Shown: piece after piece, positions 1 through 64,000 of the stretch
Numbering within the stretch: position 1 is the stretch's first letter
How the letters are laid out: each line of letters begins with the position of its first letter
Source: Hyphomonadaceae bacterium
GTDB taxonomy: Bacteria; Pseudomonadota; Alphaproteobacteria; Caulobacterales; Aquidulcibacteraceae
Assembly (NCBI GenBank): GCA_023384105.1
Contig: JAHDXR010000009.1
Coordinates: forward strand, 1-64,000
DNA length: 64,000 bases
Reading direction: 5' to 3'
Made by a program: the position numbers and the translations under genes
Notes under the pieces: model-generated
What the model saw: the letters and a program-made list of their open reading frames with translations, nothing else
Told to the model about the DNA's origin: nothing
Databases searched by the model: none

Positions 1-93
1 AATTCCCGCTTGCGCATGCGTTTGGCTTTGCCCTCGATCAACGCCGGACTAGGCGGAGGAAGCGGGCGTCGGGGGCAAGCGAGACGCGGGCCG

Positions 94-999
94 TCATGCC
101 GCGCTCTCCCAGGCCAGCGGCTGGCCCTTCGGCCAGACCTGTTCGATGTCGCATTTCCTGACCCCGATATGCGCCGCCACTGTCCGGTAGGACGGAACGA
201 CGCCCTTCATGTGAAGCTGGTAGCGGGCGTCCTGGACCTCTTCCATGGACGGCACGCGCGCCTCGGCTGGACGCTCGGCGCTTTGCACGATGGCGGGCCG
301 GGTGTCGGGCTCTAAGGCGTTGGCGGCCATGGGGGTTGCCGCGGCCGCGGTGGCTGCGATCGCTGTCCCTACCCCGCTGCGGCGGCGCTTCTTGGTCGTG
401 TCCAGGGTGGTGACGTTGGTCGTCTCAACCCCCCGCTCGGACGCGGCGCGCCGGGCCCTCTCCTCAGCGGCCAGACGCTCACGCCGTTCTTCTTGTTTCG
501 CTTCCCATTGGGCGTCGGCCCGGGCCTTGCGTTCGGCCCGGGCGTGCGCCAACGCTTCATCGACCCAGTATTGCGCCGGCTCATAGAAGGCCAAGGCGCC
601 GGCCAGCGGCCAGATCAGCAGCGCCATGTCGCCCGACAGGAAGCCCACCAGGGTAAAGGCGTGATGCAGTGAGACGGCGTTATAGGCCCCGCCCAAGAGC
701 ATGAGGGTGCGGGCTCGCTCGAATTCCTTGGGGAGGTTCGCGGCTTGCGCCTGGCGCGCCGCCGCGGCCGCTACGTTCGCCGCGATCTGGATGATGAAGG
801 ACAGCACCGCCAGGAGCACAAAGCCCGGCGTGGCCGCTGAGAGCGCGCCACGCAGGCCATAGAGCGCGGCCCACACGCCCGCCGATGACAACCACGCCCA
901 CGCGGCGAAGCACGCCAGCGCGATCGACAAGGCGTAAGCGCATTCCTGCAGCGGCAGGCGCTGCAATTCCGGTTCTGGCGTCGTGACGGCGTGCGTCAT
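94..999 (-). CDS. membrane protein with charged linker and C-terminal HTH-like segment
   Basis: 301 residues. The first ~140 hold three hydrophobic stretches (about 20-45, 55-80 and 97-135), so an inner-membrane protein is likely. An Arg/Glu-rich coiled-coil-like linker follows (about 150-190), then an Ala-rich part and a C-terminal stretch, GVVPSYRTVAAHIGVRKCDI, with helix-turn-helix spacing. I do not recognise the family. It is the last minus-strand gene in the window, beyond the lysis genes; the left prophage end is not visible, so whether it is phage or host is open. A membrane domain joined to a possible DNA-binding tail would be unusual. Confidence 0.6.
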   Translation of the reverse strand: MTHAVTTPEPELQRLPLQECAYALSIALACFAAWAWLSSAGVWAALYGLRGALSAATPGFVLLAVLSFIIQIAANVAAAAARQAQAANLPKEFERARTLMLLGGAYNAVSLHHAFTLVGFLSGDMALLIWPLAGALAFYEPAQYWVDEALAHARAERKARADAQWEAKQEERRERLAAEERARRAASERGVETTNVTTLDTTKKRRRSGVGTAIAATAAAATPMAANALEPDTRPAIVQSAERPAEARVPSMEEVQDARYQLHMKGVVPSYRTVAAHIGVRKCDIEQVWPKGQPLAWESAA

Positions 1000-1052
1000 G
1001 GGTCCATTCTCTGCTCTGGCGCGCTTAACGCGCGGTAAGCGGTCTTAAGGTT

Positions 1053-1166
1053 TGCGCATCGATGCGCATGCGCGCGCGGCGCGCTGATAACCAAATCGAG
1101 CCCGCAGGTTCTGTTCGCGTTCCGCTCGTTTCGATGAAATCCGTAATTCATGCGCAAAGATGCGCA
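1053..1166. promoter_or_regulatory. paired TGCGCA-N4-TGCGCA sites in a gene-free gap
   Basis: The roughly 400-base gap between 1000 and 1399 has no convincing gene. It holds two sites of the same design, TGCGCA-N4-TGCGCA, at 1053-1068 (a perfect 16-base palindrome) and 1151-1166. The same 10-base phase in both suggests a regulator binding one face of the helix. They lie upstream of the minus-strand gene that starts at 999. A further TGCGCA occurs at about position 12. Confidence 0.35.
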
Positions 1167-1365
1167 GCACTTGTGGAGGTTACGGCGCGTTCGGATTGAT
1201 CAAGATGACGAAGCGCTTCACCTCTTTGATGCGTCGGGTTCGGAGCAAGCAGCCCTGGCTCCACCAGGCATGGGAGAAATCGTAGAGGCGGCTAGGACGC
1301 CCATCCGCTGAGACGCTGGCGCGGGGCCTCGACCTCGTAGCAAGGCTAGATGCGGAGCGAGAGAG

Positions 1366-1391
1366 ACGCCGGGCTTTGAGGGGCCCGGCGT
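1366..1391. terminator. GC hairpin at end of the small accessory gene
   Basis: Stem ACGCCGGGC / GCCCGGCGT (1366-1374, 1383-1391) with an 8-base loop. On the plus strand it is followed by TTCGATTTT. It lies just past the stop of the minus-strand gene ending at 1400. It resembles the hairpin at 1745-1775. Confidence 0.5.
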
Positions 1392-1399
1392 TTCGATTT

Positions 1400-1726
1400 T
1401 CAGTCCACGCCGCCGTAGTCAGCCGGGATCGGCTGCAGCGGGTGTGAGCCGCGGAGTTGATGGGCGGCGCTGTCACTGAGAAATTCGATCACACCGCCAC
1501 GCAGAAAGTGATGGCAGCGCGTTTGCTCTGCTTCGCCGGTCCGTTGCCAGAAGGTGCGGATCGAAGGTGAGAGCGTCGGCTTGTTCACGTCGCCGTTCCA
1601 AGTCCAGCGCGGCCGCATATCGCTGGCGACGTTGACCATGTGCAGGCATTCGCAGCCGCTGCACCAATAGCCGAGCAGCTCGCGATCGGGGCTAAGCGCC
1701 ACCATGCCTTCACGCTTCAAGCCCAT
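1400..1726 (-). CDS. small Cys/His phage protein (DUF6527-like)
   Basis: 108 residues from the ATG at 1726, chosen because GGAGG stands 8 bases upstream; the longer reading adds residues with no ribosome site. The pattern GYWCSGCECLH, then WTWNGDVNKPTLSPSI, CHHFLRGG and IEFLSDSAAH matches a family of small phage proteins that I recall as DUF6527 (name from memory). The paired Cys and His residues suggest a metal site. No function can be assigned. It is a separate unit bounded by hairpins on both sides. Confidence 0.7.
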   Translation of the reverse strand: MGLKREGMVALSPDRELLGYWCSGCECLHMVNVASDMRPRWTWNGDVNKPTLSPSIRTFWQRTGEAEQTRCHHFLRGGVIEFLSDSAAHQLRGSHPLQPIPADYGGVD

Positions 1727-1744
1727 GTGTAGCGCCTCCAAGCA

Positions 1745-1775
1745 AAACGCCGCGCCCAATGAAGAGCGCGGCGTT
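1745..1775 (-). terminator. intrinsic terminator of the lysis operon
   Basis: On the minus strand an AACGCCGCGC / GCGCGGCGTT stem (1766-1775, 1745-1755) is followed by TTTTGCTT. It lies just beyond the last lysis-region gene (stop at 1817). Confidence 0.6.
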
Positions 1776-1816
1776 CGATTTCGTGTGTTAGCCGGACACG
1801 TTGGCCGGACCCGGCG

Positions 1817-2002
1817 CTACCGGGCGCGAGCCCGCTTTGTACCACGACGCGATGCGGAGCGCATCACCTTGCGCGCTTTGCGCTGCGACTTCCGCGCCGA
1901 CTTCTTCGCCTTCGCTTTCAATTCGGCTTTCGCTTCGCTCGCCACCTGTTTCCAGTACGCGAGCTGTTGCTCCGCCATCTTCAATTTCTGCTTCGCCGTC
2001 AT
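1817..2002 (-). CDS. small, very basic Lys/Ala/Arg-rich protein
   Basis: 61 residues. The first half is an amphipathic helix (KMAEQQLAYWKQVASEAKAE) and the rest is almost only K, R, A and S. TGAGG stands 5 bases before the ATG at 2002, and the stop codon of the preceding 52-codon gene overlaps that ribosome site, so the two are translationally coupled. No family recognised; a nucleic-acid-binding role would fit the charge but is only inference. Confidence 0.55.
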   Translation of the reverse strand: MTAKQKLKMAEQQLAYWKQVASEAKAELKAKAKKSARKSQRKARKVMRSASRRGTKRARAR

Positions 2003-2009
2003 CGTCGCC

Positions 2010-2168
2010 TCACTTCACCGCACGCTTCACCGCGCGGGAAGGCTTTGATGATTTGCGTTGCGGCGAAGTTACCGGCTCGCTCTCATCAATCGTGCGAACG
2101 CGCAGGTGAAGCCCGAGCGGAACGCCGAAAATCAAGCCGACGATGACCCCGAGCGGAAACCAGCTCAC
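2010..2168 (-). CDS. 52-residue single-span membrane protein
   Basis: GTG at 2168 lies 4 bases past the endolysin stop. The product begins MSWFPLGVIVGLIFGVPLGL, one hydrophobic helix, followed by a basic, Ser-rich tail. The stop at 2010-2012 runs into the ribosome site of the next gene. Its place between the endolysin and the operon end suggests a lysis accessory protein (antiholin-like or spanin-like); the sequence does not decide this. Confidence 0.55.
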   Translation of the reverse strand: MSWFPLGVIVGLIFGVPLGLHLRVRTIDESEPVTSPQRKSSKPSRAVKRAVK

Positions 2169-2172
2169 GCGA

Positions 2173-2910
2173 TCACGCGACGTTGGCGCGGATCAGCCGC
2201 TGATACGCTTCGGCCATCTTCTGATCGTAGCGGTTCTCGGCATAGTTCGGGCCGTTGTAACGGCGGGCGAACAAGGTCCAGTCCCGGCGCTGCAATGCGC
2301 CAGCCAAGCCATTGGCGACGATGAAGGCTTCGAAGGCTTCGAGCTGGTCCTTTTCCGATCTCGCCAGCTTGGCGACATAGTCGCGCGCGCTCGCCATGTG
2401 CAGGGTCGGATAGTTCTGGCCCAGCACCTGAAACCGGCCCCAGCTTGCGCTTTCCAAAGCCGCTTCGGGATTGAGCGCATAGGCTTCCTGCAGCAGCGTC
2501 CAGCGCGCGCTTTGCGTGGTCGGATACCCGCCCGGCCGGGGCTGCGATAAATGCGGGTGCGAGAGATTGTAGAGCCCGCCGGTCTTGCGGGCGAAGAGGT
2601 GGCGCTCATAGAGAATGATCGGGCGCCCGTCCGGGCCGAACGCGCCTTCGCGCCCGCTCTCCACTTCGGCCACGGCGGCGAGCGCTTGCCATTCGCAGCC
2701 GAGCCGTTGGGCTGCGGCGATATAATCGCTGCTAGCGAGCGGGCTTGCGTCAATTGCTTTGAGACTGGCCAGAAAATCGAGCGGCGGCGGCGCTGGCATT
2801 GGCGCTGGAGCCGGCGGCGCAGGCGCGCGCGAGGGCGCCGGTCTTGGCGCAGGCGCACGGGTGAAGAGCGCGAGCAGCAGCGAGACGATCACATCCCAAA
2901 GCATCTTCAT
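2173..2910 (-). CDS. endolysin, N-acetylmuramidase (DUF3380 type) with membrane anchor
   Basis: 245 residues from ATG 2910, preceded by GGAGG at a 10-base spacing. Domain order: an N-terminal hydrophobic segment (LWDVIVSLLLALF, about 3-16) able to act as a signal-anchor; a Pro/Ala-rich linker (18-50); then a full N-acetylmuramidase domain with AEVESGREG (likely catalytic Glu), PIILYERHLFARKTGG, SASWGRFQVLGQNY and the C-terminal FARRYNGPNYAENRYD typical of the family. It cuts peptidoglycan glycan strands at lysis. The anchor suggests a SAR-type endolysin held at the membrane until depolarised. It follows holin and spanin genes in one operon. Confidence 0.9.
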   Translation of the reverse strand: MKMLWDVIVSLLLALFTRAPAPRPAPSRAPAPPAPAPMPAPPPLDFLASLKAIDASPLASSDYIAAAQRLGCEWQALAAVAEVESGREGAFGPDGRPIILYERHLFARKTGGLYNLSHPHLSQPRPGGYPTTQSARWTLLQEAYALNPEAALESASWGRFQVLGQNYPTLHMASARDYVAKLARSEKDQLEAFEAFIVANGLAGALQRRDWTLFARRYNGPNYAENRYDQKMAEAYQRLIRANVA

Positions 2911-2915
2911 GGGGC

Positions 2916-3275
2916 TTAGTCCTCCCGCGCCGCGCGCGTGCAGCGGTTCGCCGCCGTGGCGTGATTTACGATGCCGACGAATTGGCGGTCGCGCAGGGCG
3001 GCGTAGCCTTCCCATTCGATCTCGCGGCCGAGCCGTTGGATTTGGAGCCGGCGCACTTCTTCGTCCGCCGTTGGCGCGAGAAACCGGCCGCGGATTTCAT
3101 CTTGGCCCAGAACGAGGAGCGCCGGGCGCTCGACTTCTTCAAGGATCGAGCTCGGCAGTGTGTTGTTGCACGGCGGCGGCGTAGGCGGCTCGACTTTCGT
3201 CGCGCAAGCGCTGAGCGCGATCGCGGTACTCGCGATAGCTAGCTTCGAGATCAGGGGCGTCGGCGACGGCTTCAC
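2916..3275 (-). CDS. Rz1-like outer-membrane spanin lipoprotein
   Basis: 119 residues from the GTG at 3275, chosen because ACGGAGG stands 6 bases upstream. The start MKPSPTPLISKLAIASTAIA is followed by LSAC, a clear lipobox with the Cys near residue 24, then a Pro-rich stretch (VEPPTPPP). Its first 137 bases overlap the Rz gene in another frame, the classical Rz/Rz1 layout. Together with Rz it should span the periplasm and fuse the membranes in the last step of lysis. It is longer than lambda Rz1; the C-terminal ~80 residues are unrecognised. Confidence 0.75.
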   Translation of the reverse strand: MKPSPTPLISKLAIASTAIALSACATKVEPPTPPPCNNTLPSSILEEVERPALLVLGQDEIRGRFLAPTADEEVRRLQIQRLGREIEWEGYAALRDRQFVGIVNHATAANRCTRAARED

Positions 3276-3588
3276 GCGCTTCCTCCGTTTGAGTTCGAAC
3301 GCGCGCGCGGGCGCGGTGAGTGTCTTCGACGATGACGACCGAGTCCTGCGCGCGGCGGGTTTCGGCTTCGGCGGTGCGCTGGTTCGATTCCGCGGTGCGC
3401 TGGTTCGCCTCTGCCGCGACCTCGCGGCCGGAAGGCGCCGACCACGGCCAGCGCACATCGCACGAACTCAGCACGAAGAGGATCGCTATGGCGCCGAGGA
3501 TCACCCACCAATATTTCAGAGCCCCATCGATCACGCCTTCGATGCGGGCGCGCCAGTTGACCGGCGCGCGTTGCGGCGCCGGCGTCAC
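3139..3588 (-). CDS. Rz-like inner-membrane spanin
   Basis: 149 residues. One transmembrane helix (about 25-43, YWWVILGAIAILFVLSSC) is followed by a long periplasmic coiled coil rich in Glu, Arg and Ala with repeated ANQRTAESNQRTAEAE. This is the i-spanin topology. The GTG start at 3588 overlaps the holin stop (GTGA). Rz1 begins inside it in a different frame. Confidence 0.75.
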   Translation of the reverse strand: MTPAPQRAPVNWRARIEGVIDGALKYWWVILGAIAILFVLSSCDVRWPWSAPSGREVAAEANQRTAESNQRTAEAETRRAQDSVVIVEDTHRARARVRTQTEEAREAVADAPDLEASYREYRDRAQRLRDESRAAYAAAVQQHTAELDP

Positions 3589-3983
3589 GCGCTGTTCTCC
3601 GCCGGCCGCGGCGAATTGGCGGGGTCGTTGGGATCGAGCGCCGGTGAAGCGTTCGAAGATGCGGGCGGCGAAGCTGGCCGCCCAGTGCCAAAAGGGCCGT
3701 TTTGCGGGGAGCCTCCGCCCGCGCGGATTTCTTCAACGCGCTCGATGCGCCGGTCGCGGAAGAGCGCGACGATATGGATGATCACAACGCCGAGGATCGC
3801 AGCGAACGCGGTCAGCAATTGTGCGAGGCCCGCAAGATCGACGCCTTCGCCCGCGGCCCAGCGCTCCATGCCGTCAATGACGACAGCGCCGAAACGCAGG
3901 CAGAACCAGACGACGGCGCACATGAGCGCAAGCGAAGCCAGCCGCTGTAGCGGCCGGCCGATGCGGTCCAAAATGGAAATCAT
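3585..3983 (-). CDS. holin candidate, two transmembrane helices
   Basis: 132 residues with hydrophobic helices at about 14-36 and 52-75 and a polar Pro/Ser-rich C-terminus. GGAGG stands 8 bases before the ATG at 3983. It precedes the Rz, Rz1 and endolysin genes, so it is the natural holin candidate for releasing the lysis enzymes. Assignment rests on topology and position; no specific holin family motif was recognised. Confidence 0.6.
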   Translation of the reverse strand: MISILDRIGRPLQRLASLALMCAVVWFCLRFGAVVIDGMERWAAGEGVDLAGLAQLLTAFAAILGVVIIHIVALFRDRRIERVEEIRAGGGSPQNGPFGTGRPASPPASSNASPALDPNDPANSPRPAENSA

Positions 3984-4007
3984 GAGGCGAGCCTCCGCCT
4001 GTTCGGT

Positions 4008-4496
4008 TTACGCCGCCTTGACGCCGCCGAAGTTGAGCGCTTCGCGGCGGATCAATTCCGCACGCTCAACCTTCGCCACCATGAACCGGCATGCAGCTTC
4101 GAAATCGTCAGCGATGGCTTGCTGCAATTGCTGTTGTGTCGGAGGCGATTCAAAAAGGAGCCGGGCGCGCCGCTTGATGAGCTCGACTTCTTCTTCGGTT
4201 TCCGCTGCGATCAGTTCGGCCAAAAGATCGCGCGCGTCCGCTTGCTTGATGCCGCGATCGGTGAAGACCGAAAGGCCGGCAGGTTCGATGTGAATGAGCA
4301 CCGCCCCGGCATCGTCTCGAAGCGCCTTGCCGGTCTCATCGCTGAGCGAGCCGGTGAATTCCCATTTGGCTTTGCCAAAGCCGACGCTGCGCCGGTTCGC
4401 ATGCACCTTGGCGTAGATGCCGGTGGCCTCGCATAGATAGACGCGCCGATAGGGTTTGGCCGCATCATCAAGCTGGGTCTGGTGAACGTAAGTCAT
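4008..4496 (-). CDS. conserved phage protein downstream of the tail-tip gene
   Basis: 162 residues from ATG 4496 (TCGGAGAG just upstream); a GTG at 4511 overlapping the previous stop would add five residues. The first ~80 residues look beta-rich (YRRVYLCEATGIYAKVHANR, VLIHIEPAGLSVF), the second half is helical and acidic. It may be a tail-fibre or tip accessory protein by position. No domain recognised. Confidence 0.6.
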   Translation of the reverse strand: MTYVHQTQLDDAAKPYRRVYLCEATGIYAKVHANRRSVGFGKAKWEFTGSLSDETGKALRDDAGAVLIHIEPAGLSVFTDRGIKQADARDLLAELIAAETEEEVELIKRRARLLFESPPTQQQLQQAIADDFEAACRFMVAKVERAELIRREALNFGGVKAA

Positions 4497-4507
4497 CCGC
4501 TCTCCGA

Positions 4508-7500
4508 TCACGGCTCGTTGTATTCAATGCCGCCCTGGCCGCCGCCATAGCCCGGTGGCGGCGGAGCCGGCGGGGTATAACCGCCGCCGCCCAATTGCGT
4601 GCGGAAGGCGCCCACGGCCACGTAGCGATTGGTGGTGTCGCCGTAATAGGTCTGCAGGCTCGACGTGACGGCGATGTAGTCGCCGAGTTGCACGTCCCAG
4701 AACACCCAATAGAGCGTATCGGATGCAAGGCCGGTCAGCGTGTCGCCCGGGAGATTGAGCGTCTGACCAGGAAGATAAACATCGTGCGCCGTCACCGTGA
4801 TCGAACTTGAGTTCGATGCGAGCGGAACGGCGATAGAGCGCACCACGGCGACGCCGCCCGATGCATTGGTCGGCAGGCCCCGCCAATCGATGATGACCCC
4901 GCCCGAGGCGTTGGTGCGCCCGGTCGCGCTTGCGGTCACTTCATCGGAATAGAGCCCTGCCGCGTCGACGGCCTTGATGCGGAAAGTCTCGCCGCCTTCA
5001 AGCGCGATGGTGTGAAAGACTTGCCGCGTGTCGCGGCCGAAGACGAGCGCAACGCGGGTGGCGCTTTCCCAATCAGCCCCACCGAAACGAAGCTCGTAAG
5101 CATCGATGTCGATCGCCGCAGCCGGCGTCCAGCTTGCCTTGCCGCCATCGAGCGTGGCCGCCACGGCAAAACCGGTCGGCGCATCCGGGCGCGTTGTCTT
5201 GCCGATCACCTCGTGGTCGAAGACGTATTCATAGAGCGAGGGCACGCCTGTTTTTGAGATCGTCCGGGCGCGCAGGTGAATGACCTGCCCGGTTTGCACC
5301 GTCGCGATATAGAGCGAGCCGTCGATAGCGGTAGAGCCGACCGGCTCCCATTCCTCGCCGTTGGCTTCAGCGCTTTTCCATTCCGCTTCCCAGGTGACGC
5401 CCGGAACGGTCAAGCTGACATAAGGGTCAAGGTAAAGCTGCACCCGCTCATTCAGCGTCCCGTCTGCGAGGCGCAGCATCACCACTTCATCGGAGCGGAC
5501 GTTGAGGATCGGACGCGAGGGGCGTTCCGTCTCGTCAATCGGGGCTTGGCGGTTGATGTAGCTTTGGAAGGCTGGGATGGGGCCAGTGTCCGCGGTCCAC
5601 ACGCCGGGCTGCGCGTCGACAAGCGTCAGCTGGGCGTGCAGATTGTCGAGCCGGCGGATGTGCTTGACCAGCATCGGCGCGCTTTCCGCGCCGAGTTCGC
5701 CATAGAGCGTAAGATCGCCCACGGCCGGCGCGTCCGCGAGCGGGATCGGCGCCGAAAGCGTGACTGTGTCGGAAGGCCCTGCCGCATAGTCGATCTCATG
5801 CACCGCGCTGCTCTGGTCGGCGTGGCGGATGCGGATCGCATAGGCGGTTTCGCTGTCGGGCAGCTCGACCAGGATGTCGAGCACGATGGCGACGACATTC
5901 AGCTCGTCCTCGTCGAGAATGAGTGCGGCGATGCGCCCCGCGCCCAGGCCGATCGAGACCACGTCATAGGTGAAGCGCACCAGCGAGCCCTTGGTGCAGG
6001 CTAGGCTTTCAATATCCTGATTGACCCGGTGCTCTTCGGGGCGAAGCTCCAGCACGGCCAAGTGGTAGCGGGCTTCTCGGTAGGCTTGCGTCGCCGAGCG
6101 GCAGGTCGGCAGGTCGAGGGTCTCGAACTTGGCGGCGGCGATTTTCCCGCCCGCGCCGTCCTCATTGTAGGCGTCGCGATAGACGACGATCTCGTCCTGC
6201 TGATCGTTGGCGTCGGGGTTGATGAAGGTGACGCGGAACGCGTGCGGCAGGTCGAGGAAGGACTTTGAGCCTTTGTATCCCCAGGAGTTTCGGGGGCTGA
6301 TGTGCGCCACCGGCGTGGTCTGCTCGACGTCGCGGACGATGGTGTATTTCCCGCCCGTGCCGATGGTGAGCGCGGCGCGCCCCGACGCGGCGATGAGCTG
6401 CGCCGCCGACATGACCGATCCGCCCTCCAGCACGGTGTCGCAGGTCCAGCGCTTTTCCTGCGCGTTCGGCGCCTGGGCTTCGCAGGCTTGGGCCCAATCA
6501 ACGAAGGCCGGGAGATCGAGCCGGCTGTCCGGGCAGATCGTCACCGAGCCGCGCTTTCTCAGCACGTCGGCGGTTTGCCACGCGGGATTGCGGGTAAGTC
6601 GATAGGACCAGGTCTCGGTGTTCGGGTCGTAGACTTCGTGATAGGCGCTGGCCAAGCAGTTGATGATGTCGGGCACGCCGTTCAGCTGGCCCGTCGCTTT
6701 AAGCCGCAGGCCGATCAGGCAAAGGCCCGGCATGTTGATCGGGTTGCCGGCGCGGACCGAGCGCAACGTTGTCCAATAGGCGGTGTCGCTCACATAAGAA
6801 GGGCTCGCCACCGTGGTGCGGCGCATACGCACGAAGTATTGCGTCGAAGACGAGCCGGTGACTTTGAACCGGCCTGAGCGCGAGGTTGCGGCGACAGAGG
6901 TATCGGTCGCGACGATCTTGCCGTCTTCGGCGGTGCCGTATTCGCCGCGTCCATCGATCCAATCGGCATTGATCCACGAAACGCCGTTGACGCTCCACTG
7001 CACTTCAAAGCGCACCGTGGTTTGCTTGCGCTTGCCATCGTCCGGATCGGTGGTCCCGAGACCGGCCGGGAAGGTGATGTCGATCGAGGCTTCTTCGGTG
7101 TCGGCCTCGGTGACCTTCACCACCCAGAGGTTCGGCTCCAGCAGCGCTGTCAGTCGTTCTTCGCGGATCTGAGTGGTGAAGAGCGTGAGCGGGGTGTCGG
7201 TGTCCCAACCTTCGCGCACTTCCCATTGCGCGCCCTGGAACGCGGTGATCGGGGTTTGGCCGATCCTGATGTCGGAGACATCGATCGGGCCGTAACCGAC
7301 GAGGAGCGCCAGATGCAGCCATTGCGTCTTGCCCTGCATCACCGTGTAGGGCCGGGCGGCCAGCAGCGGATACATGCGCTTCTCGCCGATGAGGCGCGGG
7401 ATCGGCGCATAGGGCGCAAACTGGTTCCTGATCCCGGTGAGCGAAGCGTAGGGATTGCCGGCCTGCTGATCGAAGCGCCAGGGATCGCGGCCCATTTCGG

Positions 7501-7954
7501 GCGGGGGAATAAGCGCGTTGACCAGCATCTGGCCAACGATCACCGCGCCGATGGAGAAGAGGCTGGAGGCTAGGCTGCCCGCAGCGAACGGGTTGAAGAA
7601 ACTCGCCACGATGACGACTGCGATCATCAAGACCGTGCGCAGCACGTCCTTGCCGCCATTTCCGCCGCCGCCCTGCAGGCGCACGCGCATGTAGAGCGAA
7701 GCGCCCGGCTTCGGCCTGATCCGCTTCCAGTGGCGGGGATCGATTTTGTGGTCGGCGAGGAAGACGTCGATGTGGCGCCGGAGCCGGGGGCCGATCCCCG
7801 ACATCATCACCGCGTCGTGGATCGTGGCCCCTTCAGGCAGCAGCACCACCTTGGCCGAGCCGCGCTGGAACGGGGAGGCGTTGACCAGCACGGCGGCGCC
7901 CTGGCGCGCGCGCGGACGCTCCGGCGCCAGCACTTCGCCTTCGAGAGCGGTCAT
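4508..7954 (-). CDS. tail tip / host-specificity protein (lambda J-like)
   Basis: 1148 residues, the largest tail protein after the tape measure. Features in order: N-terminal basic segment; a Gly-rich loop and a hydrophobic stretch at about 103-150 (VLMIAVVIVASFFNPFAAGS, then a second helix), as in tip proteins of this group; a long beta-rich core; fibronectin-III-like sequence near 920-1010 (RPDAPTGFAVAATLDGGKAS); and a Gly/Pro-rich end. It should close the tail tip and contact the receptor. GAGGGG precedes the ATG. The NlpC/P60 gene lies upstream, matching the lambda K-I-J order. Confidence 0.85.
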   Translation of the reverse strand: MTALEGEVLAPERPRARQGAAVLVNASPFQRGSAKVVLLPEGATIHDAVMMSGIGPRLRRHIDVFLADHKIDPRHWKRIRPKPGASLYMRVRLQGGGGNGGKDVLRTVLMIAVVIVASFFNPFAAGSLASSLFSIGAVIVGQMLVNALIPPPEMGRDPWRFDQQAGNPYASLTGIRNQFAPYAPIPRLIGEKRMYPLLAARPYTVMQGKTQWLHLALLVGYGPIDVSDIRIGQTPITAFQGAQWEVREGWDTDTPLTLFTTQIREERLTALLEPNLWVVKVTEADTEEASIDITFPAGLGTTDPDDGKRKQTTVRFEVQWSVNGVSWINADWIDGRGEYGTAEDGKIVATDTSVAATSRSGRFKVTGSSSTQYFVRMRRTTVASPSYVSDTAYWTTLRSVRAGNPINMPGLCLIGLRLKATGQLNGVPDIINCLASAYHEVYDPNTETWSYRLTRNPAWQTADVLRKRGSVTICPDSRLDLPAFVDWAQACEAQAPNAQEKRWTCDTVLEGGSVMSAAQLIAASGRAALTIGTGGKYTIVRDVEQTTPVAHISPRNSWGYKGSKSFLDLPHAFRVTFINPDANDQQDEIVVYRDAYNEDGAGGKIAAAKFETLDLPTCRSATQAYREARYHLAVLELRPEEHRVNQDIESLACTKGSLVRFTYDVVSIGLGAGRIAALILDEDELNVVAIVLDILVELPDSETAYAIRIRHADQSSAVHEIDYAAGPSDTVTLSAPIPLADAPAVGDLTLYGELGAESAPMLVKHIRRLDNLHAQLTLVDAQPGVWTADTGPIPAFQSYINRQAPIDETERPSRPILNVRSDEVVMLRLADGTLNERVQLYLDPYVSLTVPGVTWEAEWKSAEANGEEWEPVGSTAIDGSLYIATVQTGQVIHLRARTISKTGVPSLYEYVFDHEVIGKTTRPDAPTGFAVAATLDGGKASWTPAAAIDIDAYELRFGGADWESATRVALVFGRDTRQVFHTIALEGGETFRIKAVDAAGLYSDEVTASATGRTNASGGVIIDWRGLPTNASGGVAVVRSIAVPLASNSSSITVTAHDVYLPGQTLNLPGDTLTGLASDTLYWVFWDVQLGDYIAVTSSLQTYYGDTTNRYVAVGAFRTQLGGGGYTPPAPPPPGYGGGQGGIEYNEP

Positions 7955-7999
7955 GCATGCCCCTCGTCTGATGGGTGGCGGCGGTGTGGGATCGGCCCT

Positions 8000-8416
8000 T
8001 CAGGGCCGGTAGAAGCCGACGATGCGATGGGTCCAGTGCGCATCGCGATAGCACTCGACGCAGGCGTCGACGCCTTTGTTGGTGTGGAGCATCCAGCCTG
8101 GGGCAACCACCAGACCGATATGGATCGGGGCCCCGCTCTGGCGCAGTAGCACCGCATCGCCCTCGTCCGCCTCGATCGGCGAGATTGCGCGAAACCCCGC
8201 CGCGAAGGCTTCGGCGGCGTCGCGCATGGCGACAAGCCCGGCGCGCCCAGCCCATGCCGGCCCGTCATAGTCCGGCAGCATCACGCCGCGCTCGCAGCGC
8301 TGAACGTGGGCGAAAAGTTGCCAGCAGTTGAAGCTCTTGGGGGGCGAGCCCTGATCGGCGTAAGGGACGCCGACATAGTTGGCGACGTAGGCGGGAAGCG
8401 GCGGGGGTGTACGCAT
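8000..8416 (-). CDS. NlpC/P60-family tail-tip peptidase (lambda K-like)
   Basis: 138 residues. The Cys of SFNCWQLF (about residue 31), the His of APIHIGLVV and a following LHTNKG motif match the Cys-His catalytic pattern of NlpC/P60 peptidases. In siphoviruses this protein sits at the tail tip and helps the tail cross peptidoglycan. It precedes the J-like gene. Confidence 0.8.
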   Translation of the reverse strand: MRTPPPLPAYVANYVGVPYADQGSPPKSFNCWQLFAHVQRCERGVMLPDYDGPAWAGRAGLVAMRDAAEAFAAGFRAISPIEADEGDAVLLRQSGAPIHIGLVVAPGWMLHTNKGVDACVECYRDAHWTHRIVGFYRP

Positions 8417-8419
8417 CTT

Positions 8420-8890
8420 TTAAAACAACCCCGGGAAACGCGACGGCGTGATCATGTCCGCCACCGGATCGATCGAGAGGTCTTCATAGCGCAGATAACC
8501 CTGCACCGTGGCGACGTCGTAGGTGGTGTCCCGCAGCGTGAGCCCGGAGAGTTCGTACTCGATCACGTCGGGCTGGCTTGCCAGCACCACCTTGATCTCG
8601 ACCGTGGGCGCGCTCTGCACCGTGCGCAGGGCCTCGACGATCCTGCGGTCGACATTGTCGACGCTGAGACGCGCTTCGCCGGGCCGCTCCCCCTCGTCCG
8701 GCAGCTCGATCTCGAACGGGAGCCCGACATAGGTCTCGCCGCCCGAGTCGACTGGCTCCACGTTGTTGACCACTCGGATCGGCTGGACGAGGTCGACGTG
8801 GTCGATTCCGACCAGGACGAGGAAGACCTCGTCGGTTTCTTCGGCCGCGATGGCGGCCGTGGCCGGCGCGGAGAGAACGCGTCCGGTCAT
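8420..8890 (-). CDS. minor tail protein (DUF1833-like)
   Basis: 156 residues starting at ATG 8890, which overlaps the previous stop (ATGA). The pattern EEVFLVLVGIDH-like strand, VDNVDRRIVEALRTVQSAP and IEYELSGLTLRDTTYD resembles the DUF1833 proteins found just before the NlpC/P60 tail gene in lambdoid-like tails. Likely part of the tail tip baseplate. Confidence 0.7.
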   Translation of the reverse strand: MTGRVLSAPATAAIAAEETDEVFLVLVGIDHVDLVQPIRVVNNVEPVDSGGETYVGLPFEIELPDEGERPGEARLSVDNVDRRIVEALRTVQSAPTVEIKVVLASQPDVIEYELSGLTLRDTTYDVATVQGYLRYEDLSIDPVADMITPSRFPGLF

Positions 8891-9267
8891 GTCGTCCGCT
8901 CGAAATACGGCACCTGCAGCAGCGTGCCCGTGTCCTTGTCGTACACGCCGACCTGGCCCGAGGTGAACGCGTCCTCCAGCCGGCATCGCATCTGGATCGA
9001 CTGGCCGCTGATCCACGTGTACTCGGCGCCCTCGAACACCAGGTCCCAGCCGCCGCCGTTGACGTTCACGCTGATGTTGCCAAAGACCGAAAACGAGAGG
9101 TCGGCGAAGCGCAGCACGCCGGAATTGCCCGCCGGCGCCGTCACGGTGCGCACCGCGCCCGTGACCGTGACCGTGCTGTCGCTGGCGCCCAGATCGCCGC
9201 TGATCGAGCAGGGCGAAGGCGGCGGCGACGAACTCGCGAGCGCGCCGGCGATCTTAGCTAGGAGCAT
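8887..9267 (-). CDS. beta-rich minor tail protein
   Basis: 126 residues, Ser/Thr/Val/Gly-rich, with alternating beta-strand pattern (TVTVTGAVRTVTAP, FGNISVNVNGGGWDLVFEGA). It overlaps both neighbours by a few bases, so it belongs to the tail operon. Probably a tail-surface or fibre component; family not recognised. Confidence 0.6.
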   Translation of the reverse strand: MLLAKIAGALASSSPPPSPCSISGDLGASDSTVTVTGAVRTVTAPAGNSGVLRFADLSFSVFGNISVNVNGGGWDLVFEGAEYTWISGQSIQMRCRLEDAFTSGQVGVYDKDTGTLLQVPYFERTT

Positions 9268-9607
9268 CGCCGGGATCCTCCTCCGCGGCCCACGGCGCGC
9301 GCATCGTCACAGGCTGCGACGCCTGCTCGGCCAGCACGGCGGCCAGCGCCGCCTGCTCGGCGCTGACGACATCGGCGAAATGCAGATCGACCCAGCCGAG
9401 CACGATGCTCTCTGTCAGCTCCTCGAACGCGATGAAGCCATCGCCGGGCTCGGGGAACACCGCCGTGCTCTGCAGCGACGCCGTGTGTTCGCCGTCCGTC
9501 GCCTCGATCCGGTAGATCGCGCTCTTGAGCACGTTGGCGCACTCGCCCTCGCTCGGCGCAACGCGCAGGCTGTCGGGCAGGATTGAGATCGAATAGATAA
9601 TACTCAC
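9254..9607 (-). CDS. small tail-region protein
   Basis: 117 residues from GTG 9607, which overlaps the stop of the DUF2793 gene (GTGA). It opens MSIIYSISILPDSLRVAPSE and has an Ala/Glu-rich helical middle. It could be a chaperone for the preceding fibre-like protein, by position only. Confidence 0.55.
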   Translation of the reverse strand: MSIIYSISILPDSLRVAPSEGECANVLKSAIYRIEATDGEHTASLQSTAVFPEPGDGFIAFEELTESIVLGWVDLHFADVVSAEQAALAAVLAEQASQPVTMRAPWAAEEDPGDAPS

Positions 9608-10869
9608 GTCACCGCCCCCTGCAGCGTCCACTTGCTGGCGCCGTGATACATGGCGACCGCAATGTTGTGCGCGCCCGTCGTCGCCGTCGCTGTGTTCGTG
9701 CCGGCGACGTACATGGTGTGGCCGCCGGGCCGCGTGATCGTGCGCGCCGTCCCGCGCGGATCGATCAGGATGCAATCGCCATCGGTCATGCCCGAGGACG
9801 GCAGCGTCACGTTGCCGGCGCACGGCACGCGCGTGTTCGCGGATGCTGCGGCGGTCAGCGTCCCGCTGGTCTCGCTGCTGGCGGGGATGCGCGCCTTCGC
9901 AGTCGGCGCCTCGATCGGGTGCGCGAACGCAGTCTTCGCGACCGCAAAGTCGACGTACTTGGTCCCACCCAGAGAGAGGCCGATATTGTCGGCGGCGATG
10001 TTGTAGAGGCCGGTGTTGCTGTCGCCCGAAAAACTATATGCAGGCGCCGAAACGGAACCGTTCGGCGCCAACAAGACGCCGCCGAACTTCCCCGAGCCCG
10101 ACACATCAAGCGCGCCGTTAAAATCAAACATCGGGGCGTTCATCTCGATCTCGACGATCGAGGTGCCCGAGCGCTGGATCACAATCACGTGGACTGGATT
10201 GGCGGCGGCATCGTCGCGCGCGCGGAGTATGAAATAGCCTCCACTTACCTCGAAGCTATAGTTTTTTTCGTCGGCCGCCGCGTCCGTCTCATAAAGACGC
10301 AATGTTGGCAGCGCCGACGCCACAATTATCCCAGTCGCCGCCGCGAACGTCTGGGTGCTCGACCACGTCCCCGCCGCGGCGTAGAGTCCCAGGTCGCCCC
10401 GGAATTCGCTCGCACTGCGCGCGACCAGCGTCTTGGAGTTTTCCGCGCCCCAGCGGGGGAACGTGTTCGCGCCGTGCGTGGCCGGTCCTTGCACCGCCGC
10501 TCCGGCCCAAGCGGTCCCCGTGTATGAGAGTAGAGTATCCACGTCGCGCACGAAGACGAGCAAGCCTTCTTGCGGCGCAATCTCGTACCAGCTGTTGGCC
10601 CCGTCGTTTTCGGCATAGAGCGCGAGAGATCCGTTGGTCATGGCTGACCAATCGGTTCCGGTTTTGCCCGAGGGAATGATGTAGAGATCGCCCACGCTGG
10701 GGCTTGCGGGCTGGGCGGTCGTGGTCGCCGAGATCACCGCGCCTTTGGCGAGCGCTTCAAGCAGCCGTGCATTGCGATTGAGCTTGAGCGCGCCGTCGCG
10801 GGCGGTGTCGCCCGTTGCGTCATTCGCGGAGGTTCCGCGCCCAAGCAGTGCAAGCGACAAAGCTGGCAT
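9604..10869 (-). CDS. DUF2793 tail-fibre-like protein
   Basis: 421 residues. The N-terminal ~130 carry the DUF2793 pattern (NRNARLLEALAKGAVIS, PSVGDLYIIPSG, WYEIAPQEGLLVFVRD, LLSYTGTAW). The rest is Gly/Ser/Thr-rich with a segment typical of phage fibre ends (SFSGDSNTGLYNIAADNIGL). Likely a tail fibre or side protein. Confidence 0.8.
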   Translation of the reverse strand: MPALSLALLGRGTSANDATGDTARDGALKLNRNARLLEALAKGAVISATTTAQPASPSVGDLYIIPSGKTGTDWSAMTNGSLALYAENDGANSWYEIAPQEGLLVFVRDVDTLLSYTGTAWAGAAVQGPATHGANTFPRWGAENSKTLVARSASEFRGDLGLYAAAGTWSSTQTFAAATGIIVASALPTLRLYETDAAADEKNYSFEVSGGYFILRARDDAAANPVHVIVIQRSGTSIVEIEMNAPMFDFNGALDVSGSGKFGGVLLAPNGSVSAPAYSFSGDSNTGLYNIAADNIGLSLGGTKYVDFAVAKTAFAHPIEAPTAKARIPASSETSGTLTAAASANTRVPCAGNVTLPSSGMTDGDCILIDPRGTARTITRPGGHTMYVAGTNTATATTGAHNIAVAMYHGASKWTLQGAVT

Positions 10870-10885
10870 GAATGATCTTTCCTTT

Positions 10886-11134
10886 TTAGGCGTGCGCGTC
10901 GAAGCGCTGATCGGTTCGGTCGAACCCGATCAGGCTTGTGTCGAAGCGGAATGAAATCGGCGGAGCCGGCGGAGGTGGAGGCGGAGGCGCGACGCCAGCG
11001 TCAAACGTGACGGAATTGGCGTCGAAACTCACGCCCGTGGAATCAAACCGAAAGGCGCTCAGATCGTCATAATCAAAACTGGCGGCAAGGCTTGAAAAGC
11101 TGACCATCAAGCTGTCGAAGCGAAAGGTCAGCAT
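10886..11134 (-). CDS. FRFDS-repeat protein
   Basis: 82 residues built of short repeats with an F-x-F-D-S / S-F-D-x core (TFRFDSLMVSF, AFRFDSTGVSFD, SFRFDTSLIGFD), interrupted by a run of about ten prolines and alanines. The same motif ends the next gene (FRFDSGEVTFDSTLDTFD). A short repeating beta structure on the tail is plausible. Not recognised as a known family. Confidence 0.6.
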   Translation of the reverse strand: MLTFRFDSLMVSFSSLAASFDYDDLSAFRFDSTGVSFDANSVTFDAGVAPPPPPPPAPPISFRFDTSLIGFDRTDQRFDAHA

Positions 11135-11135
11135 C

Positions 11136-11573
11136 TCAATAGGTGTTCATCGCGTCGAACGTGTCGAGCGTGGAATCGAAGGTGACCTCGCCGCTGTCGA
11201 AACGGAAATCGGCCAGCACGTACTTTTGGAAAAGCTGGAAGCTGATCAGATGCTCGTCTGCGGATCGGTATTGAATTTTGGGTGGGCCGCCGCGAAAGCG
11301 CATCATGGCCGCGTTCTGCGAAAGCGGGGCCTTCCAAAGAAAATCGAGCGCGCCCCCGTTCAAGGTCTCCAAATAGAATTCCTCAAACGTATCAACCTGA
11401 TCATCCGTGCAGCGGATTGCCCCGGAGATGTGGCGCCAATTTTTGGTGAACTTGCGCCGGGTTTTCCCAGGGCCGTACTCAGTAGGCGTGTCGAGCCGGG
11501 CGTCGGCCAATAGTTCGTTGAAGCCGTCCGCTTCGAGATATTGCGGCAGTCCCGCCGGCCAAACAGCCGTCAT
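11136..11573 (-). CDS. minor tail protein, copy 2 of a tandem pair
   Basis: 145 residues. It begins MTAVWPAGLPQYLEADGFNE and continues with GPGKTRRKF, FEEFYLETLNGGALDFLW and RGGPPKIQY. The neighbour at 11570-11926 has matching segments in the same order (TAVWPADLPPYVEAG, FEAFYRDTLKDGVLAF, KGPPPAY), so the two arose by tandem duplication. The C-terminus of this copy adds three FD-type repeats. ATG overlaps the preceding stop. Confidence 0.75.
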   Translation of the reverse strand: MTAVWPAGLPQYLEADGFNELLADARLDTPTEYGPGKTRRKFTKNWRHISGAIRCTDDQVDTFEEFYLETLNGGALDFLWKAPLSQNAAMMRFRGGPPKIQYRSADEHLISFQLFQKYVLADFRFDSGEVTFDSTLDTFDAMNTY

Positions 11574-11926
11574 CTCACCTGCCCCAGCTTGAACGAGATC
11601 AACACGGCCTGGCCGGTTCCGCGCGCGGCATAAGCCGGCGGCGGGCCTTTGAACTTGAACACGCCCGCGGCTCTGGTTCGCGGGTGAAGCCCTGTGAACG
11701 CCAGCACGCCGTCTTTCAGCGTGTCCCGATAGAAGGCCTCGAACGCCGCGATCTTGCTTTCGTCGCAGAAGAGCATGACGTCGAATTCCCGCGTCTTGCC
11801 GTAGATGCGCCTGCGCGTCTGCTCGGGGCCGTTGGCGAGGCTGCTTTCGATCCGCTCGCGCGGCAGCGTTTCCGACGATCCGGCCTCGACATAGGGCGGC
11901 AGATCGGCGGGCCAGACCGCGGTCAC
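11570..11926 (-). CDS. minor tail protein, copy 1 of a tandem pair
   Basis: 118 residues from GTG 11926, overlapping the tape-measure stop (GTGA). It opens MTAVWPADLPPYVEAGSSET and ends in a beta-rich segment (AVLISFKLGQVR). Lying directly after the tape measure, it fits a distal-tail or tip-assembly protein. See the paralogue at 11136-11573. Confidence 0.75.
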   Translation of the reverse strand: MTAVWPADLPPYVEAGSSETLPRERIESSLANGPEQTRRRIYGKTREFDVMLFCDESKIAAFEAFYRDTLKDGVLAFTGLHPRTRAAGVFKFKGPPPAYAARGTGQAVLISFKLGQVR

Positions 11927-14900
11927 GATTTCCTCAGCATGGGCTTGGCCCCGAAGCGCGAGCCCATCGCCGCGGCGAAATCGGCGTCCGCGGTGGTCTT
12001 GACGACCTGGTCCTTGATCCAGAGTTCGATCTGGCGCTCGCCGTTGGGGCCGCGGGTCTCGCGCTGTTCGACCGGGGCGGCGCCTGCGCCGCGCTGGTCG
12101 TTGATGACGATGGAGACGTTTGCGCCGCCGAGCATCGCGCCGGTTTCGCGATGGCTGTAGACGTTCGCGCCCTGCGGGAGCTTGACCAGTTCCAGCCCCT
12201 CTTCGCCGACAATGGCCCAGCCGCCGCTGAAGTTGCGCACGCCCGAGGCGAAGCCGGGGACGACCGGCGTTCCGACCGGGGCGGGATTGCCGATCGAGAA
12301 CGCGCTGGCGAAGGCGCTGACCAGATCGCTGCCGCCCTCGGCGCCGGCCGAGGCCGCCATGAGGTCGAGCGCCTTGGTCGCGGCGAGCACCGAGCCGGTG
12401 AAGGCGTTGACCACGTAGAAGGCCTTGCTCTTCGCCGCCGTCTCGCTCGCCGTGGCGCTGACCGAGAGCGAGACTTTCGCCGCCGCCTCCGTCACCGAGG
12501 GGATCATGGCGCCGGCGATGGACTCCCCCGCCTCCGTCGCCGCGGCGCCCAGCGCCTCCATGGCTTTGTCGGCCGGCGCGTTGGCGCCGCCGGCGAGCCC
12601 GACCCGGCCCATCCAGCCCGAGGCCATCTCGGTGATGCGCCGCTCCCATGGCGCGGTCATGTTGGAGACGAGGTTGTTCAGGATGCGCGAGGCCGAGCGG
12701 CCCAGCACGCCGAGCGCGGCTTCCCCGTCGATCCGGCCCCGCTCGATCCCCTCGGAGATCGACGCGCCCAAGACATCGCCGATGGCGCGGCCTACGGTTG
12801 CGGCGCTGTCTTGCAGGCGCGCCATCTGCTCGGTCTGAAGCTGGAGCTGCTCGTTGATGCGGATGGTCTCGGCGACGCGATCGCGTTCGGCGGCGACGAG
12901 TTCGGCGGTGATGTCCGGGAACTCGCGCCGGAGTTCGCGCTCGCGCTCGGCCTGGGCCAGGGCGATGCGCCCTTGCTGACCAAGCTGAACGCCAAGCTGG
13001 AGCTGAGCGCGCATGGCTTCGAGCCGTTCGCGATCGATGCGTTCGCGCTCGCGCAAGGACTGGACGTCATCCTGAGCAAAGCGCTCCGCGCGATTGCGCC
13101 GATCAGCTGCCGCCAACTCGTCGACGCGCGCCGCCTGCGCTGCGGAGAGATCGGCGCGATCGCCGAACCGGGAGCGGAACTCGTCTTCGGCCGCGTCGAG
13201 TTCGGCGCTGCGCCGCGCCATAACATCGCCGCCCGCGGCGTTGACGATGATCTGGCGTCGGCGATTGTCGTTCACCGCTTGACCGAGATCGTTTTCGGCG
13301 CCGACAAAGCGCTGGCGCAGCACCATGCCTCTGGCCGTATCCATGCCGATCGGCCGCCCCTGGGAATCGGCCGTGGCCATGATCCCACGCGCTGCGTTCG
13401 CGATGTCAAAACCGCCCCCTGCTCCATAGCGCAGGAGATCGCCCTCGGCCTGCTCCGCTTCTTGCGCCATGCGGTCGAACGCGTAGCCCAGCCGTCGCAG
13501 CTGGCCGCGCGCGCCTTCCAATTGCAGCGTAAGGCGCTCAATCTCTGCGGGCGGTAGAGCCGTTCCGGCATTGATAGCGGACTGAATCGCACGGCGGTCC
13601 GCGACGGATTGTTCGTATGCCGGGGACTGCTCCAGACCGCGCGCGGCAAGCCCGCGCTGTTGCTCTTGGAGGGCGCGGTCTCGTGCGCGCAGAAGCGAGA
13701 GATCGCTTGCCCCCATCGGCGCGTTGGCGGCGGCAATACCTCGTTCGATTTGTTCGATGGTGTTTCTGGCATCGAACTGTTGAAGCTCGATATTGGAGAT
13801 CGTGTCGCCGAACTGGCGAGCGCGCCCCACGAGAGCCGCGCGGCTTTGACCGCGCTCGCGCGCCGCCTCTGCGGCTGTCGTCAGTTCGCGACCGCGAACG
13901 CGGGACGGCGAATTGATCTCGGCTTCCAGGTCTCGGATCTGCTGATCGTAAATCCAAGCGTTGAATGGTTGCTGATCGCGGAGCGCTCGCGTTGCACGAA
14001 GCCGGGCTTCCGGATCGTCGCTAATGTAGTCGCCCGTGTTTCGCGATTGCTGGCCGTACCAGCCCATCGTGCGCTGGTAGAACTCGCTCGACTTGACGCG
14101 GCCTTCCATATTCGAGAGCAGAAGCTCCCATTCGGTTTGGATTCTGCCGCGCGCGCGCTCCATCGTTTGCGGGAGGCCGCCGGCGCTCTCGCGCAAGACT
14201 TCCACGCCCTTAATCAGCGCATCGACCATTTTGTTGGCGTCGATCTCACCGCGCGAAATTCTGCCCGGGATCGTGTTCACATCGACGCCCAAGCCCGCCG
14301 CGAGCGCATCGTCGATGGCCGGCATCGACGTTGCCATAAATCTGTAATCTTGCGACGTGAGCCGGCCCAATGCGAGGGCTTGCTGGAATTGCCACATCGC
14401 GCGGGCGGTCGATGCGTTGTCCGAGCCGGTCATTTGACCCAGCATCGCAAACCCGCCGGTCAAGCCGCCTATCTGTGCACGCGTGAGGCCGGGGCCGCGA
14501 CCGGCAATCGCCAAGTCGCCGTAGCTTTGGCCGGTTTGGCTATATGGAACGCCGGTGTCGCGCGAGAGCGCGATGATGTCTTGGCGCGCAAGCCGCGCGG
14601 CTTCGGACGAACCGCGGAACGCGAACGTGATGCGCGCGTTGAAGCGCGTCAATTCATCGCCTGCGTGCGCCAAGTCACCGGGCAACCCGCCGATGAACGT
14701 GGCGAACTGCGTAATTGCAGCCAGCCCTTGAAATCCGAGGACGCCGACAAAGCCCCCAACCGCGCCCGACAGCATCGCCATGTTTTGCGCCGCTGCTTTG
14801 CCGGAGTTCGCCATGGTCGCCTGCGCGCCGGCGATCTTGTTCATCTCCACCTGAAGCTGGTTCAGCCGCGCCGCATACTGTTGGGCGTTGATCGCGCCAC

Positions 14901-15294
14901 GCGAATATTCGTCGCGGCTCGCCGCCATAAGCCGACCTATCGCGGCCGCGCGTTGCTGGTGGCCAGAGGCGACAGCGCCGGCGGCGCGGGCCTCAGCATC
15001 CAGCGCCGCTTTGATCTCCATGACCGTGCGAGCATAGGTCTGCCCATCGGTCGTGCCGCGCTTGTAACCGGACGCAGCAGCAGCATGCGCCATGTTGAGC
15101 TGGCCCAGCGCAGCGGCCGTTTCCTTTATCGCGGCGCTCTCAGCGCGAAGTTTTTGACTCGTTTGATCCGCAGCGGCGCCAACTTGGCGAGAGCTTCCGA
15201 CGACCTGCTGCATCGCTGCAATCGCGCCGGGTGCGGTCGTCGTGTCGAAGACAATCGCCAGCCTGGCCAAGTCGAGCCCGGAAGCAGTAGCCAT
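11923..15294 (-). CDS. tail tape measure protein
   Basis: 1123 residues from the ATG at 15294, with GAGGAG 6 bases upstream. Ala-rich coiled coils in the first 200 residues are followed by the tape-measure N-terminal domain pattern (FRGSSEAARLARQDIIALSR, then a GDNASTARAMWQFQQAL-like helix and GELLLSNMEGRVK-like end), long Arg/Glu/Gln helices in the middle, and the usual C-terminal GWAIVGEEGLELVKLPQGA. It sets tail length and is likely to enter the envelope on injection. It lies after the tail chaperone, as expected. Confidence 0.92.
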   Translation of the reverse strand: MATASGLDLARLAIVFDTTTAPGAIAAMQQVVGSSRQVGAAADQTSQKLRAESAAIKETAAALGQLNMAHAAAASGYKRGTTDGQTYARTVMEIKAALDAEARAAGAVASGHQQRAAAIGRLMAASRDEYSRGAINAQQYAARLNQLQVEMNKIAGAQATMANSGKAAAQNMAMLSGAVGGFVGVLGFQGLAAITQFATFIGGLPGDLAHAGDELTRFNARITFAFRGSSEAARLARQDIIALSRDTGVPYSQTGQSYGDLAIAGRGPGLTRAQIGGLTGGFAMLGQMTGSDNASTARAMWQFQQALALGRLTSQDYRFMATSMPAIDDALAAGLGVDVNTIPGRISRGEIDANKMVDALIKGVEVLRESAGGLPQTMERARGRIQTEWELLLSNMEGRVKSSEFYQRTMGWYGQQSRNTGDYISDDPEARLRATRALRDQQPFNAWIYDQQIRDLEAEINSPSRVRGRELTTAAEAARERGQSRAALVGRARQFGDTISNIELQQFDARNTIEQIERGIAAANAPMGASDLSLLRARDRALQEQQRGLAARGLEQSPAYEQSVADRRAIQSAINAGTALPPAEIERLTLQLEGARGQLRRLGYAFDRMAQEAEQAEGDLLRYGAGGGFDIANAARGIMATADSQGRPIGMDTARGMVLRQRFVGAENDLGQAVNDNRRRQIIVNAAGGDVMARRSAELDAAEDEFRSRFGDRADLSAAQAARVDELAAADRRNRAERFAQDDVQSLRERERIDRERLEAMRAQLQLGVQLGQQGRIALAQAERERELRREFPDITAELVAAERDRVAETIRINEQLQLQTEQMARLQDSAATVGRAIGDVLGASISEGIERGRIDGEAALGVLGRSASRILNNLVSNMTAPWERRITEMASGWMGRVGLAGGANAPADKAMEALGAAATEAGESIAGAMIPSVTEAAAKVSLSVSATASETAAKSKAFYVVNAFTGSVLAATKALDLMAASAGAEGGSDLVSAFASAFSIGNPAPVGTPVVPGFASGVRNFSGGWAIVGEEGLELVKLPQGANVYSHRETGAMLGGANVSIVINDQRGAGAAPVEQRETRGPNGERQIELWIKDQVVKTTADADFAAAMGSRFGAKPMLRKS

Positions 15295-15347
15295 TTTCTG
15301 CTCCTCGCGCGGCAAGCTAACTGCTAAGTCAGCCCAAGGGGGTGACC

Positions 15348-15608
15348 ATGGAACTGATAGTGCTGATCGTCTGGGTCGTGAGCTTTGTCGCCACGATCAT
15401 CATCGCCACCGAGAAAGGCGGCGGTGGATGCCTATGGGCATTCTTGGGCTTCTTGCTTGGGCCGCTGGCGCTCATCATTGTCGCAGCGATGCCAAGTCAG
15501 CAGAAGCCGCGCGCGGACGAGCTTCGCAAATGTCCCGAGTGCGCCGAGATGATTAGGCGCGAAGCGCGGAAGTGCCGCTTTTGCGGCTCAGAGGTTACGC
15601 CGGCCTAG
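15348..15608 (+). CDS. membrane protein with C-terminal zinc ribbon (moron candidate)
   Basis: 86 residues from ATG 15348 (AAGGGGG 5 bases upstream; GTG at 15342 is the alternative). Two hydrophobic helices (about 2-20 and 29-48) precede a zinc ribbon, CPECAEMIRREARKCRFCGS. It runs opposite to the surrounding tail genes and has its own terminator, the signature of a lysogeny-expressed extra gene (moron). Superinfection exclusion is a possible role, by position only. Confidence 0.75.
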   Translation: MELIVLIVWVVSFVATIIIATEKGGGGCLWAFLGFLLGPLALIIVAAMPSQQKPRADELRKCPECAEMIRREARKCRFCGSEVTPA

Positions 15609-15612
15609 CAAA

Positions 15613-15638
15613 GAGGGGCGGCCCAAAGACCGCCCCTC
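15613..15638 (+). terminator. intrinsic hairpin terminator of the zinc-ribbon gene
   Basis: Perfect 9-bp stem GAGGGGCGG / CCGCCCCTC with an 8-base loop, 4 bases past the stop codon. No long T-run follows. Confidence 0.6.
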
Positions 15639-15640
15639 CC

Positions 15641-15765
15641 TCGCGTTGCCATGCCTTGCGGTGCCGCGACATGCCAAGCCCGGACTAGCCTCGCCTGCCC
15701 TGACGCGCCTTGCCTTGACATGCCTAGCCAAGCCAAGCCGTGCCTCGCCTGCCAAGTTTCTCCGC
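15641..15765. repeat. degenerate pentanucleotide (CC-N-N-G) tract
   Basis: About 125 bases in which nearly every five bases repeat a TGCC/AGCC/CGCC core (…CATGC CTAGC CAAGC CAAGC CGTGC…). The period is 5, so it is not a codon repeat and any translation is an artefact. It lies between the terminator of the zinc-ribbon gene and the RHH regulator's control region. Confidence 0.7.
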
Positions 15766-15828
15766 TATTTCGGGGGCTTCTTGCCCTTCGACCTTCTACA
15801 CCGGGCCGCCAGCCTCTTGCGCTGGCGT

Positions 15829-15878
15829 AACTACTGTGTAGTTTCGGGCATGCAACGTGTCAACTACAATGTAGTCAT
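15829..15878. promoter_or_regulatory. paired operators and divergent promoters of the RHH gene
   Basis: Two near-identical inverted repeats, AACTAC-TGT-GTAGTT (15829-15843) and AACTAC-AAT-GTAGTC (15862-15876), have centres 33 bp apart, three helical turns. The second contains TACAAT (15865-15870), a good -10 box ending 8 bases before the ATG at 15879, so the plus transcript would be leaderless. On the minus strand TTGACA is followed by a 17-base spacer and TACACA, a leftward promoter through the same operators. Confidence 0.65.
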
Positions 15879-16037
15879 ATGAAGAGCCTGCCGGTGTCAT
15901 TTCGACTGACGCCCTCGGTGAAGGCGGCCTTAGAAAAGGCCGCCGCTGAGGACGATCGCTCTGTGTCCTCCATGCTCGAAAAGGTGGTCGCGGATTATCT
16001 TCGCGAGCGCGGCTTTCTGCCGAAGTCTAAGAAGTAG
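15879..16037 (+). CDS. ribbon-helix-helix regulator, 52 residues
   Basis: It starts MKSLPVSFRLTPSVKAALEK: a beta strand (PVSFRLT), then helix A and helix B (SVSSMLEKVVADYLRER), the Arc/CopG fold. There is no ribosome site; the -10 box abuts the start, so a leaderless mRNA is likely. The paired operators directly upstream point to autoregulation. The gene lies opposite to the tail genes and overlaps the end of the chaperone extension by 11 bases. Confidence 0.75.
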   Translation: MKSLPVSFRLTPSVKAALEKAAAEDDRSVSSMLEKVVADYLRERGFLPKSKK

Positions 16038-16407
16038 GCCCCTCCCCCGGCTTCGGCTTGGCCGTCGCTGCAAAAGAGCGATAGGCGATGTCGAGCGCGT
16101 CGATGATCGCGACCTCTGGCGGCTTCCATCGGAAGCCGAATATTTCCGAGTAGGAACGCATCTCCGTATAGGTGATCGCACCCATGCCGAAGTTGCGATC
16201 ACGCTTAGCGTCTAGCGCGCAATAGGCGCCCCAGAGCCACGCGCCTTCTATTGGCAATGTCGGACCAAGCTTGACCTTTGCTGGCCCCAACACCTTTTTC
16301 ACCGCGGCGAGATGGTCGGCGAGTGTCGCCGATCCATCCCCGACCCGCGTCGATTGCTTCCAGCGCCACTCACCGAACGCGATTAAGCGTCCTGCGAGCG
16401 CCGTGTA
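16027..16407 (-). CDS. tail-assembly chaperone extension (T part), made by -1 frameshift
   Basis: This frame is open from the slippery heptamer (codon TAC at 16407) to the stop at 16027, 126 residues, with no start of its own until a GTG at 16302. Read after a -1 slip, the fusion is about 258 residues: the first 132 of the upstream chaperone joined to YTALAGRLIAFGEWRWKQ and onward. This copies the lambda G / GT arrangement, where the minor GT product coats the tape measure and recruits tail tube protein. Confidence 0.75.
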   Translation of the reverse strand, partial: YTALAGRLIAFGEWRWKQSTRVGDGSATLADHLAAVKKVLGPAKVKLGPTLPIEGAWLWGAYCALDAKRDRNFGMGAITYTEMRSYSEIFGFRWKPPEVAIIDALDIAYRSFAATAKPKPGEGPTS

Positions 16408-16802
16408 AAATTTGCGCGGTTGGTCGCGCGGGCATAGGCCTGCGCGCGGATCGCCGGGGCGATGCGATAGGCGGCGGCGACATTGTCAGGCGTGCACGGG
16501 GCGTCTTTCTTGTCCAAAGTGCGAAAGCCGGTCCAGGCCGTGGTGACGGCGGCGAGCTGTTCGCACATGTCGCCGACTTCGTCGATCTTTTCGCCCGCGG
16601 CGAGCTTCAGCCGGTTGCGCCGTTCGATCTCGATCGCTGCATTGGCCCAGGCTGCGCTGTCGGCCCCCTTCAGCGTCAGCGTCATCTTCACGCCGTCCAT
16701 CGCCGCCTGTTCGCCGGTATTGATGTCCATGAGCGGAAAGGTGACGCCGGCTTCCGATTGAGCCTGAGTGTCCAGACCGGCCGGCAAATCAAACTGCAGC
16801 AT
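16383..16802 (-). CDS. tail-assembly chaperone (G-like)
   Basis: 139 residues. A beta-containing first half (VTFPLMDINTGEQAAMDGVK, MTLTLKGADS) is followed by a helical second half. It lies between the tail tube and tape measure genes, the fixed place of this chaperone. Near its end the zero-frame codons are GCA AAT TTT, giving a slippery AAATTTT; ribosomes that do not slip stop at 16383. Confidence 0.8.
   Translation of the reverse strand: MLQFDLPAGLDTQAQSEAGVTFPLMDINTGEQAAMDGVKMTLTLKGADSAAWANAAIEIERRNRLKLAAGEKIDEVGDMCEQLAAVTTAWTGFRTLDKKDAPCTPDNVAAAYRIAPAIRAQAYARATNRANFTRRSQDA
16407..16413 (-). promoter_or_regulatory. slippery heptamer A_AAT_TTT for -1 frameshift
   Basis: Reads AAATTTT on the minus strand in the X XXY YYZ register of the chaperone frame, seven codons before its stop. 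The -1 frame is open from here for 126 codons. Confidence 0.75.
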
Positions 16803-16857
16803 GCGTGCTCCTCATCGGCGGGGAAACGAAATGGCGGGCCCCGCGAACCCCGCGCGC

Positions 16858-18069
16858 TTACGAGTTGCTGACTTGCAGCGAGATCGTGGTTTGATCGTAC
16901 GCGGTTTCAGTCCCGCCGGTTTTGATGCCGGCCTGGAACGGGTGCGTGGAGATGACGCCGCCTTGGGCTTCGAGCTGTTCGGTGGCGCCCAAAAGCGTGA
17001 CCGATTGCATGTTCCAGCAATGGAAGCCTTGCGGCTCGTTGCCAGCGGCGTTCACCGCGGCGACGATGTCGCATTCGGTTTCGTTGAGGAAGGCGCTGGC
17101 GAGGCTGGAGTCGATGTAGGCCGTCAATTGGCCCTGCACCGTGATGTCGCCGTAGAACACGTCGACGCCCTTGCCGCGCGTGCCGATAGCGGGGCCAATG
17201 CTGAGGTTGTGGCTGATCTGAAAGCTGAGCCCAGTGATGATGGCTTGCTCGCTGCCGGCGACGCGGATAGCGCCGTCCATGCCGGTGTGCATCTCGGTCG
17301 TGGTCGCTTCGGTCGGATCGGTGAAGTACGGCGCCGAGCCGCTCGTCACCTGGTTCATCCAGCGGCCCATAAAGTCGAAGCTGACATCGGCTTCGCCCGA
17401 GGCCGGCAGATTGACGCTTGCGCCGCCGACGCGGCAATCTTCGAACACTTTCGAGAGATCTTTGGTCGGGAAGTTGTGTTCGATGGTGAAGAGCGGCCGC
17501 TCGACGCCCAAAATGAGCTTGCGACCGACGACGACGAGATCGCACTCAGTATCGGTGGCGTTGTCCGCCAACACCGGCGTGCCCTCAACCGAGTTGACCG
17601 TGACCGTGGTGCTGGTCAGCGCGGTGATGCGCGCATTCTTGTTGTTGTTGGCCGAGACCGACATGCCGGTCAGGCGGATGATGTCTCCAACCTTAAGGCC
17701 CAGCGTGATAGGACTTCCTGAGCCGAAGGTAATAACGCCGGAAGCGATCGTCAGGCTGGTAAAGTCGCTTTCATCGAGCGCGACGCCTGCCGCCCAGGTG
17801 CTGCGGAACAGCGCTTCATAGAAATCGTCATGCGTTTCGAGCGAGACTTCGCCGCTGATGGCGCCGGAGACGCGCGCCGCACCCAAGCGCGGGCGCTTCT
17901 TCTGGAAGTCCGGACGGACCTCTTTCGAGATGATCGGATCGCGCGTGAAGTTGAGGCTCGACATCACACGGCGCAGATATTGCGACGTGCCGCCCGCGGT
18001 GGCGGGCGTGCCGAGCGCGGCTTGCGCGCCATAGATGACCAACGCGCCGGCGTTGTCTTGCTGCGTCAT
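16858..18069 (-). CDS. major tail tube protein
   Basis: 403 residues, beta-rich, with AAAGGGG before the ATG. Opening (GALVIYGAQAALGTP), a repeated fold (GEVSLETHDDFYEALFRSTW; VSFDFMGRWMNQ) and an Ig-like middle (VGDIIRLTGMS, ITALTSTTVTVNSVEGTP) match phage tail tube proteins of this type. It lies directly upstream of the tail-assembly chaperone. High expression is expected from the strong ribosome site. Confidence 0.85.
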   Translation of the reverse strand: MTQQDNAGALVIYGAQAALGTPATAGGTSQYLRRVMSSLNFTRDPIISKEVRPDFQKKRPRLGAARVSGAISGEVSLETHDDFYEALFRSTWAAGVALDESDFTSLTIASGVITFGSGSPITLGLKVGDIIRLTGMSVSANNNKNARITALTSTTVTVNSVEGTPVLADNATDTECDLVVVGRKLILGVERPLFTIEHNFPTKDLSKVFEDCRVGGASVNLPASGEADVSFDFMGRWMNQVTSGSAPYFTDPTEATTTEMHTGMDGAIRVAGSEQAIITGLSFQISHNLSIGPAIGTRGKGVDVFYGDITVQGQLTAYIDSSLASAFLNETECDIVAAVNAAGNEPQGFHCWNMQSVTLLGATEQLEAQGGVISTHPFQAGIKTGGTETAYDQTTISLQVSNS

Positions 18070-18090
18070 GGAATGCCCCTTTCGAGGAAA

Positions 18091-18756
18091 TCAGTTCTGG
18101 GTGAAGGCGAGAAGCGAGACGGTGACGGCGCGCCCTATGCGCGAGCCGTCATCGTAATTCTGTGAGCACTGGACATCGGTGATGCGCGCACTGTCAGCGC
18201 CATAGCTCAGCGCCGAACCCGGCAAGAACGCGGTCATGGCGGCGCCTGTCATGCGCTCAATTGCAATCGTGCCCCTGCCCTTTGGATAAAAGAACGAGGC
18301 GACGAGGCTGGGCTTGTGTTCGATCACCGCGCCGCGCCCGTTCGGCCCGCCCACACTGGTTTTGCGGCTCGGGCCCGGCAGCACCGTTTCAGCGACATAA
18401 GGCGCGTCGTCAGATGGGAAAAAGCCGGTTTCCCCTTCCCACGCTCTGCCAATGGGCAGGCCGACAACGAACTGGCCGCCGCCGCCGACAGTTTGCGACG
18501 CCGGCGCCGCGATAGTCGTTGTCAGCGCCAGCGCTGAGACCGCCGTCACCACGCCGCGTGGATTGTTGGTGAAGCCGATGGCCTGCACCTCCATGCCGCG
18601 CGCAAAGCCGGCATCGAGCCAAGAACCGGAGGCGCGCGTAAAGACGCCAGATGCGAGCGAGACCGACACACCCGGCGAGTGATCGATGTCGATCAGCGTC
18701 AGCAGCTTTTGCCGGAACGCGGCGCGGAGGTTGGGGTGAAGCGTAGCGAGGCTCAC
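18091..18756 (-). CDS. tail terminator / tail-associated protein
   Basis: 221 residues from GTG 18756, which overlaps the previous stop (GTGA). Begins MSLATLHPNLRAAFRQKLLT; the rest is beta-rich. Position between the gp10-like completion protein and the tail tube suggests the tail terminator, but it is longer than usual and the family is not recognised. Confidence 0.6.
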   Translation of the reverse strand: MSLATLHPNLRAAFRQKLLTLIDIDHSPGVSVSLASGVFTRASGSWLDAGFARGMEVQAIGFTNNPRGVVTAVSALALTTTIAAPASQTVGGGGQFVVGLPIGRAWEGETGFFPSDDAPYVAETVLPGPSRKTSVGGPNGRGAVIEHKPSLVASFFYPKGRGTIAIERMTGAAMTAFLPGSALSYGADSARITDVQCSQNYDDGSRIGRAVTVSLLAFTQN

Positions 18757-19226
18757 CTTAGCCCCATGCGCAGATCGACCGCGGCCTTGCGCACGGTCAC
18801 GCCCCATTTCGACAGCGCGTTGCGGACAAAGAAGCGGCCGCGCTGGTGGATCTCACGCCCGGCCGAGTCGCGGCCGGTGAAGCCATATTCCAGCCGGGGG
18901 CCATACTTCGTGTTGTTCACGAACCAGAAGATTTGGCCGAGCTTGAACTGAGCGATCATCAGCGTGAGCTGGGCCAGGGATTTATCCGCCAACTTGTCCG
19001 CATCGACCAGGTCTTCGCTGGGCAGGCCGTCGCCCTGAATGTTCGGCGCTCGGTTGATGCTGGGCTGCCAGTTGCCGCGGAAGAAGCCGGTTAGAACGGG
19101 CGAGTTCTGCACGACCTGTTCGCAAGTGCCTTGAATGGACTGACGCGCCAGCGCTTCCATGCGCCCCTGCGCATTCAGCACCATGGCTTCCAGATCAGCG
19201 ACGAAGATTTGGCCTGGGGTCGCCAT
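18753..19226 (-). CDS. tail completion protein (HK97 gp10-like)
   Basis: 157 residues from ATG 19226. The helix-rich start, SPVLTGFFRGNWQPSIN, and FWFVNNTKYGPRLEYGFTGR followed by FFVRNALSKW match the gp10-like family that completes the head-tail connector. Start chosen because it follows the preceding small gene by only a few bases. Confidence 0.8.
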   Translation of the reverse strand: MATPGQIFVADLEAMVLNAQGRMEALARQSIQGTCEQVVQNSPVLTGFFRGNWQPSINRAPNIQGDGLPSEDLVDADKLADKSLAQLTLMIAQFKLGQIFWFVNNTKYGPRLEYGFTGRDSAGREIHQRGRFFVRNALSKWGVTVRKAAVDLRMGLR

Positions 19227-19230
19227 CGGA

Positions 19231-19329
19231 TCAGGCCGTTCCGACCCAGGCCGCGACAATGGCCATCACGACGACGAACATGATCGCCAGCACGAAGAGG
19301 CCAGCCGAATAAGCGCGGTTCTCGATCAT
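19231..19329 (-). CDS. 32-residue single-span membrane protein
   Basis: ATG at 19329 overlaps the upstream stop (ATGA) and the stop lies 4 bases before the next ATG. The product is one hydrophobic helix, AGLFVLAIMFVVVMAIVAAW, with short polar ends. Coupling on both sides argues that it is translated. Function unknown. Confidence 0.55.
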   Translation of the reverse strand: MIENRAYSAGLFVLAIMFVVVMAIVAAWVGTA

Positions 19330-19703
19330 GCCGCCTCCGCATATCCAGTCGCGAGGATCGGGCCCTCCCCTGCGGGGTCTAAGGCTTCAATGCTCAAGAG
19401 CGTGTAGGTCTTGCCGTTCCAGGAAAACCGGTCGCCGTTGCGCGGCTCTTCGCCGACGCCGGAAAGCGCAATCGTCACGGATAGGCGCGGCTTGGTGATG
19501 TCGGCGCCTTCGCCGAAGAGGTAGCGCGCCTTTCCGGCTGAGAGCGCAAGCCCGACCATGTTGGCGTCATAGGTCGTATCAGAGCCGATAGGCTGCTGGG
19601 TGATCGGGTCTGTCGCTTGGCCGGGCCGGGTGAAGGTGACGAGCCGGCCCCTGCTGGAGACGAGGCGCAGCGCGAGCGCGGCCTGGGGATCGTACTTAGC
19701 CAT
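19326..19703 (-). CDS. head-tail joining protein candidate
   Basis: 125 residues. Begins with RGRLVTFTRPGQATDP and has a beta-rich body ending in NGDRFSWNGKTYTLLSIEAL, the pattern of small head-closure/neck proteins. It lies between the connector genes and the gp10-like gene and overlaps both neighbours. Confidence 0.65.
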   Translation of the reverse strand: MAKYDPQAALALRLVSSRGRLVTFTRPGQATDPITQQPIGSDTTYDANMVGLALSAGKARYLFGEGADITKPRLSVTIALSGVGEEPRNGDRFSWNGKTYTLLSIEALDPAGEGPILATGYAEAA

Positions 19704-20163
19704 CGACTTCGCCGGCGAGGATCGCTTCGACGGACGTGGCTGAAGAAAGGTTCAGCGTGTTCTCCGGCACGAACGCGCCGAAGATTTTCTTATTGCCCTG
19801 CGCCAGCTGGGTTGGAACGTCCAAGGTCTTGCGCGCGATGTAGAGCCCGGTTCGGGACGTGAAGTCGATCCAATCGGCCGAGGCGATTTCCACCACTTCG
19901 ATCAGCTTGGCGCGGTCATCGGCGTGGATGGAGAACGCCGCGTTCTCGGTGAAGGTCGTTGCGGCGGGATCATCATCGAAGAGATAGAGCTTGGCCGCGA
20001 CGCCGGAGAAGCTGTCGATGGATTTCAGCGTGAGCCGCTTCAGATAGTGCCCGCCGCCCGGGGTGCGGCCGACGAACTCGAGCTTGCCGCCGCAAAGATC
20101 GCCCGCCGAATAATCCGGCGTTGCTTCCGTGGCGAGGGTGATGCGGCTTCTGAAAGCGAACAT
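19696..20163 (-). CDS. head-tail region protein
   Basis: 155 residues. Pattern GGKLEFVGRTPGGGHYLKRL, LYLFDDDPAATTFTENAAFS, TGLYIARKTLDVPTQ is one I have seen in alphaproteobacterial phage structural operons but cannot name. Beta-rich; likely structural. Confidence 0.6.
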   Translation of the reverse strand: MFAFRSRITLATEATPDYSAGDLCGGKLEFVGRTPGGGHYLKRLTLKSIDSFSGVAAKLYLFDDDPAATTFTENAAFSIHADDRAKLIEVVEIASADWIDFTSRTGLYIARKTLDVPTQLAQGNKKIFGAFVPENTLNLSSATSVEAILAGEVDG

Positions 20164-20171
20164 GCCTCACC

Positions 20172-20750
20172 TCAGTCCACGTTGTTCGAATGCATGTTGA
20201 GGCCGAAGAGCGGCGTCAGCGAGGTTGGCGCTTCTTCCGTGCTGGCTTGGCCAGCAGCCCCGCCAATGAAGGGCGGATAAGCGTCTTGGTTGCTGCGCGC
20301 GTAAGGGTCGAGCAAGCGCATCGCTGCGGTGAAGACCTTCTGCGACGGCGCATCAGCGAAATAGGACACCGAGATCGGGCCGACGCTTTCGGAAGCAACG
20401 CGCCCTCCCCGCTCCTGATCCTGATAGAGATCGGCGCCCGAGGTGAGCTTGGCCCAAGCGAGTTCGAAGTTCGCCCAGATGACGCGTTGGGGAACGCCGG
20501 TGACGGTGCGTCCATCCCAGTCGGTCAGGCCTTCGCGCGGGAAGGCGCCGACTTGCGTTGAGGCTTGGGAGATGTAGCCCTTATAGCGCCTCGCGGTGTT
20601 GATGTAGTCAAAGCCTAGGCGCAGCGCTGCCTCGATGTCGGCGTCGGCGAAGCTGGCGTAGTCGCGACCGCGACCCGTGGCCCAAGTTTTCCAGTCGGCC
20701 ACACTGCCGAAGGAGTCGCCGCCAGAACCGGTTTCGACCGAAAGCGCCAT
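20172..20750 (-). CDS. head-tail connector (DnaT-like/gp6-type)
   Basis: 192 residues; the ATG at 20750 shares its A with the preceding TGA. Helical pattern FADADIEAALRLGFDYINTA, GAFPREGLTDWDGRTVTGVP, RVIWANFELAWAKL is that of the connector-like family often mislabelled DnaT-like ssDNA-binding. It follows the capsid genes as an adaptor should. Confidence 0.7.
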   Translation of the reverse strand: MALSVETGSGGDSFGSVADWKTWATGRGRDYASFADADIEAALRLGFDYINTARRYKGYISQASTQVGAFPREGLTDWDGRTVTGVPQRVIWANFELAWAKLTSGADLYQDQERGGRVASESVGPISVSYFADAPSQKVFTAAMRLLDPYARSNQDAYPPFIGGAAGQASTEEAPTSLTPLFGLNMHSNNVD

Positions 20751-21001
20751 CAGAAGAACGCCACGATGTTGGTGGCGTCCGTGTTGGTGGAGGCCACACG
20801 AATGCAGGCGATCGGCAGCCACGTTCCGGCTGGAACGCCGGTGAGCACAACAGGATCGGCACCCGCGCGCGGGATCACTGCGACGTCGCCGGCGCCGCCA
20901 ACCCAGATCGCCCGCGTCAAATCGCTGAAGTTGTCTTCAGCGTCGTCGCTCTTGGTGACGGGTTCGTATTGCGTGAAGGCGTGCGGTCTTGGCTGCGACA
21001 T
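20750..21001 (-). CDS. spike-base-like small protein (Rcc01079 type)
   Basis: 83 residues. YEPVTKSDDAED, RAIWVGGAGDVAVIPRAGAD and LTGVPAGTWLPIACIRV match the short proteins named spike base after the Rhodobacter gene-transfer agent (from memory). Probably a capsid or spike surface component. Confidence 0.65.
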   Translation of the reverse strand: MSQPRPHAFTQYEPVTKSDDAEDNFSDLTRAIWVGGAGDVAVIPRAGADPVVLTGVPAGTWLPIACIRVASTNTDATNIVAFF

Positions 21002-21029
21002 GAGAAGCGCTCTCCTTCAGGCGGCGTCG

Positions 21030-21443
21030 TTAGGCGGCGCGCCGTGCGCGCGGAGATTTGGAAGGCTTCGCTGCGGGCTTACTTCCCACCGTCTTGGCGG
21101 CGGCCGGTGAAGCAGCGGCAGCAGGTTTCTTGGCGTCGGCCCCGCTCTTCGCGGTCGGTACGGAGGCAGCATCCTTGCCCTCCCCTTCTTCGCGCTCGAT
21201 TTCCTTGCGGAGTTGATCGGCTTTGCCGCGGCCGTTTTCGAGGTAGGCGGGCTTGGGAGAGTCGGCGAAGCCAGCCGGCACGATGGAGCGCATCGTGTAG
21301 AGCTGCATGAGGCGCCGCTCGCTGATCTTGCTCTTGTCGATCATCTGACCGACTTCGTATTCGACGCCGTCGATCTTGAGCCCGGGCCGATAGGCGACGA
21401 AGTCGTACTGCGGCGAAAACGGCAAAAACGCTGAGCGGATCAT
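21030..21443 (-). CDS. structural-region protein with Ala/Lys-rich tail
   Basis: 137 residues from ATG 21443, with GGAGG just upstream. The first ~60 residues look folded (YDFVAYRPGLKIDGVEYEVG, KISERRLMQLYTMR); from about 75 on it is low-complexity Ala, Lys, Pro. It follows the capsid gene after a hairpin. Function not recognised. Confidence 0.6.
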   Translation of the reverse strand: MIRSAFLPFSPQYDFVAYRPGLKIDGVEYEVGQMIDKSKISERRLMQLYTMRSIVPAGFADSPKPAYLENGRGKADQLRKEIEREEGEGKDAASVPTAKSGADAKKPAAAASPAAAKTVGSKPAAKPSKSPRARRAA

Positions 21444-21463
21444 GAGCCCTCCGAAAAAGCACA

Positions 21464-21490
21464 ACGGGGCGAGCTAGATGCCCGCCCCGT
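21464..21490 (-). terminator. partial terminator after the capsid gene
   Basis: Minus-strand stem ACGGGGCG / CGCCCCGT with an 11-base loop, followed by TGTGCTTTTT just before the next gene's ribosome site. Read-through attenuation after the major capsid gene is common in phages. Confidence 0.6.
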
Positions 21491-21506
21491 CCGTTTCGAT
21501 CTCCGA

Positions 21507-22493
21507 TTAGGAGATGATCGAGTCGAAGAAGTAGCCGAGGTCCGACGCGATGACCTTCATGTCCCAGGCCGCAGCGATTTCGATGCGGTCCGATTCAAGC
21601 GGCTCCATCCGGAACTTCTTGATGCGCGTGCCCTCGCCCGCTTCCGAGCCATAGAGGCCCGCCCAGGTGAAGGTGTAGCCGGCGGTTGCAACCTGCAGGC
21701 CCGGCGTCTGCGTGCGATACGCGAGCAGCGCATGCTTGCCGCCGATGAAGGCGTCGGTCGGCGTCAGACCTTCAGCCGCGGAGTTGTGCGATGCCTCCAT
21801 GACGAGCACTTCGTCAACGCCGAAGATGCGCGCCAAGAGTTGCCGGTCGGCAATCGCGGCTTGGCCGGTCGTGGCGCCGCCGCTGATGCGGGCGAGAATG
21901 TCCGGGTGCTCCAGCAGAGCGTCTTCGACCTTTGCGCCCAGCACGAGCACGTTCGGCTTGGCGCCGGTCTTTTCGAGGACGTAGGTGCGCGCTTGGCGCA
22001 CGTCTTCGATCGGACGCGAGGCCGCGTCATCCCAGCGCAGGGTTTGGCCGGTGGTCGGCGCGGTGGCCACGCCGTCAACGTCCGTCGCCCAGACATCGGA
22101 CTTGAAGTAGCTTTCGGCCCAAACCTTCTCGCGCGTGATGAGCGAGTCTTCGGTCAGCAGGCGAGTGCCCAACACGTCCGGATCGACTTGCGGGTCTGCG
22201 TTGACGCGCGTGCCGTCCCAGATGTCGTGGTGCAGCGCGCGCGGGTGGCAGAAATAGCTCGCGGTCGACAGATTGTAGCCCTTGCCATGGGACTCGGTCG
22301 ACGGCGCGCGCAGCCGCATCTCGCCACGGCGGAATTCACCGCGCGGGATGCTGTAGTAAAGATCGCCCTGCTTTTGCACGGGGACTTTGGCGAACACGCG
22401 CCCGGCCACGAAGGCCGAGGCGGATTGGATATATGCGACGGAGATCGCCGTCAGCGGTTGGCTGACGTGCACGTCGCCCGGAGTCGGGTTCAT
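21507..22493 (-). CDS. major capsid protein
   Basis: 328 residues; AGGAGA stands 5 bases before the ATG. GRVFAKVPVQKQGDLYYSIP, EDSLITREKVWAESYFKSDV, VEDALLEHPDILARISGG and a C-terminal KVIASDLGYFFDSI fit the HK97-fold major capsid proteins of this group. Flanked upstream by the DUF2190-type decoration gene and downstream by an attenuating hairpin. Confidence 0.88.
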   Translation of the reverse strand: MNPTPGDVHVSQPLTAISVAYIQSASAFVAGRVFAKVPVQKQGDLYYSIPRGEFRRGEMRLRAPSTESHGKGYNLSTASYFCHPRALHHDIWDGTRVNADPQVDPDVLGTRLLTEDSLITREKVWAESYFKSDVWATDVDGVATAPTTGQTLRWDDAASRPIEDVRQARTYVLEKTGAKPNVLVLGAKVEDALLEHPDILARISGGATTGQAAIADRQLLARIFGVDEVLVMEASHNSAAEGLTPTDAFIGGKHALLAYRTQTPGLQVATAGYTFTWAGLYGSEAGEGTRIKKFRMEPLESDRIEIAAAWDMKVIASDLGYFFDSIIS

Positions 22494-22557
22494 GTTTGTC
22501 TCCTAAGAGATGTGTGTGGAGGCGACGCGCTGGCGCGTCGTGTGCGATGAAAGAGGG

Positions 22558-22986
22558 TTACGAGACCGTGCCCGGCGAGGCGCCGGTGTGCGTCAGCAGC
22601 ACTTCGATCACTTGGTTCTGGACCGAGTTCGCCGCAGTGAGGTTGCGGCCCAGAATGTAGGAGCCGAGCAGCGGATCAGCCGCGGCGCCGACCTGCGTGT
22701 CGGTCGTATTGGCGACTGCGGTCTTGGCTTTGCCGTCAGCGTCCGCAGCGACTTCAGCGTCCGGCGCGACCACGCCGCCCGCAATCCACTTGGAGACGCC
22801 GCCGACAGCAACGGTCGCTGCTTGGCCGGACGTCGGCTTATTCTGCAGGATGCCGAGCGCCTTCTCGCCTGCCCCGGCCGCAACGACCTGGCCAGACGAG
22901 TTCTGCTTGACGGCGGTGTATTGCTTGGCGCTCAGGTCAGCGCCCGCAATACGGGTGATGCACACGAGATTGGCTTCGCCTGCCAT
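22558..22986 (-). CDS. capsid decoration protein (DUF2190)
   Basis: 142 residues. The start with LSAKQYTAVKQNSSGQVVAA, ALGILQNKPTSGQAATVAVG and the C-terminal ADPLLGSYILGRNL match DUF2190 proteins, which stabilise heads. It lies between the scaffold and capsid genes. Confidence 0.82.
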   Translation of the reverse strand: MAGEANLVCITRIAGADLSAKQYTAVKQNSSGQVVAAGAGEKALGILQNKPTSGQAATVAVGGVSKWIAGGVVAPDAEVAADADGKAKTAVANTTDTQVGAAADPLLGSYILGRNLTAANSVQNQVIEVLLTHTGASPGTVS

Positions 22987-23058
22987 GATAAAAGCTCCCT
23001 TGCTCCGCGCAGCTCGGCTGGCGAAGTGAGTGTTCGGATGTGAGGTGTTGGAGCGCGC

Positions 23059-23985
23059 TTAGGCGGCGCGCGGCGCCGCTGCCGCGCGTGCGGCTTCGAG
23101 TTCGCGGTAGAGGCCCGGGTTCTGCTCGATTGCTTTCGCGAAGGCCTGCTGTTCGGTGAACGTCGGATTGGCCTTCTTGATGTCTTCGATCACGCCCTTG
23201 GCCTTGGCGATGGGATCGCCGGCGTCAGCGCCGACATCTTCGCCGATGGGCTTCAGCATCGGGCTCGCCTTTTGCAGATTGCCCGCCGCCTTGACGATGC
23301 CGACGAAAGCGTCCGCGTCCTTGTCGCCCAGCGCCTTGCGGATGCGGGTTTCAAGATCGGCGACGTCTTCAGCTTTGCCGAAGCCGTAGGTCTTCGCCTT
23401 TGCGATGGACTCGGCGCGGGCTTGCTTGGCCAGCGACTTCTCGACTTCCGAGATGCGGGCTTCAGCTTCCGGCGAGAGTTCGGCGCCGCCGGCGGTCAGC
23501 GACTTACGCAGTTCGCTGAGCGGGCCTGCGTCCGCATCGCCCACCTTGCCGTCCTGCTTCATCTTTTCGATGAGGGTGACGGCGGCCGCGGCGGACTTCT
23601 TCAGCTCGTCGTACTTTGCCTTCGGCACCGTGTTTTCGGTCAGCTGATCGATGAACTCGGCAGCCTTGCCGATGGCTTCCTCTTGGATGGCGTTGTCATA
23701 CGCCATCGCGATGATGCCTTCGGCCTGCTCGTCGGTCAGATCGCCGCCGATGTCGCCGAGGATGGCGTCGCCATGCTCTTCAGCGAACGCCACGAAGTCT
23801 TCGTCGACTTCGGTTTCGATGTCTTGGTTCTGGTTGTCGGACATGTCCGTCTCCGTCAAATTTTCCGGGTTGCGGTTCTTGCGAAAAAGGATGCGCGCAT
23901 CGTCGTTCGCCGCACCCGAATTCTTTTCGTCGCCCTTGGTGAGCGAGATTTCCTTGGTCTTGATGTTCTTGAGGCGGCGGGCCAT
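23059..23985 (-). CDS. scaffold-like protein with XkdF-cassette N-terminus
   Basis: 308 residues; GGGGGAG stands 4 bases before the ATG. The opening ARRLKNIKTKEISLTKGD resembles the start of proteins in XkdF-type protease cassettes. From about 50 on it is acidic and helical with long coiled-coil-like segments and an Ala-rich end, as expected of a scaffolding protein that fills the prohead and is removed by the adjacent protease. Confidence 0.7.
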   Translation of the reverse strand: MARRLKNIKTKEISLTKGDEKNSGAANDDARILFRKNRNPENLTETDMSDNQNQDIETEVDEDFVAFAEEHGDAILGDIGGDLTDEQAEGIIAMAYDNAIQEEAIGKAAEFIDQLTENTVPKAKYDELKKSAAAAVTLIEKMKQDGKVGDADAGPLSELRKSLTAGGAELSPEAEARISEVEKSLAKQARAESIAKAKTYGFGKAEDVADLETRIRKALGDKDADAFVGIVKAAGNLQKASPMLKPIGEDVGADAGDPIAKAKGVIEDIKKANPTFTEQQAFAKAIEQNPGLYRELEAARAAAAPRAA

Positions 23986-23995
23986 GGCGCTCCCC

Positions 23996-24865
23996 CTATT
24001 CAGTGAGGTCGACGCGCTGGCCGCTGCCGCCGATGGAGAAGCCGCCGAACTTGCCTTCGCGATTGAGCTTGCGCGTGGCTTCGTCGGCGATGTCCATCTT
24101 GATGAACCAGCCGCGGCGGGGATCTGAAAGCCCTAAGGCCTTGGCGAAATCATCGTCGATGAGAACGCTCTCGACCACTTCGCCGACCATCTCGCCGGCA
24201 TGCATGACCTTGGCCACGCGCTCGTTCTTGATGAAGTCGTGCGCGGTCTCTTGGAGATCGGCCCAAAAGATCACGTCATCCTGCGTGTCTGTGACGCGCT
24301 TGCCGTCCTTTTCAATGACGGAGGCGAAGCCCGCAGCGTAGCGGCCGGTGATGTCGTTCTTCTCGACTTTTGTCCGGTCGATGGTGAAGTGGACGCGGGT
24401 TTCGGCGCGCTTGCGGACCGGCTTGTATTTGCCGCCGCGCAGCTTCGGGAGCGACGTGCGCCAGTTCTCACCCGAGCGTTTCGCGTTGGGCTTGCGGGTG
24501 CGGAGATAGCTCTGCGCGGCCGACGAGCGAGCAAAGCGCCGGACGTCGCCGCGCTTCAGGGCTTTCAGGCCTGAGCGTCCGATGCGATTGAAAGCGCCGC
24601 GCGAGCCACCGGGCAGCAGCCCCCTCGCCTTCTCAATGGCGGTTTCGAGTTCGGCGAGGGGGTCGGCCGATTTGCGCACGCGGCCGGCAAGGCGAAGCGC
24701 GGCGGCTTCGTATCGCCCGCCCCGCTTCCAACTCTTGAAGTCGTTGCGCCGGAATAGGGCTGCGCCCTTCCGCTCGAACTGCCGCGCGGTGCGCGCCGAG
24801 CCGCCACGGATCAGGCCCTTCCCCGCCTTCTCCACCACCTCATCGGTCTCTTTGAGTTCGGCCAT
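23996..24865 (-). CDS. XkdF-type prohead protease with N-terminal tag module
   Basis: 289 residues from ATG 24865 (GGAGG upstream). The C-terminal ~135 residues are a XkdF/peptidase-S78_2 domain: VHFTIDRTKVEKNDITGRYA, a likely catalytic His in VMHAGEMVGEV (about 222) and Ser in KFGGFSIGG (about 277). The N-terminal 150 residues are strongly basic and carry the shared module twice in looser and tighter form (4-20; DPLAELETAIEKARGLLPGG at 68-87). It should mature the prohead by cutting scaffold. The basic half is not part of the usual family. Confidence 0.8.
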   Translation of the reverse strand: MAELKETDEVVEKAGKGLIRGGSARTARQFERKGAALFRRNDFKSWKRGGRYEAAALRLAGRVRKSADPLAELETAIEKARGLLPGGSRGAFNRIGRSGLKALKRGDVRRFARSSAAQSYLRTRKPNAKRSGENWRTSLPKLRGGKYKPVRKRAETRVHFTIDRTKVEKNDITGRYAAGFASVIEKDGKRVTDTQDDVIFWADLQETAHDFIKNERVAKVMHAGEMVGEVVESVLIDDDFAKALGLSDPRRGWFIKMDIADEATRKLNREGKFGGFSIGGSGQRVDLTE

Positions 24866-24867
24866 GA

Positions 24868-25854
24868 TTAAGCGGCCTCCGATGCGGGCTTCGATTGAGC
24901 GGTTTCGAGGGCTGCGAGACGGGCTTGCAGATCGTCGAGGGCGGCCTTCGTCACCACCTCTTCGACGTTCGCGTAGGCGCCGTCCTTGAACTCCTCCCAG
25001 CATTCTTCGCCGAGAATGATCGGCCCGTTGTAGGGCTGAATGTCCTTCGGCACGTCGCCGCTGAGCGTGAGCGTGAGATGCGGAACGAAGCTCGGAAACT
25101 TCGACACCGCGCCGGCGCGGCGAAGGTCAAGCCAGCGCGAGGTGAGCGAGAGGCTTTCGAACGCAAGCACGACCGCGCCCTTGTCGCCCAGCTTCTTCAC
25201 TTCACGCACGCCGCCTTCGATGGTCTTCGTCTTGGTGCGATCTTCGAAGCGATAGACCGGGCCACAGTCGCACATCGACTTGCGCTCTTCGTTCGGCTCG
25301 ACGTGATAGTCGTCGAAGAGTGCGGCCCAGTTGAGTTCGATTGCGCTGGCGATGATGGTGCAGTGAAGCTTCTCGGCCGGAAGCAGCGACTTGAAGCCTG
25401 CCCCGCGCGCCCAGGCGAGAATGTCTTCGGCGTTCTCCACCGGACGATAGACGTAGAGGGTTTTGGCCTTGGCCTTGTGAAGCTCTTCGGCAGCTTTCTT
25501 GACCCGCTTGCGATTAACCGGACCGCCGCCAGGCGCACGCGTGCTAGGGTGCGGCTGCGCCTTCAGGCGCCCGAGCGCGCCCTTGATGTGAGAGCGCTGA
25601 AAGTTACGGAAGCTCTCGCCGCCGCGACTTGGCGACGGCAAGCTGTAGGTGGTTTCCCGCAGTTGAATCGCGCGGCCCGGCTGCGGCGCATTCTCAATAG
25701 AGAACTTGCGGCCAGAATACGCCTTCATAGGGCGCGACAGACGAACTCGCTTGCCGTTGATGATCCCCATGCGGGTGCCGTTCTTCTGGCGCGCAAGCAG
25801 AGGCTTCGCCTTCGCAATCGCCTCATTTAGTTGGTCGAGTTTGGACTTGGACAT
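24868..25854 (-). CDS. 2H phosphoesterase, Acb1-like anti-CBASS candidate, with tag module
   Basis: 328 residues. Two HxT motifs, LHCTIIAS (His164, Thr166) and FVPHLTLTLSG (His259, Thr261), define the 2H phosphoesterase fold. The surroundings, YVYRPVENAEDILAWARGAG and LLPAEKLH, match my memory of the phage Acb1 group, which cleaves the cyclic nucleotides that trigger CBASS defence. Residues 5-20 (KLDQLNEAIAKAKPLL) are the shared head-region module, and residues 20-125 are basic. Placement between protease and scaffold genes suggests packaging in the capsid. The enzyme could instead act on RNA ends. Confidence 0.7.
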   Translation of the reverse strand: MSKSKLDQLNEAIAKAKPLLARQKNGTRMGIINGKRVRLSRPMKAYSGRKFSIENAPQPGRAIQLRETTYSLPSPSRGGESFRNFQRSHIKGALGRLKAQPHPSTRAPGGGPVNRKRVKKAAEELHKAKAKTLYVYRPVENAEDILAWARGAGFKSLLPAEKLHCTIIASAIELNWAALFDDYHVEPNEERKSMCDCGPVYRFEDRTKTKTIEGGVREVKKLGDKGAVVLAFESLSLTSRWLDLRRAGAVSKFPSFVPHLTLTLSGDVPKDIQPYNGPIILGEECWEEFKDGAYANVEEVVTKAALDDLQARLAALETAQSKPASEAA

Positions 25855-25867
25855 GCGCCCTGCCCTT

Positions 25868-26014
25868 TCAGCGAAGGATGATGGGGAGAGCGATGGCGCC
25901 GATCAGCAGCGCCGCGCCCATGATGAGATCAACCTTGTCGGCGATGGCGGTGTGGAGGTCGAAGCCGAGCCCCCACTCCGCACGACGCCGGCGCGAGCGC
26001 GGCTTGCGCGCCAT
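25868..26014 (-). CDS. 48-residue membrane protein with basic N-terminus
   Basis: Begins MARKPRSRRRRAEWGLGFDL and ends in one hydrophobic helix (IMGAALLIGAIALPIIL). It fits the gap between its neighbours, ATG 10 bases past the upstream stop. The Arg-rich start with a C-terminal anchor recalls small tail-anchored proteins. Function unknown. Confidence 0.6.
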   Translation of the reverse strand: MARKPRSRRRRAEWGLGFDLHTAIADKVDLIMGAALLIGAIALPIILR

Positions 26015-26024
26015 CTCAGCTCAC

Positions 26025-26828
26025 TTAGCCCCAGTTCGCGCCGGACGCCGCCGAGACGATGACGCGGCCGGTGCGCGGATGACGCACGGCGATGTATTGA
26101 TCGGCCGGCTTGGCGGAATCCACGATGGAGAGCGTCGCAATGCCGCCGGTCGTGGTCAAAACCGTGAAGCGCTTTTTCGAGGTGATCTCTTCGAGCTCTT
26201 GGTTCGCGCCCCAGGTCGCGTCGCCCGAGATGGTGTCGCCGGTGAGCCCAATGCCGTTGGCGTTCTCGCTGATCCAGACTTCAAGCTGGTGCACGGCGGC
26301 GATGGCGTCGCCGGCAGCATCGCGAACAGTGAGGGTTGCGACCAGCGTGTTGGTTGCGCCGGCGGCGAGCGAAATTGAGACCGTGTCCGGATCGGTGGAG
26401 ACGCCCGCGTCGCCCTCGACATACCACTTTGTGGCCGAGGTCGGGATGAACCAAGCCGCGGCGCCGGGCTGGAGCACAAAGACGCCGGTGCCAGAGGTCA
26501 ACGCATTGATCTGGTCGTTGCCTTCATAAATCGGCGCAACGTTGAGTTCGTTGCTGGCGTCGGTGTTGACGATGAAGATCGCCTTGCCCGCAGAGGCGGC
26601 CGGCAGCGCAACGCCCTTCGTCCCGTCCGCGCCCGTCACCGCGTTGAGCTGCTTGGTGATCTGGGCGTAGGTGGATTGGCCCGAGCCCGCAGCCGCGAGC
26701 GCTTCGGCGCCCAGCACGGCTTGCACCTCGGAGAAGTCGAGCCCAGCGCCTTCGCCGAAGCTCACCGCGCCTTTGAATTGAACGGGGCCGAGAAACATCT
26801 CGCCGCGTTTGCGAACATTGTAGCCCAT
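26025..26828 (-). CDS. beta-rich head-region structural protein
   Basis: 267 residues, Ala/Thr/Gly/Val-rich. It opens MGYNVRKRGEMFLGPVQFKG. The middle (FIVNTDASNELNVAPIYEGN, VFVLQPGAAAWFIPTSATKW) is a pattern of beta-barrel surface proteins and the C-terminal third looks Ig-like. Probably a head decoration or fibre protein. Family not recognised. Confidence 0.65.
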   Translation of the reverse strand: MGYNVRKRGEMFLGPVQFKGAVSFGEGAGLDFSEVQAVLGAEALAAAGSGQSTYAQITKQLNAVTGADGTKGVALPAASAGKAIFIVNTDASNELNVAPIYEGNDQINALTSGTGVFVLQPGAAAWFIPTSATKWYVEGDAGVSTDPDTVSISLAAGATNTLVATLTVRDAAGDAIAAVHQLEVWISENANGIGLTGDTISGDATWGANQELEEITSKKRFTVLTTTGGIATLSIVDSAKPADQYIAVRHPRTGRVIVSAASGANWG

Positions 26829-26898
26829 TGGAGTTGTCTCCTGAGTGTGTGGGGGCGGCGATCACGCCGCGTCTTGAAGTTGTTCGGTGTAGATCGGC

Positions 26899-27003
26899 CT
26901 AAGCGATCCAACCGTTCGGAATTGCGATGGCCACGAAAATGAGCCAGGCCAGCGCCGCGACGGCGAGTGCTATGCGGAGCATTTCGAGCAGGAATCCGAT
27001 CAC
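26899..27003 (-). CDS. 34-residue single-span membrane protein
   Basis: GTG 27003 has GGAG 8 bases upstream. The product is one helix, MIGFLLEMLRIALAVAALAW, then LIFVAIAIPNG. Downstream of its stop, in another frame, lies a near copy of the last codons of the preceding gene (TEQLQDAA plus stop). Confidence 0.55.
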   Translation of the reverse strand: MIGFLLEMLRIALAVAALAWLIFVAIAIPNGWIA

Positions 27004-27039
27004 GCCGCCGTCTCCGACCTGTTGTGCGTGGGCCGCGCT

Positions 27040-27294
27040 TCAGGCGGCGTCTTGTAATTGTTCGGTGCTGAGGCGCGGCGCGATCCAGAAGTTCCAGGCA
27101 CCGCGAGCCCACGAGAACGTGTAAAGGAAGCACATGGCGAAGATGCCGTACTGCTCTGCGGTCCACGTCGCGTAGAACCAGAACGGTTGTCCGATCAGGC
27201 CGAAGATGCAGGCGTACTTGCGCAGCCGTTCGCTCTTGCTCTGCGAGAGAAACACGGCGGTTACGCCGGTCAGCATGATTGCGATCTGATCCAC
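27040..27294 (-). CDS. small multi-span membrane protein
   Basis: 84 residues from GTG 27294, overlapping the MuF stop. Two to three hydrophobic segments rich in aromatic residues (IFGLIGQPFWFYATWTAEQY, IFAMCFLYTFSW). Similar small membrane proteins are common in phage head regions; role unknown. Confidence 0.6.
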   Translation of the reverse strand: MDQIAIMLTGVTAVFLSQSKSERLRKYACIFGLIGQPFWFYATWTAEQYGIFAMCFLYTFSWARGAWNFWIAPRLSTEQLQDAA

Positions 27295-28385
27295 TATGCC
27301 GCTTCCTCCGCCAATTGCTCGGGCTCCATGAGCCGGTAGAAGACATGGCAAAGGCAGTTCGGATGCGCGGGCGCGTGCTTGTATCGGCGCCCGGACTTCT
27401 TGCTCACGAACTCCGCGTTCATCGGGATGCCGCGCTTGGGCTGATCCCGCGCCAGCGAACGGCATTCCTCGCACTCGCGTTCCGTGCGAGCGTCCTTCCA
27501 AAATTTGCGGACCAGATCGCCGTTGACCTTCCGCTCCTCAACCGCCTGTCGCCACGCTTCGCCCGTTCCCGCGTTCAGCGCGCGCATTGATTCCGCGCGA
27601 GCGATGGTTCGCGCGCGATGCTGGATCATCCGCTCCTGATAGCGATCGACCATCCTGTCGATCTGCTCGGGCGTCAGCGGCTTTTTATTTTCCTGCGCCC
27701 GGCGGATGGCGTTGTCATAGCGCTGATCTCGGAGGCGCCATTGATGGATGCCGTCTTTCGGCTTGCCGGTCTTGGGATCAAGCGGGGCAATTTCCACGCC
27801 CGATTGCTTCGAGCGCTCGTTGCCGAGGCCCCAGCGTTTCAGCGAGCGGCGCGTGTGGACGGTTTCGAGCGCGCGGCGATAATTCTGCACGGCTTTGGAT
27901 TGGCTCTCGGTCAAGCCCACCGCCTGCTTGATCTGCCGGGCTTGCTGGATCGGGTTGACGCCTTTGGTCATCCCATCCACCAGCGCCGACCGCACCGCCG
28001 CGCGCGTCCCCTCCCCGATCTCACGAATGAGGTTGAGCGAATATCCTTCAAGCCAGGTGATCAGGGCGGGGTTGAGACGCTGAAACGCGAAGCGCGCTTC
28101 ATTGAGCACCGGGCTCTGCACCGCGAGCGCGCCGCCGGCCCACACCGCGTTCTGCAGCCCTTCGCGCACCGCCTGCGCTTTCACCGGATCGACTTCGCCG
28201 ATGATCTCCAGGATGCGGTGCGTCTGGCCTTCCTTCAAAGCCTCTTCGAGTTTGGAAAGATCGACGCTGGCGACGTGATCCTTGATCAGATCCCGGACTG
28301 CGCGCGCGAGAGCAGGTTCAAGCTTTTCCGCGAGCGCTTCAATGTCGGAGGGCTTGGCCTTCTCGACGGCCTCGCAGGTGAACAA
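27294..28385 (-). CDS. MuF-like head morphogenesis protein
   Basis: 363 residues. Mostly helical, with the Mu gpF-type C-terminal pattern RTIARAESMRALNAGTGEAW, TERECEECRSLARDQP and HPNCLCHVFY, whose Cys/His residues suggest a metal site. It is made next to portal and carried in small numbers in heads of related phages. The start is TTG (28385); its first residues, EAVEKAKPSDIEALAEKL, loosely match the shared head-region module. Confidence 0.85.
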   Translation of the reverse strand: MFTCEAVEKAKPSDIEALAEKLEPALARAVRDLIKDHVASVDLSKLEEALKEGQTHRILEIIGEVDPVKAQAVREGLQNAVWAGGALAVQSPVLNEARFAFQRLNPALITWLEGYSLNLIREIGEGTRAAVRSALVDGMTKGVNPIQQARQIKQAVGLTESQSKAVQNYRRALETVHTRRSLKRWGLGNERSKQSGVEIAPLDPKTGKPKDGIHQWRLRDQRYDNAIRRAQENKKPLTPEQIDRMVDRYQERMIQHRARTIARAESMRALNAGTGEAWRQAVEERKVNGDLVRKFWKDARTERECEECRSLARDQPKRGIPMNAEFVSKKSGRRYKHAPAHPNCLCHVFYRLMEPEQLAEEAA

Positions 28386-28388
28386 GGC

Positions 28389-29039
28389 TTACTTGTATTT
28401 GCCGGTGCGGCGCAGCGATTTGTAGCCCTTGCCCGGCTCGTAGCCGAGGCCGATTGAGCGCCCCTTGCGGCGGTTGGCGAGAGTGCCGAGCGCGCTGAAG
28501 CGCTTCGATGCCTTCGGGTCGCCGCCTTTGGCTCGGGCCTTTGCGCCCTGCTCCGCAAGCCGGCGCGCCAAGCGCGAAGAGCCGCCGCGCGGGATCAGGC
28601 CACGCGCTTTATCGACGGCTTCATAAAGCTCTTCAACCGCATCCGTCATGGGAAGCTCCGCTGATTTGTAGAACGCCTTGCGGGGCTGGCCGCCTGGGCC
28701 TTTGCCGCCGCGATAGCGATGAGCGAGATAGGCGCGTGCGCGAGAGCCGCGCTGCGCGCCGGCGCGGGCTTTCTCAATGGCATCGTCCAGCAGCTCAATC
28801 GCGCTCATGACGTGCTCCGATTTGTTGACGCCGGTGGCGTAGACGCCGCTGTAGTTCCCTACGCGCGCGCGGCGCTTGCCTTTGGGGCCGAACCCCTTCC
28901 CTGCCTTCCGGCTTTCGAGATAGCGGCCGATTTTGTAGTTGCGCTCGTTTCGGTTGGTGCTGAGCAAAAAGCCGATGCGGCGGTGAAGCGGCGGCTTGCC
29001 GGAGCGGATCAGGCCAGCCTTTTCGATGGCGTCGCTCAT
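28389..29039 (-). CDS. basic three-module protein of repeated tag segments
   Basis: 216 residues, very rich in Arg, Lys and Gly, no known domain. The shared module occurs three times: MSDAIEKAGLIRSG (1-14), MSAIELLDDAIEKARAG (78-94) and MTDAVEELYEAVDKARGLIP (131-150). Both internal copies begin with Met preceded in the DNA by GGAG and a 6-base spacer (ATG at 28808 and 28649), and each is preceded in the protein by KSxE. So internal starts giving nested products, or proteolytic cutting between modules, are both possible. ATG overlaps the upstream stop. Confidence 0.65.
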   Translation of the reverse strand: MSDAIEKAGLIRSGKPPLHRRIGFLLSTNRNERNYKIGRYLESRKAGKGFGPKGKRRARVGNYSGVYATGVNKSEHVMSAIELLDDAIEKARAGAQRGSRARAYLAHRYRGGKGPGGQPRKAFYKSAELPMTDAVEELYEAVDKARGLIPRGGSSRLARRLAEQGAKARAKGGDPKASKRFSALGTLANRRKGRSIGLGYEPGKGYKSLRRTGKYK

Positions 29040-29803
29040 GGCGCCAGCCCCCGCGCCTTCGCGATGGCGGCATAAAGGGCGCTCAGCGCGTCGCGCGCTT
29101 TATGAACCCGTGCGCGCCGACGCTGGAACGAGACCAGTTCGCGATCTCCCCAGCGTACGCCGTGATAGCCCTTGCGTTTGAACTCGTGCTGCGTACGCCT
29201 TGAGGCTGTGGCGTCGTCGGCTCCGCGCTTCATGTGTTCGCGCGCGCGTCGCATGAATGTTTCGGCGTCGCCGTAATTGCCGCGCACGCGCGAGCGATAG
29301 AGCTTACCCCCAAACTGCCGCGCGGTCTTCGGCTTCGTCGCGTATGATACGCCTTTCGGCTCTGGCAGCCCCTTCCCTTGCGTGCGGGTGGGGCGAAGAT
29401 GGCGGCCCTGGATTTTCTTCGGCGTACCGTGAAAACCCGGCTGATCTACCCGATGCTTGGCCCCGGCTGGTTCAATGCGGGTCCAAGTGGGATTGGTGCG
29501 GCGGGTCGCGAAAGCCGTGCGAACCCGCTTGGGTCTGCTTGGATCGAGGCGGCGGAGCGTGCGGCCGAGGCTGGCCTTCTTGATATCGCGCGAAGCTGCT
29601 TCGTATTCGGCCTCGGAACGCATCCCCCAGCGGCGGTGGGGATTGCGACCATCGAGCGTTCCCTGCGCGCGATAGAGCAACGGCTTCTTTGAAGCCTCAC
29701 GCGCGTCTCGCACGCGCTTCGCCCGAGTGGGGTCTAGGCGACGGAGTGTCGAGCGAAGGCTCGCCTTCTCGATCGCCTCATAAAGATCATCGACGGCGCT
29801 CAT
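29036..29803 (-). CDS. ADP-ribosyltransferase-like protein with tag modules at both ends
   Basis: 255 residues from ATG 29803, which shares its A with the portal stop. N-terminal module SAVDDLYEAIEKASLRSTLR, C-terminal module DALSALYAAIAKARGLAP. Residues 13-31 and 76-94 are a direct repeat (KASLRSTLRRLDPTRAKRV / KASLGRTLRRLDPSRPKRV). The core has FHGTPKK (His125), SYATKPKTARQFGG (Tyr154), then GYHGVRWGDRELVSFQ (Glu222), the H-Y-E order of ADP-ribosyltransferases of the polyvalent-protein type. The enzyme call is by pattern only; transferase activity is not shown. Confidence 0.5.
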   Translation of the reverse strand: MSAVDDLYEAIEKASLRSTLRRLDPTRAKRVRDAREASKKPLLYRAQGTLDGRNPHRRWGMRSEAEYEAASRDIKKASLGRTLRRLDPSRPKRVRTAFATRRTNPTWTRIEPAGAKHRVDQPGFHGTPKKIQGRHLRPTRTQGKGLPEPKGVSYATKPKTARQFGGKLYRSRVRGNYGDAETFMRRAREHMKRGADDATASRRTQHEFKRKGYHGVRWGDRELVSFQRRRARVHKARDALSALYAAIAKARGLAP

Positions 29804-32364
29804 CACGCCGCCTCGCTGCCGAGAATCCAATCGTCATCAGCGCCGGCATCAAAGCCCTCTAGCGCCTTCTTGATGCGCTGGGCTTGGTCGTCGTCGTCTT
29901 CGGCCGCACCTGGCGCGCCTTGATCGCCCAGGCCCTCCTCCGGGGCCGGCGGCATGCCCGCGAGTTTGCGCGCCCAGTTCTGATCGTCTTGGCTGACGAA
30001 GAGCTGCGCGCCGGCGCCGGCCATGGTGGAGACGAACGCCGAAAGCTCGCCCAAGTCTGGCTTTTCCAGATCGCCCGGCTCGAACTTCGGCATCAACTTT
30101 TCGTCGAGCGAGTTCAATTCCCAGAGGCGCTTCAACACTTGGCGGTTCAGCACGTCCGCCATGCGCTTAACGTAGGAGCCCAGCGCCTGCGCGAAGAGCG
30201 CGGTCTTGTCGCTGGAGTTGTGCGTCGGCGTGAAGCCGTCGGTGACGTACATGGCGCTGGGCGACGAGACGCGGATGCAGCGCATCGGCTCTTCGCTCAC
30301 CGGCTCGATCTTGGCGATGCCGGGCCCCATGGGCTTGGTCGCGCTACGCCTCCGAACCCGTTCCGCCTTGCGCGTTAGCAGGAAGGGATTCATCCCGTCC
30401 GGCATGGTGATCGTGACCAGCCAAGAGCGAGTGTGCTTCTCCACCCACTCCTTGGTTTTTGGATGGCGATAGCCCTTTGAGTCGCGGAAGCTGACGCTCG
30501 CAAGCCCGCCGAGGCTGCGTACCAGCTCCACGACGCCATCGCGCAACGCGTCGCTGACTGTGCTGAAGCGCACTTGGCCAATCGTCGAGCAATAGCCGTC
30601 CGTGTCCATCAGCCCGCGCAAAAGCGCGAGGCGATCCGGAATAGACGCGCGCAGATATGGCGCCGGAATGAACTTGCTGTGGCTCGTCGTGCCGATAAGC
30701 CCGAGCGCGTCCAGCCCATTGATGAAGTGGTTACACCCGCCGCCGGTGTTTGCTGGCCCACTGATGCGGAACGCGCGCGCGTTGCTGTCGCAACGCCGCG
30801 GCGTGAGCCTGTGGTTTTCCGGTAGCCGCGCTGTGACTGCGTCGATGATTTCGGCGTCTGCCGAGAGGAAGGTCGGACCGCCTTCGCCTCCCGCACGGCG
30901 CTTTGGCATGCTGCCGTCGCCAAGCAGGACGCCTAGAATGTAGGGATCGACCGGGAGCGGAGCGGCTGGGGCATAATCCACCGGCTGAGTCACCGGCACA
31001 TGGAAGCGACTATCCTTCATGCCGGACGCCATGCGCTCCATGATCTGCTTCGTGGTCAGCACGCCGTAGCGATCAAGCAGCGGATACGGCTCTGGCGGGG
31101 TCGCGGCCCACGGCAAGCGAGCGCGGCGCGGCACGCCTTGTCGCTTCCAGAACGGCGTCGTGACAACCCATTTGTGGTCTGCATCCGCGAAGATTTCGCG
31201 GCCGTCCGCGAGCGTCACGCGATAGGCTTGCTTGACGCCGTGGTCGTAGGTGTCGAGCACCTTGGACGCGCGACCGAGCGGGCATACCACCTCGTCGCCG
31301 GGCTTGATTTCGCCCATCGTGGTCCAGCCGGACGGCGTGAGCACCTTTGCCGAGTGCGGTTGCGCCAGCGCAAAGCTGCCGACGCTGGCTTGGCCGAGGA
31401 AGATGAAATCCATCAGCACCGCAGTGGCGATCTTGCGGTCATAGCGATCGATGATGGCGGTGGTGTCAAAAGAGCGGCCGCCGCCGGAGCTCAAAAGCTT
31501 GAACTCGTACATCTGGGCGTTGCCCGAGGGCTTTCCGCTTTCGTCTTCGTAGACGTCAGACGGGATGACGACGCCTTCGTTTTGATCGCGCCGCACCTGG
31601 GTTGCGAGGCGCTTCCAGCCGTCAAGGGCGGCGCGCGCGGTTTGGTCACCGTCCGCGGCGTTCTTGAACAGCGAAAGCGGCACGCGCACCACAGGCAGGC
31701 CCGCGAGATCGCGCTCGATGCCCACCGCTTCGATCTCTTCGATCTTCGACTTGAAGTACCAGGGCCGGTAGAGCCCGCGAAGGATGCTCTCCCCTTCCGG
31801 GTTGTTCTTGATGCTGGTGGTGCGGAACAGCGCCAGCTTGTTGATCGGGATGAAGACAGTGCTCTTCCAGGTGGTCTGCTGATGCAGGCCCAGAATGGCG
31901 CCGGAGTTGCGGTCAATCTCCCAGCGCTGAATGGTGTTCTGCGCCCGGAGCGCGATTTCGCGGATGCCGTACTTGCCGTCCTCGCGCGGCTCGAAGGTGA
32001 TCTCGCACGGCGCAAAGCCATACGTGAACATGGTGCAGGCCTCGGTGATCACGTCACCGAGCGGGGTCTGCATCTTGTCGAAGACGTCTTCAGCGAACTT
32101 CTTGGCGTCTTCAGCGGCCGGGGTATCGTCCGCGGCTTTGAGCGGCCATTCGACACTGCCGACAAGGGCGGTCAGACCAAACAGCACCGCGCGGACGGTC
32201 GGATCGTTCGCCGCCATCTCGCGGAACTTGCGCTTGCCGCGCTCGCCGCTCAGCTCCGGGAGGAATTCCTCCTGGATGAAACCGCCATAGGCCTTGAGGC
32301 CGCTGTCGCCGATGGGCGCAACCACGGTTGCGTTTGAGGCTGGCGAAGTCGGGGTGTCAGCCAC
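29803..32364 (-). CDS. portal protein (DUF935-like) interrupted by a class 3 intein
   Basis: 853 residues; without the intein 470. The portal halves read GLKAYGGFIQEEFLPELSGE, VRAVLFGLTALVGSVEWPLK, PWYFKSKIEEIEAVGIERDL, IFLGQASVGSFAL, then SSDKTALFAQALGSYVKRMA. It forms the dodecameric gate for DNA at one capsid vertex. The joint in mature protein is SFAL-SSDK, in a conserved helix, so the phage needs splicing. The GTG start at 32364 overlaps the TerL end by 8 bases. The Asp-rich C-terminus may contact packaged partners. Confidence 0.85.
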   Translation of the reverse strand: MADTPTSPASNATVVAPIGDSGLKAYGGFIQEEFLPELSGERGKRKFREMAANDPTVRAVLFGLTALVGSVEWPLKAADDTPAAEDAKKFAEDVFDKMQTPLGDVITEACTMFTYGFAPCEITFEPREDGKYGIREIALRAQNTIQRWEIDRNSGAILGLHQQTTWKSTVFIPINKLALFRTTSIKNNPEGESILRGLYRPWYFKSKIEEIEAVGIERDLAGLPVVRVPLSLFKNAADGDQTARAALDGWKRLATQVRRDQNEGVVIPSDVYEDESGKPSGNAQMYEFKLLSSGGGRSFDTTAIIDRYDRKIATAVLMDFIFLGQASVGSFALAQPHSAKVLTPSGWTTMGEIKPGDEVVCPLGRASKVLDTYDHGVKQAYRVTLADGREIFADADHKWVVTTPFWKRQGVPRRARLPWAATPPEPYPLLDRYGVLTTKQIMERMASGMKDSRFHVPVTQPVDYAPAAPLPVDPYILGVLLGDGSMPKRRAGGEGGPTFLSADAEIIDAVTARLPENHRLTPRRCDSNARAFRISGPANTGGGCNHFINGLDALGLIGTTSHSKFIPAPYLRASIPDRLALLRGLMDTDGYCSTIGQVRFSTVSDALRDGVVELVRSLGGLASVSFRDSKGYRHPKTKEWVEKHTRSWLVTITMPDGMNPFLLTRKAERVRRRSATKPMGPGIAKIEPVSEEPMRCIRVSSPSAMYVTDGFTPTHNSSDKTALFAQALGSYVKRMADVLNRQVLKRLWELNSLDEKLMPKFEPGDLEKPDLGELSAFVSTMAGAGAQLFVSQDDQNWARKLAGMPPAPEEGLGDQGAPGAAEDDDDQAQRIKKALEGFDAGADDDWILGSEAA
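30217..31365 (-). mobile_element. class 3 intein with LAGLIDADG endonuclease (in portal)
   Basis: 383 residues, portal residues 334-716. Block A starts AQPHSAKVLTPSGW with Ala1 in place of Cys/Ser. Block B has DHKWVV (Trp399, two residues after the block B His), block F has RCIRV (Cys696) and block G ends FTPTHN before Ser+1 (Thr714). These are the W, C and T positions that define class 3 inteins, in which the block F Cys starts the reaction. Between them, YILGVLLGDGS and LLRGLMDTDGY are the two LAGLIDADG motifs, so homing may still be active. Confidence 0.88.
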
Positions 32365-35029
32365 GCGCAGCTCCCATGTATGGTGATGCGCGATCGACCG
32401 TCACGGGCGCGACCGCTACAGCGTCTTTTTTGCCGTCGCCGATCAGGTCGTTGTAGCCATCGGCCGCGGCGTCGACCTGGTCCTTGAACTTGCCGCCCGG
32501 AAAGAGCTTCAGCTCGTCGACAAAGTCTTGGTTCCAAGGCCCTTCAAGCATGCACACGCGGTCGTTTTCGACCTGCACCGCGAACGGTTCAGCACGCGCT
32601 TCCTTGTCGCCCTCACCCGCTGTCGGGTTCATCTTCACCGTGTAGCCATCGAGCAGCTTCACGTAGTCGGCCTTCTGGGCTTTGCCCGCTTGGCCGGGGT
32701 CTTGCGGCACGCGGATTTTGACGTCGGCGCCGGTGATCAAAACCGGCGCGCCATCGTCGACGATAAATTTGCCGGTCGACTCATCGATCGCGCCAGCGAG
32801 CTTGCCTGTGCGATCCGCGGCCGCCGTCGATTTGATCAGCGTCTGAACTTTACCTGACGAGAACTGCCGGCGCTTCACGTCGGCGACGATGTAACCGGAG
32901 CCATCCTTCAGCTTTCCGATCAGCACGCCTGCAGTGTAGGCCCCCGCCCCTTCCGTGCCCGCCAAGTCCCAGGCGCGGCGCCATTTCGACACCGGCGGAA
33001 TGGATTTGACGACCTTGATGCGATCGGCCTTGAACATGCCGCCTTCGCGCGGCGCGGGACGCTGCTGGTTTTGGCCGGCGGTGGCGTATTCGCCCATGAT
33101 CTTTTCGTCGCGGTCCACCACCTCTTCGGGGAAGCGCTCGGGAAAGATCAGTTCGCCTTCTTTGGTGCGCGGATCGACGAAGCCGATTGATGTGCTGCAC
33201 CGGCGGTCTCCTTCGAACCGCATCGGCAGGATCAGAAACTCGTAAATGTCCTTTGCGTTTTGGAGCAGCCAGCCGGAGACGTCGCCTTCGTGCAGGCGCT
33301 GCATGATGACGATGATCGCCGAGTTGAGCGGATCGACCATCCGGTTTTGAGCCGCCTCGCGAAACGTCTGCACCGTCTTTTCGCGCTCGACGGTGGATTC
33401 CGCAGTGGTGACGCTGTGCGGGTCGTCGAGGATAAGGCGGTGGACGCGCTCGCCGGTGAGCGACGTTGCCGGACGCGCAAGCCGGAGCCCGGTGTGCGCG
33501 TTCTCGAACTTCATCTTCTCGTTCTGGTCGCCCGCCATCTTGACGGGCCAGCGCTCCTGAAACCAATCGCTCTCGACGAGGATGCGCATCTTGCGCGCGT
33601 CGCGGATCGCAAGGTCGCGCTCGTAGGAGGCGCCCATGTAGCGCATGCTGGGCCGCCCAAGCGGGCCCCACTCCCATGCCGGCCAGAACACGCACGTCAG
33701 CAGCGAATTGTGAACCGCGAGATTATTGGCGGTGAACGAAGCATCCTCTTCCACGGTAAGGCAGCGGCATTCGCCCTGCCCTGCGGGCCCGACCGAGATC
33801 ACCTCATCCTCATAGAAGTGAGGATCGAAGCGGTCGCGAAAGCTCTGTTTAGCGGGCGCCGCTTTCCGCGACATCAAGCCCGGAAGATCGGCGAATTTCG
33901 ACACCTCGTTGCGCTGCGTCGTCACCACGTTGAATGACGTGTAGATTTCGCCCGCCTGCTTCTTCGTCTTCAGCTTGACGCCCTTGCGGCGCACTCGGAA
34001 GTCGATGTTGATTGCCGCCCCGAGCCGCAGCAAATCAGACGCGAGACCTTCGCTAACTGTGGTGGCGCTGGCGATCATCGTTGTCTTTGCGCCAGCGTGG
34101 CGTCGGCTGATGTGGCCGTCGCACGACCAATAGGCGCCGAGAAAGTTGCGCATCGCCGTTTCGCCACCGCTGAACACGGCGGCGGGAATGCGCTTGGTGT
34201 AGGAGTTGGATCGATACAGCCCGTGGGCGCGCAGCCAAGTTAGGACCGGCGGCTCGCCCTTATGACCGTCTTTCCATCGCGTCTCGGTCGACTTCAAGAT
34301 CACCTTCGCCGCTTTGACCAAGCGGTTCGGGTGCGCCTTCACCTCAGCATAAAAGCCAACGGCCTTCGCACAGGCGATGAAGTCGTCGATGACCTCTTGG
34401 TCGGCGTTCACAAACGCGAGCGAGCGTTGCGAGATGCAGCCGTCACCGATCAGGTAGCCGAGCAGCCTTGCCTCTTCCGCCGTCATGCCGCCTTCTTGCA
34501 GCGGCTCCACGCGATGCGGGACGGCGGCGTAGTCGCCCGGCTTCAGTTCACCAGCGGCGATCCAGCCGCGCGGCGTGAGGAATGGGTGGTCTGGCGCAGC
34601 CCGCACAGCCCGGCCGGCGAACGTCCGCACAATCACGGTGTCGATCGCGCCTTGCTCGTGCACGGCGGTCACGGCGCGAAAGCGGCCCCGGTGGGTGAGC
34701 ACCCTATCGCCAACCGCAACATCACCGAGGCGCTTGTATCCCCCATCGGTGAGCACCAGCTCATCAACGTGGACCGGTTTCATCATTCCAGGTGGCACAT
34801 TCATCACAAGCCGATTTAGCTGTGATTTGCTGACCGCCTCAAGGTGTTCGCACATCGCCTCGATGGCCCAGCCCATGGTGAGCGGCATCGTGGGCTCGAG
34901 AACGTGCCAGGCGCGGCGGACAAAGTGAGCGAGGGACCGTTTGCAGCGCTCGCGGTCAAGATCGATGACCGCTTGCGGGCTAGCGAGCCACTGAACTGTG
35001 GAGTTGTTCAAGGGCTTCGAGCTGTTCAT
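32357..35029 (-). CDS. terL: terminase large subunit interrupted by an intein
   Basis: 890 residues; without the intein 533. The ATPase half has the Walker A segment NVPPGMMK joined to SLLTCVF after splicing and Walker B HRLILDDPHS. The C-terminal nuclease half begins near RAWDLAGTEGAGAYTAG. TerL drives DNA into the prohead and cuts it. The intein sits exactly between the Lys and Ser of Walker A, so unspliced protein cannot bind ATP properly. It overlaps TerS by 50 bases and portal by 8. Confidence 0.92.
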   Translation of the reverse strand: MNSSKPLNNSTVQWLASPQAVIDLDRERCKRSLAHFVRRAWHVLEPTMPLTMGWAIEAMCEHLEAVSKSQLNRLVMNVPPGMMKPVHVDELVLTDGGYKRLGDVAVGDRVLTHRGRFRAVTAVHEQGAIDTVIVRTFAGRAVRAAPDHPFLTPRGWIAAGELKPGDYAAVPHRVEPLQEGGMTAEEARLLGYLIGDGCISQRSLAFVNADQEVIDDFIACAKAVGFYAEVKAHPNRLVKAAKVILKSTETRWKDGHKGEPPVLTWLRAHGLYRSNSYTKRIPAAVFSGGETAMRNFLGAYWSCDGHISRRHAGAKTTMIASATTVSEGLASDLLRLGAAINIDFRVRRKGVKLKTKKQAGEIYTSFNVVTTQRNEVSKFADLPGLMSRKAAPAKQSFRDRFDPHFYEDEVISVGPAGQGECRCLTVEEDASFTANNLAVHNSLLTCVFWPAWEWGPLGRPSMRYMGASYERDLAIRDARKMRILVESDWFQERWPVKMAGDQNEKMKFENAHTGLRLARPATSLTGERVHRLILDDPHSVTTAESTVEREKTVQTFREAAQNRMVDPLNSAIIVIMQRLHEGDVSGWLLQNAKDIYEFLILPMRFEGDRRCSTSIGFVDPRTKEGELIFPERFPEEVVDRDEKIMGEYATAGQNQQRPAPREGGMFKADRIKVVKSIPPVSKWRRAWDLAGTEGAGAYTAGVLIGKLKDGSGYIVADVKRRQFSSGKVQTLIKSTAAADRTGKLAGAIDESTGKFIVDDGAPVLITGADVKIRVPQDPGQAGKAQKADYVKLLDGYTVKMNPTAGEGDKEARAEPFAVQVENDRVCMLEGPWNQDFVDELKLFPGGKFKDQVDAAADGYNDLIGDGKKDAVAVAPVTVDRASPYMGAARG
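33707..34777 (-). mobile_element. intein with N-terminal Pro and LAGLIDADG endonuclease (in TerL)
   Basis: 357 residues, TerL residues 85-441. Block A, PVHVDELVLTDGGYKRLGD, begins with Pro at the position of Cys1. Block B is APDHPFLTPRGW, with Phe where class 3 inteins have Trp. Block F reads CRCLTVEEDASF with Cys423 at the class 3 nucleophile position (and Cys421 beside it). Block G is NNLAVHN before Ser+1, with Val where class 3 has Thr. LLGYLIGDGC and LGAYWSCDGH are the endonuclease motifs. So it has the class 3 Cys but not the rest of the W-C-T set. Confidence 0.85.
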
Positions 35030-35615
35030 CGGTCAGCTTTGAGAGGTCGACTTGCGCGACCGCCACCGGCCCACCGCCGTCGCCGGTGTGCTGGATTTTG
35101 TCGCCGTAGATTTTCGGCAGCACCTTTGCCAGCACCCATTTGCGCGTATCCACGCGGAGCTTGGATCGCTGAATGTGATCGTGATCGACGCGCGCCTTTC
35201 CGTCTTCGCCCACGGTGACGTCCTGGCTCGCATCGTCGGCGATGGCGACGATTTCGTCCGCGAGGATTTGGCCGCGGATTTTCTGCGCGCGCGCGTATCG
35301 GTCGGCTAGTCCGTCGATGTCTTCGACGACCCAGCCGCAGAATGTGCCCGATGCAATATCGAGCGCGCGGCAAGCCTCCTTCATGGCGAGCGGGTTCTGC
35401 CCGTCGATCATGAGCGCCAGCACCGCATCAGCCTTTTCCCGCGTGTAGGTCAGCGGGCGGCCGATGAAGTCCTTGGGCGCGGGCGGCGGCTCAGCCTCTA
35501 CGGCTGGCTTAGCGGCCTTGGTGCGCTTGGGCTTGGAAGGAGAGGCCGACTTGCGAGCCGCGCCCTTCTTGGGCGGCGACTTGGCCTTTGCCTTCTTCTT
35601 CGGGGGTTTGGTCAT
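34980..35615 (-). CDS. terS: terminase small subunit
   Basis: 211 residues. The first ~45 are Lys/Pro/Ala-rich and disordered. Then a helix-turn-helix (VLALMIDGQNPLAMKEACRA, LDIASGTFCGWV) and the TerS pattern YARAQKIRGQILADEIVAIA, RSKLRVDTRKWVLAKVLPKI, YGDKIQHTGDG. It should recognise the packaging site and load TerL. First gene of the packaging and head block; its end overlaps TerL. Confidence 0.9.
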   Translation of the reverse strand: MTKPPKKKAKAKSPPKKGAARKSASPSKPKRTKAAKPAVEAEPPPAPKDFIGRPLTYTREKADAVLALMIDGQNPLAMKEACRALDIASGTFCGWVVEDIDGLADRYARAQKIRGQILADEIVAIADDASQDVTVGEDGKARVDHDHIQRSKLRVDTRKWVLAKVLPKIYGDKIQHTGDGGGPVAVAQVDLSKLTDEQLEALEQLHSSVAR

Positions 35616-35812
35616 AGCTCCAGCCGATGCGGCGCGCCGTGCGCGCGATCAGGCCGGGGTGTTTGGCGTCGGCGTGCCGTTGCACGTCACGTTGCCCCAC
35701 GCTCAAGCATGGACCGACAAATTGTCTGGAGGGGTTGATCGCAACCGGCTGGGCTCACGAAAGGGCAGAACCTTTGAGGGTGAGTAAGCCGCCTGGGCGC
35801 GTTCCGCCCCTT
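35616..35812. other. gap upstream of the terminase genes; candidate cos/pac region
   Basis: About 200 bases without a convincing gene between the packaging genes and the accessory block. By position it is a candidate for the DNA packaging site, but I see no clear symmetric cos element. Confidence 0.3.
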
Positions 35813-36202
35813 CTAGCGATATGCACCCCTATTCGTAGCTACGGAGTTAACGGCGCGGCGGAGCGCCTCCTCAATCGCTAGCCCTGCTCCGTGGACGCGC
35901 AGGCGGGGCAGACGAAGGAGCGCGGGTTCATCGGCGGGCGCTGTTGACCGAGAGCAAGGTCGCGAAGCGAAGCCATGCGACATGGGGCGGCGCTCGGTCC
36001 TTGGCCGCCGTGAGCGCGCCGCCGGGCTTCCACTCGCGCTCGCCAAGCCAGCGCGCGCCGCCGCCATGTCGTAGCAGATCGCTAGTCCCTCCTCCTCATC
36101 GGCGGTGACGCAATCGTCGAGCTTCACGCCGTCGAGATAGACGCTGCAGCGGTAGGAGCCTTCGAAATAGCCGGGGTCGGAGTTTTTAACGCTGATCCTC
36201 AT
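35813..36202 (-). CDS. small phage protein, C-terminal half of doubtful frame
   Basis: 129 residues. The first ~48 (MRISVKNSDPGYFEGSYRCS, VYLDGVKLDDCVTADEEEGL) match a short phage family with a DGV...ADEEEG core. After about residue 48 the sequence becomes Arg/Ser/Pro-rich and unlike that family, while another frame of the same strand gives RWLGEREWKPGGALTAAKDR. A frameshift or decay near 36060 is likely. Confidence 0.5.
   Translation of the reverse strand: MRISVKNSDPGYFEGSYRCSVYLDGVKLDDCVTADEEEGLAICYDMAAARAGLASASGSPAARSRRPRTERRPMSHGFASRPCSRSTAPADEPALLRLPRLRVHGAGLAIEEALRRAVNSVATNRGAYR
35878..35976 (-). CDS. possible 32-residue CxxC protein
   Basis: Within the doubtful 3' part of the preceding gene, another frame reads MASLRDLALGQQRPPMNPRS then FVCPACASTEQG and a stop. 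The CPAC pair and folded-looking end suggest a real small protein, but no ribosome site is seen. Confidence 0.3.
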   Translation of the reverse strand: MASLRDLALGQQRPPMNPRSFVCPACASTEQG

Positions 36203-36211
36203 GCCGCCAAC

Positions 36212-36577
36212 CTACTCCGCTTCGGGGGTGGCGTCACGCGCGGGCCAGAAGGACCTGCCAGCCCGCGCGTGCACAAGGACAGAGGCGACTTCCATCCTTA
36301 TGCGCCGAAGCATCTGGCGCAGTCCACGGTGCCACGCCCGATGCTGCCGCAGCCCAGTTCCCGAATTCCAGACCGCAACATGAAGCCGCGAGCGGGTTTG
36401 CTCGCAGAGAAGGTCGTTTGAGATGCGCTTGGCCATCGAACTCACCAACGCATCTCGCTTCGAGATGCCGGGGCGACGTTTGCCTATGTAAGCGTCCGCG
36501 ATCTCGGGGTGATCATTGAGATAGGAACGCAGCTGCCCCTCTACGATGGGTTTGATGATCCGCTCAAGATCGCTCAC
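36212..36577 (-). CDS. hypothetical phage protein
   Basis: 121 residues. Residues 1-70 (LERIIKPIVEGQLRSYLNDH, ISKRDALVSSMAKRISNDLL) are helical and look conserved; the rest is Arg-rich and irregular. ATG overlaps the upstream stop (ATGA). Not recognised. Confidence 0.5.
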   Translation of the reverse strand: MSDLERIIKPIVEGQLRSYLNDHPEIADAYIGKRRPGISKRDALVSSMAKRISNDLLCEQTRSRLHVAVWNSGTGLRQHRAWHRGLRQMLRRIRMEVASVLVHARAGRSFWPARDATPEAE

Positions 36578-37371
36578 CGCCCCGGCCCCGCCTGAAACGG
36601 ATGCGTGCGCACCGGCGCTTCGCCAAAGCCCTGCGGGTCGCGGCGCTCTGCTCTGCCCTTCCCTGCCGCTTGCAAGCGCTTTTGCACTTCGGCCTTCACA
36701 TCAACGAGCGCTTGGGCTGCGATACGAAGCGGGACGGCCAGCGCATTGGAGTGCGTCTCGCCAGTGAGACGCGTCACGATCTCGCGCCAGTCATGGGTTT
36801 CGGCCAGCACGTCCGGCCAAAGTAGCGCAGCGAGAAGCCGCGACGACGGCGGGCCGACAAGCTGCAGCGTCAGATCCATCTCGACACCGGCCCGAAGCAT
36901 GTCATCCGACACCAAGCACGCATCACGCAGCGGTTCATCTTTGCGCACGTCGCCATAGGCCTTCGCTTCGTCGCGGCCGCCAAGCCCGGCGCGCCTGGCC
37001 ATCAAGTCCTGCAGGTCGCGCACGGCGCCCAACATCGCCTTGGTGAACCGCTCGGGGTCGCGGGTGTGGAGCTGCTGCCAGACGTCCGCCTTATGGCTCG
37101 CCTTGATCTGCCGGCGGTGCTGATCGACGACGATGGTGGAGCGGCCGGGATTGCGCGCGGTCTCGGTGTCGGCGCGCACAACCGCGAACCCTTGGCGCTC
37201 CAAAGCTTCGACGCGGGAATCGTCCATGCCGTCATCGCCCCAGCGGGCAATCTTCGGGTCGATGCCTTCGGCGCGCATCGCGCGGTCTTCAGCCGCGCGC
37301 GCTTTCGCGCGCTTCTCCGCATCCTGCGCCGGATCGTAGGGCTTGCGGGCGCGCCTGCTGCTCTTAGCCAT
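36574..37371 (-). CDS. hypothetical phage protein, 265 residues
   Basis: Basic N-terminus (KSSRRARKPYDPAQDAEKRA), then RVEALERQGFAVVRADTETA, QHRRQIKASHKADVWQQLHT and a helical C-terminal half (SSRLLAALLWPDVLAETHDW). Overlaps the next gene upstream by 8 bases and the downstream gene by 4. Could be a DNA-associated protein; no family recognised. Confidence 0.55.
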   Translation of the reverse strand: MAKSSRRARKPYDPAQDAEKRAKARAAEDRAMRAEGIDPKIARWGDDGMDDSRVEALERQGFAVVRADTETARNPGRSTIVVDQHRRQIKASHKADVWQQLHTRDPERFTKAMLGAVRDLQDLMARRAGLGGRDEAKAYGDVRKDEPLRDACLVSDDMLRAGVEMDLTLQLVGPPSSRLLAALLWPDVLAETHDWREIVTRLTGETHSNALAVPLRIAAQALVDVKAEVQKRLQAAGKGRAERRDPQGFGEAPVRTHPFQAGPGR

Positions 37372-37870
37372 TGGACGCCCTCGCAGGCTGGGCCGGGCGG
37401 ATCATTGTGCGCAGCACGTCGGCTGTCTCGCGCGGCACCCGGTCAATCTTCTCATCGATCGCGTCGAGGCGCTTGAACACCGTGCGCATCTGCTCGCCCA
37501 ATCGCTCCTGAGCCTTCGCCACGTCGTCGACCTCGTCGAACTTCGCTTCGGCGCGGTTCTTGAAATCGCTGAGCACCGCGACCTCCCGGCCGAGATCGTC
37601 GCACTTGCCCCGGTCCTTCATCAGCAACGCCACGTTGGCCTGCATCGCCGAAAGATCGACCGCGGTTTCCACCTGCCGTTCTTGATGCCGTTCGCTCGCG
37701 CGCTCAAGACCTTTGCTGTGGCGATCGCCTTGCGCAGAGGTTCTGTCCGCGTTCCGCAACACAATCGTAATGACCAAACCCGCAAGCCCGCCGATGATCA
37801 CGATCGCAATGCCGATCACCCAAGCAACGAGGCCGAAAGCATCGCCGAGCGTGATGGTCTGTTCCGCCAT
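37364..37870 (-). CDS. membrane-anchored coiled-coil protein
   Basis: 168 residues: one N-terminal transmembrane helix (about 13-37, LVAWVIGIAIVIIGGLAGLV), then a cytoplasmic-looking coiled coil rich in Asp, Glu, Lys and Arg ending EKIDRVPRETADVLRTMIRP. GAGG lies before the ATG. Not recognised. Confidence 0.55.
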   Translation of the reverse strand: MAEQTITLGDAFGLVAWVIGIAIVIIGGLAGLVITIVLRNADRTSAQGDRHSKGLERASERHQERQVETAVDLSAMQANVALLMKDRGKCDDLGREVAVLSDFKNRAEAKFDEVDDVAKAQERLGEQMRTVFKRLDAIDEKIDRVPRETADVLRTMIRPAQPARASNG

Positions 37871-37912
37871 TCCGTAACCTCGTCGAAACGCTTGGTGTGC
37901 TTGCGCTGATCT

Positions 37913-38071
37913 TCAGCACCAAGCGTTGCGCACGAAGCAGTGAACGTCACGTTGACGATGCGCGGGAAACGTCAGGGGCTTGTCAGATTTAAGCCCCCTG
38001 CCCTGCTTCGTCGGCTTCTTCCGTGCTTGAGCGCTGAGTGTGTTGAGGATGTGCTGCGGCGTCTCGATCAT
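37913..38071 (-). CDS. 52-residue basic protein
   Basis: AAGGAGA stands 7 bases before the ATG at 38071, an excellent ribosome site formed by the end of the upstream gene. The product begins MIETPQHILNTLSAQARKKP and ends in a Cys-containing tail. Not recognised; the start signal is the main support. Confidence 0.55.
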   Translation of the reverse strand: MIETPQHILNTLSAQARKKPTKQGRGLKSDKPLTFPAHRQRDVHCFVRNAWC

Positions 38072-38461
38072 CTACTTCTCTCCTTGGTCTGTAACTACGT
38101 CAGAGGGGGGACTCTCAGCGGCGCCCGCATTTGCGATCTTCAGCAACACGTCGGCATGACACGCCTGATCGGGTGGACACCAGCACGCTAGGTTCTTCCC
38201 GCGCAGAGCGGCGATGATGTCCGTGATGCGCGGCGGGTCTTTCATCACGAGGCGCGGTTGCGGCTGCTCCCACATAAGCCAGCCGCGATAGGCATCCACC
38301 GCGCTCTGCGCCGCGTTGCGGCGATGCTCGGGATGAAGCATCGCCGCGTTATCGACGCGGTAGGGGTTTCCCCATTTCGTAGGGCGCGCGACGACTACGG
38401 TGTTCTCCGGCAGTCGCCAGCCCTTCTTGCGAGAAAGCTGGATGCGTCGAGGCTCGCTCAT
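38072..38461 (-). CDS. DUF4326 protein
   Basis: 129 residues. RRIQLSRKKGWRLPENTVVV, ARPTKWGNPYRV and the C-terminal LRGKNLACWCPPDQACHADV are the hallmarks of DUF4326, common in phages of alphaproteobacteria. The Cys/His cluster suggests metal binding; a nucleotide-related role has been guessed for the family but not shown here. The last codons contain the next gene's ribosome site. Confidence 0.85.
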   Translation of the reverse strand: MSEPRRIQLSRKKGWRLPENTVVVARPTKWGNPYRVDNAAMLHPEHRRNAAQSAVDAYRGWLMWEQPQPRLVMKDPPRITDIIAALRGKNLACWCPPDQACHADVLLKIANAGAAESPPSDVVTDQGEK

Positions 38462-38958
38462 TGTCCCTCGCTACTCTCAGGGGCTTGGGCGCTCGATAGG
38501 CAGTCGCGGGCGCGGGCGCGTTCGCGCTCAATGTCGATGCCTTCGTGAACATAGACGGCAGCATCACCCGCGCACTTCGCGCAGATCGTGCCGGTGTCAT
38601 CATTGCCGAAGTCCGCGATGCCAACCTTGTCGCCCCACTGGAGAGGGGCGCCGCAGGTCTCGCAGTGTTCGAGGTATTCACCCGACATACACTGATCCAG
38701 CATCGCTAGCGTCGGCATTATTAGCGACACGTCCACCTGTGTTGCGTCGCCGATTAGACCGCTGTTGCGGAGTGCCACGTAAACGCCCAGGCGCGCCGCT
38801 GCATCCATGCGCCAAGCCGTCAGCGCGTTCGCGGCTTCACGGATGATGCCGCTATCCAGACAGCCTTCGTCGTCAGCGGTGCGACGCAAGCGTTCGATCA
38901 GATCATTCTTCATGCGTTCCTCCCTCAGCCTCTTCTCCAGATCGGCAGTGTCCGTCAT
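38458..38958 (-). CDS. hypothetical protein with CxxC pairs
   Basis: 166 residues. Helical N-terminus (DLEKRLREERMKNDLIERLR) and two Cys pairs, HCETCGAPL and TICAKCAG, which could form a zinc ribbon. The first 17 bases of the gene (ATGACGGACACTGCCGA) are identical to those of the next upstream gene. Function unknown. Confidence 0.55.
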   Translation of the reverse strand: MTDTADLEKRLREERMKNDLIERLRRTADDEGCLDSGIIREAANALTAWRMDAAARLGVYVALRNSGLIGDATQVDVSLIMPTLAMLDQCMSGEYLEHCETCGAPLQWGDKVGIADFGNDDTGTICAKCAGDAAVYVHEGIDIERERARARDCLSSAQAPESSEGQ

Positions 38959-39239
38959 GGTTTCTGTCCTTCGGGATAGGCGCCGAGGTAGGTGTCGCGC
39001 GGCTGACGGCGGATCACGTCGCCGGTTGACGTCCGGCCTGTTGCAAGGTTGTCCATCGCACGTTGTTCCGCGATCTCTTTGCTGGGCCAGGCTATATCGC
39101 CAGCGTAGATGTCTCCGATGCTATGCCGTTTGCCGGTAGTGGCGCTGAGGAAAGCGCAATTCACGCGCCACCAATTCCTCCACCGTTTCGCCGGATCGGT
39201 CGCTTTCTCAGTGCGCGTTTTCTCGGCAGTGTCCGTCAT
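38955..39239 (-). CDS. hypothetical protein, 94 residues
   Basis: Begins MTDTAEKTRTEKATDPAKRW, then NWWRVNCAFLSATTGKRHSI, DIYAGDIAWPSKEIAEQRAM. Overlaps its neighbours at both ends. Similar small proteins occur in phage accessory regions; not recognised. Confidence 0.55.
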   Translation of the reverse strand: MTDTAEKTRTEKATDPAKRWRNWWRVNCAFLSATTGKRHSIGDIYAGDIAWPSKEIAEQRAMDNLATGRTSTGDVIRRQPRDTYLGAYPEGQKP

Positions 39240-39363
39240 GGGGTGTCCTTTGCGCGCTTGACATCTTGCTGATGCAGCGCCCAGCCGCAGTGCGGGCAGT
39301 GCCCGATCGCTGACGCACGCACCAAGCCTCCGCCGTCAGCATAGGGGCTGCATAGAGCGTCAT
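39236..39363 (-). pseudogene. frameshifted zinc-ribbon gene
   Basis: The ATG at 39363 overlaps the methyltransferase stop (ATGA) and has AAGGAG 8 bases upstream, but its frame soon leaves sense. From about base 10 another frame reads CSPYADGGGLVRASAIGHCP, HCGWALHQQDVKRAKDTP and ends in a stop overlapping the next ATG, both coupling points intact. Removing two bases would restore MTLCSPYADGGG. A TTG at 39388 is in the zinc-ribbon frame as an alternative start. Confidence 0.4.
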
Positions 39364-40262
39364 GCTGTGCGCTCCTTGTGCAGCGCAATCACGGCCCTCG
39401 CGATTGTTTCCGGGATGATCGGCGGGTTGCAGTTTCCGAGAGCGTGAATGCGGTCCACAGTAAAGGCATCCCTTGGAGCCACTCGACCCACGTCGGGTTC
39501 AGGCTCCCAAGTATGGCGTTCTTGCCGTGCGATTGCAGACCCGATCGGCGCGTAGCGGTTGGCGTAGGCCACAGCGTCACCGCTGCTTTGAGGTTCAACG
39601 ACTTGCCCCGATCGATCGCCGCGATGTCGATGCCGCCGTCCGTCGCCGTTGGCGTAGGCCAAAGGCGACGGTTCACTTCGCGCCCAAGCTCGTTGCCGCT
39701 CGGCCCCTGCCGGCGGGGGTTGTCCCGGTTCGGCGTGCCGTGAAGCGTCGGCCAAAGTGCTGACGATCCAGACGCGATCACGGATGTGGGGTGCGTCAAA
39801 GGCGGCAGCCGGTAGGCAATGCCATTCCGCATCGCGCCCGAGCGCGGCCAAGTCTCCAAAAACAATCCGAGCCCATTCGCCTGGTCGCTCTGCAGGGCCA
39901 ACAAGCAGGTTTGCGCTGTTCTCCAGGATTGCGTATTGCGGTCGAAGCTCGCCAAGCAGTCTGGCGACTTCGACCCATAATCCGCTGCGTGCTCCGTCCA
40001 GGCCAAGTCCTGTGCCCGCAGGGGAGATGTCCTGGCAAGGCCAGCCTCCGACGATGACATCAACGGCAATTCCGTCTCGTCGAAGAGTGTCAGCGTCGAG
40101 GGTTCGCACGTCTTCATAGATCGGAACATCCGGCCAGTGTTTGCGCAGCACGCGCCGCGGGAAATCTTCGCTTTCGCAGAATGCCACGACCTTCATGCCG
40201 GCGCGCTCGACGCCCAGCGCGTAAGCGCCGATGCCGCTGAAAAGGTCGAGCACGCGCAACAT
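39360..40262 (-). CDS. DNA (cytosine-5) methyltransferase, orphan
   Basis: 300 residues. Motif I VLDLFSGIGAYALGVE, motif IV GGWPCQDIS with the catalytic Cys, motif VI LENSANLL (ENS rather than ENV), motif VIII HIRDRVWIVS and a C-terminal RIHALGNCNPPIIP (motifs IX-X). It methylates cytosine in its target site, probably to shield phage DNA from restriction. No partner nuclease is nearby. Its C-terminal two thirds overlap a second frame that also looks like methyltransferase sequence. Confidence 0.9.
   Translation of the reverse strand: MLRVLDLFSGIGAYALGVERAGMKVVAFCESEDFPRRVLRKHWPDVPIYEDVRTLDADTLRRDGIAVDVIVGGWPCQDISPAGTGLGLDGARSGLWVEVARLLGELRPQYAILENSANLLVGPAERPGEWARIVFGDLAALGRDAEWHCLPAAAFDAPHIRDRVWIVSTLADASRHAEPGQPPPAGAERQRAWARSEPSPLAYANGDGRRHRHRGDRSGQVVEPQSSGDAVAYANRYAPIGSAIARQERHTWEPEPDVGRVAPRDAFTVDRIHALGNCNPPIIPETIARAVIALHKERTA
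39389..40129 (-). CDS. second, overlapping methyltransferase-like frame
   Basis: 246 residues in the +1 frame of the cytosine methyltransferase gene. It reads TLTLFDETELPLMSSSEAGL, ETWPRSGAMRNGIAYRLPPL, LWPTPTATDGG (twice in variant form) and LNPTWVEWLQGMPLLWT. These phrases recur in the target-recognition and C-terminal parts of phage proteins annotated as cytosine methyltransferases. So either both frames are used or one is the fossil of the other. Low confidence that it is translated. Confidence 0.4.
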   Translation of the reverse strand: MFRSMKTCEPSTLTLFDETELPLMSSSEAGLARTSPLRAQDLAWTEHAADYGSKSPDCLASFDRNTQSWRTAQTCLLALQSDQANGLGLFLETWPRSGAMRNGIAYRLPPLTHPTSVIASGSSALWPTLHGTPNRDNPRRQGPSGNELGREVNRRLWPTPTATDGGIDIAAIDRGKSLNLKAAVTLWPTPTATRRSGLQSHGKNAILGSLNPTWVEWLQGMPLLWTAFTLSETATRRSSRKQSRGP

Positions 40263-40750
40263 CAGGTCTCACCCCGGCTATCGTCTTGCGCGGCGACTAC
40301 CGATGCGGAGAGCGCGCTTTCGGCGACACGTTCGTCTTGAATAGCGACGAGCAGCGCCGCAAGTAGTGCGCGAGCGGGTGACGTTCCTTTCCAGGTGTAG
40401 GACTCGTCGTCGCCTACAAGCTCATCGAAGGCGTCAGTGTCGTTGCCCTCTTCGGGGCGGATGACCTCGCCCTCCCAAACCTCGCCGCCGGCTTGCTCGT
40501 GATGCGGCGCCCACACGGAATTGCCACCCCGCACGCCGATGGCGCGCGCTGGCAACAGTCGTTCGTGAAGGCACACCACCGCATCAAAGCTGCGAGTATA
40601 GGCGTTCCGTTCGCCGGCGCAGCCGACATGCACCGTCAGTGCTTGGTGCTCATCGCTTGGGAACAGCGCCCGGTGTATGGCGGCATCTAACTCCCGGTCG
40701 GGCTCCATGAGCGCCGATACGCGCTGCGCGAGGCTAAGAAGGCTCGGCAT
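40262..40750 (-). CDS. hypothetical phage protein
   Basis: 162 residues from ATG 40750 (sharing its A with the upstream stop). Opens MPSLLSLAQRVSALMEPDRE and has YTRSFDAVVCLHERLLP and PARALLAALLVAIQDE, patterns seen in small phage accessory proteins that I cannot name. Confidence 0.55.
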   Translation of the reverse strand: MPSLLSLAQRVSALMEPDRELDAAIHRALFPSDEHQALTVHVGCAGERNAYTRSFDAVVCLHERLLPARAIGVRGGNSVWAPHHEQAGGEVWEGEVIRPEEGNDTDAFDELVGDDESYTWKGTSPARALLAALLVAIQDERVAESALSASVVAAQDDSRGET

Positions 40751-40986
40751 CACTTACTCCCTAGGTCGGTGTTCTCAGATAACGGCGCCGTCGCAGAGCA
40801 TGCTTCTTCGTCGTCAATCTCGGTTGACCACGCGACGGTTTGCTCGACCGACACCGAGAACTTCGCGTTGCACTTCGGACAGGTGTCCTCGGTGTAGTCG
40901 TCGCTGTAGTGGTAGGGCTCATCGGCGGAGATGACGTGATTGCACTTCGGGCACTCCGGACCATGTTGATTCCAGGCCTCAGCCAT
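40750..40986 (-). CDS. zinc-ribbon protein, 78 residues
   Basis: ATG 40986 has GGAGG 9 bases upstream. Two CxxC pairs, ECPKCNHVIS and DTCPKCNAKF, 20-odd residues apart, form a zinc ribbon; the tail is acidic. It may bind nucleic acid or an RNA polymerase-type partner. Not further recognised. Confidence 0.65.
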   Translation of the reverse strand: MAEAWNQHGPECPKCNHVISADEPYHYSDDYTEDTCPKCNAKFSVSVEQTVAWSTEIDDEEACSATAPLSENTDLGSK

Positions 40987-40990
40987 CGTC

Positions 40991-41422
40991 CTATGCCTCC
41001 CGGTCTTGTTTCGAGCCGTCGCCTTGCGGGTTCGTGATCCGACAAGGCTTTTCCCGGCAGACGAGCACGTCTGCATACGTCGGGTCCTCCACGCCGCAGA
41101 ACTCACAGCGAGAGACGATTTCGCCATTGCGCAAAATCTTCTTGCACATGGGAGATTCGGCGCGGAGTGTCTCCAAATCGCGTTCGGCGACAACAAGCCG
41201 CGTGATGATGATGCAGAACATCTTCTCAAACTCGCCCCAGCTATCGTCGCGGGTCGCGTAGCCGAAATGTCTAGCGATGTTGATGAAGCGGCTCAGACGG
41301 TCCTCGGGCTTCACGCCCGACTTGTGACGCAAGCCAATATCAGCCCAGTTGTTGATTTCGCCGGGCGTCGCATTCGCCAGCCAATCCTTGAACACTTCGC
41401 GTGAACTAAGGGCGTTGCTCAT
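40991..41422 (-). CDS. hypothetical protein with Cys cluster
   Basis: 143 residues. Helical first half (SSREVFKDWLANATPGEINN) and a Cys-rich end (SRCEFCGVEDPTYADVLVCR). Gene ends with the ribosome site of the next gene. Not recognised. Confidence 0.5.
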   Translation of the reverse strand: MSNALSSREVFKDWLANATPGEINNWADIGLRHKSGVKPEDRLSRFINIARHFGYATRDDSWGEFEKMFCIIITRLVVAERDLETLRAESPMCKKILRNGEIVSRCEFCGVEDPTYADVLVCREKPCRITNPQGDGSKQDREA

Positions 41423-41821
41423 TTAGGCTTGCTCCTTCTGGAAGCCCGCTTTAACGAGGGCAGTCGCGACCATTAGGCCGGTCAATTCCGCCCAAGTGCT
41501 CGGCTCGAAAAACGTCTTGTTGCCGCGCCGGTAGAGATCGCGCGGACGGTGGCCGCTATCGGCGCAGATGTCATTCCACGCATCGCGCATGGCAGCGCTA
41601 ACAATCTCGATAATGAGTTTGTCGGACACGACCGCCGGCGCTGGATAGATCGTGAACTCGCGGTCGCCATCCCAGCCGCTTGTGATTTCGTCGCACTCCG
41701 CCCGAGTGTAGCGCCCGGCGTCATGCATGAACGCGCTGTAGCCGCAGCGGTTGGCGCGCCAATACAGATTGCGCGTGCGGTCGTAAATCACGAAGCGCGG
41801 TTCGTCTTGGCCGTTGCTCAT
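41423..41821 (-). CDS. hypothetical phage protein, 132 residues
   Basis: ATG 41821 overlaps the upstream stop (ATGA). Begins MSNGQDEPRFVIYDRTRNLY and continues WRANRCGYSAFMHDAGRYTR, a pattern seen in phage accessory proteins. Mixed alpha/beta; not recognised. Confidence 0.55.
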   Translation of the reverse strand: MSNGQDEPRFVIYDRTRNLYWRANRCGYSAFMHDAGRYTRAECDEITSGWDGDREFTIYPAPAVVSDKLIIEIVSAAMRDAWNDICADSGHRPRDLYRRGNKTFFEPSTWAELTGLMVATALVKAGFQKEQA

Positions 41822-42096
41822 GTCTGATCTGCCTTTGCAATGTCTGGTTCGCATGGGAAGTCGGCCATAGCCTTCAGCGGAAACCACCAGATAAAGGCGT
41901 CCCACTCGTCGGGCGCTCGCATGTGCACGTAGGTCTGCCAGCGCCACGAACGCGCGCCACGCTCCGAACGCCACGCGACTAGGATGCTGTCGCCGTCGCT
42001 GAAGTCGGGCTTCCCGTTTTTGTCCGGCACAAAGAGCACATCGTCTCCGAACTCCGGCAAAGCGTGATCGACGTGAATCCACTTAGGCTCGTACAT
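41818..42096 (-). CDS. DUF551-like protein
   Basis: 92 residues. KWIHVDHALPEFGDDVLFVP, SILVAWRSERGARSW and DEWDAFIWWFPL follow the DUF551 pattern of short phage proteins. ATG shares its A with the Dam stop. Function unknown for the family. Confidence 0.6.
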   Translation of the reverse strand: MYEPKWIHVDHALPEFGDDVLFVPDKNGKPDFSDGDSILVAWRSERGARSWRWQTYVHMRAPDEWDAFIWWFPLKAMADFPCEPDIAKADQT

Positions 42097-43043
42097 CACT
42101 CGGCCTTCTCCTGTGCTGAGCAGTTGGGGCGCGCGAAAAGCGGCAGATGCAGCCGGTCCAGCGCGGCGCAGGCCTGCGGATTTATCCATAGAACTTCCGT
42201 GCGCGGACGTGCGCCGTCAGCGTGAGCGAGCGTTTCCACACGGCGCCAATCAGAGAGCGCTTCGTCGTAAAGCTCGGTGGGATAGCCAGCGATCAGCACC
42301 ATTGCTTCAAGGTTGCGCGCCTCGCGCAGCAGTTCGGCGTGCTCCTCGGTCGTCATCTCGTGCCGGTAATTTCCCCGACCGCGCCCGCTTGTCATCCATG
42401 TGCGCGTTTCATGCACATATGGCGGGTCAAGATAGACAAGCGTCTTCGGCCCGTCGTGCTGCGCCATGCAGGCCTTGGCGTCGCGATTTTCAATGATGAC
42501 GCCGCGGAGCCGCTCAATCGTGAATTGGAGCGCTTCGGCGTAGTTCACCCAGTCGTGCGCCGGTGTCGTGCCGGAACGGTTCGAGTTGGCGCGGAAGCCG
42601 CTCACGACGCCGCTGGCGCTATCTGAGCCGTGCCCCATGAAAGCCCGGATCACCAGGCGGCGCGCGCGCTCCACTGGCTCCTCAGCCTCTTCGTAGGCAG
42701 CCAGGAACTCATCTCGCGAAAACGGCGTCAGCCGCAGTTGTTCGATCAGCTCTGGGGCTTGCGTGCGATTCCGTAACACCCGGAACAGATTGACGACCTC
42801 GCCATCGAGCTCGTTGTAGACCTCAGCATAAGACCGCTCCTTGCGCAGCAGCACAGACGCGGCGCCGCCAAATGGCTCGACGTACACTCGATGCGGCGGG
42901 AAGTGCGCGAGCGTCCAGGGCGCGAGCTTCCACTTGCCACCATGATAGCGTAGCACGGGCCGCGTGGGGGCGTCAGCGAGCGTCAACGGCTTGAGTCCTC
43001 CAAGGACGGGGCTTGCGGCGAGTAGTTCGCTTCCATCACTCAC
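42096..43043 (-). CDS. DNA adenine methyltransferase (D12 class)
   Basis: 315 residues from GTG 43043 (CGGAGAT upstream). LRYHGGKWKLAPWTLAHFPP, YVEPFGGAASVLLRK (SAM-binding) and LVYLDPPYVHETRTW (catalytic DPPY) place it in the D12 class with Dam. It probably methylates the N6 of adenine, as a second orphan modification enzyme with the cytosine methyltransferase nearby. Confidence 0.9.
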   Translation of the reverse strand: MSDGSELLAASPVLGGLKPLTLADAPTRPVLRYHGGKWKLAPWTLAHFPPHRVYVEPFGGAASVLLRKERSYAEVYNELDGEVVNLFRVLRNRTQAPELIEQLRLTPFSRDEFLAAYEEAEEPVERARRLVIRAFMGHGSDSASGVVSGFRANSNRSGTTPAHDWVNYAEALQFTIERLRGVIIENRDAKACMAQHDGPKTLVYLDPPYVHETRTWMTSGRGRGNYRHEMTTEEHAELLREARNLEAMVLIAGYPTELYDEALSDWRRVETLAHADGARPRTEVLWINPQACAALDRLHLPLFARPNCSAQEKAE

Positions 43044-43082
43044 ATCTCCGTATTCTCTGGTAATAGGGCGGGGGAGGAAGGG

Positions 43083-43427
43083 TTAGGCGGCTTCGCTCTG
43101 AGCGCGCGGGAGCGGGCCGTCGCGATCTCCGCAAACCCAGCGTGTCTTTTCCTCGACATCGAACTTTTCGGAGTCGACAAAAGCGACCGCGCCGCCGGTG
43201 AACTCAGGCCCCGTGATGTCGAAGATGAAGCGTTCGCACTTTGGGCATGTTGCCTTGTAGGCGTGGCCAAGCATTGCCGTGATCTCGACGGGCTCACCGC
43301 AACAGATCGGGCGATCCAGCGCCTTATCCCATCCGAGCGCGTCAGCCGCGTCATCGTACGTTTTGACGGGCTGGCGCCACTCGGGAGCGAGCCGTGCATC
43401 CGCCAATGCTTGCAGGGATTGCGTCAT
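43083..43427 (-). CDS. hypothetical zinc-binding protein
   Basis: 114 residues from ATG 43427, sharing its A with the upstream stop. PICCGEPVEITAMLGHAYKA then TCPKCERFIF form a likely zinc ribbon in the middle. Not recognised. Confidence 0.55.
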   Translation of the reverse strand: MTQSLQALADARLAPEWRQPVKTYDDAADALGWDKALDRPICCGEPVEITAMLGHAYKATCPKCERFIFDITGPEFTGGAVAFVDSEKFDVEEKTRWVCGDRDGPLPRAQSEAA

Positions 43428-43870
43428 CACGTCTCTCCTTGGTCGGTTATCTGTTCGGGGTGGGGGTGGGAGCGTGGCAGCGGGCCAAATGCGCGCTCGC
43501 TGATCGGGTGCATGACCAGTTCCTGCGGCAGGCGCGCAAACACCCAAGGGAAAATACCCTTCGCTCTTTCGAGCACTTCAGCGGGGTGCATCGTCAGCGA
43601 CGGCGCGAGAATGGTGGAGCTAGACTTGGGCCGCTTGTCGGCGCTGCAATCCCACCACGCCAGCGCCGATTTGCCGTAGCCGCCAAGCCGCGAAAACGTC
43701 GCCACGTAGAGCTGGGTGTAGGACGGATATTGTAACGTGCCATCGCACCAGTTGAAGTTGATCGTGTGATGCCGAAACTTGCGTCCGGTGTGCTCCCACA
43801 CGTAGTGGCCGATCTCGCGGGGACCGCAGCCCACGTAGAACCAGCCCTCAAGCTCAAGGTCGCTACTCAT
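43427..43870 (-). CDS. hypothetical phage protein, 147 residues
   Basis: Aromatic-rich (LEGWFYVGCGPREIGHYVWE, NFNWCDGTLQYPSYTQLYVA). Ends with TDQGET, whose codons contain the next gene's ribosome site, as also at the end of the DUF4326 gene. Not recognised. Confidence 0.5.
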   Translation of the reverse strand: MSSDLELEGWFYVGCGPREIGHYVWEHTGRKFRHHTINFNWCDGTLQYPSYTQLYVATFSRLGGYGKSALAWWDCSADKRPKSSSTILAPSLTMHPAEVLERAKGIFPWVFARLPQELVMHPISERAFGPLPRSHPHPEQITDQGET

Positions 43871-43905
43871 CTAGGCTTGTCCTGGGCTATGACGCGCGGG
43901 ATCAT
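43867..43905 (-). CDS. 12-codon coupling mini-ORF
   Basis: ATG 43905 overlaps the upstream stop (ATGA), the frame encodes MIPRVIAQDKPR, and its stop overlaps the next ATG (ATGA). It fits exactly between two coupled genes and may only carry ribosomes across. Confidence 0.25.
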   Translation of the reverse strand: MIPRVIAQDKPR

Positions 43906-44222
43906 GAGCGCCCTCCCCTCGCGTCGACTTCGTTGTAGAGACCGCGCGTCACGTCCGGACACACAGCGACAGTGACGCCGTGCTTCTGCATCAGCGCTTC
44001 GCAGTACTGGACGATGGTGTCGCGCGCGAAAGCGATGGTGAACACGGTCGTATCGGTGAAGCGGCAGACCCGAGACGAGAGCCATGAGTTGGCGAAAGGC
44101 TCGCCGTATTTTGTCCGCACGGCTTCGACGAAAGCGAGCGTTGCGCCGCTGGGTTCGGGGGAGCGCAAAGCCCGCGCAGTCGGCAGAGCGCGAGGATTGG
44201 CGTCTTCGTCGGTCGGGGTCAT
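43902..44222 (-). CDS. hypothetical protein, 106 residues
   Basis: ATG overlaps the replication gene stop (ATGA). After a Pro-rich start it reads TLAFVEAVRTKYGEPFANSW, DTTVFTIAFARDTIVQYCEA, a mixed alpha/beta pattern. Not recognised. Its position after the replication gene is where a helicase loader might be, but it is too short. Confidence 0.5.
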   Translation of the reverse strand: MTPTDEDANPRALPTARALRSPEPSGATLAFVEAVRTKYGEPFANSWLSSRVCRFTDTTVFTIAFARDTIVQYCEALMQKHGVTVAVCPDVTRGLYNEVDARGGRS

Positions 44223-45136
44223 GCCACGGCCTCATCGGCAACGCCCAGCTTCTCGCGCTGCTCGCGCAGGAACGCTTCGTGCGCCGCTTTGCGGGCTGTG
44301 GGATCTTCGTCGGGGATCGGCTTTCGCGATGTGGCTCGGCGCCGGGGTGCGCGCCCTCCCCCGATCGAGGGGGAGGGAGGGCGCGCTGGTTCGGTCGGCG
44401 CCGGCGCTGGTTCAGGCGCTGTAGGTTCAGAACTAGAAGAAGAATTGGAATTGGAAATTGGAAGATGGGGGTTAACCCCCGTGACGCTCGCGCTAGCGCT
44501 TGTCGCGCCAGCGTTTTTTTCTCCACAGTCACGCTTATCCACCGTGACCGTCACGTGACGCGTCACGTTCTCAGCGTGACGCTTGGGCGTGACGCGCGTG
44601 ACGCTGTCGGCCTTCTTGCGCTCGCGATAACGGCGCGCTCGTTCGCGTGCGGCAATGCGCTTTTCCTCCGCTCGGAACGCCGTCGCGGCGTTGGCGTCCA
44701 CGACCGCGGCAAGCCGCGGATTGCCGCCCAGCGCGCCGTTCTCGGCGTCCTGGGCGTCCTTCGCCGCTTCGCGCACCATGCGCCGGCAAAAGATCACACC
44801 GGGGCCCAAGTAGTGCCCGCCATCGGTGCGGCTGTAGACGCCGTTGCGGCCCAGCTCTTTGATGTAGGCGGCGACTTCCTCTTCGCTGTCGCCGAGGATT
44901 TTAGCTAGCTCGGCGTAGGTCGGAACGCGGCCGGCGATGAGCAAATAGCCGCGCGGCTCGGCGGCGTGCATCAGCCCGAATAGGTCAACCCAGAACGAGC
45001 GCGCCGCGCGCGAGCACAAACGCAGCGCCTGGTCGCTGCGCAAATCTGTCGGGAAGAGCTGGAGGTACGGACGGCGCTTCTTCGGCGCTCGCACGCCCGA
45101 CTCCCCGCTCTTGTGTCCAGTCGGCTCTTCAGCCAT
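44219..45136 (-). CDS. phage replication protein with winged-helix N-terminus
   Basis: 305 residues from ATG 45136 (TAGGAG 8 bases upstream). The N-terminal ~120 residues (YLQLFPTDLRSDQALRLCSR, FWVDLFGLMHAAEPRGYLLI, VPTYAELAKILGDSEEEVAA) match the winged-helix domain of phage replication initiators. A basic linker, a Ser/Pro-rich spacer and a charged C-terminus follow. The DNA of the middle holds an iteron cluster and an AT-rich tract, as lambda O does. So it likely binds its own gene to start replication. Confidence 0.7.
   Translation of the reverse strand: MAEEPTGHKSGESGVRAPKKRRPYLQLFPTDLRSDQALRLCSRAARSFWVDLFGLMHAAEPRGYLLIAGRVPTYAELAKILGDSEEEVAAYIKELGRNGVYSRTDGGHYLGPGVIFCRRMVREAAKDAQDAENGALGGNPRLAAVVDANAATAFRAEEKRIAARERARRYRERKKADSVTRVTPKRHAENVTRHVTVTVDKRDCGEKNAGATSASASVTGVNPHLPISNSNSSSSSEPTAPEPAPAPTEPARPPSPSIGGGRAPRRRATSRKPIPDEDPTARKAAHEAFLREQREKLGVADEAVA
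44425..44612. other. candidate replication origin inside the replication gene
   Basis: From 44481 to 44605 the motif CGTGACG(C), in either direction, occurs about eight times (e.g. 44481, 44543-44567 as a nested palindrome, 44575, 44587, 44597). Beside it lies an AT-rich tract at about 44427-44470 (AAGAAGAATTGGAATTGG) and a T8 run at 44513. Iterons plus an AT-rich stretch within the initiator gene is the lambda ori plan. Not proven functional. Confidence 0.45.
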
Positions 45137-45209
45137 ATTCCTAGCTCCTACACACAAACGCGTTTCGACGTTCTGGGCGTCAGCGGCTCTCATCCCGCTG
45201 GCGCCCATT

Positions 45210-45371
45210 TCATTTCAAGCGCGAGCGCTCTCCCCTCTCGCGAAAGAAAATCGAGAGCGCGGCAAATGTTGCGGCAAAGCAGATGAAGGCGACAAAGGCG
45301 GGGATGAGGGGCGCAAGCTCGCGCCAGCGCTCCGCCTGTTCGATCCGGGCGATGATCTCGGCGCCGGTCAT
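45210..45371 (-). CDS. 53-residue membrane protein
   Basis: ATG 45371 overlaps the upstream stop. Charged N-terminal helix (TGAEIIARIEQAERWRELAP), one membrane span (LIPAFVAFICFAATFAALSI), basic tail. Pairs with the 33-residue membrane protein upstream. Function unknown. Confidence 0.5.
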   Translation of the reverse strand: MTGAEIIARIEQAERWRELAPLIPAFVAFICFAATFAALSIFFRERGERSRLK

Positions 45372-45469
45372 CGGACCAGCCCGCGATGAATGAGAACGGC
45401 TGTAGCGCCGCCTAATGCGAACGCAGCGGCCATGCAGAGCCAGAACGCTTCTTGCGTCATCGCGATCAT
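45368..45469 (-). CDS. 33-residue membrane protein
   Basis: Coupled by ATGA at both ends. MIAMTQEAFWLCMAAAFALG then GATAVLIHRGLVR: one span with a short basic end. Function unknown. Confidence 0.45.
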   Translation of the reverse strand: MIAMTQEAFWLCMAAAFALGGATAVLIHRGLVR

Positions 45470-45759
45470 GGCCGCCTCCGCGCGGTGGCGAGACGCCAGC
45501 GGAAGCTTTCGCCCATGCCGCCGGCGATGCGGGCAAGGCCGGGTGAAGCGCACTCGACCAGGCGCTTGGCCTCGAGGATGCGCAGCACGCCGGCGAGATT
45601 GCCGGGCCGATAGGCGGTGAGGCTGGCGAGTTCGGCGGTGGTCTTTTCCCCATCGCGCAGCGCTTCGATCAAGGCTTTGCGCTTAGTGCCGGCGCGCGGC
45701 GCGAGCTGGCGTCTGCCGCGCGAGGCCGGCGCAGAGCGTGAGATCCACGGGCGGGTCAT
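45466..45759 (-). CDS. winged-helix-like DNA-binding protein
   Basis: 97 residues. Basic start, then KRKALIEALRDGEKTTAELA, SLTAYRPGNLAGVLRILEAK, RLVECASPG: helix-turn-helix plus wing. Likely a small regulator; target unknown. Confidence 0.55.
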   Translation of the reverse strand: MTRPWISRSAPASRGRRQLAPRAGTKRKALIEALRDGEKTTAELASLTAYRPGNLAGVLRILEAKRLVECASPGLARIAGGMGESFRWRLATARRRP

Positions 45760-46331
45760 CGCCCGCCCCTTCGAACCGAGATGATGGATCTGGCGCTGGC
45801 GATCACGTCAGCGGCGGGGACGGCTTCGAGCGATTTGATCCTGCGTGACTCGGCGGCGCGGGCGCCGGGGGACGGAACGTCCGCGCCGCCTTCATCCTCA
45901 CCGCTCTGGGGAGCGGGCGGAGAACTGGGTTTGGCTTCTTCGATCGCTTGCGCGTGCGCGATGCGCTTGGCGCGGAGCGTTTCGGTGCGTGACTTTGCCG
46001 GCTGATCTGCGCGCGCAGCCGGCGCCGCGCTTTCTTTCCCCCGCGCCGTGTGAAAATCGGCAGCGGCAGCTGCAGCTTGGGGTGCGCCGGAGGCATCGCG
46101 CAACACCTCCGGCGCGTTCGCTTCAGCGGTCGTGGTTTGTCGTGGTGCTGAAGCGGATTTCGTTGGATCGGACGGATCGTCATCGGCCGCGACGAACGCC
46201 TCTGCGCGCTCCGCGAGTTCTTCGAGACCGTCCACAAGCAGCTCGCGCCGGGCGTCGCCAGCATCAAGCAGCGCGTTTGATAGGCGCTCCATGGCGATAG
46301 CGCCACGCCGAATGAGATCGGGCGCGGTCAT
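45756..46331 (-). CDS. Ala/Pro-rich hypothetical protein
   Basis: 191 residues; a helical start (GAIAMERLSNALLDAGDARR) then largely low-complexity Ala, Ser, Pro, Glu. Overlaps both neighbours. No domain seen. Confidence 0.5.
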   Translation of the reverse strand: MTAPDLIRRGAIAMERLSNALLDAGDARRELLVDGLEELAERAEAFVAADDDPSDPTKSASAPRQTTTAEANAPEVLRDASGAPQAAAAAADFHTARGKESAAPAARADQPAKSRTETLRAKRIAHAQAIEEAKPSSPPAPQSGEDEGGADVPSPGARAAESRRIKSLEAVPAADVIASARSIISVRRGGR

Positions 46332-46552
46332 GGAAGTTGGCTCTTGCGATAGGGCTGCGGGCGACGCTCAAGCGCGCCGGGATCAGCTTGGTTGATGCGG
46401 AAAATCACACCGAGCGGGATGCAGCGCGAGACCCGGAACGCCTTGGCGATCTCGCCAGCGCTCCAGCCGGCATCCCAGCAATTCAGAACGCTCAGATGGA
46501 ATTCATCCTTCTCACGTTCGGATACGTTGGGACGGGTGGCGAGCGTCGTCAT
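46328..46552 (-). CDS. GcrA-like / HTH regulator
   Basis: 74 residues from ATG 46552 (ATGA overlap). HLSVLNCWDAGWSAGEIAKA then FRVSRCIPLGVIFRINQ resembles the N-terminal HTH of GcrA-type cell-cycle regulators (W..G.SA.EIA...). Methylation-linked regulation would fit the methyltransferases nearby, as inference only. Confidence 0.5.
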   Translation of the reverse strand: MTTLATRPNVSEREKDEFHLSVLNCWDAGWSAGEIAKAFRVSRCIPLGVIFRINQADPGALERRPQPYRKSQLP

Positions 46553-47070
46553 GTCGCCTCCCCTTGCTGAACGTGGGTCCATCCCTTGCCGGTGACGACA
46601 CGATGGATTGCGAAGTGCGAGACGCCGAACTCCCGGGCGAGCGCGCTCGCGCTATTCGGTCCTTTAGAGTGACGAACGTGCCTGCGCCTGATTTCTCGGA
46701 CTGCCTCGTCCGTCAGTTTCGCCGCCGCCGCTCGCGTCCCTTTATTGTGAGTGCCGTGGCGATCTCGGTCGCGTTGGTTTTCGCGGGCCGTGGCCCAGCG
46801 CAAGTTCGTCACCGCGTTATGGGTGCGCACTCCGTCGTTGTGCGCCGCTTCGTGCTCGGGTGTTGGTCGCGGGCCGAGGTAAGTGAGGGCGACCAACACA
46901 TGCACGCCGATCTGACGAAAACGCTCGCCATCGTGAACGTTGACACGGCGATATCCGTCGCTGTCGAGCCAGCCATCTAACTCACGCGTCTTTCCGAGAA
47001 CGCGCCCGTCCTTGCTCACTCTGCAACGATAGCCGGGCACGGGCGCAAAGGCGGAATCGAACGCGCTCAT
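46549..47070 (-). CDS. HNH homing endonuclease (NUMOD type)
   Basis: 173 residues from ATG 47070. GYRCRVSKDGRVLGKTRELD (NUMOD4-like), then HVLVALTYLGPRPTPEHEAA, HNDGVRTHNAVTNLRWATAR (HNH core) and a C-terminal HTH for target recognition (LTDEAVREIRRRHVR, LAREFGVSHFAIHRVVTG). A free-standing homing enzyme inserted among accessory genes, yet coupled to its neighbours by ATGA overlaps. Confidence 0.85.
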   Translation of the reverse strand: MSAFDSAFAPVPGYRCRVSKDGRVLGKTRELDGWLDSDGYRRVNVHDGERFRQIGVHVLVALTYLGPRPTPEHEAAHNDGVRTHNAVTNLRWATARENQRDRDRHGTHNKGTRAAAAKLTDEAVREIRRRHVRHSKGPNSASALAREFGVSHFAIHRVVTGKGWTHVQQGEAT

Positions 47071-47267
47071 CCGATAAACCCCGAGCACAAGAGCCAGGCG
47101 CACTGGACGCCCAACAACCCTGAGACGCCGGCGCGAAGCCAGCGCCGCTCAAACCAGCACGCAGAGCAAAACGTGATCGCCGCCAGCATCGCTGCGAGCA
47201 CGATCCAGAACAACGGATGCGCCGCGAGTTCAGCGCCAAGGCGTGAAAGGGCTTGGGAGACGATCAT
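47067..47267 (-). CDS. two-span membrane protein, 66 residues
   Basis: Two hydrophobic helices (LFWIVLAAMLAAITFCSACW and LRAGVSGLLGVQCAWLLC). Coupled to both neighbours. Not recognised. Confidence 0.5.
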   Translation of the reverse strand: MIVSQALSRLGAELAAHPLFWIVLAAMLAAITFCSACWFERRWLRAGVSGLLGVQCAWLLCSGFIG

Positions 47268-47830
47268 GCGGCCGCCTGCCCTTCAGGGCGCCAGAGTCGC
47301 CGCGTCTCGCCCTGTGCGTTCGTCCAGTTCGTCCACTGGCGTTCGAGCAACATCGCGCAGACGCGCGCGGATTTGCGATCGCAGCCAACACGCAAGCGCG
47401 TGCAGAGCTTCAGCAGCTCCGGCCGCCACAGACAATTCAGCAACACTTGCGGCGCAAGGTAGTATTCACTGTAGGTGCGATAGCCCCACTCACCTGCGAG
47501 GGAGCCGTCTTCTTCGACGCGGAGAATGGCCCAGTGCGGCGGGCGCTTCTCTCGCATTTTCTCCAACAGCGAAGGCGCGGGAAGCAAATGCACGGTACTG
47601 CAAACCGCACTGAATAGCGGCCCCTGCGAAGGCAAGCGCACGGCGCTATCGCCGTCGCCTTTCACCTCAATACCGAAGATGCCGTCTTTGGTGATCGCCG
47701 CGAGGTCGATACGCGCAGCGCCCATCGCGCCGCAGACAAACTCCGGCACGATCAGCGCATCGGGACGATGGGCGCGCAACCACTCGACGCCGAGCGCGGT
47801 CAGCTTCTCAGCAGGCCATTGCTTTATCAT
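47264..47830 (-). CDS. PD-(D/E)XK nuclease-like protein
   Basis: 188 residues. The pattern GVEWLRAHRPDALIVPEF, GAARIDLAAITKDGIFGIEV, KGDGDSAVRLPSQ places an Asp in RIDL and Glu-x-Lys in IEVKGD at the distances of PD-(D/E)XK nucleases, and DSAVRLPSQ follows as in MmcB-like repair nucleases. The C-terminal part is helical. Likely cuts or processes phage DNA. Confidence 0.65.
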   Translation of the reverse strand: MIKQWPAEKLTALGVEWLRAHRPDALIVPEFVCGAMGAARIDLAAITKDGIFGIEVKGDGDSAVRLPSQGPLFSAVCSTVHLLPAPSLLEKMREKRPPHWAILRVEEDGSLAGEWGYRTYSEYYLAPQVLLNCLWRPELLKLCTRLRVGCDRKSARVCAMLLERQWTNWTNAQGETRRLWRPEGQAAA

Positions 47831-48078
47831 GCGCCCCTCGCCTTTCGCTTCGGCTTTGCTCCACCAACAGGCGCATCAGCAGCGCGGACCATCTCGGCGC
47901 CGAGCGGGGTGACAAAGCCGGAATGCACGGCGTAGCCGAGTTTGGTCAGCGCTTGCTCTTGCGAGCCGATGAAGGCGCCGAGCTGGTGCGGGCGCTTCAA
48001 GGCCTCGCGCATCTTCTTCTGCAGCCCTTCCGGGACTTGCTCGAAGGCGGCGATGAGGCGGGTGTCGTGCTTGCTCAT
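47827..48078 (-). CDS. hypothetical protein, 83 residues
   Basis: Helical (RLIAAFEQVPEGLQKKMREA, EQALTKLGYAVHSGF) with a basic tail. ATGA overlaps at both ends. Not recognised. Confidence 0.5.
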   Translation of the reverse strand: MSKHDTRLIAAFEQVPEGLQKKMREALKRPHQLGAFIGSQEQALTKLGYAVHSGFVTPLGAEMVRAADAPVGGAKPKRKARGA

Positions 48079-48527
48079 CGCCCGCCCCGCTCAAGCTGCA
48101 TCGGAATGGTGCGGCCAAGCTTGGCCGCGGCGCAGATCACACAGGCGCAGGGCTTGGAAGGCGCGGCGTCGATCGCCCGCCCGGCGGCGTCGCAAATCGC
48201 CTCCACGCCCTTCGTCGTGAGCACCGTCTCAAGGCCTTGGGTCAGACGCTGCACGGCGAGGAAACCGGCGCGGACGAGATGCGGGAAGCGCTTTTCGGCC
48301 CACTCGGGCCATTCGCCCCAGCACGCGCCAACGTCCCAGAGATGAAGCACGGCGATGTCGAGCGCCTCGTCATCAAGGCCTGCGTAACCGCGCGCCGAGA
48401 ACCGGCCTTGCACTATCGCCAGTTCGCTGTCGCCCAGCGCGAGCGGTGAAGGCGCGGTCGCGTGCGCTTCGATCGCGCTCGCCAGCGCGCCGGGCCGTAA
48501 GCCTTTTTGCCGAGCCCCCCGCGCCAT
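48075..48527 (-). CDS. hypothetical protein, 150 residues
   Basis: Reads RFSARGYAGLDDEALDIAVL, HLWDVGACWGEWPEWAEKRF and ends in ACVICAAAKLGRTIP with a CxxC pair. Mostly helical. Not recognised. Confidence 0.5.
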   Translation of the reverse strand: MARGARQKGLRPGALASAIEAHATAPSPLALGDSELAIVQGRFSARGYAGLDDEALDIAVLHLWDVGACWGEWPEWAEKRFPHLVRAGFLAVQRLTQGLETVLTTKGVEAICDAAGRAIDAAPSKPCACVICAAAKLGRTIPMQLERGGR

Positions 48528-48722
48528 CTAGCCGCCTCCCCCAAGGATGAAGCGCTGGAAGCGAGAGAACGCGGCGCTGATGCGCGAAGCGCTTTGCGGA
48601 GAGACGAGCCCGTCGTCTTCGTGCGCGCGCTCCAAGGGCGCATGCGAAGCGATGGCGTCGGCGCCTTGCGGGCGGGCTGCAAACATCGCGACGACGGCGG
48701 CGAAGACGGCTTTCGCGCTCAT
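48528..48722 (-). CDS. small helical protein, first of the minus accessory operon
   Basis: 64 residues from ATG 48722. Ala-rich (SAKAVFAAVVAMFAARPQGA) with a hydrophobic start. The next gene begins right after its stop. The stretch 48723-48847 upstream is the likely promoter region of the minus operon, though no clear -35/-10 pair stands out. Confidence 0.45.
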   Translation of the reverse strand: MSAKAVFAAVVAMFAARPQGADAIASHAPLERAHEDDGLVSPQSASRISAAFSRFQRFILGGGG

Positions 48723-48847
48723 GCGAGGCGCTCGCGCAAGACTGCAAAGAAGTTGCCGTTGCGAACGCTTTGGATTGACTCTGTGAATAACGTGCAGTTG
48801 AGTGCGCAAACAGAACGAACAATACGCGCGTAGAACCGCGCAATCAC

Positions 48848-49132
48848 ATGACCGGCTGCGGGGGGAATATGTGCTGTCAATGTGACGCCGTGCGAACGGC
48901 TGCTTCCGCTATCGTTGTAACGGAATTTGAAACGCCGACCGTTGAAAGCGGCTTGGTGATGGTGCTTGTGCGCTTCGGCGCCGACGTGCGAACCGTCACG
49001 ATGTCGCCGATGATCGCGCACCAACTGGCGCAGTCGATCATCGACAAGCTGCATGTGACGAACATCACCTCCATGGCGACGTTCAGGCGCCGGCGCGCGC
49101 GCAGCGCGGCTCACGACGTCACCTCCGCCTGA
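48848..49132 (+). CDS. small plus-strand protein between the operons
   Basis: 94 residues (87 from the second ATG, 48869). SAIVVTEFETPTVESGLVMV and LVRFGADVRTVTMSPMIAHQ look like folded sequence, better than the antisense frame. Its end overlaps the end of the minus-strand regulator gene. Not recognised. Confidence 0.45.
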   Translation: MTGCGGNMCCQCDAVRTAASAIVVTEFETPTVESGLVMVLVRFGADVRTVTMSPMIAHQLAQSIIDKLHVTNITSMATFRRRRARSAAHDVTSA

Positions 49133-49338
49133 TGCGGCGGATGCGCCGTTTCATCGTCTAGCCAATCCATTTCGGTGACAGCGCCGCGCGTGGCGATCCG
49201 GACGCGCCGCGCCATGGATAGCGACGGCGTCTTCTTTCGATAGCGCCAGGCGTGGATGAGGCTGTGCGCGACGCCGATGCGGCGGGCGAACTCAGCGTCC
49301 GGAATGTTATTCTCGTCGAGGTATTGTGCGAGCCGCAT
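49111..49338 (-). CDS. Cro/CI-type HTH regulator (minus side of the switch)
   Basis: 75 residues from ATG 49338. AQYLDENNIPDAEFARRIGV then AHSLIHAWRYRKKTPSLSMA is a helix-turn-helix of the lambda repressor-like class with no dimerisation domain. It is divergent from the XRE gene at 49436, with two operators between, so the pair form the lysis-lysogeny switch. Which partner plays repressor is not clear. Confidence 0.75.
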   Translation of the reverse strand: MRLAQYLDENNIPDAEFARRIGVAHSLIHAWRYRKKTPSLSMARRVRIATRGAVTEMDWLDDETAHPPHQAEVTS

Positions 49339-49351
49339 ATCGGGCGCGATC

Positions 49352-49400
49352 CTCACCCCCTGTGAAGGCTGCGGTCAAGTGTCATTTCACCCCGGGTGCA
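49352..49400. promoter_or_regulatory. two operators between the divergent regulators
   Basis: CTCAC-CCCCT-GTGAA (49352-49366) and TTCAC-CCCGG-GTGCA (49386-49400), 34 bp apart, share the inverted-repeat design TTCAC-N5-GTGAA. A minus-strand TTGACC lies between them. The same design recurs at 49889 and 49934. Confidence 0.65.
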
Positions 49401-49435
49401 TGGCGAGCTGTGGATGAAGGCCGCAAACTGACACC

Positions 49436-49819
49436 ATGGGTGAACGCCGGAAATTCAACCCCCCGTTCTTGCGCCAGTGGCGCAAGCGGGCGGGGCTCTC
49501 TCAGGAGCAGCTCGCCGAGATGATCGGCTGCAGCCCGGCGCTCGTTTCCATGATCGAACGCGGCCAGCGCCAGTATGATCAGGAGTTTCTGGAAGCAGCC
49601 GCCGAAGCGCTCGACGCCACGCCGGACATGCTTCTACGAATCGATCCTGAAAACCCCGCCTTTGAAGAAGCCGCCGCCGCCCAATTGCGGCGCGTGCCGG
49701 AGGCCGATCGCGCCCGCCTGCTGGCCATGATCGACGCCTTCACCTCCCCGCCGAACGGAAAACCGATCAGCGCCGGGAAAGAGCCCAAGAAGGCGCCTCG
49801 CCGGCGCCGCGCCGGCTAG
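49436..49819 (+). CDS. XRE-family regulator (plus side of the switch)
   Basis: 127 residues. LRQWRKRAGLSQEQLAEMIG then CSPALVSMIERGQRQYDQEF is a classical XRE helix-turn-helix; a helical C-terminal part and a basic tail follow. No peptidase domain, so RecA-dependent self-cleavage is not expected. No ribosome site stands before the ATG. Confidence 0.8.
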   Translation: MGERRKFNPPFLRQWRKRAGLSQEQLAEMIGCSPALVSMIERGQRQYDQEFLEAAAEALDATPDMLLRIDPENPAFEEAAAAQLRRVPEADRARLLAMIDAFTSPPNGKPISAGKEPKKAPRRRRAG

Positions 49820-49888
49820 TCTCCGCCCCCGCAACGATCCTCAATCCACAACTTCTTTTCGCGTAACGCCAAAGGCTTAGCCGCCGAC

Positions 49889-49948
49889 TTCACCGGTGGT
49901 TAAGTTTCTGCTTGCGTTCCGCGCTTCTGTTCGCTTCACTGCGGGTGA
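49889..49948. promoter_or_regulatory. two operators upstream of the early operon
   Basis: TTCAC-CGGTG-GTTAA (49889-49903) and TTCAC-TGCGG-GTGAA (49934-49948, perfect inverted repeat), 45 bp apart, in the 168-base gap before the first early gene. They match the operators at 49352-49400, so the same regulator likely controls both promoters. Confidence 0.65.
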
Positions 49949-49987
49949 AGAACGGTTTTGACCGCAGTGAGAATCAGGGGGCGTTCG

Positions 49988-50203
49988 GTGGCGTTGTTCC
50001 TAGTCGACGGGTACGCGTGGGAGCCCACAAAGCTCGGCCGCCCCAAGCCTCCCCCCTCCCGCGCCGAAGCGCTGGCCGCGCTCGAGAAGGTTGGGCGCCA
50101 GCACCGCTCAGATCCCCGCTACGGCGAAGCCTTCGCCGCCTATCAGGTCTGTGATTACGGCCATGCTGTTGAATGCGCCAAGGCGTGCGAGGCGCTGTCG
50201 TGA
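49988..50203 (+). CDS. first early-operon protein, 71 residues
   Basis: GTG 49988 has CAGGGGG 6 bases upstream. Reads MALFLVDGYAWEPTKLGRPK and ends YQVCDYGHAVECAKACEALS. Not recognised. Confidence 0.55.
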   Translation: MALFLVDGYAWEPTKLGRPKPPPSRAEALAALEKVGRQHRSDPRYGEAFAAYQVCDYGHAVECAKACEALS

Positions 50204-50493
50204 GCGCGGTTGCTTCCACCGAGCGCGACCGCTTCCGCGCCAAGAGCGACAATAGCGTCGACGGCTTTACCCGTGAGCGCGCGGCAAGGCAGGTCGATGA
50301 AGTGCAGGCCGCTTTGCTCGACTTCCGCGCCGCGGCGCGGGCCTGCGCCGAGCGCATCAAAGCCGCCAACCCGAAATTCTTGCGCGACGACGCCGCGCGC
50401 ATTGTCGAGTGCGCCGAAGAGGTCATGACCGACGCGCTCGACGCGGGCGCGATTGAAGAGGCGCGGAAGCTGGCGAGGGGGCGCGCTTACTGA
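50200..50493 (+). CDS. early-operon helical protein, 97 residues
   Basis: GTG overlaps the previous stop (GTGA). ERDRFRAKSDNSVDGFTRER, then helices ending CAEEVMTDALDAGAIEEARK. Not recognised. Confidence 0.5.
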   Translation: MSAVASTERDRFRAKSDNSVDGFTRERAARQVDEVQAALLDFRAAARACAERIKAANPKFLRDDAARIVECAEEVMTDALDAGAIEEARKLARGRAY

Positions 50494-50858
50494 TGACGAG
50501 AGAAGCGAAAATCTGGACGTGCAAGATCGGTGAAGTGCCCTCGGCCGCGCTTCCTGATGGCGCCGACGCCCCGATGCGTGACGCAGTGGCGCGCGCCTAT
50601 GCCGCCGTCACTGGCGAAGAGCCGCTGTTCATTTTCTCAGGCTGGGGCGGTGAGCTTGACGAGTCCGAGCGCGCCGTCGTCGAGAACCGCGAGCCGTCCG
50701 AAGATCATCGTAAGCAGCGGCATATCCGCGATGCGGCTCCCGATCTGTACGAAGCGCTGACAGAGCTGATCGCTCTCCATGAAGGCGAGGCTACGGCTGA
50801 TGGGGTCGTGCTACGCGCCCGCGCCGCTCTCGCTCGTGCAGACGGAGCGGGACAATGA
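50493..50858 (+). CDS. early-operon protein of the MTREA group
   Basis: 121 residues. Its start region ATGACGAGAGAAGCGA recurs at the next two genes. Contains AVARAYAAVTGEEPLFIFSG and RDAAPDLYEALTELIALHEG; AAPDLYEAL is a phrase of many short phage proteins, shared loosely with the next gene (AAPDLANSI). Function unknown. Confidence 0.55.
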   Translation: MTREAKIWTCKIGEVPSAALPDGADAPMRDAVARAYAAVTGEEPLFIFSGWGGELDESERAVVENREPSEDHRKQRHIRDAAPDLYEALTELIALHEGEATADGVVLRARAALARADGAGQ

Positions 50859-51226
50859 CGAGAGAAGCGAGAGAAAAAGCGAAGATCACCGAAGGCCCTT
50901 GGCTAATCGCAACCAGCAACAGTTGGCGGCGTGTCATGTCGCAACGCGGCGAGATGGTCTGCGAGCCCATCAAGCAGAACGACGGGCACCCCGATCTGCA
51001 CTTCCGCAATGGCGGACCGGACGGGCCTGACGCCCGCCTGATCGCAGCGGCTCCCGATCTAGCAAACAGCATTCGCCCCGTCGTCGCTGCGTGGGAGGCG
51101 ACGCTCGCCGCTGCGCCAGACGAGATCGAGATCGACGACGACGACACGTTCGTGATCCGCCTAACCGCCGCAGAGTGGCAGGCAATCCGCGCCGCCCTTT
51201 CCAAAGCCGAAGGAGCCTCCCAATGA
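50855..51226 (+). CDS. early-operon protein of the MTREA group
   Basis: 123 residues. KITEGPWLIATSNSWRRVMS, HPDLHFRNGGPDGPDARLIA and AAPDL follow the pattern of short phage proteins with a TPGPW..DA.LIAAAP.L core. Start region duplicated from the preceding gene. Function unknown. Confidence 0.6.
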   Translation: MTREAREKAKITEGPWLIATSNSWRRVMSQRGEMVCEPIKQNDGHPDLHFRNGGPDGPDARLIAAAPDLANSIRPVVAAWEATLAAAPDEIEIDDDDTFVIRLTAAEWQAIRAALSKAEGASQ

Positions 51227-51477
51227 CGAGAGAGGCGGGGGAAGGGTTGGTCGTCAAGGCCGCGCAGTATCACGAGCGCTGGAAGGCTTGGGTGGATGAG
51301 TTCGAGCGAGTGTGCGGCGCCTTCGGGTTGCAGCCGTGCCGATCGAACCCGCGCTGGTTTGATTACGTCGATGAGGGCTTGAGTCCACAGGAAGGCTTCG
51401 CTCGCTGCGTCGATGATCTGGCGACGCGAGAGCGCGTCGGCGTTCCCACCGCCCTCCCTTCGGAGCCCTCCCAATGA
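51223..51477 (+). CDS. early-operon protein of the MTREA group
   Basis: 84 residues, from the ATG at 51223 overlapping the previous stop. HERWKAWVDEFERVCGAFGL, CRSNPRWFDYVDEGLSPQEG. Third copy of the ATGACGAGAGA start cassette. Not recognised. Confidence 0.5.
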   Translation: MTREAGEGLVVKAAQYHERWKAWVDEFERVCGAFGLQPCRSNPRWFDYVDEGLSPQEGFARCVDDLATRERVGVPTALPSEPSQ

Positions 51478-51890
51478 CCTCTCAAAAGACAGAGCCGATG
51501 AGCATCGAAGAAATGTGCGCTGTCGTTGACGAGGGTAAGCGCACCGTAGAGCAGCAAGCGCGGCGCATCGCATATCTGGAACGCGAATTGCGGATGACGC
51601 AGGCCGCGCGCGAGCAGACGTTCGACCTGTACCGCGCCGCGCGCGACGGCCTCTTCGCGCTGCAATGCGCCAACACTGACCCGCAATTCGTGCGCGATGC
51701 AGCGGACAAGATCGACTGCGGCAACGGCTGCGCCTTTTCTTCCGTCGAATGGGACACCGGCGCGCACAATTGCTCGCGCATGGAGTCTGCTGAGGGCTGC
51801 GACGGCTATCTCGCACAGCAACTCTACGCACTTGCTGACGCCTTCGATGTCCTTCGCAAAGAGCGCGAGACAAAGGACTCCGACCAATGA
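51474..51890 (+). CDS. early-operon protein of the MTSQK group
   Basis: 138 residues. Coiled-coil-like middle (TVEQQARRIAYLERELRMTQ) and several Cys. The first 16 bases (ATGACCTCTCAAAAGA) are identical to those of the next gene. Not recognised. Confidence 0.5.
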   Translation: MTSQKTEPMSIEEMCAVVDEGKRTVEQQARRIAYLERELRMTQAAREQTFDLYRAARDGLFALQCANTDPQFVRDAADKIDCGNGCAFSSVEWDTGAHNCSRMESAEGCDGYLAQQLYALADAFDVLRKERETKDSDQ

Positions 51891-52156
51891 CCTCTCAAAA
51901 GAAAACGAGAGCGGGGGCGGAAAGCACCGCGCTGGAGATCGGGCTGTATGACGCGCTGCGCGCCATCGCGAAGGAATACGACACGCCTGATCGCATCCGC
52001 CGCATCAGCGAGAAAGAATACGGCCTCTCGTACGAAGAGGCGCTGGAGATGGCGTACGAGAACATTCAGGCGCTCGCGGCGCGCGCGATCTATGGCGTTC
52101 GCATCAAGCGTCCCGCTGCCCGCGCCGCCCTCAAAACCCAAGGAGAGGAAGCATGA
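51887..52156 (+). CDS. early-operon protein of the MTSQK group
   Basis: 89 residues: MTSQKKTRAGAESTALEIGL, RISEKEYGLSYEEALEMAYE. Helical. Coupled to both neighbours. Not recognised. Confidence 0.5.
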   Translation: MTSQKKTRAGAESTALEIGLYDALRAIAKEYDTPDRIRRISEKEYGLSYEEALEMAYENIQALAARAIYGVRIKRPAARAALKTQGEEA

Positions 52157-52404
52157 GCGCCCCTCCCCTTTCCCCCTATCACGCCGCCATCGAAGAAGCC
52201 TACTTCGCCGCGGCGAACCTGATGGGCGCGCTTTTAGCCGCGCGCACGGCCGACGATCCGAGCGAGCATCTGGCGCTGATCTCGATGGAGCGGGCGATGT
52301 GCGACGGAGCCCAGCTCATCGCAGCGATGAAGCGCGCCGGCGATCTCGTCCAAGCCGCCCAGCCCGTCAACGACCGCACAGGAGCGCCGGTCCATGCCGC
52401 CTGA
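52153..52404 (+). CDS. early-operon helical protein, 83 residues
   Basis: AAIEEAYFAAANLMGALLAA, LALISMERAMCDGAQLIAAM: Ala-rich helices. ATGA coupled. Not recognised. Confidence 0.5.
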   Translation: MSAPPLSPYHAAIEEAYFAAANLMGALLAARTADDPSEHLALISMERAMCDGAQLIAAMKRAGDLVQAAQPVNDRTGAPVHAA

Positions 52405-52531
52405 ACATATCGCCGCGCTAGGCGCCGTCGCGGCGCAGCTTGCGCTTCATGCGCTCATTCTCAGCGCCGTGTTCGGCGGCTGGGCTTTGGCGGTCTGGTC
52501 TGTTCTGAGCGATGGAGGACGCGATGGCTGA
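52394..52531 (+). CDS. 45-residue membrane protein
   Basis: Overlaps the previous gene's end and the next gene's start. MPPEHIAALGAVAAQLALHA then LILSAVFGGWALAVWSV: one or two membrane spans. Its last codons carry the ribosome site (GGAGGA) of the next gene. Confidence 0.5.
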   Translation: MPPEHIAALGAVAAQLALHALILSAVFGGWALAVWSVLSDGGRDG

Positions 52532-52958
52532 GGCTGCGCCGATCAATCACGCCGCCGTCGAAGCCGCCGCGCGCATGGTGCGCCGCACGCTGGAGCGGGC
52601 CGAACGCGGCGATGTTGACGCCAAGCGCGATCTGCTGCGCTACCAGTGCGCCGAGGCTTTGGAAACGACGCTGACGCGCGTCGCGGCGCTCGCCGACAAA
52701 TGCGCGCCCACGCTCGACGAGATCAAGATCGAAGAACGCCAATATTCCAGCGATGCGCAACAGCTGCGCTTTGAAGTCGAGCGCGTGCCGAACATTCTCA
52801 ATCAAGCGGCGGGGCGCGCCGTCGTTCTGGAAATGCCGGTGCATCCGGGCGGATGCGCCCCGCCCGTCTATGTTCGCGAACCCTACGGCGATCCCCGCGA
52901 CGACAATTGCGAGCTTCCCAAGCCCCTCCCCGCTCAAGCCCCGGAGGTCGCGCCATGA
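52524..52958 (+). CDS. early-operon protein, 144 residues
   Basis: ATG 52524 (GGAGGA 4-5 bases upstream; ATG 52512 is the alternative). Helical first half (AARMVRRTLERAERGDVDAK) and a Pro-rich end. Not recognised. Confidence 0.5.
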   Translation: MAEAAPINHAAVEAAARMVRRTLERAERGDVDAKRDLLRYQCAEALETTLTRVAALADKCAPTLDEIKIEERQYSSDAQQLRFEVERVPNILNQAAGRAVVLEMPVHPGGCAPPVYVREPYGDPRDDNCELPKPLPAQAPEVAP

Positions 52959-53131
52959 AGCGGCCGCGGGCTTACATGCTGATGCCGCCGGCGCCGACGC
53001 GCTCCCCGCTCGAAGCGGAATTGGATCGCCTGATCGAGCTGCGGAACAACGGCTATATCACTGAGCGAGACTACCTCCGCGACTCCAAAGCCGTGAAGGC
53101 GGCGATGAAGGCTGAGGAGCGGCGGCGGTGA
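52955..53131 (+). CDS. 58-residue early-operon protein
   Basis: ATGA-coupled. After a Pro-rich start it forms a helical hairpin, LEAELDRLIELRNNGYITER, DYLRDSKAVKAAMKAEERRR, of the kind seen in SHOCT-like short domains. Not recognised with certainty. Confidence 0.5.
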   Translation: MKRPRAYMLMPPAPTRSPLEAELDRLIELRNNGYITERDYLRDSKAVKAAMKAEERRR

Positions 53132-53520
53132 GCCTCTTCTCGCAAAGCGTGCGCCACGCAACCTTGCTGCGCCAATCCTTCGTCGGCGCCGATGGCGTGC
53201 GCGTGGCGACGTGCGCCGGCTGCGACAAGCACATCGCGCGCATGACCGCGTCGGGCGGCTGGGTGAAGCTCATTCCGTTCGATTTCGATCACCGAGATGA
53301 GCAAGCGCACGGCGGCGGGCACACGCTCGACAATTGCCAAGCGCTCTGCTCGGGACCGGACACTTGTCACGCCGCGAAGACGGCTGAGTTCGTCGCGCTG
53401 AACGCGAAGGCGGACGCCCAGGCCGGGCGCACCGGGCAGTACGCACGGCGCATGGCGCGCAAAGCCCGCGGCGAGCGCCCTCTCATTCCGCAACACAAGA
53501 ACGCGTGGGGAAAACGATGA
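53128..53520 (+). CDS. HNH nuclease
   Basis: 130 residues from GTG 53128. CAGCDKHIARM supplies a Cys pair, then IPFDFDHRDEQAHGGGHTLD, NCQALCSGPDTCHAAKTAEF: the DH...N...H core of HNH nucleases with the second Cys pair. May be a recombination or packaging-linked nuclease. Ends in the start of the tRNA-bearing frame. Confidence 0.8.
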   Translation: MSLFSQSVRHATLLRQSFVGADGVRVATCAGCDKHIARMTASGGWVKLIPFDFDHRDEQAHGGGHTLDNCQALCSGPDTCHAAKTAEFVALNAKADAQAGRTGQYARRMARKARGERPLIPQHKNAWGKR

Positions 53521-53993
53521 CCGAATGCGCTCCTAGCTCAATGGATAGAGCACCGGGCTTCGAACCCGGCGGTGAGGGTTCGACTCCTTCGGAGCGCGCC
53601 AATCGCCCAACGCATCGTTGGATCGTCACGGAGTACGACTACTTCTTGCACCGCTATCGCGGCGCCGCGCTGCGCGAGCGCGAGCGGCTGCAAGCGCTCT
53701 TCCCTGAGAAGACGTTCCGCGTCGTGCGCATATCGCGCCAGAACAGCGCAAACGCGCCGGATCAGGCGCGGCGTCTGAGCGAGATGCCGGCGGTCGCGGC
53801 CCTCGCCTCCCTTCCGGCGCCAGCACCGCCAACCGAAGACGTCGTCGCGAAGTTCGCGGCGGCTGCGATCAGCCGCTTCCTGCGCGCCAAGCACAGCCAT
53901 GCCGGCTGGACCGATGATGAAATCGACGCGGCCGCCACCGAGTGCGCGCGCATCGCTCTTGCCACCTTCAACACCGAGGCCGCCAATGTCTAA
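53517..53993 (+). CDS. early-operon protein with a tRNA gene inside its 5' end
   Basis: 158 residues from ATG 53517, which overlaps the previous stop (ATGA). Codons 4-29 are the tRNA-Arg gene read in frame with no stop. The part after it, HRWIVTEYDYFLHRYRGAAL then QALFPEKTFRVVRISRQ, looks like real coding sequence and has no ATG, GTG or TTG of its own until 53783. The C-terminal third (FAAAAISRFLRAKHSHAGWT) is helical. Either translation runs through the tRNA sequence or the original start was replaced by it. Confidence 0.5.
   Translation: MTECAPSSMDRAPGFEPGGEGSTPSERANRPTHRWIVTEYDYFLHRYRGAALRERERLQALFPEKTFRVVRISRQNSANAPDQARRLSEMPAVAALASLPAPAPPTEDVVAKFAAAAISRFLRAKHSHAGWTDDEIDAAATECARIALATFNTEAANV
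53527..53601 (+). tRNA. tRNA-Arg (anticodon TCG), phage-borne
   Basis: 75 bases with an encoded CCA. Acceptor GCGCTCC / GGAGCGC, D-arm GCTC/GAGC, anticodon arm CCGGG-CTTCGAA-CCCGG with anticodon TCG (reads CGA), T-arm GAGGG-TTCGACT-CCTTC with one G-T pair. It lies within the early operon on the same strand. Its length is a multiple of three. Confidence 0.88.
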
Positions 53994-54687
53994 CCTCCCC
54001 AACATGACCGCCGCTGACGAGGTCAAGCATTTCGTTGAGCAATGCGCCGAACTGGCGAAGGCGCCCTGCAACGCAGAAAGCGCGCCGAAGTTTCGCGCCC
54101 TCCAAGCCGAGGAAGTGAAGCTTCGCAAGAAGCTGGACGAGACGCGCAAGGCGGAGAAAGAACCGCATCTTGAAGCGGGCCGCGCCGTCGACGCGAAGTA
54201 TCAGCCGCTCATCGGTCAGGTGCAGGATGCGGTGAAGGCCGTCACCCTCGCGCTCACCAAATTCCTGGAGGCCGAAGAAGCTAAGGCGCGCGCTGAGGCG
54301 GAAGCCAAGCGCAAAGCCGCCGAGGAAGAAGAGCGCAAGGCGCGCGAACTTGCGGCGGCGGCTGAAGCCGAGGAAGACCCGTTCGATGCCTTCGATAAAA
54401 CCGAAGCCTCGCGCGCGGCCGAAGCAGAAGCCGCTTCCCTCTCCCGCCAAGCGGCGGCGCCGGTCAAGGCCACCGTCACCAATCTCGGCGGCGGCAAAGC
54501 TGGCGGGCTCCGCACCGTCGGCTGGATTGTCGAAGTCGAAGATCCCAGCGCCCTCGTCGCACACTACGCCGACCGCATGGAAATGCTGGAGCTGGCGAAG
54601 AAGCTTTGCGCCGCCGAAGCCAAGGCGACGAAGGGTCAGTGCAAAGTGCCGGGGGTGAAGATCGTGGCGGACCGGAGGGCGGCATAA
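53986..54687 (+). CDS. coiled-coil protein preceding the recombinase
   Basis: 233 residues. Long Ala/Glu/Lys coiled coil in the middle (about 80-130) with a basic/hydrophobic C-terminal domain (GLRTVGWIVEVEDPSALVAH, LCAAEAKATKGQCKVPGVK) that is the usual end of phage proteins located just before RecT genes. It probably works with the recombinase. Overlaps both neighbours. Confidence 0.65.
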   Translation: MSNLPNMTAADEVKHFVEQCAELAKAPCNAESAPKFRALQAEEVKLRKKLDETRKAEKEPHLEAGRAVDAKYQPLIGQVQDAVKAVTLALTKFLEAEEAKARAEAEAKRKAAEEEERKARELAAAAEAEEDPFDAFDKTEASRAAEAEAASLSRQAAAPVKATVTNLGGGKAGGLRTVGWIVEVEDPSALVAHYADRMEMLELAKKLCAAEAKATKGQCKVPGVKIVADRRAA

Positions 54688-56060
54688 TGGCTGACGGCCA
54701 AACCAACGGCGCGCTTATGCGCGCCCCGATTCACTCCGGCGCCCATGTCGCTGCCATCATCCCACAGACCTTCGATGATGCGTGGCGCGTCGCCGGCGCG
54801 CTTGCAGCGTCGGGGCTCACGTCCTTCAAGCGCCACGAAGAAGCGCTCGCTGCGATCATGGCCGGCGCCGAAGTTGGCCTACCGCCGTTCGCTTCCCTTC
54901 AAAGCTTCATGTTCGTCAACGGACGTCTCGCCATGTGGGGCGACGCCCAACTGGCGCTCGTGCTCTCGCGCGGCCACAAGGTCGAAGAATGGTACGAAGG
55001 CACGCTCGAAGCGGGCGACCTCACCGCCTGGACCAAGATCACGCGCGCCGATAGCGGCGTTGTTGTCCTGGACAGCTTCTCCATCGAAGACGCCAAGCGC
55101 GCCGAGCTGTGGCAAACCAACGCGCGCGTTCGGCGCAAGAACAAGCAGACCGGCGAGTGGTACGAAGCCGCCAACGACTCGCCCTGGTATCGCTATCCCA
55201 AGCGGATGCTGAAGTACCGCGCGCGCGGCTTCGTGCTGCGCGACGGCGCCAGCGACGTGCTGCGCGGCATCAAGATGGTCGAAGAGGTGCAGGACTATCC
55301 GCAGCTCGAAGACGTTCCCATGCAGGCCCGCGTCGTCGGCGCATCGGCGGCTGACGACTACGACCAACGCCCCGCCGAAGAACGCCCCGGCAAATACGGC
55401 GTGATCGGCGGCCAAGCCGGCAAAGACGTCTATGACGATCTCGCTCAGCGCATGTCGGATTGCGAAGACGCCGCAGCGCTCGAAATCGTCTTTGACGAAG
55501 CCGAGAAAGCCAACCTCTCGCAAAACCGGATGTTCGCGCTCTCGGAGCACTATGAGGCGTGCAAGGAAGCTTTGGAGGACGGCCGCGCGTGCCCGCCGGC
55601 GCCGCGTTTCAGCGAGCCCCCGGAACCCTCCCCCTTCGAGGCTTTGAACGCTGAGGGCGAAAAGGCCCAAACCGCCGAAGCCTTCAAGGCGTGGACCGCA
55701 AAGCTCACGCCGGAAACGCTGGGCAAGTGCAGCGACGAAGAGCGCGCCAAGCTCAAAGCCACACACGCCGCCGCAAAAGAGCGCGCCACCAAATCCGGCC
55801 GGGCTGCCGGAAAGAGCGAGGATGCAGAAGCAGCCAAAGCAGGCGACGGCAAGCCGGGGGGTGAGCCGGCTCCTGCATCCTCGTCACTCTTTGAGAGCCT
55901 GAAGCAGCAATGTCTCGACTGCTTGAAGGCGAAGACGCCGCGCCGCGCGCTCGCTGCATGGCGCAAGGAAGCCGATGAGGCGGCGGACAAGCTCACCGCC
56001 GACGAACAAGCCCAGCTTGATCAGGTCGAAAAAAACGTGCGCGAGGAGTTGACGAAGTGA
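54687..56060 (+). CDS. RecT-family annealing recombinase
   Basis: 457 residues from ATG 54687 (shares its A with the TAA stop). The first ~230 residues match phage RecT-type annealing proteins: AWRVAGALAASGLTSFKRHE, GAEVGLPPFASLQSFMFVNG, GRLAMWGDAQLALVLSRGH, SFSIEDAKRAELW, WYRYPKRMLKYRARGFVLRD, LRGIKMVEEVQDYP. It pairs single strands during phage recombination. The C-terminal ~220 are Ala/Lys/Glu-rich and longer than usual. A DEDD exonuclease follows two genes later. Confidence 0.82.
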   Translation: MADGQTNGALMRAPIHSGAHVAAIIPQTFDDAWRVAGALAASGLTSFKRHEEALAAIMAGAEVGLPPFASLQSFMFVNGRLAMWGDAQLALVLSRGHKVEEWYEGTLEAGDLTAWTKITRADSGVVVLDSFSIEDAKRAELWQTNARVRRKNKQTGEWYEAANDSPWYRYPKRMLKYRARGFVLRDGASDVLRGIKMVEEVQDYPQLEDVPMQARVVGASAADDYDQRPAEERPGKYGVIGGQAGKDVYDDLAQRMSDCEDAAALEIVFDEAEKANLSQNRMFALSEHYEACKEALEDGRACPPAPRFSEPPEPSPFEALNAEGEKAQTAEAFKAWTAKLTPETLGKCSDEERAKLKATHAAAKERATKSGRAAGKSEDAEAAKAGDGKPGGEPAPASSSLFESLKQQCLDCLKAKTPRRALAAWRKEADEAADKLTADEQAQLDQVEKNVREELTK

Positions 56061-56356
56061 CGCCGCACCTCGCCGAAGCGCGCAAGGCCGCGACACATCT
56101 TCTTTGGGCGGCATGCGCCGGCGCGCCGATGGAGGAAGCCGTCGAGGTCATGCGCCTCGCGTCTTCGATCTGGCCGGAGCAGCCCTTGATGGTCGGCAAA
56201 GGGTCGCCGCTCGCTGACTCACCCTCTGCGAAGGCGTGGACAAACGCGCGCGATGCCCTTGATGCGGCCCAGGCGGCGCAAGGCGCGCATCTCGGCATTG
56301 ATTGGACGCAGCGCGCGCAAGCCGAGCGCATCGTTGCGGAGGCAATGTCGAAATGA
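56057..56356 (+). CDS. helical early-operon protein, 99 residues
   Basis: GTG 56057 overlaps the previous stop. TPHLAEARKAATHLLWAACA, ending DWTQRAQAERIVAEAMSK. Between recombinase and exonuclease; not recognised. Confidence 0.5.
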   Translation: MTPHLAEARKAATHLLWAACAGAPMEEAVEVMRLASSIWPEQPLMVGKGSPLADSPSAKAWTNARDALDAAQAAQGAHLGIDWTQRAQAERIVAEAMSK

Positions 56357-57093
56357 CCATCGCCCTCTTCCTCGTCATCGATCTTGAAACCACCGGCATG
56401 GAGCCGCCGCACGACATCATCGAGATCGGCTGGACGCGACTTTACTTCGATGTCGCCACCAAGGCCGTCGAAATCAGAGGCCCGCATTCGCGCCTCTTCC
56501 GCAATCGCCAGGAAATGACGCCGGAAAACATTGCGGTGCATCACCTGACGCCGACGATGCTGCAAGGCTACGAATATTGCGACGAAGACGCGATCCGCGC
56601 CGTGCTTGATGAAGAGCGGCCGGACTTCCTCGTCGCCGCCAATTGCGACTTCGAGAAAAAATGGCTGACCACCGAAGTCGTCGGCGCCAATCTCGACGGC
56701 AAAGCGCCCCACTGGCTCTGCACGATCAAGGCCGCCTCGCGCCTCTATCCTGAAGCCGACAGCCATTCCAACCAAGCCATGCGCTATCGGCTCGGGCTCA
56801 ATCTCTCCGACGAACTAGCGATGCCACCGCATCGCGCCGGCCCAGACTCGTTCGTGACCGCGCACATCCTGGGCCGGTTTTTGTCTGACGGCGTGCGCGT
56901 TCTCGACATGGCCAAGTGGACGCTCGCGCCGCGCTTCATGCTCCGCTGCCCAATCGGCAAGAAGTGGCGCGGCAAGCCGTGGGAAGAGGTCGAGACCTCG
57001 TTCCTCGAATGGATGCTGCTGCAGTCAGACATGGATGCTGACGCTCAATACTGGGCGTCGGTAGAGCTGCAGCGCCGGAGGGAAGCGGCATGA
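56353..57093 (+). CDS. DEDD-type 3'-5' exonuclease (ExoX-like)
   Basis: 246 residues from ATG 56353. ALFLVIDLETTGMEPPHDII (Exo I, D-x-E), DFLVAANCDFEKKW (Exo II) and HRAGPDSFVTAHILGRFL (Exo III, with His and Asp) define the DnaQ/ExoX fold. The end, PIGKKWRGKPWEEVETSFLE, WMLLQSDMD, is the C-terminal domain of ExoX-like phage enzymes. Likely makes or trims ends for the nearby recombinase. Confidence 0.85.
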   Translation: MTIALFLVIDLETTGMEPPHDIIEIGWTRLYFDVATKAVEIRGPHSRLFRNRQEMTPENIAVHHLTPTMLQGYEYCDEDAIRAVLDEERPDFLVAANCDFEKKWLTTEVVGANLDGKAPHWLCTIKAASRLYPEADSHSNQAMRYRLGLNLSDELAMPPHRAGPDSFVTAHILGRFLSDGVRVLDMAKWTLAPRFMLRCPIGKKWRGKPWEEVETSFLEWMLLQSDMDADAQYWASVELQRRREAA

Positions 57094-57362
57094 GCGACCG
57101 CGAACTCCATCACGCTATCCGCGCCGCTAACCGTGCGCACTTCGCCGAACTGGTCGAGATCGACTCGCGGCGATCTGTGTTCGTGCGGCCCGAATTCGTA
57201 ATCGCCGTTGAAGATCGCGACCCGATCCTGGGCGGCGTGCGCCTCACCCTTTCCGGCGCCCGCCCGATAGTCGTGTGCGGCACGGCGCCGGTCATCGCCA
57301 AGACACTTGAACTCGCATCGCTGCAAGCGGCGGTGTGGAACGACGAAGCGGAGCCCGCATGA
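57090..57362 (+). CDS. hypothetical protein, 90 residues
   Basis: Beta-rich (LVEIDSRRSVFVRPEFVIAV, LTLSGARPIVVCGTAPVIAK). ATGA overlaps at both ends. Not recognised. Confidence 0.5.
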   Translation: MSDRELHHAIRAANRAHFAELVEIDSRRSVFVRPEFVIAVEDRDPILGGVRLTLSGARPIVVCGTAPVIAKTLELASLQAAVWNDEAEPA

Positions 57363-57601
57363 CCGACGCACGCGAAGCCACCACCATGGACGCTCAAATC
57401 GGCGAGCGCATCCGAAGAGAACGCCTCGCGCAAGGCGTGAGCCAAGAGCGCCTGGCCGAAGCGCTCGGCATCACCTTTCAGCAAATCCAGAAGTACGAGA
57501 AAGGCGTCAACCGCGTCGCAGCCTCGCGCCTCTATGACATCGCCGCCGCGCTGAAGGCGCCGATCAAGCGCTTCCTCCCCGATCCGCGAGGCGTGCAATG
57601 A
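57359..57601 (+). CDS. XRE-family regulator, 80 residues
   Basis: RIRRERLAQGVSQERLAEAL then GITFQQIQKYEKGVNRVAAS, the classical helix-turn-helix; no further domain. ATG 57359 overlaps the previous stop. A second regulator inside the early operon, likely acting on late or accessory genes. Confidence 0.82.
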   Translation: MTDAREATTMDAQIGERIRRERLAQGVSQERLAEALGITFQQIQKYEKGVNRVAASRLYDIAAALKAPIKRFLPDPRGVQ

Positions 57602-57948
57602 CGCGCGCCCTCTCCGACCGCCAAGAGCAAGTCATGCTCGCCATTCAGCGCGACTTCGCGCGCACCGGGCGCTCCCCCACTCTCGAAGCCATCGGCAAAG
57701 AAGTCGGCATCACGTCAAAGGGCCGGGTTCACAATATCATCAGCGAACTTGTCGCGCTCGGCCATTTGGAGCGCGACGCCAACCGCTCGCGCGGGCTCCG
57801 CATCGTCAAGCCCATTCCCGACGACCGCTTCGAAGAAGCCGCCCGCGCCGCGTGCGCCGCGCTTCAATGCGCAGCATCGCCCGACAACATCGCCCGCGCG
57901 CGCGATGCCATTGCAGCAACCCTCATGCCGGAGGCAAAGGCAGCATGA
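57598..57948 (+). CDS. LexA-type winged-helix protein without peptidase domain
   Basis: 116 residues. SDRQEQVMLAIQRDFARTGR, PTLEAIGKEVGITSKGRVHN, IISELVALGHLERDANRSRG is the LexA DNA-binding domain; there is no Ser-Lys protease part. A DNA-binding-only LexA mimic could compete at SOS boxes or regulate the phage. Confidence 0.78.
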   Translation: MTRALSDRQEQVMLAIQRDFARTGRSPTLEAIGKEVGITSKGRVHNIISELVALGHLERDANRSRGLRIVKPIPDDRFEEAARAACAALQCAASPDNIARARDAIAATLMPEAKAA

Positions 57949-58187
57949 CGTTCGATCTCTCCCACATCCCCGACTACACGACCAAGGAAGGCGCCGAAGC
58001 CTTGATCGAGAAGATCAAGGAAGGGCTCCAGCGCAAAGGCCTTCCCGTCCCCCAGCTCAAAGCCGTTTTCGCCGCCGGCAGCGCCGCCGCGACCAGCTCG
58101 ACGCTGATGAAGCCGCGCTATGACGTCCGCAGCGACATGGTCAACGGCTTTCCCAAAGAGATGATCCAACGGAGCCGCGCGCCATGA
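57945..58187 (+). CDS. hypothetical protein, 80 residues
   Basis: TKEGAEALIEKIKEGLQRKG, KAVFAAGSAAATSSTLMKP. Coupled to both neighbours. Not recognised. Confidence 0.5.
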   Translation: MTFDLSHIPDYTTKEGAEALIEKIKEGLQRKGLPVPQLKAVFAAGSAAATSSTLMKPRYDVRSDMVNGFPKEMIQRSRAP

Positions 58188-58846
58188 GCAATTCCAACCT
58201 TCTCGGCTTCGTCGAGACCTACGAAGACATCTACCGGCAAAAGGCGTCGCTGCAGCTCCGCGAAAAAGGGCTGGATCAAGAGGCCAAATCGATCGGCTTC
58301 GATCCGCCCACCATTAAGCGCGTCGTGCGCGCGCGGCTGAAGAGCGCCGAGCAAATCCTCAAAGAACAAGCCGCCAAGGCCGAGAAAGAAGCGCTGTTCG
58401 AGATCTACTGCGCATCGCTGGGCATGCTGGACGGAACGCCGTTAGGCGACGCCGCGCGCGAGCGCATGGCCAAGGACTTCAAGGAAAAGCCGCAGCCCAA
58501 GCCCAAGAAAGGCAAAGGCGGCGGCGCGGCGGCGGGACAACAGCCCGAGCGGGACGATGACGAAGCCGCGGCGCCTGAGCCGCCGCCAAAGAGCATTGGC
58601 TCTGCCGAGATCGAAGAGGCGCGCGCGGCCGGCGCCGACGCGCACAAGGCGGGCGTCAGTGTTTTGAAGAACCCTTACGTCGCTGGCGATCCTCGCCGCG
58701 CGTCTTGGGATGAAGGTTGGTGCGCCGAAGCGGGCAGCGATGGAATGGAAATCCCAGCCGCCTATCGGCGCACCAAAAAGAAGCCTGATGGCGATGAGCT
58801 AGAGCCGGGCAACGACGATGCGCCGGCGCCTGGGGCCGCTCGCTGA
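58184..58846 (+). CDS. GapR-like (DUF2312) protein fused to an RMF-like segment
   Basis: 220 residues. The first ~75 (LGFVETYEDIYRQKASLQLR, IGFDPPTIKRVVRARLKSAE) resemble DUF2312/GapR, which binds overtwisted DNA in alphaproteobacteria. A Lys/Pro/Glu linker follows, then AGADAHKAGVSVLKNPYVAG, RRASWDEGWCAEAG (about 155-190), the pattern of ribosome modulation factor-like phage segments (NPY....R..W..GW). Both assignments are by pattern. Confidence 0.55.
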   Translation: MSNSNLLGFVETYEDIYRQKASLQLREKGLDQEAKSIGFDPPTIKRVVRARLKSAEQILKEQAAKAEKEALFEIYCASLGMLDGTPLGDAARERMAKDFKEKPQPKPKKGKGGGAAAGQQPERDDDEAAAPEPPPKSIGSAEIEEARAAGADAHKAGVSVLKNPYVAGDPRRASWDEGWCAEAGSDGMEIPAAYRRTKKKPDGDELEPGNDDAPAPGAAR

Positions 58847-59772
58847 TGCGTGGCCTTCAACGCGAACTCGCCGCCGCTGAGATCGGCCCCGCACAAGTCA
58901 TCCGCAACGCCTTTGGTGACATGGCCGACGTGTTGTTACCGAGTGAAAGCGAAGAGCCGATCTTGGCGCCGGGGCCGCGCGCCGCGCTGTTCCAATGGCT
59001 CGCCGAAATCCGCGCTAAGGATGAGCTGGAAGCCGTTGGCTTAAAGCCGAGCCACCGGGCCTTGCTCTATGGCCCACCGGGAACAGGCAAGACGACGATG
59101 GCGCACCATCTCGCCGCACGTCTCGGCCTTCCGCTTGTGTGCGTTCGCAGCGAAGGCCTGATCGACAAATACCTGGGCAGCACCGGCCAAAACATCGGCC
59201 GCATGATGGACGCCGCCCAGGAGCACGCCAACGAGATCGTGCTCTTCATCGACGAGATCGACGCGCTGGGCGGCAAGCGCCAGCAGGACAGCGGCGCCAG
59301 CCAAGAGCGCGCCAACTCGCTCAACGTGTTGCTGCGGCGGATCGAACTGCTGGACGCGCCAGTGCTCGCAGCGACCAATCGTCAAGACCATCTCGACACT
59401 GCATTGTGGCGTCGCTTCCATCTGCAGATCAGCGTGGACTTGCCCGGCATCGACGAGCGGTTCGCGATCCTGAAGCGCTACGTTCACCCGTTTGCGCCGA
59501 CCGACGACACGCTCGACCTTCTGGCTGGCGTAACCGAGGGCTGCTCCCCTGCCCTGCTTCGCGGCCTGATGGAGGGCTTCAAGCGCGCGGCGATCATCTA
59601 CCCGAAGATCAAGCGCGACCTGAACAACGCGCCCGCTCTGTTGGAGCAGATCGTTTCTTCTGTTGCGCCGCCGCCCGAACTCGAGCCGAAGCCCACGCTT
59701 TGGGAAATCAAGCCAACCGAGCGCGCGAAGATCGCAGCGCAACTTGCATGGCCCTGGGAGCGCGCAGCATGA
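58846..59772 (+). CDS. AAA ATPase (FtsH/26S-type module)
   Basis: 308 residues. Walker A LLYGPPGTGKTT, Walker B IVLFIDEIDALGG, sensor 1 VLAATNRQDHLD and arginine finger ALWRRF are all present. It lacks a protease domain. The N-terminal ~70 residues may choose partners. Possibly a remodelling factor for replication or defence; phage AAA proteins of this sort are seen in alphaproteobacterial prophages. Confidence 0.85.
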   Translation: MRGLQRELAAAEIGPAQVIRNAFGDMADVLLPSESEEPILAPGPRAALFQWLAEIRAKDELEAVGLKPSHRALLYGPPGTGKTTMAHHLAARLGLPLVCVRSEGLIDKYLGSTGQNIGRMMDAAQEHANEIVLFIDEIDALGGKRQQDSGASQERANSLNVLLRRIELLDAPVLAATNRQDHLDTALWRRFHLQISVDLPGIDERFAILKRYVHPFAPTDDTLDLLAGVTEGCSPALLRGLMEGFKRAAIIYPKIKRDLNNAPALLEQIVSSVAPPPELEPKPTLWEIKPTERAKIAAQLAWPWERAA

Positions 59773-59990
59773 GCGACGGCCCCACATATCGCCTGCGCAT
59801 CCAGCGCAACTTGAAACGCGCCGACACTCTCCGCGTCCAAATGCGCGAGGCAAGGCCCCTCGCCTCTTCAAAGAACGCCTTCGTTCGCTTCTGGGCGAAG
59901 TGGAATCTGTTCTGGCTTCACCTTGGTTTGGAAGGGGCGTTGAAGCGCGCGGATAGAGCAAAGCGCCGGTTGGCGGGGATGGTGATCTGA
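59769..59990 (+). CDS. small basic protein, 73 residues
   Basis: RLRIQRNLKRADTLRVQMRE, NAFVRFWAKWNLFWLHLGLE: basic and helical. ATGA-coupled to the ATPase gene. Not recognised. Confidence 0.5.
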   Translation: MSDGPTYRLRIQRNLKRADTLRVQMREARPLASSKNAFVRFWAKWNLFWLHLGLEGALKRADRAKRRLAGMVI

Positions 59991-60154
59991 TGACCGACCC
60001 GGAACTCCGCGCCCTCTTCGCCTTCACCTTCGGCGGCGCAGCTTTGATCTGCTTTTTCATCGCCCGCCATCACCGCAAGCGTGATGAGCGTTCTCGTTCT
60101 TTGAGCGAGGAAGTGCGGCGGCAAATATCGGCTGAGATGCGGAGGCCGCGGTGA
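59990..60154 (+). CDS. 54-residue single-span membrane protein
   Basis: TGATG coupling at the start. One span (LFAFTFGGAALICFFIA), then a basic tail. The stop overlaps the next GTG. Function unknown. Confidence 0.5.
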   Translation: MTDPELRALFAFTFGGAALICFFIARHHRKRDERSRSLSEEVRRQISAEMRRPR

Positions 60155-60867
60155 GCTTCTGCGATCCCTCCCGCGATTGGTCGCACCTCGATTTCTGGCG
60201 CATTCAACCGCTGGGCATCCCAGCCTATCGGCTGGGGGCGGTTGATCTTGAGGTCAACTGGACGGCCAAAGATCACGCGTTTGTTCGCTACCTTATTCCG
60301 ACGCCGCGCCATGGTTGCCTTTGGACCGACGCTGAGGCGCTGGGATTTATCGGCGCCGCCATCCCAAAGGAAGCGTCAAAAACGGCGTCACGTATCAACC
60401 GCAAATGGCGCGAGGCGCTCGCGGTGCGCGCGCGCGACAAGGACTTCGCGGCAGGCCAGCTTGTGCGCAGCTTTCAAACCAAGTCTGGCGGCTACGCGGA
60501 AGTGCCCCAGACCATCACGCGCGGCTTTGCCTTTCACGACGGCGTGGCCTGGCTCTCTGCATTTCGAGCGGCGTTGCGCGGTGGCGTCACCGGCGCGGAA
60601 GTGGCGCGCCTGAATGCGCTCGTAGGCAACAAAGGCAAACAGCGCTGGCGCGTGAGCGACTTACGCGAAACAGCGCCCATCCACGTCGTCTCTGAAAGCC
60701 ACAGCTGCGAGCGCTACGCATGGAAAGGCATGACGCCAGGCCAGCCGATCTTCGACGCCATCGTGAAGCTCGCGGAGATCAACAACGATGACGCATTCCA
60801 TTGGGGCGACCTCGAGATTGGCTTCGGCTGGGGCTGGCTATCTAACCGCAAGCGGAGCGCCGCATGA
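60151..60867 (+). CDS. hypothetical protein, 238 residues
   Basis: GTG 60151. HAFVRYLIPTPRHGCLWTDA, FVRAALRGGVTGAEVARLNA-like helices, and a closing FHWGDLEIGFGWGWLSN. I do not recognise the family. Lies between small membrane protein and DUF1643 genes. Confidence 0.5.
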   Translation: MSFCDPSRDWSHLDFWRIQPLGIPAYRLGAVDLEVNWTAKDHAFVRYLIPTPRHGCLWTDAEALGFIGAAIPKEASKTASRINRKWREALAVRARDKDFAAGQLVRSFQTKSGGYAEVPQTITRGFAFHDGVAWLSAFRAALRGGVTGAEVARLNALVGNKGKQRWRVSDLRETAPIHVVSESHSCERYAWKGMTPGQPIFDAIVKLAEINNDDAFHWGDLEIGFGWGWLSNRKRSAA

Positions 60868-61427
60868 CCCTCACCCCCTCCCCCGAAGTGAAGCGCCTTG
60901 TTTCCGCGCGCGAAGGCGTCGCCTGCGGCGCGATCCTCTCGGCTTGCGAGCGCTATCGCTATTCCCTCGACCGCGAATGGCATGATCTCGAAACCAAGGC
61001 CCCGCGCCGGCTCACCTGGATCATGCTCAATCCCTCAACGGCCGATCACGAAGCGGACGACCCCACCATCCGCCGCTGCATCAGTTTCGCCCGCGCCACC
61101 GGCTGCAACGCTATCCGCGTCGTCAATCTCTTCGCCTTCCGCGCCACTGAGCCCGACGACATGCGCCGCGCCTCCGATCCCGTCGGCCCGATGAATGACG
61201 CTTTCCTCGCTGAAGCCTTCGCCGACGCCAAGAAATCTGACGGTCTCGTCGTCGCGGCCTGGGGCGCGCATGGCTCGCTGCTGAATCGCGACGCGGTTGT
61301 GGTGCAGCTCGCCCGCGCGGCGGGCGTCCATCTTCTTTGCCTGGGCCTCACGGGCGCCTGCCAGCCCAAGCACCCTCTCTACATCAAAGCCAACCAGCCC
61401 TTCGTTCCGTTTGCGAGGAATGCATGA
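60864..61427 (+). CDS. DUF1643 protein
   Basis: 187 residues. RYSLDREWHDLETKAPRRLT, WIMLNPSTADHEADDPTIRR, CISFARATGCNAIRVVNLFA, FRATEPDDM and LCLGLTGACQPKHPLYIK are the DUF1643 hallmarks. The role of the family is not established; it is common in phages and mobile elements. Confidence 0.88.
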   Translation: MTLTPSPEVKRLVSAREGVACGAILSACERYRYSLDREWHDLETKAPRRLTWIMLNPSTADHEADDPTIRRCISFARATGCNAIRVVNLFAFRATEPDDMRRASDPVGPMNDAFLAEAFADAKKSDGLVVAAWGAHGSLLNRDAVVVQLARAAGVHLLCLGLTGACQPKHPLYIKANQPFVPFARNA

Positions 61428-61696
61428 GCGAGAACGCCGTGAACCCGCGCCTCATGCGCCGCGCTGAAGCGAAGGCCTATTGCCGCGGCGTCGACCCTTA
61501 CGACGTCTGCCCTCCCCTCGTGTTCGGGAAGAAACTGCTTTGGGACAAGGTCGCTCTAGACGAGGCGTTAGATGCGATGCGCCACAAGCGCACCGCGCCG
61601 GCCGCGACGGAGCCAGGCGTCAACGAGAATGTAGAGGGCGAACTTGAGCGCGCGAGGAAGAGGATCACGACGGGTGCAGCTTCCGGGCGCAAATAG
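61424..61696 (+). CDS. excisionase-like HTH protein
   Basis: 90 residues. RLMRRAEAKAYCRGVDPYDV, FGKKLLWDKVALDEALDAM: the MerR/excisionase-type helix-turn-helix with a following charged tail. Directly before the integrase gene, as for an excisionase directing the reaction at the attachment sites. Confidence 0.65.
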   Translation: MSENAVNPRLMRRAEAKAYCRGVDPYDVCPPLVFGKKLLWDKVALDEALDAMRHKRTAPAATEPGVNENVEGELERARKRITTGAASGRK

Positions 61697-62765
61697 GATC
61701 ATCCGCCGGTCCAAGACGAACGGCGTCACGATCGATTGGTATCTGCACCGCGGCCGCGGCGCGCCCCGGCTCGCCAGCTATCGCGGCGCGACGCTCGCCG
61801 AAGCAGAGCGCGCGGAAGCGGCCGGCGCCGACAAACTGGCCAGCGCCTATGGCGAGGCGATCCAGCCGAAGACCGGCAAGAACTTCGTCGCCGGGCTCAT
61901 TGTCGCCTACAAGGAATCGCCGGCATGGAAGAACCTGCGGCCCTCGACGCAGCGAAACTGGAAACGCTGGCTCGATCAGATCCACACCGACTTCGGCGAC
62001 TTGAGCGTCAAGGCCATGGCTTCGAAGGGTGCGCGCGCCCTCATCCTCGACTGGCGCGACAAGTACGCCGACACCCCCCGCACGGCCGACTACGCCATGC
62101 AGGTGCTTTCGCGCGTGCTCTCCTGGGCCAAGGATCGCGAGCTGATCGATCGCAATCCCGCCGAGGGAATTGAGCGGTTATACGACGCGGATCGCTCTGA
62201 TCAGATTTGGGAGCCCAAGCACATCAAGGCGGCGCTGGCGAAGGCCCCGGCCCATGTCGGCCACGCCATCGAATTGCTGGCCCACACCGGCCTGCGGCTT
62301 GGCGACATGGTCGCGCTCACCTGGGATGCCGTCGACACCACCGCTGGCGAGATCGTTTGGGCGACGTCGAAGAGCAACGGCAAGCGCGAAGCCGTGATCC
62401 CGATCACCAAAGAGCTGCGCCGGGTGCTGAAGGCGATCCCGCGCCACGGCGACATTGTGTTGACGACGGCCGGCAAGACGCCCTGGAGCAGCGGCAACGC
62501 GCTCAGCCACGCCATCCAGTCCGCCGCCACCGGCGCCAGCGTAAAGCGCCGTACGCACGATTTGAGAGGCACGGCCGTCACCAATCTCGTGACGGCGGGC
62601 CTCTCCTACCCCCAGGTCGCAATGATCGTCGCCTGGAGCGAAGCTGAGGTGGAGCGGATCGCCCGGCGCTATGTGTCGAAAGGAGCGGTCTCGCGGGCCA
62701 TCGCGCGGAAGATCAATTCCGTTGCAGAAGCTGGGCGGGATATTGAACCTAAACCGGAAAATTAG
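61674..62765 (+). CDS. tyrosine integrase
   Basis: 363 residues from GTG 61674 (a TTG at 61644 is the alternative). N-terminal arm-binding part (IIRRSKTNGVTIDWYLHRGR), SAM-like core domain (SPAWKNLRPSTQRNWKRWL) and catalytic domain with Arg in HTGLRLGDMVAL, Lys in SKSNGKREAV, HDLRGTA and Tyr in RRYVSK. It ends 42 bases from the remaining half of a tRNA-Gly gene, the likely attachment site. Confidence 0.9.
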   Translation: MQLPGANRIIRRSKTNGVTIDWYLHRGRGAPRLASYRGATLAEAERAEAAGADKLASAYGEAIQPKTGKNFVAGLIVAYKESPAWKNLRPSTQRNWKRWLDQIHTDFGDLSVKAMASKGARALILDWRDKYADTPRTADYAMQVLSRVLSWAKDRELIDRNPAEGIERLYDADRSDQIWEPKHIKAALAKAPAHVGHAIELLAHTGLRLGDMVALTWDAVDTTAGEIVWATSKSNGKREAVIPITKELRRVLKAIPRHGDIVLTTAGKTPWSSGNALSHAIQSAATGASVKRRTHDLRGTAVTNLVTAGLSYPQVAMIVAWSEAEVERIARRYVSKGAVSRAIARKINSVAEAGRDIEPKPEN

Positions 62766-62807
62766 GCGCTTCGTTGCACCCAACCGTTTGACTTTGTTAA
62801 CATAACC

Positions 62808-62849
62808 GCAGCTTGGAAGGCTGCGGCTCTACCATTGAGCTATACCCGC
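62808..62849 (-). pseudogene. 5' half of tRNA-Gly (anticodon TCC), disrupted attachment site
   Basis: 42 bases: acceptor 5' strand GCGGGTA, D-arm GCTC/GAGC and full anticodon arm GCAGC-CTTCCAA-GCTGC. Downstream (leftward) there is no T-arm or acceptor 3' strand, only phage sequence. It is the host side of the prophage right junction. The other half should lie at the left junction, outside the window. Confidence 0.75.
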
Positions 62850-62900
62850 GCGCTTCGCGCGCAGAAATCAGAGGTCAGAAACCAGAAATCAGAAGCGCCT
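62850..62900. repeat. short CAGAAATCAG repeat between the tRNA genes
   Basis: A GCGCGCTTCGCGCGC palindrome followed by CAGAAATCAGAGGTCAG and AAACCAGAAATCAGAAG, two copies of CAGAAATCAGA. It lies in the host tRNA-Tyr to tRNA-Gly spacer. Confidence 0.5.
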
Positions 62901-62951
62901 TCAACGCCCCGACCGCATTTCCGATTTCCGGGTTCTCACCGCCGAAGGCGG

Positions 62952-63037
62952 TGGTGGAAGGGGCTGGATTCGAACCAGCGTACGCTCTCGCGGGCAGATT
63001 TACAGTCTGCTGCCATTAACCACTCGGCCACCCTTCC
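62952..63037 (-). tRNA. tRNA-Tyr (anticodon GTA)
   Basis: 86 bases with encoded CCA. Acceptor GGAAGGG pairs with CCCTTCC; anticodon loop CTGTAAA within GCAGA/TCTGC; long variable arm CCGCGAGAGC type; T-arm CTGGTTCGAATCCAG. Host gene, transcribed leftward toward the interrupted tRNA-Gly. Confidence 0.93.
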
Positions 63038-63198
63038 GGCCATGCTTCCGCGAACGGCAAAGCGCCTGTAGAGCAGGGCCCTCGTTTCGCGGAGCGCGTC
63101 CTATAGCTAAGCCCCCTCCTCCACTCAAGCCACACAATATCCCGGCTGACAGACTGCCGCGGCGCCAGTTCGAAGAGGAAACGGGCGGGCCGTCCTGG

Positions 63199-63891
63199 GT
63201 GTGGGGCGTGCACGCCGCCCTGGCCGTGCTGGCGAATCCGGCTCGGCGGATCGAGCGCGTGGTCGCCACGCGCAACGCCGCCTCGCGCCTGCCGCCGGGC
63301 GCCGAGCCGCAGATTCTCGAGCCGGACGCGATCGACGGCATGCTGCCGCCGGGCGCGGTGCACCAAGGCCTGGCCGTGCGCGCATATCCGCTCGAGCCGG
63401 TCGACCTCGAACGCGCCTGCACGCCGCCGGACGGGCGCAGCGTTCTGGTGCTCGACGGCGTGACCGACCCGCAAAATGTGGGCGCGGCGTTCCGGTCCGC
63501 CGTCGCGTTCGGCGCGCGCGCCGTGATCCTGCAGGATCGCAAGTCGCCGCCGCTCACCGGCGTGCTGGCGAAAGCGGCCGCAGGCGCGATCGAACTGGTC
63601 CCGCATGTGCGCGTCGCCAATCTCGGCCGCGCGGTCGAGACGCTGCGCGCCTACGGCTACAACACGGTGGCGCTCGAAGGCGAAGCCGGATTGGGGCTGT
63701 CGGACGCGCTCGACGACAAGCGTTCGGCTGTGCTGGTCGTCGGCGCGGAAGGCAAAGGCCTGCGGCCCGGCGTCGCCGAAGCGTGCGAGAAGCGCGCGCG
63801 CATTCCAATCGCGCCCGCGATCGAAAGCCTCAACGTTTCGGTCGCCGCGGCGATTGCGCTGTACGAGGCGGCGCGCGCGAAGGCTCAGTGA
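63199..63891 (+). CDS. rlmB: 23S rRNA 2'-O-ribose methyltransferase (RlmB/TrmH family)
   Basis: 230 residues from GTG 63199. SPOUT motifs: VLDGVTDPQNVGAAFRSAVA (motif 1), VVGAEGKGLRPGVAEAC (motif 2) and AIESLNVSVAAAIALYE (motif 3). In-frame codons continue upstream (PRRQFEEETGGPSWV) without ATG, GTG or TTG before a stop, so the true start is uncertain. It methylates G2251 in E. coli 23S rRNA. Host gene, divergent from tRNA-Tyr. Confidence 0.88.
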   Translation: MWGVHAALAVLANPARRIERVVATRNAASRLPPGAEPQILEPDAIDGMLPPGAVHQGLAVRAYPLEPVDLERACTPPDGRSVLVLDGVTDPQNVGAAFRSAVAFGARAVILQDRKSPPLTGVLAKAAAGAIELVPHVRVANLGRAVETLRAYGYNTVALEGEAGLGLSDALDDKRSAVLVVGAEGKGLRPGVAEACEKRARIPIAPAIESLNVSVAAAIALYEAARAKAQ

Positions 63892-64000
63892 CCGCCGCCG
63901 CCCTTGAAGACGAGGCGCTTCACGAAAAAGAAAACGCCGATGATCACTAGATAGCCGAGGAAGAGAACAAGCGCGCGGGTCCAGAACGACTCGCTGGTGA
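63885..64000 (-). CDS. membrane protein, C-terminal fragment at window edge
   Basis: The last 38 codons of a minus-strand gene cut by the window end: one membrane span (ALVLFLGYLVIIGVFFFV) and a basic, Gly-rich tail. Its stop overlaps the 3' end of rlmB. Host gene. Confidence 0.6.
   Translation of the reverse strand, partial: TSESFWTRALVLFLGYLVIIGVFFFVKRLVFKGGGGH

What the first reader, a model, noticed from the sequence alone, without database searches (positions are those of the whole stretch)
23996..29803. A shared helical module on several head-region proteins, possibly a capsid-loading tag
At least four neighbouring genes carry a short segment of the form L-x-x-[AL]-[IV]-x-K-A-[RK]-x-[GL]. 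Examples: DPLAELETAIEKARGLLPGG (XkdF protease, residues 68-87), KLDQLNEAIAKAKPLL (2H phosphoesterase, 5-20), MTDAVEELYEAVDKARGLIP (28389-29039 product, 131-150), and DLYEAIEKAS / SALYAAIAKARGLAP at the two ends of the 29036-29803 product. Several copies follow a KSA/KSE sequence. The proteins otherwise share nothing but basic linkers. They lie in the scaffold/protease/portal interval, where T4 encodes internal head proteins with targeting sequences. I infer a scaffold- or portal-binding tag that brings enzymes into the prohead, perhaps cut by the XkdF protease. I know of no description of this module.
Basis: partly seen in the sequence, partly recalled or inferred. Interest (0 to 1): 0.85.

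Follow-up and report, generated by a model that had tools for sequence, protein, structure and literature searches.

The report
Shared tag on phage head proteins
Several otherwise different proteins encoded among this prophage's head genes, including a protease and probably an enzyme that disarms a bacterial immune signal, carry the same short helical tag, which looks like an address label for loading proteins into the virus particle, although loading itself has not been shown.

Summary
L..[AL][IV].KA occurs 6 times in 423 six-frame ORFs of the window, all in four head genes (shuffles: mean 0.3). A profile built without them recovers the XkdF and g290 copies; the Acb1 and MuF copies are not significant alone.

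Corrections: most copies follow a start codon or an internal ATG; each heads a strongly basic stretch; the 2H enzyme is Acb1 (anti-CBASS); KSA/KSE precedes 3 of 8 copies and in g283 contains a GGAG before an in-frame ATG.

Recurrence: the window's own type is known from one more contig, L048. A longer tag, MR[SN]xILKAA[VI]xAAH, marks small basic proteins and Acb1 in related head operons; a DNA pattern for it hit five viral contigs, each with 2-3 copies, from perhaps two or three lineages. Tags identical within one phage use different codons, so they are not recent copies. The two types are probably related. A third tag, kinship unshown, marks swapped payloads.

Best reading (0.6): a lineage-specific capsid-targeting signal like those of T4 and P1. 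Packaging, scaffold binding and cutting are inferred. Against: 77 of 80 portal relatives showed neither type, and type-2 proteases seem untagged.

The parts
29759..29803 (-). tag copy at the N-terminus of g290 (MSAVDDLYEAIEKAS)
29039..29092 (-). tag copy at the C-terminus of g290 (DALSALYAAIAKARGLAP)
29036..29803 (-). g290, 255 aa, pI 11.5, no Pfam match at E 10; carries a tag at each end
29010..29039 (-). tag copy at the N-terminus of g283 (MSDAIEKAGL)
   Evidence: homologue in L048
28758..28808 (-). internal tag copy of g283 behind an in-frame ATG with GGAG 6 nt upstream (MSAIELLDDAIEKARAG)
28581..28649 (-). internal tag copy of g283 behind an in-frame ATG with GGAG 6 nt upstream (MTDAVEELYEAVDKARGLIPRGG)
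28389..29039 (-). g283, 216 aa, pI 10.9: three tag-plus-basic units in a row
27294..28385 (-). MuF-like minor head protein (TTG start); EAVEKA at its N-terminus is a doubtful copy
25795..25851 (-). tag copy at the N-terminus of Acb1 (SKSKLDQLNEAIAKAKPLL); not significant alone, made likelier by tagged Acb1 in L056/L060/L151
24868..25854 (-). Acb1 anti-CBASS 2H phosphoesterase domain behind a basic stretch (residues 1-125 pI 11.7, rest 5.5)
24800..24865 (-). tag copy at the N-terminus of XkdF (MAELKETDEVVEKAGKGLIRGG)
24605..24664 (-). second, internal tag copy of XkdF, behind KSA (DPLAELETAIEKARGLLPGG)
23996..24865 (-). XkdF prohead protease (PF14550) with a basic N-extension homologous to g283; start at 24865 inferred
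23059..23985 (-). acidic scaffold-type protein (pI 4.8; named from position and weak PHROG matches of unknown function), proposed receptor
   Evidence: role inferred
29803..32364 (-). Mu-type portal with an intein-like insert; no tag found

Best explanation
The shared segment is the first helix of a small, basic, mosaic module that works as a lineage-specific capsid-loading signal. Shown: it lies on three, probably four, head-operon proteins of this prophage; a related tag recurs on different proteins, Acb1 among them, in related head operons; copies within one phage keep the peptide while using different codons; the tagged stretches are strongly basic and the scaffold-type protein is acidic. 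Inferred: during prohead assembly the tag helix and its basic tail bind the acidic scaffold core, or DNA-facing parts of the head, so that small basic internal proteins, the XkdF protease and Acb1 are enclosed; at infection Acb1 enters with the DNA and destroys CBASS signal nucleotides at once. Whether the tag is later cut off is open.
For: Window statistics. L048 homologue of g283 with three copies. Type-2 tag in L056 and L060 on three small basic proteins and Acb1 each, one of the three carrying it internally behind an ATG; in L151 on one small protein and Acb1; in L129 on four proteins. Pattern scan: 5 contigs, 12 matches, every contig with 2-3; the one contig not met before, L151, is the same kind of head operon. 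With tags removed, 41 of 45 body pairs are not similar by a 200-shuffle test. Two L056 tags agree in 14 of 14 residues but differ in 10 codons; two L129 tags in 10 of 10 with 7 different codons. Types 1 and 2: 8 of 48 cross pairs reached by at most 2 of 200 shuffles, best L048_u3/L129_6248, z 7.3. Acb1-like domains are joined to portals elsewhere: 19 of 35 matched phage records name a portal under the match, and PDB 8hds is a portal with such a C-terminus.
Against: No virion proteomics. The window's Acb1 and MuF copies are not significant alone. Type 1 is known only from the window and one 4.8-kb contig. HMMs of types 1 and 2 found no copy (8 bits or more) in four phage isolates or 14 genome regions, and convincing copies in 3 of 80 portal loci, many of them short contigs; a fourth locus gave 8.9 bits. 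The five pattern contigs are not independent: L129/L130 share proteins, L056/L060/L151 are close, L060 and L151 come from one metagenome, and the pattern was made from four of the five. Selection on orthologues is weak evidence: Acb1 tags have no change in 24 codons, but chance would give that in 11-20%, and the tag of a small protein changed 2 of 24 residues against 2 of 86 in its body. The T4 yardstick does not discriminate near score 30. Type-2 proteases appear untagged. One g290 copy is C-terminal. Models are of low confidence (pLDDT 54 and 46).
Confidence: 0.6

Rival explanations
1. A family of small basic head proteins with a conserved N-terminal helix, spread by duplication and mosaic recombination; the helix is a structural part (oligomerisation, DNA or scaffold binding) and not an address label. 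XkdF and Acb1 merely picked up copies by fusion.
For: XkdF N-extension and g283 are homologous beyond the tag; 4 of 45 tag-free body pairs are related; basic bodies; in one orthologous small protein the tag changes faster than the body.
Against: 41 of 45 bodies not similar; codon differences exclude recent copying in L056 and L129; the tag lies on Acb1 too.
Confidence: 0.2
2. The segment is mainly a cleavage signal for the prohead protease, freeing payloads from carriers or trimming termini.
For: A different tag with NPYHDxxGRF sits between domains or at the ends of MuF, portal and S78-protease proteins in other phages; T4 targeting sequences are also cut (PMC5694885, passages). 5 of 11 type-1 copies read L-x-E-A, like the T4 cut site (site recalled; count).
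Against: No cut data; 6 of 11 copies lack L-x-E-A; g290 carries a copy at its very C-terminus, where a cut frees nothing.
Confidence: 0.1
3. The KSA/KSE plus tag boundary reflects translation: ribosome-binding sites and internal starts, giving nested g283 products.
For: GGAG 6 nt before both internal ATGs in window g283 and before one in L048.
Against: The second XkdF copy and the third L048 copy have KS but no Met; does not explain the tag itself.
Confidence: 0.05
4. Chance similarity of K/A-rich amphipathic helices.
For: Acb1 and MuF copies score within the shuffled range, and one unrelated ORF scores above Acb1.
Confidence: 0.03

Closest known systems
Phage T4 capsid targeting sequence (internal proteins and Alt)
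   Same: short N-terminal peptide shared by different basic internal proteins of one phage (PMC5694885, passages); T4 also has gene 57B (Acb1 by recall; the record says RNA ligase) next to ipI
   Different: different sequence; T4 57B has no clear IP-like N-terminus (scores 16, 15, 31); here the tag also occurs inside proteins and at one C-terminus; targeting and cleavage not tested
Phage P1 DarB N-terminal targeting signal (PMC9024508, passages)
   Same: the first 30 residues send a reporter into the capsid; DarB belongs to an anti-restriction system
   Different: [quoted passage not shown] here the consensus is the finding
SPN3US gp53/gp54 propeptides (PMC5694885, passages)
   Same: identical N-termini on diverged head proteins
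   Different: propeptides of 124-125 residues, cut; giant myovirus
Phage polyvalent proteins with MuF, portal, ART, metallopeptidase and 2H domains (PMC5512222, passages)
   Same: 2H and ART enzymes predicted to be packaged and injected
   Different: there by fusion to MuF or portal; no shared tag in the passages read
Pam3 portal with Acb1-like C-terminus (PDB 8hds)
   Same: Acb1-like domain on a head protein
   Different: covalent fusion; whether that domain is resolved in the structure was not checked

Membership tests
T4-type capsid targeting sequence | one short sequence shared by several different internal proteins of a phage | tested here: inconclusive
   sharing by different proteins met; that they are internal head proteins is not shown
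T4-type capsid targeting sequence | N-terminal position | tested here: inconclusive
   4 of 8 window copies behind the start codon, 2 behind an internal ATG, 1 internal without ATG, 1 C-terminal
T4-type capsid targeting sequence | necessary or sufficient for packaging | not testable with these tools
   needs virions
T4-type capsid targeting sequence | removed by the prohead protease | not testable with these tools
   needs mass spectrometry
T4-type capsid targeting sequence | sequence homology to the T4 peptide | not tested
   both printed, not scored against each other
Acb1 anti-CBASS protein | match to PF23474 above the curated cut-off | tested here: met
   76.3 bits against 27; L056/L060/L151 homologues 119-120 bits
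Acb1 anti-CBASS protein | two HxT motifs (recalled) | tested here: met
   HCT and HLT read by eye
Acb1 anti-CBASS protein | degrades cyclic oligonucleotides | not testable with these tools
   -
XkdF prohead protease (Peptidase_S78_2) | match to PF14550 above the curated cut-off | tested here: met
   38 bits against 24
ADP-ribosyltransferase (considered for g290) | match to an ART family | tested here: not met
   no Pfam match at E 10; only three PDB matches at E 1.2-1.5, none an ART

The most novel reading that the evidence does not exclude
Phages with Mu-type portals mark their internal head proteins with fast-changing, lineage-specific tag cassettes, so that any enzyme placed behind the tag is loaded and delivered with the DNA. 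The window's version loads an anti-CBASS enzyme, disarming immunity at entry; the NPYHDxxGRF tag on MuF, ADP-ribosyltransferase, metallopeptidase-like and S78-protease proteins, and on an archaeal provirus portal, is another solution of the same kind.
Probability: 0.33. Interest if true: 0.82.

Novelty: new variant of a known kind. Interest (0 to 1): 0.63.

Why it matters
Capsid-targeting peptides are documented in T4, P1 and giant phages; the searches listed no paper that I recognised as describing this tag. A recognisable tag would let one read from sequence which phage proteins are carried in the virion, would predict that anti-CBASS enzymes can act at entry, and would offer new loading signals for packaging foreign proteins.

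Tried and rejected
Single-protein scans for Acb1 and MuF relatives in viral contigs found none. Two genome-contig scans with portal and MuF alignments found none. g283 and g290 against phage records: no match; tag peptide against phage records: no match. g283 against 385 genomes of the class: 33 weak matches besides the own genome (best E 0.003), not followed. Portal in genomes: 1 of 397 others of the order and 3 of 384 others of the class at E 1e-20. MuF as a tag carrier: dropped as unproven. ART fold for g290: no family match and a poor model. 'Acb1 fused to prohead protease' in DSS3P8: rejected, the annotated gene is only 150 aa. L152 type-1 match: single, on the strand opposite to the ORF listed there, taken as chance. 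The unbiased N-terminus scan (110 loci, 1,417,456 pairs, 260 pair rows at score 42 or more) also lists many pairs from antisense or repetitive ORFs, some scoring above the tags; part of its output was cut. A first leave-out HMM run returned nothing, probably through an option clash, and was repeated.

Full report
What is there. The minus strand carries, in order, TerL and a Mu-type portal (both with intein-like inserts), g290, g283, a MuF-like protein, several smaller genes, a 2H enzyme, the XkdF protease, an acidic scaffold-type protein and the major capsid protein. The 2H enzyme matches Acb1, the anti-CBASS protein, at 76.3 bits against a cut-off of 27. I start XkdF at ATG 24865 (MAELKETDE), inside the ORF listed from 25003; this is an inference.

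Is the motif real? L..[AL][IV].KA is found 6 times in 423 six-frame ORFs, all in XkdF, Acb1, g283 and g290; 100 shuffles give 0.3 on average and 2 at most. A profile made only from g283 and its L048 homologue finds XkdF (16.4 and 8.5 bits) and g290 (11.3 twice) above all 50 shuffled sets (best 8.1). Acb1 (5.5; 14 of 50 sets pass it, and an ORF outside the head genes has 6.9) and MuF (3.0) are not significant alone. In pairwise comparison Acb1 is borderline with g283 (6 of 300 shuffles) and not similar to XkdF or g290.

Anatomy. Four copies follow the start codon, two follow an in-frame ATG inside g283, one lies inside XkdF and one ends g290. The internal g283 copies follow KSE and KSA, whose codons contain GGAG 6 nt before the ATG; L048 keeps one of these. 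The second XkdF copy and the third L048 copy have KS without a Met, so KS may be a relic of such a start or a protein feature. Behind the tags come strongly basic stretches: pI 11.5 (g290), 10.9 (g283), 11.7 (Acb1 residues 1-125), 11.7 (XkdF residues 1-160), whereas the rest of Acb1 (5.5), the protease domain (5.0) and the scaffold-type protein (4.8) are acidic. XkdF N-extension and g283 are homologous beyond the tag (score 118; best of 300 shuffles 76), with KS, EKA, GL and GGS columns kept in L048. Models of g290 and g283 are poor (pLDDT 54, 46) but draw the tags as helices.

Relatives. A portal-based scan of viral contigs kept the best 80 of 424 loci. L048 (portal 79% identical) has a g283 homologue with three copies. 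L056 and L060 have a longer tag, MR[SN]xILK[AR]A[VI]xAAH, at the N-terminus of two small basic proteins each and of Acb1, and a variant, MQSPILKAAYAAAS, inside a basic protein upstream of the portal. L129, found with MuF, has the tag on four proteins, two of them upstream of the portal, one internal behind an ATG. A DNA pattern for ILKAA[VI]xAAH hit five contigs in the whole viral collection, with 3, 3, 2, 2 and 2 matches; four of them had supplied the pattern, and the new one, L151, is again this head operon with a tagged basic protein and a tagged Acb1. L151 and L060 come from the same metagenome, and L129 and L130 share proteins, so these are perhaps two or three lineages. HMMs of both types (8 bits or more) found no copy in four isolates (623 ORFs) or 14 genome regions (1,834 ORFs); among the 80 portal loci (7,809 ORFs) they found L048, L056 and L060, and one 8.9-bit hit in L103 that I take as chance. 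A type-1 DNA pattern hit only L048 and one probable chance place.

Why not simple duplication. With the tags removed, 41 of 45 body pairs are not similar by a 200-shuffle test; the four related pairs are among small basic proteins. Two L056 tags agree in 14 of 14 residues but differ in 10 codons; two in L129 agree in 10 of 10 and differ in 7. Orthologue comparisons say less. In three Acb1 comparisons the 24 tag codons hold no amino-acid change and 6-9 synonymous ones, against 12-16 amino-acid changes in the other 183 codons, but at those rates no change would occur by chance in 11-20%. One small protein changed 2 of 24 tag residues against 2 of 86 elsewhere. In g283 against L048, tags 1 and 2 change 5 of 16 and 4 of 19 residues and tag 3 changes 13 of 24, against 10 of 59, 11 of 22 and 30 of 47 in the stretches behind them. 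Types 1 and 2 look related: 8 of 48 cross pairs are reached by at most 2 of 200 shuffles, four of the eight involving L129_6248 (L048_u3/L129_6248 z 7.3).

A third tag. A lysine followed by NP[YN]H...G[RK]F, often EKANPYHDERGRFTSA, occurs in 13 of the 80 portal loci, in 4 of them on two or more ORFs (six in L075; several of these contigs are near-copies). Carriers include MuF, an ADP-ribosyltransferase (PF03496, 43.4 bits against 23.4), a metallopeptidase-like protein (HExxH seen by eye; Pfam match below cut-off) and, in a named record, an S78 prohead protease and the portal. L078 and L079 share MuF plus tag (94% over 341 residues) but have different payloads behind it; the L079 payload is a separate tagged gene in L078 (91.7% over 386 residues). 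This shows payload shuffling at the tag. Its kinship with types 1 and 2 is not shown.

Function. Acb1-like domains are joined to portals elsewhere: 19 of 35 matched phage records name a portal under the match, and a solved portal, Pam3, carries one (PDB 8hds). Iyer and co-workers describe 2H domains fused to MuF or portal and propose that they may degrade defence nucleotides (PMC5512222, passages). T4 and P1 show that short N-terminal peptides can load internal proteins (PMC5694885, PMC9024508, passages). As a yardstick, T4 ipII/ipIII score 59 in an N-terminus comparison and ipI with these two 30 and 32, but gene 57B with ipI also 31, so only high scores tell; in the window, with a wider shift allowed, g283, XkdF and g290 copies reach 39-58 in seven pairs, Acb1 at best 36 and MuF 32. 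I take the module as a capsid-loading signal, at 0.60. Binding partner, packaging and cutting remain inferred.

Novelty. Searches for capsid targeting with phage, Acb1 with virion, XkdF with protease, internal head proteins, prohead targeting signals, capsid targeting with Acb1, and tag strings listed no paper that I recognised as describing this tag; I saw listings only, apart from the passages cited, and only open-licence papers are held.

Noticed in passing
window 29803-32364 and 32357-35029 (-): Portal and large terminase both carry intein-like inserts with LAGLIDADG matches; the L048 portal has none.
   Followed up: partly
L078 1541-4284, L079 11366-13399: Payload domains swapped behind the NPYHD tag between MuF fusion and separate gene.
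   Followed up: yes
L154 4429-6445 (FR725450, archaeal provirus): Portal carries FNPYHDERGRF near its C-terminus and is followed by a RelA/SpoT-domain gene.
   Followed up: partly
L165 2489-2941 (KT870145 gp129): Gene annotated as prohead protease is 150 aa long and lies under an Acb1 match; probably misnamed.
   Followed up: partly
L167 11592-12411 (T4): T4 ipI lies next to gene 57B (Acb1 by recall), an internal-protein gene beside an anti-CBASS gene.
   Followed up: partly
window 29440-29803 (-): g290 has an internal repeat KASLxxTLRRLDPxRxKRVR.
   Followed up: no
window 28380-28392; L048 4040-4055: MuF lies in the same frame as g283 with only TAA GCC between them, in both phages.
   Followed up: no
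L056 5298-5495, L130 2446-3117: MTTPRL[ML]RR[LV] N-terminus shared by a 65-aa protein and a decoration-like protein in the same position.
   Followed up: no
L056 12581-12973, L060 9754-10110, L129 4840-5184: Tagged small proteins share a C-terminal NLRRxGSYS motif; g283 ends in SLRRTGKYK.
   Followed up: no
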